21,805 nucleotides of DNA from a virus. Positions within the stretch are counted from its first letter, which is position 1; each line of letters starts with the position of its first letter. A model generated the notes under the pieces. The model did not search any database and had not been told where the DNA came from. It saw nothing but the letters and a program-made list of their open reading frames with translations. Of the stretch, positions 1-21,805 are shown one piece after another. The translations under genes and the position numbers were made by a program. The stretch lies in the IMG/VR virus record IMGVR_UViG_3300027782_000408, positions 1-21,805 of that record; one strand, written 5' to 3'.

Positions 1-1
1 T

Positions 2-142
2 GAAGATTGTACTGAAGAAGAATTTGAAAGATTATTTTCAAAACTTCACTCAATTGATTTAAGTAAAGTTATTGAGTTACAAGATAACACTGATTTAAGC
101 GGAGAATTGGCTTGTGCTGGTGGAGCTTGTGAGATTAAATAA
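2..142 (+). CDS. Ribonucleotide reductase catalytic subunit, C-terminal end (partial)
   Basis: Only the last 46 codons are present; the gene runs in from the left and ends at TAA. The visible tail is acidic and helical-looking and closes with CAGGACEIK. A cysteine pair spaced C-x4-C at the extreme C terminus is the hallmark of the swinging arm that re-reduces the active site of ribonucleotide reductases; E. coli NrdA, for example, ends in CESGACKI. The Gly-Gly between the cysteines fits, from memory, the monomeric adenosylcobalamin-dependent (class II) enzymes at least as well as class Ia, so no class or symbol is assigned. The enzyme would supply dNTPs for phage DNA replication. A terminator-like hairpin begins about 29 bases after the stop. 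The call rests on the C-terminal motif alone, because the catalytic barrel is outside the window. Confidence 0.62.
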   Translation, partial: EDCTEEEFERLFSKLHSIDLSKVIELQDNTDLSGELACAGGACEIK

Positions 143-341
143 TAGACATACAAATACTGATGAATCAAACAAGGGGGAAGATATTCCCCCTTTTGATTTT
201 TATATTGAAAACGGAAAATATGTTTTTACTGAACATTATCATTTAAAAAGAGGTAGTTGTTGTGGTAATCAATGTCGTCATTGTCCTTATTTTCCTGCTC
301 ACAAAAAAGGAAATACTACTATATTTATAAACAATGGCTAA
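114..341 (+). CDS. Small Cys-rich DUF5522-like protein
   Basis: The ORF encodes a protein of up to 75 residues. The recognisable part is residues 28-60: an aromatic start (DFYIENGKYVF), then TEHYHLKRG, then the cysteine cluster CCGNQCRHCPY (Cys49, 50, 54, 57). This matches the DUF5522 pattern as I recall it from Bacteroidota genomes. Its function is unknown; the four cysteines and nearby histidines suggest metal binding. The start is uncertain because there is no in-frame ATG. GTG at 114 would overlap the reductase gene by 29 bases; GTG at 120 or 129 is also possible, and 129 has GGTGGAG just upstream. The frame opens at 99, after a TAA. The 3' end overlaps the gp25-like gene by 8 bases. A 9-bp hairpin lies inside codons 20-27. 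The domain call is fairly safe; the start is not. Confidence 0.7.
   Translation: MLVELVRLNNRHTNTDESNKGEDIPPFDFYIENGKYVFTEHYHLKRGSCCGNQCRHCPYFPAHKKGNTTIFINNG
171..200 (+). terminator. Terminator-like hairpin after the reductase gene
   Basis: AAGGGGGAA (171-179), a four-base loop GATA (180-183) and TTCCCCCTT (184-192) form a perfect 9-bp stem with five G-C pairs. A T-rich run (TTTTGATTTT, 191-200) follows. This is the classical shape of an intrinsic terminator, placed about 29 bases after the reductase stop. It is unusual in lying inside the reading frame of the next small protein, so it may attenuate rather than fully stop transcription, or it may control translation of that gene. Confidence 0.6.
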
Positions 342-804
342 CGGTGTAACATATGGTTTAAATTTTCCCTTCAGAGATTCTCGAAGAGGTGACTATTTGG
401 AGTTGACGGAATTTCAAGCTCAAGAAATTAAAGCTGACCTAATTCATCTATTGTTAACTAGAAAAGGGTCAAGATATTTTTTACCAGGTTTTGGTACAAG
501 ATTATATGAATTTCTTTTTGAACCATTTGACGGATTAACGTTTAATGCTATTGAATCTGACATTAGAGACGCAATTGAAAACTTTATGCCAAACTTATTA
601 GTTAATAGTTTAAGTATAACACCTGCAGACCCACAAGAAGAGGTTGATATTGCAACAGGACAAAATACCGTTGGAAGTAGTGAATCATCAATATATAGAT
701 TCCCTGGTAAAGGAACTTCAGAATATACCGCAAAAATAAGAATTGATTATTCAACCAATGGTTCAACATTTGGTCAGAGTGATTTTGTTATTATCAATAT
801 TTAA
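334..804 (+). CDS. gp25-like baseplate wedge protein (GPW/gp25 family)
   Basis: A 156-residue protein of the GPW/gp25 family, which sits in the inner baseplate wedge of contractile tails and helps tie the wedge to the sheath and central hub. The core motif is clear at residues 41-64: LTRKGSRYFLPGFGTRLYEF followed by LFEP, matching the family pattern of a KGSR-type turn, a FG-T/S-x-L segment and a conserved FEP. Residues 71-97 form the usual helix-plus-strand segment (IESDIRDAIENF). Residues 98-130 (Asp/Glu/Ser-rich, ending FPGKGTSEY) look like an insertion before the last strands, making the protein somewhat longer than the roughly 130 residues of T4 gp25. The ATG at 334 overlaps the preceding stop; the gp6-like gene follows 5 bases after the TAA. 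The order gp25 then gp6 is typical of T4-type baseplate clusters. Confidence 0.9.
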   Translation: MANGVTYGLNFPFRDSRRGDYLELTEFQAQEIKADLIHLLLTRKGSRYFLPGFGTRLYEFLFEPFDGLTFNAIESDIRDAIENFMPNLLVNSLSITPADPQEEVDIATGQNTVGSSESSIYRFPGKGTSEYTAKIRIDYSTNGSTFGQSDFVIINI

Positions 805-809
805 ATAAG

Positions 810-2648
810 ATGGCAAATAATAGAATATCGTATACAAGTAGGGATTATCAGTCAATAAGAACTGAACTCTTAAATTACGCCAAAACATATTATCCTGATT
901 TGATTCAGGATTTTAATGATGCATCAGTATTCTCAGTGTTTATTGATTTAAACGCTGCGGTTGCGGATAACTTACATTACAACATTGATAGAAGTATACA
1001 AGAAACCGTATTACAATATGCACAACAAAGGTCTTCAATTTATAACATTGCAAGAACTTACGGATTAAAACTGCCAGGTCAAAGACCATCAGTATCGTTA
1101 GTTGATTTTTCAATTACGGTTCCTGCTTTTGGTGATAAAGAAGATGAGAGGTATCTTGGAACATTATCTAGAGGTTCACAAGTTGTTGGCGCTGGTATTG
1201 TATTTGAGAATGTTTATGACATTGATTTTGCATCACCGTATAATTCTCAAGGATTCCCAAACAGATTAAAAATTCCAAACTTTAACGCCAATAATATTTT
1301 AATTAACTATACGATTACAAAAAGAGAACTTGTTGTTAATGGTATAACAAAAGTATTCAAACGAGTTATTGGCGCAAATGATGTTAAACCATTTTTTGAG
1401 TTATTTTTACCAGAAAAAAATGTTTTAGGTATTACAAGTGTGTTGTTAAAGAATGGTACAAACTATACAAATACACCAACAACCGCAGAATTTTTAGGGT
1501 TAGATAATAGATGGTATGAAGTAGACGCTTTGGCGGAAGACAGAGTATTTGTTGAAGACCCAACAAAAGTCTCTGACCAACCAGGTATTAAAGTTGGTAG
1601 ATATATTCAAACACAAGATAGATTCATTACTGAATTTACTCCTGAAGGATTTAAAAAGATGACATTTGGTGGAGGTACCAATACTGCTCAAGACCAATTA
1701 AACCAATTTACAACTTTAGGTACAACATTAGAATTACAAAAATACACAAATAATCTTTCATTAGGTGCCACATTAACACCAAACTCAACTTTGTTTATTC
1801 AATATAGAGTTGGTGGAGGTTTGGCGACAAACTTAGGTACAAACGTTATTAACGCATTAGGGACGGTATCATTCTTTGTTAATGGACCTTCAGAGACTAC
1901 AAACTCATCTGTCGTTAATTCATTAAGATGTGTTAACGTAACTGCGGCAGTTGGTGGTGCTGGTATTCCTTCATTAGAAGAAATTAGAAACTATGTGTCA
2001 TTTAACTTTGCGGCACAAAAAAGAGCGGTTACAGTTCAAGATTATGAATCATTAATTAGAAACATGCCAGCTCAGTTTGGGGCACCTGCAAAAGTATCCA
2101 TTACTGAAAATGATAATAAGATTTTAATTCAAATACTATCATACGATACCTCAGGTAAATTAACAAACATAGTTTCAAACACATTAAGACAGAACATTGC
2201 AAATTATTTATCAAACTATAGAATGATGAATGATTACATTTCAATATTCAGTGCTGAGGTAATAGATTTAAGTGTTGATATCTCAATTGTATTGGATTCC
2301 GCTCAAAACTCAGGACAAGTTATTTCAAGTGTTGTTGATAAGGTGGCGGCATATTTTAATCCACAAACAAGACAATTAGGTCAAAACATATATCTGTCAG
2401 AAATTAGAAGTTTAATTCAAAATACTAATGGTGTATTAACGGTTTCAAATATAGATGTATTCAACGAAGTTGGTGGACAATATTCATCTGCTGAAACATC
2501 TATGGCTTATAGTAATCCTGAAACAAAACTTATTGGTCCTGTTGACGATACAATATTCGCTCAACCATCACAAGTTTACCAAATAAGGTACCCAAACAAA
2601 GATATTAGAGTTTCGGTTAAAAACTTCCAATCAGTTACTTTTTCATAA
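810..2648 (+). CDS. gp6-like baseplate wedge protein (baseplate J family)
   Basis: A 612-residue protein resembling T4 gp6 and the baseplate_J family, which forms the ring of wedge heterodimers that changes shape when the tail contracts. The N-terminal 90 residues carry the family pattern: YTSRDYQSIRTELLNYA, an acidic DFNDAS-type turn, a helix with DLNAAVADNLHYNID, then QQRSSIYNIARTYGLKLPG. The middle (about 110-390) is beta-rich. From residue 406, AVTVQDYESLIRN starts the C-terminal baseplate-J-like part, followed by SYDTSGKLTN, a helix with TLRQNIANYL, and paired beta-alpha units up to about residue 560. It lies 5 bases downstream of the gp25-like gene; ATG 810 is preceded by an A-rich ATTTAAATAAG. 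About 90 noncoding bases follow, the largest gap in the window. Confidence 0.88.
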   Translation: MANNRISYTSRDYQSIRTELLNYAKTYYPDLIQDFNDASVFSVFIDLNAAVADNLHYNIDRSIQETVLQYAQQRSSIYNIARTYGLKLPGQRPSVSLVDFSITVPAFGDKEDERYLGTLSRGSQVVGAGIVFENVYDIDFASPYNSQGFPNRLKIPNFNANNILINYTITKRELVVNGITKVFKRVIGANDVKPFFELFLPEKNVLGITSVLLKNGTNYTNTPTTAEFLGLDNRWYEVDALAEDRVFVEDPTKVSDQPGIKVGRYIQTQDRFITEFTPEGFKKMTFGGGTNTAQDQLNQFTTLGTTLELQKYTNNLSLGATLTPNSTLFIQYRVGGGLATNLGTNVINALGTVSFFVNGPSETTNSSVVNSLRCVNVTAAVGGAGIPSLEEIRNYVSFNFAAQKRAVTVQDYESLIRNMPAQFGAPAKVSITENDNKILIQILSYDTSGKLTNIVSNTLRQNIANYLSNYRMMNDYISIFSAEVIDLSVDISIVLDSAQNSGQVISSVVDKVAAYFNPQTRQLGQNIYLSEIRSLIQNTNGVLTVSNIDVFNEVGGQYSSAETSMAYSNPETKLIGPVDDTIFAQPSQVYQIRYPNKDIRVSVKNFQSVTFS

Positions 2649-2717
2649 CAAGTTTATTTTATTTTTCTTTAGTTTATAATTTAATGGTGTGGACGACTTT
2701 AAAAAGTCCTCATAAAC

Positions 2718-2737
2718 TATTTATAAATTAAAATAAC
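2718..2737 (+). promoter_or_regulatory. Candidate late promoter or start-region element, copy 1
   Basis: TATTTATAAATTAAAATAAC lies directly before the ATG at 2741 in the 92-base gap. The 14-base stretch TAAACTATTTATAA that begins at 2713 occurs again exactly at 11247-11260, before another structural gene, and a close variant of the element lies at 18146-18165. The inner TATAAATT differs by one base from the T4 late promoter core TATAAATA. It could instead be an A-rich translation-start region. Without transcript ends the two readings cannot be separated. Confidence 0.4.
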
Positions 2738-2740
2738 TTG

Positions 2741-5700
2741 ATGGGTCAATCATACAGAATAAGAACAGAGTTAGGGATTAACAAATCAATTAACATTCAA
2801 CTAGACCAAGAGTTTGAATTTTTAGAAATTTTATCTTTAAAACTCCAACAAGAAGATGTCTACACAAAAAGTTGTGCGGAGTATGGTGTTATTGTTGGTA
2901 GGGTAACCGCAAATAATGGATTTGGTATTCCTAATGCCAGAATTTCTGTTTTTATACCAATAGAATCTATTGATGAGTCTAACCCATTAATTTCAAGTAT
3001 ATACCCCTATAAATCACCAAACGATAGAAATGAAGATGGTTATAGATATAACTTACTTCCATACGAACAATCGTATTCAACTCACGCAGCCACAGGTACT
3101 TTACCAACAAGATTAGATGTTTTAACTGGTAGTACCGCAATTGAAATTTACGACAAATATTATAGACTCACCGCAAAAACAAATGAAAGTGGTGATTACA
3201 TGATAATGGGTGTACCACAAGGTCAACATACTTTAGTTATGGATGTTGATTTATCTGATATTGGTGAATTTTCTCTAACACCACAAGATTTAATCAGAAT
3301 GGGTCTTGCAACTGAAGTCCAAGTTGCAGGTAACAGATTCCGAACATCAACTGATTTAAATTCACTACCTCAAATTATTAATATAGTTAAGGATGTTGAA
3401 GTTTCACCTTTATGGGGTGACCCTGAATTATGTGACATTGCCGTTAACCGAGTTGATTTTGATTTAAGAGACGACGCGAATGTTGATATTCAACCAACCG
3501 CGACTTTTATGGGGTCTATTTTTAGTAGTCCTGATAAAATGAGGATTAGAAATAATGGTAAGCCTAAAGATAATTTAGGAAATATGTGTGGATTAATTGC
3601 GGGACCTGGACAGATATTGGCAATAAGACAAACTATTGACCAAGATAGTGATGGAAACCCTGTGTTAGAACAATATCAATTAGAACAATCAGGCAATATT
3701 ATTGATGGTAGTGGTGTTTGGCTAACTGAACTACCAATGAATTTGGATTATTATATTACCAATGAATTTGGTGATAAGGTTTTATCTAATGACCCCGCAA
3801 TTGGTATTCCTACTAAAGGAAAATATAGGTTTAAAGTTAAATGGCAACAACCTCCGACATTAAGTGAACAAACAAGAAGACCATATTTTTTAGTTCCAAA
3901 TGTTAAAGAATACGGATGGTCTAGTTCAACCGTAGACCCATTTTTGTACGGTAATGATGCCAATAAGAAAAAATTAGCGAGTTCTTATTATTTTGGTTTA
4001 GCTTGGAGTGGTTATACTGATGGATTTAGTAAAACGGCAGGAAATGAATATTATGATAGAATAAATGAAATTGTAGATTGTGGCGATACTTTTTATGAAT
4101 TTGGATTTAATAGGGTTTATACTGTATCACAATTAATTGATGAATATAAAAAAGGCGGTAGGTCTAGATTTATTGGGATTAAAGAAATTGATAGTGATGA
4201 CTGTGAATCAACAATAAATAAATTTCCTGTAAATGAAGGATTTAGAAATTTTGATTTATTATTCTTTTTGTTTTCATTTATATTACAAATAATTCAATTA
4301 ATTGGGGTTCCATTAATTTTAATTACTCGTATAGTTTTATTTCAATATGCTGTAATTGTTTGGGTACTTTGTGCAATTTGTAATTTTTATTTAGGTTGGC
4401 CTTTTGATTATCGTCCTTTCGCCTTCATATGTAATGATTGGTTTAAAATAGATTGTAGTAGTGACTTAACAACTGATATGTCATTAACTATGTTAACTTA
4501 TCCTGATTGTGAAACATGTGACTGTAAAGCAACTACAAGTCAGTCTGCACTTCCAGGCGGGGTAACACAACAGACAACAGAGCCAACAGGAGCGTTAACA
4601 TATTTATCTTTCCCTTTAAATTATAACCTTGCATTTAGGTATTATTATGAGAATCCATCAATATCGTCAAGTGACATTGATGTTTATAGTCAGGTTGCGT
4701 CAGAATCACTTTCTGGTTTAAATAACTTAACATTAATTAACGACCCAACAAGGTATAAATTACCAATTTCTAATATAGTTAGTTTACCAAGTAACAACGC
4801 AGGAATATCAACGGCTTCAAAAGATTTACCTTTAGGTGAGAGAATAAATTTATTTAACCAAAGAGAAAGTTTTTTTTCAAATTTAAATAAAATTAAAGTT
4901 ACTTTTGCGGTAAATTCAAATATTGGTAAATCCCATTATGATAATACCATAACAGTATTGTCGAATCCAAATGGAGCAAATGGTCAACCATTTAAATCTG
5001 GTGATTTAATATCTTTTGTCAACCCATCATCAAGCACTGATAAAAATTATAAATATAGTGCAGCAACACCAACTGGTAATATATATGGAATTAGTGGAAC
5101 TTCATATAATTCAAGCGCATCAACCGCAGTAACAATTACTTATGCAACATCACAGTATGTTAATTCAACACCAGTGGTTTATAGTTTACCTTCGGGGTCA
5201 ACAATAACAAATAATAGATTTGCTGCTGACATTGAATATTTTCAAGTTTTAACCGCAATTACCATATCACAAGCAATTACATTATGGAATACTGGTTTAA
5301 CACAAACATTTCCAAATGTATTAAATTCACCGACAACATATGACACTTGGTATAAATCGGGTCCATCACTTCCGTCAGTTCGTGTTACGGGAAATACAGT
5401 TAATCCATTAGACTTTTATGACAATTATACCGACCAAGTAATTTTAATATTACAAAGAGGTGTTGACCCATACTCCCCAATTTACACAAACCAATATGGT
5501 ATTGGTAAAATACTAGGGTTTGCGACAGAAGATGCTGTTACTATTCAAGTAAACACAAGATTAAATATACCAATACAAAAATTAAGCGGTCTTTATCCAA
5601 TTAGTGTTCAGTCTTTTGCGACCCAAGACGAAATATATTACCAATCATATTTCTTTAAACCAGGTATTAGTGGGAGTTCAACTTATGGATATCAATATTC

Positions 5701-7627
5701 TGCGTTTACAACAAATAATATTGGGTATTATGGTTCTTTAGATAAAAGTAATTATATATCTTATGGTGCGGCAACTGATATGGCAACCGCAACACCTAAC
5801 AAATTAATAACACAAACATCAAATGGATTTTATTCTGCAAGTATTGGTAGTTCAAAATATGATTTAAGTGAAGATATATCTGGTATGGGTATGATGTCAA
5901 CAAGTTTATTTAATCTTTCGGGAACTTGGCTTAACGGAGTAATATCTTCGCATTATTATTGGACAAAGGCGTTTGGACCCACATTTAGTTTTTCAATTAA
6001 TAATTCAGTTAAGAATGTAATGAGGACTGATAGATTACCAACATCAGATAGACTTGATGGTGGTTCTTGGACTACAAATCCCAGTATTCTACAACAAAAT
6101 TTACAATTTGCGGTTTATATTATTAACGAACAAGGACAAACATTAACTTCAGGTTATGGTTCTGGAGCGTCACAAGTTAGACCTGAAATTGCTGGATTAC
6201 CAAATTCTGACAAAGTATTAGAAAGTTTTGATTGTGCGGGAATGGTGCCTTTAAATTGTTATCAAGGGTTTGGTAGTACGTTTCAAATACAAAGTCCTTG
6301 TAATAACCCAAAAAATGCTGGATATAATTTTGTAAAAAGGGGATGTTATCTTTTATTTCATAACCCACTCAATTTATTTGGATTTGTTACGGATTGGGAG
6401 ATATGGGCAGAATGGGGGTACAGATTTAGGTTTATGTATGCTCTTTGTAGAGGTGTTTTATCACAAACTTTTACAAATAACTGGATTAATGGTTCATTAT
6501 ATATGTTCCCAATTCAGACTAACGTTTATTACAATAAACAAAATAAACCTCAAGACCCTAGTGAACTTGATTTATTTGGAAGACCTAACATGCCAATCGA
6601 ATTAGTTTATTTTGATAAAAACACAACAAACTTTTATTTCAGAAGTAGTCCATATAGTGATGTTAGTAATAAGTTTATTGGTCGAACTACAAATGACCCA
6701 GAAACAGCGGTTAATAATAGAAATTTAATGTTCCCAACAACACTTATTAATTTAGGTTATAAAGACGTTTTTTACTCTGAATTAACCTTTGACCCAGCGA
6801 CAAAGGCATATATTATGCCTAGTCTAAATCCTACAAGTTACGGAGACACTTCTGATTTAGTTAATCTTTTTGTTGTTTCAAGGTTAGTTGACTCATCTTT
6901 CTTAAATAGTTTAGTGAGTTTTGCTAATGATTCAGTTGGGATATTATTTTCAAGACCAAATAATAAATTTTCGTTATTACAAGCAATAGACCCTAAAGCT
7001 AGAGTTGACGGTGATTTTGTTCAGCTATGTTCAATTAATAGTGAAATAGGTAATATTAATTTTTCTCCTGAGTATTACGAAGTTACTACCGTAAATACCC
7101 CTACTAATATTTTGGGTACTGCAGGTAATCCAGTAATGGCGGTATGGTTTTCATCCACTACGGAAGATTTACAAACAAAAGATTATTTAACACCAGGCAG
7201 AATTAACTTTAGAACACCAAATAACACGGCAAATTATCCATACCCATATGGTATTAAATCTCAAGTTGTACCTCACTACCAATGGCAATTAAAAAATAAT
7301 ACCAATAATTTAATATTTGGTAGTCAACTTAATAATTGGGCAACAACAGAAGATGATTTTGTTCAAAATAAACCTTATCAGTCACTCGATAGAGTTTCAT
7401 TGAGTAATCCTAACTATTTTAGACCTACAACATCTAGTGTTAGTGATTTATATGCTAGAGGATATATTTTTAGTGTTGACGCAAATGGTATTTATACCGC
7501 AAATAACGCAACAAACGCAACTGGCGATAAATTTATTGTTGGAGCTCCTTTCCATTTTTATTTTGGAACAATTAAAGGTCAAACAGCTTTAGATATATTT
7601 AAACAAAAATACTCAGTAATTGAATAA
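2741..7627 (+). CDS. Very large baseplate/tail protein with Ig-like domain and hydrophobic segment
   Basis: A 1628-residue protein read from ATG 2741; a TTG three bases earlier is less likely. I do not recognise the whole family. Residues 48-165 look like a carboxypeptidase-regulatory/CnaB-like beta-sandwich (YGVIVGRVTANNG...GIPNARISVF, then ESGDYMIMGVPQGQHTL), apparently split by a loop. Residues 504-552 are strikingly hydrophobic (FDLLFFLFSFILQIIQLIGV, then ILITRIVLFQYAVIVWVLC), enough for one or two membrane-spanning helices, and are flanked by cysteines including CETCDCK. Residues 660-1180 are Ser/Thr/Asn-rich beta-type sequence. A second aromatic, Cys-containing stretch lies at about 1200-1242 (LLFHNPLNLFGF, EIWAEWGYRFRFMYALC). 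It follows the wedge genes and starts a tightly packed block, so a baseplate or peripheral tail role is inferred. The hydrophobic part may be buried, or may act on the host envelope. Confidence 0.75.
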   Translation: MGQSYRIRTELGINKSINIQLDQEFEFLEILSLKLQQEDVYTKSCAEYGVIVGRVTANNGFGIPNARISVFIPIESIDESNPLISSIYPYKSPNDRNEDGYRYNLLPYEQSYSTHAATGTLPTRLDVLTGSTAIEIYDKYYRLTAKTNESGDYMIMGVPQGQHTLVMDVDLSDIGEFSLTPQDLIRMGLATEVQVAGNRFRTSTDLNSLPQIINIVKDVEVSPLWGDPELCDIAVNRVDFDLRDDANVDIQPTATFMGSIFSSPDKMRIRNNGKPKDNLGNMCGLIAGPGQILAIRQTIDQDSDGNPVLEQYQLEQSGNIIDGSGVWLTELPMNLDYYITNEFGDKVLSNDPAIGIPTKGKYRFKVKWQQPPTLSEQTRRPYFLVPNVKEYGWSSSTVDPFLYGNDANKKKLASSYYFGLAWSGYTDGFSKTAGNEYYDRINEIVDCGDTFYEFGFNRVYTVSQLIDEYKKGGRSRFIGIKEIDSDDCESTINKFPVNEGFRNFDLLFFLFSFILQIIQLIGVPLILITRIVLFQYAVIVWVLCAICNFYLGWPFDYRPFAFICNDWFKIDCSSDLTTDMSLTMLTYPDCETCDCKATTSQSALPGGVTQQTTEPTGALTYLSFPLNYNLAFRYYYENPSISSSDIDVYSQVASESLSGLNNLTLINDPTRYKLPISNIVSLPSNNAGISTASKDLPLGERINLFNQRESFFSNLNKIKVTFAVNSNIGKSHYDNTITVLSNPNGANGQPFKSGDLISFVNPSSSTDKNYKYSAATPTGNIYGISGTSYNSSASTAVTITYATSQYVNSTPVVYSLPSGSTITNNRFAADIEYFQVLTAITISQAITLWNTGLTQTFPNVLNSPTTYDTWYKSGPSLPSVRVTGNTVNPLDFYDNYTDQVILILQRGVDPYSPIYTNQYGIGKILGFATEDAVTIQVNTRLNIPIQKLSGLYPISVQSFATQDEIYYQSYFFKPGISGSSTYGYQYSAFTTNNIGYYGSLDKSNYISYGAATDMATATPNKLITQTSNGFYSASIGSSKYDLSEDISGMGMMSTSLFNLSGTWLNGVISSHYYWTKAFGPTFSFSINNSVKNVMRTDRLPTSDRLDGGSWTTNPSILQQNLQFAVYIINEQGQTLTSGYGSGASQVRPEIAGLPNSDKVLESFDCAGMVPLNCYQGFGSTFQIQSPCNNPKNAGYNFVKRGCYLLFHNPLNLFGFVTDWEIWAEWGYRFRFMYALCRGVLSQTFTNNWINGSLYMFPIQTNVYYNKQNKPQDPSELDLFGRPNMPIELVYFDKNTTNFYFRSSPYSDVSNKFIGRTTNDPETAVNNRNLMFPTTLINLGYKDVFYSELTFDPATKAYIMPSLNPTSYGDTSDLVNLFVVSRLVDSSFLNSLVSFANDSVGILFSRPNNKFSLLQAIDPKARVDGDFVQLCSINSEIGNINFSPEYYEVTTVNTPTNILGTAGNPVMAVWFSSTTEDLQTKDYLTPGRINFRTPNNTANYPYPYGIKSQVVPHYQWQLKNNTNNLIFGSQLNNWATTEDDFVQNKPYQSLDRVSLSNPNYFRPTTSSVSDLYARGYIFSVDANGIYTANNATNATGDKFIVGAPFHFYFGTIKGQTALDIFKQKYSVIE

Positions 7628-9314
7628 GTACACACTCATACCAAGTAGTTTAGAATACAAGTCAGCTCCATTTGTTGACCAAGAGATATCGTTATCTCTT
7701 GAGGAACAAAGTCAGCAGATTACTGAATACGATAGAAGTCAGAGTATCAGTCTTGCCCAACTTTATGATGATGAAAGACAAAGTTGTACTATTTTTAGAC
7801 CAACTTTTAAAGTGAATTATCTATATTCAAACACATATACAGGAACAACAAATTATGTGCCTTTTAGAAATACATTATATTATGTTGACCCAATAATTTC
7901 AAAGTCAAATAATATATGGAAAGGGTTTCCACAATATTATGAATTTGATTTTTATAGACCTGACGTTAGCGACCAACATATTAGATACCAAGCTAAAAGT
8001 GCTTACACTTATAATTGGACTTATTATGTTAGTTACGCCCATAAAAATAACTACACAAAAACGTTATCTTACGAACTTAATGGTACGAGTTTATCTTGGA
8101 CCGCATCTAATGGAATACCATTCTACATAAACAATTCAGTTCAAAATGGTAGTAATGTAATTGCGTTTCAGTGTATTTCACCACATGGATTAAGTGTTGG
8201 TGAGTATGTTGAGTTATCGTTCAATTATAATGGTATAAACTTATTCCAAGTATATTCTTTAGGTAATGGATTATTTGGTAGTGATACACATATCTTTAAT
8301 ATTTATAACGTTGGTTACACTGGTGCAACATTTGCAAATAAAGTTACTGGTACATTTAAAAGAGTTATTAATCCCGACAATATATCAGAGACTAAGTCAA
8401 AATATTATGTTAGAGAACATAAAATTTTAACTAATGTTGATGATTGTGTTATGACTAAAAACGCATTTGAAAAAAATGTCTTTAAAGAAGAAAGAAAGTT
8501 TGAATACAGCTCAATTACTCCAAATAATATTTCAAGGATTTCTCAAAAAACAAGTAGTAATTCATTTAACATTACCGTTAATTATGATTTGAATCTTGCA
8601 AATGTAATAGATAATCAAAAAAGACCTGTCAGTGAATTATTTTTAACAGTTATTAATAAAGGTTATACAGGATATTTTAATTACCCGACAAATGGTATTG
8701 GATTAAAACAGGGTTGGGAGTTTAACTTAACAAGTGCTTCTAATTATTTTTGGGATGCCTCTAATTTAAATTCAAATACAAAAATAGGGACATCAAAATA
8801 TACTTTAACTAGTGGTGTTACAAAAACGTTTTACTACAATCAAAATTTAATGTCTGGTGATACAATTGATGGAGATTTTTGTGAATGGAATGATTACGAA
8901 CAATTAGAAAGAGTTGTTTCACCGTACTATCAAAAAATAAAATATAATCAAAACATATTTCAAACAACTCAAACTTCAAACACTAATTCTCCTGGATTTT
9001 ATTATCAACCACACACATTAATGACAATTAGAGTGTTCTCTGACTACATAGAAACAGGAGACATTCAATTTGTAGACGGTGTTCCTAGTTATGCTTATTA
9101 TTCAAACTCAGACCAACAATTTAGATGGAGAGATTTATATAGTTATGGGTTCATTGATAATTTAGATAGAGGTGTTAATTATCCTTTTTTAAATTTTGCC
9201 CAATATCCATTTAAGGATGTTCAATTTAGATTAATACCTGAAGGAATAAACTATAACTCCACATTGTTTGGGGTTCCTTACCCTGTTAAACCTTTGATAG
9301 ATGGATGTGAATAA
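7620..9314 (+). CDS. Unrecognised tail/baseplate-region protein, 564 residues
   Basis: The frame starts at TTG 7620, within the last codons of the previous gene (8-base overlap). An in-frame TAA lies immediately upstream and the next in-frame ATG is far inside (about residue 277), so TTG is the best start. Asn, Tyr, Ser and Phe are abundant, as in many phage tail proteins, and no signal peptide or membrane segment is visible. Residues 188-205 contain SPHGLSVGEYVELSF, which resembles a 'HGL.VGD.V' turn common in phage tail and fibre proteins. The N-terminal 60 residues are more polar, with EEQSQQITEYDRSQS. It overlaps the next gene by 14 bases, and translation of the two is probably linked. 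A structural role is inferred from position and composition only. Confidence 0.7.
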   Translation: MNKYTLIPSSLEYKSAPFVDQEISLSLEEQSQQITEYDRSQSISLAQLYDDERQSCTIFRPTFKVNYLYSNTYTGTTNYVPFRNTLYYVDPIISKSNNIWKGFPQYYEFDFYRPDVSDQHIRYQAKSAYTYNWTYYVSYAHKNNYTKTLSYELNGTSLSWTASNGIPFYINNSVQNGSNVIAFQCISPHGLSVGEYVELSFNYNGINLFQVYSLGNGLFGSDTHIFNIYNVGYTGATFANKVTGTFKRVINPDNISETKSKYYVREHKILTNVDDCVMTKNAFEKNVFKEERKFEYSSITPNNISRISQKTSSNSFNITVNYDLNLANVIDNQKRPVSELFLTVINKGYTGYFNYPTNGIGLKQGWEFNLTSASNYFWDASNLNSNTKIGTSKYTLTSGVTKTFYYNQNLMSGDTIDGDFCEWNDYEQLERVVSPYYQKIKYNQNIFQTTQTSNTNSPGFYYQPHTLMTIRVFSDYIETGDIQFVDGVPSYAYYSNSDQQFRWRDLYSYGFIDNLDRGVNYPFLNFAQYPFKDVQFRLIPEGINYNSTLFGVPYPVKPLIDGCE

Positions 9315-10140
9315 AATACAAATAAGAAAAGATGGATTTATTGACCGAGAGTTAGTAATTCCAGTTCAACTAACTTGGGATTACTTAGGGTTAGACCAAA
9401 GTATTGATGAATACGAGGCTGAGATAATTAATCAAGCAACTGGTAGATATGGAGACTTTGAGGTTACAAGATTTGCACACGCCCCTGTTGCGGTTTCTGA
9501 CCCATATAGCGATAACGCATTTGAATTTACCGACATCCAATATGAATTTAATTTTTATTCTGGTGGTTCGTTAAGTAATTCTACAAATTGGAGAAACAAT
9601 TATATGTCAGAAGGTTTTACTCCACAAGAAATTTATTATTACACAAATAATTTTACAAACTCATTTTTTAAATTGGATTTGTATGACAATGTTGATGAAA
9701 AACGTCAAACAAATTATATAACAATTATCATCCCAACCCAACAAGGTTTAACTATGGACGCTATTATGCAAAGAACTCCTGTTAAAATTAAAAGGCCTTA
9801 TTTTCTTTTGGATTATGTTGGAGATAAAGAAGGGTTTTTTATTTATTGGTTAAAGAAAAGAAATTTTTTGGATATTAAAACTTTCTTTATGACTGCAAAA
9901 TTTTATGACGCAAAAAACGGGTACTTTACAAAGATGATGAATATGCCACAATCATCAATTGTTGGAGATAAGTTCACTTTTGATAGTACAAAATATTTTT
10001 ATTACAGAGTTGAATTAGATTATGAAAAACACAATTACCAAGTGTTTAGTATGAATCCATTTCAAACAATCTATAGTGGATTAGGTGAAAGAGCGGGTGC
10101 AACTATACCCATAAAATGGTACGAATATGTTAACCCATAA
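9301..10140 (+). CDS. Unrecognised tail/baseplate-region protein, 279 residues
   Basis: Starts at ATG 9301 inside the end of the previous gene and ends in a TAATG overlap with the next one. No family is recognised. The N-terminal 45 residues (KIQIRKDGFIDRELVIPVQL, then a DYLGLDQSIDEYEAEIINQ segment) look like a compact beta-plus-helix domain. The rest is rich in Tyr, Phe and Asn, with KIKRPYFLLDYVGDKEGFFIYWLKKRN at 163-190 (shown in part) as the most hydrophobic and basic section. It has no signal peptide and no cysteine. Placement between two structural genes, with overlaps on both sides, suggests a stoichiometric partner in the same complex. The reading frame is secure; the role is inferred. 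Confidence 0.7.
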   Translation: MDVNKIQIRKDGFIDRELVIPVQLTWDYLGLDQSIDEYEAEIINQATGRYGDFEVTRFAHAPVAVSDPYSDNAFEFTDIQYEFNFYSGGSLSNSTNWRNNYMSEGFTPQEIYYYTNNFTNSFFKLDLYDNVDEKRQTNYITIIIPTQQGLTMDAIMQRTPVKIKRPYFLLDYVGDKEGFFIYWLKKRNFLDIKTFFMTAKFYDAKNGYFTKMMNMPQSSIVGDKFTFDSTKYFYYRVELDYEKHNYQVFSMNPFQTIYSGLGERAGATIPIKWYEYVNP

Positions 10141-11249
10141 TGGAAGATTTTTATAAAATAATTGTATCGCCAGAAACAATCCTTGGAGATTTATTTTTAG
10201 TAAACCTACAAGGTCAAAACGTTACTTCATCATATTCAGGACAAACTGTTGGGGTGTATTCTGCTATGACCAAAGTTGTTAGTTCTGGACCAAACAATAC
10301 GTCGTTATTAACAGGGTTGACCATTCCAATTTTAATTAGACAAACCGCAGTTGATGTTGGTTATTATAGTCCCTTTGATGGTGCGGTTTTACAAAAAGAC
10401 GTTGTTGCTAATTTTATATTTTCATCTACAACATCAAACCCTTATGTTTATAACATTTATAATACATCAAGCGAGTTTCAAAAGTTCCTTGACTTGTCTG
10501 CATACAAAGTAGATTGGGGTGATGGTTCACCAAAACAAACGATTACAACATATACGCCAAATTCATTAAGTCATACTTATTCATCTGCATCAACGCAATA
10601 TAATATTACTTTGGAACAAACTAATCCATGGGGAATAACAAGGGTAAGTAAAAAAATTACAACACCATATAGTGAAGTTGTTGTTAATAATCCAAATGGT
10701 GAAGCGTTTTTTATTCCAGCTGGAGGTAATTGGGTTAATACTCCTGTTAGTTACGATTATATATTTTCAGGAGACGCAATTAATGAAGTGTCTGCTCAAA
10801 CATCAACTAACTATGTTACGGTACCATTTACTGTTTCAGGTTTAACAAAATCAAGTATAACAGATTTGGCTTTATATGGTTCACAAAAATATATTGTTAA
10901 TACTCCTGTAATTAAAAATGGTCAGATATGGGGTGCTATTACAGATATGAACCCAACCTATACTGCATATACAATAAACGGTGTTAATTATTATGATTAT
11001 TTTGATGGTACAACAATATTTTTTGAACCATCATCAGGTTTTACTGAAAATAATTTAACCCAAAGACCTATCACTAAAGATGAAGTATTACTTAAAGTTG
11101 TTGACCAAGCACAGATACAAACAAACATCTTTATTGAAAGAGGAAAGAACTCAGCATACGAAAGAATCCAAAGAATGGGAGAGGTAGATAATCTTGGAGA
11201 CATGATTAATTATGGATATGGATTTTTTAACGTTGAAAAAAAGAACTAA
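10140..11249 (+). CDS. PKD-domain tail protein
   Basis: A 369-residue protein starting at the ATG of a TAATG overlap. Residues 118-165 match a PKD-type Ig-like domain: YKVDWGDGSPKQ, about 16 residues of loop, then HTYSSASTQYNITLEQTNPWG; the DWGDGS and HTY signatures are diagnostic. PKD domains mediate protein or carbohydrate contacts on surfaces, including those of phage tails. The flanking parts are beta-rich and unrecognised. The C-terminal 60 residues differ in character (ITKDEVLLKVVDQAQIQ, ERGKNSAYERIQRMGEVDNL, then YGYGFFNVEKKN); they are charged and helical-looking, and may be the part that docks to the tail. No export signal is seen, as expected for a virion protein assembled in the cytoplasm. 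Confidence 0.75.
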   Translation: MEDFYKIIVSPETILGDLFLVNLQGQNVTSSYSGQTVGVYSAMTKVVSSGPNNTSLLTGLTIPILIRQTAVDVGYYSPFDGAVLQKDVVANFIFSSTTSNPYVYNIYNTSSEFQKFLDLSAYKVDWGDGSPKQTITTYTPNSLSHTYSSASTQYNITLEQTNPWGITRVSKKITTPYSEVVVNNPNGEAFFIPAGGNWVNTPVSYDYIFSGDAINEVSAQTSTNYVTVPFTVSGLTKSSITDLALYGSQKYIVNTPVIKNGQIWGAITDMNPTYTAYTINGVNYYDYFDGTTIFFEPSSGFTENNLTQRPITKDEVLLKVVDQAQIQTNIFIERGKNSAYERIQRMGEVDNLGDMINYGYGFFNVEKKN

Positions 11250-11251
11250 AC

Positions 11252-11271
11252 TATTTATAAGATAAAAAGAA
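11252..11271 (+). promoter_or_regulatory. Candidate late promoter or start-region element, copy 2
   Basis: TATTTATAAGATAAAAAGAA lies in the 25-base gap before ATG 11275. Together with the preceding TAAAC it repeats exactly the 14 bases at 2713-2726 (TAAACTATTTATAA). Here the first TAA is also the stop codon of the previous gene. Recurrence at otherwise unrelated junctions supports a shared signal. Confidence 0.38.
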
Positions 11272-11274
11272 ACT

Positions 11275-12183
11275 ATGGCAATCGGTTCATACGGCACAAT
11301 ACGACCAAGTGATGTTTCACCTGAAGACGTACAAATAATAATGAATTACACACCATCGAGAGATGTTACGGATAATTTTATCCTAACTGAACTTGATGCT
11401 CAAACATTATTAAAACCTTACTTTAACAATACACAAACTGGTGGAAACGCTGGTGTTGAAATTTTAGGTGGATTATACAATTTAACTTTACCTGCAGAAC
11501 AATTCAACGCTCTTGGAATTTATACTCTATATTTAAGACCAGCTCAGATTCGAACCGTTATTACTGACTGTGGTGTATTAAGCGCATTACCAAATGTAAA
11601 AGGAATTATTATTGATATTAGTAATGTTCCTGTACAATACCAAAATAAATTTGTACCACAAGGATTAGTTGGTTTTAGAATTGAATATTTAAATGCTGAC
11701 GGGTCAAAAATACCTAATTTCTTTAGAGTTGTTACTTCATCTTTTTTCTGTGAACCAGTTGTGACAAATGAAATTAATACAACTCAAAAATCTGTTAGAT
11801 ATAGATATGTTGACGGTAATTCAAATTTAATATTTCTAACATTATCACCATCTTCTTCACCAACAAACAAGCCAAACGCAACACCTTTTATTGGTCAACC
11901 AAGTCAAAGTATAATAATTAGTAACACATATTTTAATCCTGTTACATTAGAAATTGATATGGTAGAATACGATATTTCGTCTCTTGCAATTGCTCTTTAC
12001 GGTAATCAAACTAAATCTATTGACGATGGTATCTATACAATCTATGACTCTGAAAATAACATTTACAGACAGTACAACTTGTATGAAATTAGAGACCAAT
12101 TTAATGCGTTACTTTATGAAGTTAGACAAAGTAGAGGAAATAATATTGATTTCAGTAAAAACTTCACAACAATAACAACTTAA
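11275..12183 (+). CDS. Unrecognised tail/baseplate-region protein, 302 residues
   Basis: ATG 11275 follows a 25-base A-rich gap; the gene ends in a TAATG overlap with the 994-residue gene, suggesting coupled expression. The N-terminal 50 residues are polar and helix-prone (PSDVSPEDVQIIMNYTPSRD, then ILTELDAQTLLKPYF). Residues 60-160 appear beta-rich (YTLYLRPAQIRTVITDCG, GFRIEYLNADGSKIPNFFRV). The C-terminal 70 residues are helical and charged (YDISSLAIALYG, YNLYEIRDQFNALLYEVRQS). I recognise no domain. Its length is close to that of some outer wedge proteins such as T4 gp8, but I see no sequence support for that identity. A structural role follows from position only. Confidence 0.68.
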   Translation: MAIGSYGTIRPSDVSPEDVQIIMNYTPSRDVTDNFILTELDAQTLLKPYFNNTQTGGNAGVEILGGLYNLTLPAEQFNALGIYTLYLRPAQIRTVITDCGVLSALPNVKGIIIDISNVPVQYQNKFVPQGLVGFRIEYLNADGSKIPNFFRVVTSSFFCEPVVTNEINTTQKSVRYRYVDGNSNLIFLTLSPSSSPTNKPNATPFIGQPSQSIIISNTYFNPVTLEIDMVEYDISSLAIALYGNQTKSIDDGIYTIYDSENNIYRQYNLYEIRDQFNALLYEVRQSRGNNIDFSKNFTTITT

Positions 12184-15167
12184 TGGCAGTAGAAATAAAA
12201 GATACTAAATATTTTTATCCGCCAAGACCAGGTAGTGGCGCGGGTACTTTCTCCGACAACATTGTAGGATTACAAACTGTTGAGGGTGGAGGACTTACGC
12301 AAGGTAATTTTGAATTTACAACTGGTGTTACAGAAAAAGTTAATAGGGTTTTTAATGTAGGGGCGTTCTCAGAACCCATGTCTTTAGACATGATGGGTAT
12401 TGACAACTTAGAGGAGAGTAGAAGGATTATGGCAACCCAATTTAGGGTTTATCCAAACTATGACGTATCTCAAGTTCTTAACTTCTCAATGTATGGTTCA
12501 TTATCTAAAAGATTTAGTGTCTCTATTACAAGAATTATTAATTATTTCCCTGCATCGTTGGATGTAATGTTCAATAATGATGAGTTTACTACAGGTAATA
12601 CCGCATATGATATTGTGTATGACACGCAGAATGATGAAACATATTTTAAAGTAAATGTTGATAGGATTAACAATCCTTTTGATATTGATTATTCTGTTAG
12701 TGCGACGACAAACTTATCTATTAGAGAAATTACGGTTTCTCCATATAGGAATCTATATAATACTTATTTGGATTATTGTGTTAGTATTAATGATGATATC
12801 TTTAAAGTATTAGCGTTTGTCCCATCAGAAACATTATCTTCAGGATATATCCAATTCTATGTTTCTGGTTCACCATTTGGTGTTTCTGCAACTACAATTA
12901 ATGATGATTTTCAAATTAGACCTAACGATTATATTGTTGACAAAGTTTTTCAAGAATCGTTTGATGAGGTTGAGAAATTTTTGGTTAATAGATTAGTTAG
13001 ACCTGAATATACTGCAGTTTTTCAAGTACCACAACAAAATGAATATGGTCAAACATATACTGAATATAAACAAGTTACTTGGCCAAAACAAGGTACTTGG
13101 AATTTGGACATTCGTTCATTTTTATTTGATAATTATTTGGAGGAAATCCAAGCAATTTCAATTAATCTTGATTCGTTCAAAACAAATTTAATATCAAGAT
13201 TTTTAATAACAGATTCATTAAAAGAATTTGATACTTTAGGTCAAAAAGTTGAAAAAATATTTCAAATTTATGGTAGAAGTTTTGACCAAATAAAACAATT
13301 CATTGATGGGTTAGCATACATGAATTCTGTTAACTATAACCCAAGTAATGACATTCCATCAGAATTGTTAGTAAACTTGGCAAGAACATTAGGTTGGTCA
13401 TCAAACTTTTCACCAATTACAAATGAAGATTTTTTAAGTTCTGTTTTTGGTAACACATCAACTCCAACATATCCTGGTTATGCTAGAGCATTAACTCCAA
13501 CAGAATTAAATTATGCTTATTATAGAAATTTAATTCTTAACGCTTCTTACCTTTTTAAATCAAAAGGAACTAGAAGGTCAATTGAATTTTTATTAAGATT
13601 AATTGGAGCTCCTGATTCGTTAATTGAATATAACGAACACATTTATTTGGCAGACCAAAGAATTAACCTTGAGCAATTTAACACTCAATGGGCTAGTATA
13701 TCAGGTGGAACTTATGTTAATGACGTTCCAAGTTATTTACCTGATGAAACGTATAAAATTAAAGGACAATTATATACAGCGTTTACCTCAACAGCAACAT
13801 ATCAAGATGTTAATATTATGTTGGATGATTATCCAATTGATGCTGAAGGATATCCAAACGCACCTGCTAATACTGAAACATTCTTCTTCCAAATAGGTGC
13901 TGGTTGGTATGAAGTTACACCACAACATAGAAGTCCCGACCAAGTTCAACTTACAGGTAATGTTTATACAGGACAAAACTATAACATTCAAACTCAATTA
14001 ACCCCATTCACTTATGGTCAGACTTATCTTAACAGATATAGAGATTTCCCATACATGAATGAAGGATTTAAATTACAAAAAGTTGTTGATAATAATAAAT
14101 CATGGTTATCAGACGATGAAAAAATCAGAGTTTCAACACAAGGGGATTACAATGCCTATTATTATGTTGATAATGAAAAATTGGTATTAAATGTTAAGAA
14201 TGTTGATATATTCTTAAATCCAGCCCAAGGTCTTGTTTATGATGTTTGGGAGCAATCAAGACAATATGATTACCCTATCCCTGAATCAGGTTTAACGGTT
14301 GGTTATCCTGTACCAGGCGGGGTTGATTGGACTTACGTTGACCCACAACCAAAGAAAAAAACTTTCTTTGAATTTTCTCAAACATTTTGGGAGAATATGA
14401 TTAATACTAGAAATAGACAATATATTTCTGATGGTAAGACTGGTGGATACCCAACCTTACAATCAATATTTTGGAAGTATATTGAATCGGAACAAACTGT
14501 TGGGATACCAAACAACAAATACACCTATCAAAAGTTAATTGATTATGTTAATGGTATTGGCCCTTATTGGACTAAGTTGGTTGAACAGATGGTTCCTGCA
14601 ACAACTATTTGGAATGGCGGAGTTAGATTAGAAAATTCAATCTTTAATAAACAAAAATTTGTTTATAGAAGACAAAGAGGTTGTCAGTTTATTCCTGTAC
14701 CTGTTGACCCATGTTATATTATTTCAAACATTTTTGATTATACGTGTAATACCGAATATGCCGATTTTAACATTTATCCTTGGTTTAATGGGGATGTTAC
14801 AGTATCAAACTTTAGTAGTATTTTAGGTAATAGAATTAATTCTATGTTAGGACAAAGTGGTTTAACACTTAATCAATGTTATCAAAATTCAGTGATAAGT
14901 GATTGGTATGTTGACTTAACTATTAATGGGGAACAAATTATTAAAGAATCATTTTATACTGGTTATGGTATTTCTGATGTACCGACTGATTCACAATGGA
15001 GAAATGCTTTAATAAATTATTTACCTCAATTATATAATTATGGATACACATATTACCTAAATGGTAATACATTAACTATAACAAATTTAACATGTTTAAC
15101 ACAAAATATTGTGGATACGGTTTTGTTAAATGTGGGAATAAACATTAATATTAACTGTACAGAATAA
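12183..15167 (+). CDS. Large baseplate protein, possible tail-protein-I-like region and shared C-terminal domain
   Basis: A 994-residue protein starting at a TAATG overlap. Residues 340-475 are helical: a long coiled-looking segment (LKEFDTLGQKVEKIFQIYG, SFDQIKQFIDGLAYMN), then SELLVNLARTLGW, then YYRNLILNASYLFKSKGTRR with SIEFLLRLIGAP. The KGT-x-x-x-I-x-x-L-x-x-x-x-G pattern near the end of a helical block recalls phage tail protein I (P2 gpI) family members, which belong to the baseplate wedge; T4 gp7 is similar in size. Both comparisons are tentative. The rest is Tyr/Asn-rich beta sequence. From about residue 855 cysteines appear, and residues 876-994 resemble a domain in the next protein. 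No membrane segment is seen. It is the last clearly baseplate-like gene before the adhesin block. Confidence 0.72.
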   Translation: MAVEIKDTKYFYPPRPGSGAGTFSDNIVGLQTVEGGGLTQGNFEFTTGVTEKVNRVFNVGAFSEPMSLDMMGIDNLEESRRIMATQFRVYPNYDVSQVLNFSMYGSLSKRFSVSITRIINYFPASLDVMFNNDEFTTGNTAYDIVYDTQNDETYFKVNVDRINNPFDIDYSVSATTNLSIREITVSPYRNLYNTYLDYCVSINDDIFKVLAFVPSETLSSGYIQFYVSGSPFGVSATTINDDFQIRPNDYIVDKVFQESFDEVEKFLVNRLVRPEYTAVFQVPQQNEYGQTYTEYKQVTWPKQGTWNLDIRSFLFDNYLEEIQAISINLDSFKTNLISRFLITDSLKEFDTLGQKVEKIFQIYGRSFDQIKQFIDGLAYMNSVNYNPSNDIPSELLVNLARTLGWSSNFSPITNEDFLSSVFGNTSTPTYPGYARALTPTELNYAYYRNLILNASYLFKSKGTRRSIEFLLRLIGAPDSLIEYNEHIYLADQRINLEQFNTQWASISGGTYVNDVPSYLPDETYKIKGQLYTAFTSTATYQDVNIMLDDYPIDAEGYPNAPANTETFFFQIGAGWYEVTPQHRSPDQVQLTGNVYTGQNYNIQTQLTPFTYGQTYLNRYRDFPYMNEGFKLQKVVDNNKSWLSDDEKIRVSTQGDYNAYYYVDNEKLVLNVKNVDIFLNPAQGLVYDVWEQSRQYDYPIPESGLTVGYPVPGGVDWTYVDPQPKKKTFFEFSQTFWENMINTRNRQYISDGKTGGYPTLQSIFWKYIESEQTVGIPNNKYTYQKLIDYVNGIGPYWTKLVEQMVPATTIWNGGVRLENSIFNKQKFVYRRQRGCQFIPVPVDPCYIISNIFDYTCNTEYADFNIYPWFNGDVTVSNFSSILGNRINSMLGQSGLTLNQCYQNSVISDWYVDLTINGEQIIKESFYTGYGISDVPTDSQWRNALINYLPQLYNYGYTYYLNGNTLTITNLTCLTQNIVDTVLLNVGINININCTE

Positions 15168-17758
15168 TGTCGGCGTTTCAATATAATATATCCACAACAG
15201 GTGATTGTTCAAACACAAATGTTGGGTCAATATCTATTTCATTTGTTGGAGGTACTCCACCATATACTGTTGAGTGGGTAGACCCAAATTTAGGTACCGA
15301 TACTGTTACCACAAATCCTTCAGTTAGAACATCGTTAAGTGCTGATACATATACCATTAGAGTTAATGATAGTACAATACCTGTCAATCAAGAATTTTAT
15401 ATTAACATTCCTGTGTCATCAGGTGTTTGTACCAGTATTGTTTCGGTTCAAAGTACAACATGCGCTTTAGATAATGGTTCAGTTACAGGTACATCTACTT
15501 CAGATTACTCATCAACTAATTTTTATCTATATTTTTCTGATGATACATTTGTTAGTTCTGCTACAACAAATACCTCGACAGTTGTTTTTGGTAGTTTAAC
15601 CGCAGGAACATATTATATGACTGCACAAGATTTGGGTGGATGTACAGGACAAAGTGCTAATTTTATTGTTGAAGATAGTAACCCATTTACTTATGGTTTA
15701 TATGTTGTGCCTAATTCAAGTTGTGGTGGTACACCGATAGGTAAAATAATTGTAACAGGACAAACAGGTGTTGCGCCATATTCTTATTTGTGGAGTAACG
15801 GATTTACAACAAGTAGTATAACTGGTTTAACTCCTGGTACATACTCAGTTGTTGTTACTGATAGTTTAGGATGTTCTTTAACTCAAACAGGGGTTATTAG
15901 TGACGTTCCTGTTCTTGGTTTTGGTTCTTTTACTGCAATTCAACCAAGTTGTTTTTCTTCAAACGGTGTCTTAACTTTACAAATCACTGGTGGTACTGCA
16001 CCTTATTATTATTCCGCATCAACTGGAAATGTTCAGATTCAATATGCAACATCTTTTTCATTATCTGGATTATCTGCGGGTGATTATTCAATATCGGTTA
16101 CAGATTCGGCTTTTTGTAATATTGTTGTTAGTACAACATTATTGACTCCTTTAGGAATTGCTTCTGTTACAATATCAAGTCAAGGTACAACTTGCTCAAG
16201 TGAAGGTGGTTCAATTACCGTTTCAGTTGCAGGAGGAACTTCACCTTATACGTTTACATTAATTTATCCTAACGGTAATACTACTAATATTGTGAATTCT
16301 CAAACAACACAAGTATTTGGTGGATTGTCTAGTGGAACATATGGTGTTGTTGTACAAGATGCATCAGGATGTTCATATATGGATGAGATTACTTTATTTG
16401 CCACAAATACATATACAATTGCAACTGAAATTACGGGTACAACTTGTAATGAAGACAATGGTATGGTCTTAGTTACAAGAAGTGAAGGTGGTGAACCTCC
16501 GTATAATTATTCTTTAGATGATGTTCAAAATGTATTAAACACAACATTGTCCGCAGTTACCTTTACGAACGTATCTTCAGGTCAACATACAGTAAGTGTT
16601 ACAGATGCTTCAGGATGTACTCAAACAACACAAGTATATGTTGCGGAAAGTGAACCATTGGATTTTAGTTTATATAATACCTCATGTGGAAATGGTTCTG
16701 ATGGGACTTTAACCGCATTAATTTCAAGCGGAACTCCACCATATACATTTAATTGGTCAAGTAATGTTGATAATAATCCACAACAAATACAAGTAACTGG
16801 ATTAACAGCAGGAACTTATAGTTTAACTGTTGTAGACAGTATTGGTTGTTCATTACAAAGAAGCGCAATTATTAATTGTGAAGCTCTTTATGTTTCATAC
16901 CAAACTTATGTTATGGGAGGAGAACAATTTAATATTCAGTCACAAACAAAATACGGACTACTTCAAATGTTAAATGAAGGGTTTGACGACTTAACTAATG
17001 ATAAGGTTAATTGTGATTTAATTTCTGCGGTATACGGTGTTAAAGTTTCTGTTAACCCTATGGGATTAACTACAAGCCAAAATTTCTTTACTGGTACAAC
17101 ATTGGTTGCCGCTCCAAGTGATAACCTTTATTATGACACAGTTAAAGATTTATTATTAACGGTACCTGGTGTTGGTAGTGTTACTATTGATGCTGTAAAT
17201 AATCAAATAACAATTAGTACTGACCCAAGTAATACAAATTTAAATGGACAAGAAATTGTGGTTGAATTAACCATAGTTTATGATATTATGTGTTTGTCTT
17301 GTGATTTACCAACACCAACTCCAACAACTACACCAACTCAAACAACGACACCAACTCCAACGCCAACAATACCAATTGTTAGTCCAACAACTACACCAAC
17401 TCAAACAACAACACCGAGTATTACTCCAACTAAAACGGTAACACCAACTATAACAAAAACTCCAACTCAGACTCCAACACATACTCCAACACCAACCATA
17501 TCATATAGAGCACATAGTTTAGTTACGTGTTATGCTTCATGTGGTGGAGGAATTTGTAGATGTGTTGCACCAACGACAACAATTACAGTATATACTTCGC
17601 CAAACACAACTAACATATGGGCGTCTGGTGCGATAATTTATACTAACTCATCATTAACTACATTATTAGATAATGTATTTTCTCAACATAACGGAGCTAT
17701 GTATATATTCAATAATGGTGTTGCGTATTATGAATGTAATTTAGGTGCAGGATGTTAA
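15167..17758 (+). CDS. SprB-like modular tail adhesin with Thr/Pro linker and Cys-rich tip
   Basis: An 863-residue protein, begun by a TAATG overlap. Residues 5-571 are seven Ig-like modules of about 75-80 residues (roughly 5-83, 88-168, 173-246, 250-326, 330-410, 414-494, 497-571). Each has a GGT-x-PY-x-(Y/F) strand (weakest in module 2), a GL-(T/S)-x-GTY-(S/T)-(V/I)-x-V-x-D segment and usually a closing GC. This is the SprB-repeat pattern of secreted Bacteroidota adhesins such as the gliding adhesin SprB. Residues 575-709 form a separate domain, apparently related to the end of the preceding protein. Residues 715-778 are a Thr/Pro linker (17309-17500). The last 83 residues begin with CYASCGGGICRC and end in C; they may be a compact binding tip. 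No signal peptide is visible, consistent with a virion protein. A host-binding tail adhesin is inferred from the modules and position. Confidence 0.85.
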   Translation: MSAFQYNISTTGDCSNTNVGSISISFVGGTPPYTVEWVDPNLGTDTVTTNPSVRTSLSADTYTIRVNDSTIPVNQEFYINIPVSSGVCTSIVSVQSTTCALDNGSVTGTSTSDYSSTNFYLYFSDDTFVSSATTNTSTVVFGSLTAGTYYMTAQDLGGCTGQSANFIVEDSNPFTYGLYVVPNSSCGGTPIGKIIVTGQTGVAPYSYLWSNGFTTSSITGLTPGTYSVVVTDSLGCSLTQTGVISDVPVLGFGSFTAIQPSCFSSNGVLTLQITGGTAPYYYSASTGNVQIQYATSFSLSGLSAGDYSISVTDSAFCNIVVSTTLLTPLGIASVTISSQGTTCSSEGGSITVSVAGGTSPYTFTLIYPNGNTTNIVNSQTTQVFGGLSSGTYGVVVQDASGCSYMDEITLFATNTYTIATEITGTTCNEDNGMVLVTRSEGGEPPYNYSLDDVQNVLNTTLSAVTFTNVSSGQHTVSVTDASGCTQTTQVYVAESEPLDFSLYNTSCGNGSDGTLTALISSGTPPYTFNWSSNVDNNPQQIQVTGLTAGTYSLTVVDSIGCSLQRSAIINCEALYVSYQTYVMGGEQFNIQSQTKYGLLQMLNEGFDDLTNDKVNCDLISAVYGVKVSVNPMGLTTSQNFFTGTTLVAAPSDNLYYDTVKDLLLTVPGVGSVTIDAVNNQITISTDPSNTNLNGQEIVVELTIVYDIMCLSCDLPTPTPTTTPTQTTTPTPTPTIPIVSPTTTPTQTTTPSITPTKTVTPTITKTPTQTPTHTPTPTISYRAHSLVTCYASCGGGICRCVAPTTTITVYTSPNTTNIWASGAIIYTNSSLTTLLDNVFSQHNGAMYIFNNGVAYYECNLGAGC
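17309..17500 (+). repeat. Thr/Pro linker-coding repeat in the SprB-like adhesin
   Basis: An imperfect low-complexity run encoding PTPTPTTTPTQTTTPTPTPT-type sequence (residues 715-778). The 19-base stretch CCAACAACTACACCAACTC is repeated, followed by AAACAAC, near 17326 and 17386. It separates the folded domain at 575-709 from the Cys-rich tip and probably makes an extended, flexible stalk. Confidence 0.75.
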
Positions 17759-17776
17759 ATTTAATTTTACAATAAA

Positions 17777-18103
17777 ATGGTACAAATAAGAATAACGGAA
17801 ATATCAGGTGGAACTTATCCAATAGATGTCATACTTTCAGACATTTATGGTAATAACGAAACCTATCTTGCGACAATATATCCAGGACCTGTTCCTCCAG
17901 TCCAAACGTATAATTCAACTATTCCTGCAATATTTGAAACAGCCCCTGAGGTTATGTTAAAGTTAATTGATGCGAACGGCTGTGAAATATTTAAAATTTT
18001 AGATTGTACCTATGGTTGTGCTTTTGAAATCACAATTGAATTGGCTTCATGTATCGTTAATATCAATATTCAAGATTCAAATTGTTATTTTACTCTTGAA
18101 TAA
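17777..18103 (+). CDS. Small tail-associated protein of unknown function, 108 residues
   Basis: A short gene between two adhesin-like genes, preceded by an A-rich start region (TTACAATAAA) and read from ATG 17777. The protein has two beta-type halves: residues 1-72 (RITEISGGTYPIDVILSDIY, PPVQTYNSTIPAIF, then MLKLIDANGCEIFKILDC) and a Cys-rich end (CTYGCAFEITIELASCIVNI, DSNCYF). The LIDANGCE segment resembles the closing V-x-D-x-x-GC strand of an SprB-like module. This suggests a miniature or degenerate relative of the preceding modules, but I would not name a family. The reading frame is intact, with no signal peptide and no membrane helix. A small companion of the tail adhesins is the most economical guess. 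Confidence 0.6.
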   Translation: MVQIRITEISGGTYPIDVILSDIYGNNETYLATIYPGPVPPVQTYNSTIPAIFETAPEVMLKLIDANGCEIFKILDCTYGCAFEITIELASCIVNINIQDSNCYFTLE

Positions 18104-18109
18104 ACCTTT

Positions 18110-18133
18110 TATTATTTTTAACTCAAAATAATA
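18110..18133 (+). terminator. Weak AT-only inverted repeat
   Basis: TATTATTTT (18110-18118) and AAAATAATA (18125-18133) form a 9-bp stem with a six-base loop, 7 bases after a stop codon. It contains no G-C pair, so it would be unstable, and there is no T run after it. It is listed as a possible weak signal only. Confidence 0.2.
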
Positions 18134-18145
18134 TCATTGTTGTGG

Positions 18146-18165
18146 TATTTATTAAATAAAATAAC
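18146..18165 (+). promoter_or_regulatory. Candidate late promoter or start-region element, copy 3
   Basis: TATTTATTAAATAAAATAAC ends two bases before the ATG at 18168. It matches the element before 2741 at most positions, including the whole end (TAAAATAAC against TAAAATAAC) and the distance to the start codon within one base. It lacks the TAAAC seen upstream of the other two copies. Confidence 0.35.
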
Positions 18166-18167
18166 GG

Positions 18168-19535
18168 ATGTCAACATATTCTATATTAGTAACAAATAAT
18201 GCTCCAGGATGCGCAACTGAAATTGAACAACAATTAACAGTTACAGGATGTACATCTTACATTGTAAGACTAACGTCTAATTCAAATGCATTAGGTCCAT
18301 TTAACGTATATCTTGATGACGTAATTTATTATTCTGCACAGACAAGAAACGAGATGTTAAATGGTGTTGTGGTTACTATTGAATGTGGTACACCAACACC
18401 AACTCCAACACCGACCCAAACTCCTGCCAGCGTAACACCAACCGTTACTCCAACAAATACTTCAACTCCAACTGTTACCCCTACTAATACTGAAACACCT
18501 ACAAATACTCCAACTAATACTCCTACTAATACTCAGACTCCAACTAATACCCCAACCAACACTCAAACACCTACACCTACTAATACTGAAACACCAACAA
18601 ATACACCAACGGTCACTCCAACAAATACGCCAACAAATACTGAAACACCTACAAATACTCCAACAAATACACCAACAAATACTCAAACACCGACGCCAAC
18701 TAATACTCAAACGCCTACAAATACACCAACGGTTACTCCAACAAATACACCAACAAATACTGAAACACCTACAAATACTCCAACAAATACACCAACAAAT
18801 ACTGGTACTCCAACAAACACTCCAACTAATACTGGAACTCCAACAAATACGCCAACAAATACTCAAACTCCAACTCCGACTAACACCCAAACACCAACAC
18901 CTACTAATACTCCAACACCAACAGGTGTTCCATTTAGTGGTTATGTTTTCCCTGAACCACAAGATTCAACATCGCAATCTGATATAGGTTTGTGGACATT
19001 TAATGCGGGTGGTAATTATAATGGATTTACTAATAATGGTGGACTTGCGGGTGGAGCGACATACGCCGCTGACATGGCAATCTACGTTCAATATCCTGGA
19101 TGGACGGGCTCAAGTGGTAATTTCATCACCAACGTTGGTACAATTAAAAATTCAATAAGACAAGCCTCAGGTTCTGGAACTGACTCACAAGGATGTGCGC
19201 AAAATCAATATACGTTTGGAAGTATTGGTATTACAACAACTACGGTTAATCCTAATGAACAATATGTTTATACTGTTTGGATTCCATTGGCTGGTGTTGG
19301 AGGAGCATTAACTAACATGACAATAGATGTTGGTACTGGTGCGGCTTGTTCGGTTTCAATTGTTAATGATGGTATTCCTGACGGTGGAAATGCGGCAATA
19401 AATGTAACGGTTCCAGGAGGATGTGTAATACCTGCTGGTGTGTATAGAGTTTTATGGTTAACTGAACTTTATTATGTTCCACCTACACTACCGTTAGCAT
19501 CAACTATTTGGATTAAAGGTGATACTAAAACATAA
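18168..19535 (+). CDS. Thr/Pro-stalk tail protein with distinct C-terminal domain
   Basis: A 455-residue protein in three parts. Residues 1-73 hold two Cys-bounded beta segments; the first, [14 protein letters not shown], looks like the closing half of an SprB-like module with no opening half. Residues 75-252 are an uninterrupted Thr/Pro/Asn stalk built from [12 protein letters not shown] and TPTVTPTNT units (18390-18923). Residues 253-455 are a Gly/Ser/Thr-rich, apparently beta-sandwich domain ([54 protein letters not shown]). I do not recognise it; it may be the receptor- or glycan-binding head. The design parallels the end of the SprB-like gene, where a Cys-bounded domain, a Thr/Pro linker and a tip occur in the same order. 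Reading frames on the opposite strand are products of the repeat. Confidence 0.78.
18390..18923 (+). repeat. PTNT stalk-coding tandem repeat with a 120-bp higher-order period
   Basis: A 534-base low-complexity run in frame with the gene (178 codons) built from ACTCCAACAAATAC-type units with many synonymous changes. Within it, 18601-18683 and 18721-18803 are copies exactly 120 bases apart that differ at only two positions (18614 C/T, 18629 G/A), showing a 40-codon higher-order unit. The rest of the array has diverged further. Confidence 0.85.
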
Positions 19536-19558
19536 AAAATATAAAAAACATAAAAAAC
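19532..19558 (+). repeat. Three A-rich 9-base tandem units before the fibre gene
   Basis: ATAAAAAAT, ATAAAAAAC and ATAAAAAAC lie head to tail (19532-19558), followed by ATAAATT and the ATG at 19566. The first unit contains the TAA stop of the previous gene. The A-rich run probably favours start-codon access in a host with weak Shine-Dalgarno use, and may be prone to length change. Confidence 0.5.
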
Positions 19559-19565
19559 ATAAATT

Positions 19566-21805
19566 ATGTCATTTGATTATAAAAATCCACTATCATCCTC
19601 ACAATTAAGTGGCACTCAAAGTGTTGCAAGGACTTCAACATTTGGTAATACTTTTTCTGTATTAAATGTCGGTGGTTATATGGAGGTCTATTATTTAAGA
19701 GACCTTGAATTAATCCTTACAGCTTCAACATATCCTGCAAATATACAATTATCTGCAAATACGATACCAATTAACTTTACCAAAGGAACTGGTTCAGCAT
19801 TTTCTCCTGATAGTATAAGTTTATACTCGGATAATATTTCTTCAGGTAGAAGAAGATTGGGTATGCAGGTTTATGTTCAAGAAACTGACACTGTTTATCA
19901 ATATGTTATTAGTAATTATGAGACTTTATGGAACGCATTATCTGGACTTACAGGTACTTCGGCAAAAACTATTACGGATTATTCTACGGTTGTTAACAGT
20001 CGTTCACAAGCAGGTAAAGATTTTATAAATGCTTGGACTGGCTCAACAATTGAAGGTGTTGGTGGTGTTACAAAGAATGACGCTAGATGGCAAATATTTT
20101 GGGGTAGTGATGTTCAAATTACGGGTGGAACTTATTTTTCAGGAACATCTGATTTAGAATTATATAATAGTACTGGTGGTACAATAACAATTACAGGGTT
20201 AACCGCACCTATTACAGGTGGAACCTATAACACAGGTAGTGAAACTTTAACTCTAACCAATTCACTTGGTCAGAATATTCAAGTAACTGGATTTACAGGC
20301 GGTGGTTCTGGTTCATCAGGTACTAGCGGTTCTTCAGGAACATCAGGAACTAGTGGAAGCTCAGGTTTAAGCGGAGTTGATGGTAGTTCAGGTTCATCAG
20401 GGACTTCAGGTTCTTCAGGAACGTCTGGGTTGGAAGGTAACTTAGCTCAGTGGAGATTCACAGGTTCTACTAACACATCAATAAATCCTGGGTCAGGATA
20501 TTTTGCTTTGAATACAGGAGATGATTTTTCTCAAACAACAACTTCAGTTTCAATAAGTGATAACGCATATAACCCTGCAATTTCATTTCAGACTTTTCTT
20601 AATAATGTCAGTATTGGTACTTTATTTAAATTTGTAAGAGTTAATGATTTATCATACTATAAAATATTACAGGTTACTGCCGTAACTCCTTTATCATCAG
20701 GATTTGAAGATTATACAGTTACTCAAATTGCGGGTTCTGGAGCATCTGCAGTACCAAACAATACAGAATTTATATTGATTGTATTAGGTGCTGCTGGAGC
20801 ATCAGGTTCATCAGGTTCATCAGGAACATCTGGTTCAAGTGGTACTTCAGGTTCTTCAGGAACTAGCGGTAGCTCAGGAACAAGTGGTTCATCAGGAACT
20901 AGTGGTAGTGATGGTACTTCAGGTAGCTCAGGAACATCAGGTTCAAGTGGTTCATCAGGAACTAGTGGAATAGATGGTTCTTCAGGAACTAGCGGTAGCT
21001 CAGGAACTAGCGGTAGCTCAGGAACTAGCGGAACTTCAGGAACATCAGGTTCGGATGGTACTTCGGGTAGTTCAGGAACAAGTGGTTCGTCAGGAACTAG
21101 TGGTTCAGATGGTACTTCAGGTAGCTCAGGAACATCAGGTTCAAGTGGTTCATCAGGAACTAGCGGTTCAGACGGAACATCAGGTAGCTCAGGAACTAGC
21201 GGTAGTGATGGTACTTCAGGTTCATCAGGAACTAGCGGTTCAGACGGAACATCAGGTAGCTCAGGAACTAGCGGTAGTGATGGTACTTCAGGTAGCTCAG
21301 GTACATCAGGTTCATCAGGAACTAGCGGTTCAGACGGAACATCAGGTTCATCAGGAACTAGCGGTAGTGATGGTACTTCAGGTTCATCAGGAACTAGCGG
21401 TTCAGACGGAACATCAGGTTCATCAGGAACTAGCGGTTCAGACGGAACATCAGGTTCATCAGGAACTAGCGGTTCAGACGGAACATCAGGTTCATCAGGA
21501 ACTAGCGGTTCAGACGGAACATCAGGTTCATCAGGAACTAGTGGTACTTCAGGAACTAGCGGTTCAGACGGAACATCAGGTAGCTCAGGAACATCAGGTT
21601 CAAGTGGTTCTTCAGGAACATCAGGTACAGACGGAACTAGCGGTTCTTCAGGAACATCGGGTACAGACGGAACTAGCGGTTCTTCAGGAACATCAGGTAC
21701 AGACGGAACAAGTGGTTCATCAGGAACATCAGGTACGGATGGAACAAGCGGTTCTTCGGGAACATCGGGCACATCAGCTTTAATTTGTACACCATTCTTA
21801 TCAGG
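19566..21805 (+). CDS. Collagen-like tail fibre protein (partial, open at right edge)
   Basis: The reading frame from ATG 19566 stays open to the end of the window (746 complete codons). Residues 1-248 form a beta-type N-terminal part, probably the tail-attachment end. It includes LNVGGYMEVYYLRDLELILT, an acidic and aromatic middle (ARWQIFWGSDVQITGGTYF), and GGT-x-TITGLTAPITGGTY-like repeats. Residues 249-290 are 14 Gly-X-Y triplets (20310-20435). Residues 291-407 form a folded domain (WRFTGSTNTSINPGSGYFAL; FKFVRVNDLSYYKILQVTAV). Residues 408-737 are 110 unbroken Gly-X-Y triplets, mostly GTS, GSS and GSD/GTD, with no proline and no positive charge. The last residues, SALICTPFLSG, leave the repeat and begin another domain. 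Trimeric collagen-like shafts are known in phage fibres. The A-rich leader at 19532-19558 precedes the start. Long open frames on the other strand and in other frames over this stretch are repeat shadows. Confidence 0.85.
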   Translation, partial: MSFDYKNPLSSSQLSGTQSVARTSTFGNTFSVLNVGGYMEVYYLRDLELILTASTYPANIQLSANTIPINFTKGTGSAFSPDSISLYSDNISSGRRRLGMQVYVQETDTVYQYVISNYETLWNALSGLTGTSAKTITDYSTVVNSRSQAGKDFINAWTGSTIEGVGGVTKNDARWQIFWGSDVQITGGTYFSGTSDLELYNSTGGTITITGLTAPITGGTYNTGSETLTLTNSLGQNIQVTGFTGGGSGSSGTSGSSGTSGTSGSSGLSGVDGSSGSSGTSGSSGTSGLEGNLAQWRFTGSTNTSINPGSGYFALNTGDDFSQTTTSVSISDNAYNPAISFQTFLNNVSIGTLFKFVRVNDLSYYKILQVTAVTPLSSGFEDYTVTQIAGSGASAVPNNTEFILIVLGAAGASGSSGSSGTSGSSGTSGSSGTSGSSGTSGSSGTSGSDGTSGSSGTSGSSGSSGTSGIDGSSGTSGSSGTSGSSGTSGTSGTSGSDGTSGSSGTSGSSGTSGSDGTSGSSGTSGSSGSSGTSGSDGTSGSSGTSGSDGTSGSSGTSGSDGTSGSSGTSGSDGTSGSSGTSGSSGTSGSDGTSGSSGTSGSDGTSGSSGTSGSDGTSGSSGTSGSDGTSGSSGTSGSDGTSGSSGTSGSDGTSGSSGTSGTSGTSGSDGTSGSSGTSGSSGSSGTSGTDGTSGSSGTSGTDGTSGSSGTSGTDGTSGSSGTSGTDGTSGSSGTSGTSALICTPFLS
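20310..20435 (+). repeat. First Gly-X-Y triplet block (14 triplets)
   Basis: 126 bases encoding 14 Gly-X-Y triplets, mainly GSS and GTS with single GLS, GVD and GLE units. It is less uniform at DNA level than the second block, suggesting an older array. A folded domain of about 117 residues separates the two blocks. Confidence 0.85.
20787..21776 (+). repeat. Second Gly-X-Y triplet block (110 triplets)
   Basis: 990 bases in which every third codon is GGN, read through without interruption. The common units are GGAACTAGC, GGTTCATCA, GGTTCAGAC and GGAACATCA. Period 9 and period 36 are both visible. The array lacks stop codons in several other frames, which explains the long shadow frames. Confidence 0.9.
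21399..21542 (+). repeat. Four tandem copies of a 36-base unit
   Basis: Copies start at 21399, 21435, 21471 and 21507. The unit begins GGTTCAGACGGAACATCAGG and ends GGAACTAGC, encoding GSDGTSGSSGTS. The first three copies are identical; the fourth differs only in its last base (AGT for AGC). Related but interrupted copies occur from about 21165. Confidence 0.9.

Follow-up and report, generated by a model that had tools for sequence, protein, structure and literature searches.

SprB-type modules are known mainly from the surface adhesins and filaments that Bacteroidota export through the type IX secretion system (T9SS). The SprB repeat proteins of these bacteria (PF13573) contain from 1 to 80 detected modules and carry the marks of recent internal duplication, the best pair within a protein having a median identity of 67%, and each of the two cysteine positions of the module is kept in 98% of 2016 bacterial copies. 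The best solved match to the module string described here is grappling hook protein A (GhpA) of Aureispira (PDB 9flp, 9fly and 9flw), a bacterial protein of several thousand residues in which no solved match to the C-terminal domain of the phage protein was found. In phages, the closest precedent is the BACON domain of crAssphage, also an Ig-like extracellular module of Bacteroidota, which forms a stable tandem array beside tail genes and is distinct from the bacterial copies; that array of eight goes back to successive duplications within a single gut lineage, and its domain family and phage group differ from those studied here (PMC6949934). Ig-like adhesins of gut phages have likewise been reported (PMC13370021). 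The nearest database entry is A0A6J5LD72 from an uncultured Caudovirales phage (UniProt/BFVD), a protein of 714 aa with 33% identity over its whole length to the protein analysed below and evidently of the same family, for which we found only the automatic name 'SprB repeat' and no description. Among openly accessible papers, to which the search was confined, no description of SprB repeats in phages was found. Both the module family and tandem arrays of Ig-like Bacteroidota domains next to tail genes of phages were known before.

The window, i.e., the whole stretch of 21,805 nucleotides analysed, comes from an IMG/VR virus contig, and its SprB-module gene encodes a protein of 863 aa in which the array fills residues 1-573 (Table 1). 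This agrees with the span of 15167-16880 given in the preliminary description, although the gene itself continues to 17758 with a C-terminal domain, a linker and a tip. The whole protein exceeded the curated cut-off of the Pfam SprB profile (E=1.2e-25; 89.2 bits against 28) with six stretches called, and six module places were listed in the window DNA; all 46 aligned relatives matched the same profile. A second profile, built from 175 modules of Bacteroidota genomes alone to lessen circularity, recovered seven domains (residues 10-70, 90-167, 181-245, 256-325, 335-410, 421-493 and 503-570), with a total of 273.6 bits against 11.9 for the best of 1000 composition-preserving shuffles. Even the weakest, module 2, reached 14.5 bits and stood above every shuffle (10.9 for the best shuffle domain). 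The count of seven modules made originally from the letters was in this way borne out, and the two signatures on which it had been based, GGT-x-PY and GTY-x-V-x-V-x-D-x-x-GC, hold strictly in some modules only: the first in modules 1, 4 and 5, being absent as a loop from module 2, and the second in module 3 alone, module 5 coming close, with variants elsewhere.

Table 1. Features of the tail gene cluster, in positions of the window
Feature	Positions	Strand	Remarks
gp25-like baseplate wedge protein, 156 aa	334..804	+	Pfam GPW_gp25 E=5.8e-11; PHROG 261 baseplate wedge
gpJ/gp6-like baseplate wedge protein, 612 aa	810..2648	+	Pfam Baseplate_J E=1.6e-8; 27-28% identity over 98% to immuto baseplate wedge protein
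994-aa gene	12183..15167	+	directly upstream of the SprB-module gene; hhalign
SprB-module protein gene	15167..17758	+	863 aa ORF
Module 1	15167..15430	+	residues 1-88; second Cys displaced
Module 2	15431..15679	+	residues 89-171; divergent
Module 3	15680..15910	+	residues 172-248
Module 4	15911..16153	+	residues 249-329
Module 5	16154..16405	+	residues 330-413
Module 6	16406..16648	+	residues 414-494
Module 7	16649..16885	+	residues 495-573; most conserved module
Alpha/beta C-domain	16886..17299	+	residues 574-711; conserved, closes the fixed core
Thr-Pro-rich linker	17300..17494	+	residues 712-776; sequence, low AF2 confidence
Small Cys-containing tip domain	17495..17758	+	exchangeable; different or missing in near relatives
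Gene of about 110 aa	17777..18103	+	108 aa in the window; directly after the SprB-module gene in most relatives
TP-linker protein, 455 aa	18168..19535	+	syntenic in most relatives
Collagen-like (Gly-X-Y) gene	19567..21805	+	sequence; runs off the contig

The likeness to the bacterial proteins lies in the module profile, in the two cysteine positions and in the Ig-like fold class. An AF2 model run with 46 sequences gave seven beta-sandwiches, the modules being predicted to adopt an Ig-like fold, followed by a C-terminal alpha/beta domain, with a pTM of 0.30, at which the model does not fix the geometry between modules. In Foldseek the best solved matches were the GhpA fragments (E down to 2.9e-19, 16-22% identity). 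The C-domain, modelled alone with a pLDDT of 80, had no PDB match at E<=0.001 and no trustworthy fold partner. As to cysteines, 100% of phage modules have the first and 85% the second, both being present almost without exception in modules 2-7, and the protein of the window contains 24, mostly in these conserved pairs, against none in the gp25-like and one in the gpJ-like protein. No hydrophobic segment was seen by eye in its N-terminus (MSAFQYNISTTGDCSN), and the Pfam search returned neither of the T9SS sorting domains CHU_C and Por_Secre_tail.

The genomic setting is that of a phage. Upstream lie the gp25-like and gpJ-type baseplate genes, separated from the 994-aa gene by several large unknown genes on the + strand, and downstream the TP-linker and collagen-like fibre genes, which confirms the phage context described earlier and rules out a chromosomal adhesin operon. 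The one-base overlap with the upstream gene was also confirmed, base 15167 belonging both to the TAA of the 994-aa gene (15165-15167) and to the ATG of the SprB-module gene (15167-15169). The designation of that upstream gene as baseplate-type has its position and a weak profile match in its favour and no other basis: residues 386-485 of its product match a 1336-aa protein of Mel-JY01 (hhalign, 90.6% probability), immuto and LR756508 gave weaker matches, while Pfam and PDB searches gave no match and nothing convincing on function came from PDB or PHROGs. It is probably a baseplate component. In the 455-aa protein a long TPTNTPTNT linker joins a small part at the N-terminus to a C-terminal domain; its counterpart in most relatives varies in size (333-713 aa). 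The collagen-like gene, with GSSGTSGSD repeats, has relatives that reach 1.5-2.1 thousand aa, and its counterpart in the 326-kb contig G001 matches tail-fibre PHROGs; its product is a probable long fibre. Two long ORFs on the - strand (20723-21772 and 18462-18962) seem to be artefacts that mirror the collagen-like repeats and the TP repeats, and not genes. Upstream of the gp25-like gene, a 75-aa ORF at 114-341 with the Cys-rich motif GSCCGNQCRHCPY looks like a small metal-binding protein.

When relatives of the 994-aa gene were collected from IMG/VR, keeping the best 80 of 246 places, the SprB-module protein followed directly in all 78 loci in which the contig continues, with the one-base overlap in 69 and a start two bases later in the other nine. 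Scanning with the SprB alignment gave 382 places, and at least 585 came from the gpJ alignment. Two related contigs reach 317 kb and 326 kb, and on the longer one (G001) genes for a ribonucleotide reductase, a DnaB-like helicase, a UvsX-like recombinase and a single-strand binding protein adjoin the same cluster. With contigs of this size and phage replication genes beside the cluster, the lineage is one of jumbo phages, which are aquatic and uncultured. By gpJ, the annotated phages closest to them share only 27-28% identity; these are Flavobacterium phage immuto, a Microcystis phage and LR756508, an uncultured phage of 484 kb. The nearest cultured Bacteroidota phage by this gene is vB_FspM_immuto (Immutovirus; 27.8%), whose gene order is broadly similar; unlike the window lineage, no SprB protein was detected near its baseplate genes, and neither HMM nor hhalign found a homologue of the SprB-module protein in immuto, Mel-JY01 or LR756508. 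Shine-Dalgarno motifs precede 3-6% of the starts in the lineage, a frequency close to that of shuffles and like that of immuto and of Bacteroidota, as compared with 29% in Mel-JY01, which makes a Bacteroidota host likely. Just two strict patterns from the phage alignment, run against 84,980 genomes, returned no relative; this says little on the host, as does a search for gpJ relatives in 396 Bacteroidota genomes, run without a positive control, which returned none.

The suggestion that related phages might differ in the number of modules was not borne out, the number being constant among the relatives examined. The 200 loci collected reduce to 80 distinct complete SprB proteins, and every one of the 80 has exactly seven modules, as have the distant relatives with 48-62% identity to the core of the window protein; proteins without an extension at either end measure 709-719 aa, a length shared by A0A6J5LD72. 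An eighth match in one relative (L390) is probably spurious, since it falls in an extension, immediately ahead of LRR-like repeats. When 133 phage and 175 bacterial modules were placed in one tree, every one of the seven positions had a clade to itself (support >=0.95), which indicates that the array is older than the radiation of the lineage; among the relatives read, it has undergone no expansion, loss or shuffling since then. Modules of one phage protein share a mean identity of only 26%, with a median of 37% and a maximum of 50% for the best pair. The same module array is free to expand in bacteria and frozen in the phage, and its constancy among the relatives examined makes it look like a standard part of the virion and not a recent or variable adhesin. 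Pairwise distances of the SprB-module protein correlate with those of the 994-aa gene (r 0.59-0.86). The protein evolves faster than that gene; module 1 diverges most, and its best-conserved parts include module 7 and the C-domain. The preliminary description had left open whether the modules were taken up from the host or shared with it from of old; an ancestry in common with the modules of Bacteroidota surface proteins stands, but recent capture is ruled out by the position-specific clades together with the co-inheritance of the array with its neighbour. As the modules are short, the tree gives no direction for an ancient transfer, and the array may descend from an old capture or from a common ancestor with the bacterial modules.

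What does vary lies outside the core. Most relatives stop at residue 711 (window numbering), beyond which two (L007 and L017) have a Thr-Pro linker only, the window protein a linker and its small Cys-containing domain, two (L009 and L016) a linker and a YNPxxNKxY-type repeat that resembles a beta-propeller, and two more (L024 and L089) a linker and other sequence. One (L390) ends in LRR-like repeats without such a linker, this fold, like the propeller, being read from the sequence, and in two (L392 and L393) Cys-rich TP-linked domains stand at the N-terminus. Across the family, variation is one of extra domains at either end, mostly attached by Thr-Pro linkers.

We consider it somewhat probable that the protein is a rod of fixed length, built of seven modules, which serves as the stalk in a tail appendage close to the baseplate and carries exchangeable tips. 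The position between baseplate and fibre genes, the fixed length, the universal presence and the exchangeable ends all fit a structural stalk that bears adhesion domains. The protein would then be a structural component of the virion of a large Bacteroidota-type phage, in which the seven Ig-like modules form the rod, a conserved alpha/beta domain closes it and the geometry of assembly sets its length. Near the surface of the host, the rod would hold accessory adhesion domains (Cys-rich, propeller-like or LRR-like), most of them attached through Thr-Pro linkers. These may make reversible contact, presumably with glycans of the host, ahead of commitment by the main fibres. The higher conservation of module 7 and the C-domain suggests that anchoring is probably at that end, although the polarity is ambiguous because relatives are extended at both N- and C-ends. 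On the same reading, hundreds of contigs from uncultured phages would encode a module of bacterial filaments that serves as a length-locked part beside the baseplate. For host recognition, the exchangeable end domains offer concrete candidates. Points against the stalk are that no fold partner was recognised for the C-domain and that the low pTM of the whole model does not fix how the modules are arranged.

The faster evolution relative to the 994-aa gene would equally suit a receptor binder, and with the divergence of module 1 it is an argument for regarding the protein as the principal, host-range-determining adhesin, whose SprB modules would themselves bind host polysaccharide. In phages of Bacteroidota, proteins with Ig-like domains can act in binding to surfaces (PMC13370021), and polysaccharide binding by the modules is plausible. 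We nevertheless hold this role unlikely: every relative read has the same core, with no module lost, gained or shuffled, and better candidates for it are found in the exchangeable tips and in the collagen-like fibre gene downstream. Quite unlikely, in turn, is a place on the head or neck, as a decoration or whisker protein comparable to Hoc or pb10. Among PHROGs the best matches are indeed to Hoc-like head decorations (E=2.1e-11), which also counts against the stalk, and weak PDB sequence matches point to a neck whisker and a decoration protein (E=0.02); these span one or two Ig modules, may reflect just the common Ig-like fold and could be obtained from any phage Ig-like domain, and in the relatives read the gene has baseplate genes on one side and fibre genes on the other.

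That the rod does more than act as a spacer and engages the T9SS surface-filament system of the host, for example by binding or riding SprB, we regard as very unlikely. It is highly improbable, too, that the protein is a secreted adhesin, a type IX cargo made during infection that alters the host surface. Its modules are those of T9SS cargo, and in the huge phage LR756502 such a protein does exist, bearing a CHU_C tail and a signal-like stretch at its N-terminus, but the window protein has neither a signal-like stretch nor a sorting domain and its gene overlaps tightly, by one base, with a tail-cluster gene; the sole Por_Secre-like match located in the relatives is internal and below the cut-off and was discounted. 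Least probable of all is a mimic of host SprB filaments, or a partner in their assembly, by which the virion would ride the gliding machinery: module homology and the conserved cysteine pairs would suit it and nothing specific was counted against it, but there is no positive evidence for mimicry, the phage modules are old and mutually divergent, and no single clade ties them to one host SprB.

Some observations lie outside the stalk reading. The conserved cysteine pairs, which may or may not form disulfides, occur in a protein without a recognisable export signal and pose a testable folding question. The protein of the 642-kb uncultured phage LR756502.1 (L112:12310-17322) has 1670 aa, 13 SprB repeats and a PKD domain, and is apparently a phage-encoded T9SS-exported adhesin; its module number, its PKD and CHU_C domains and its different context rule it out as a counterpart of the seven-module protein, and its relatives, none of which appeared among viruses in the IMG/VR scan, are encoded in many Bacteroidota genomes. 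A second SprB-like gene is present in G001 (L119:5389-7878, at about 295.4-297.9 kb), far from the baseplate cluster and among TP-linker proteins; its product of 829 aa has modules set between Thr-Pro linkers, and similar matches occur in G002, G004 and G005.
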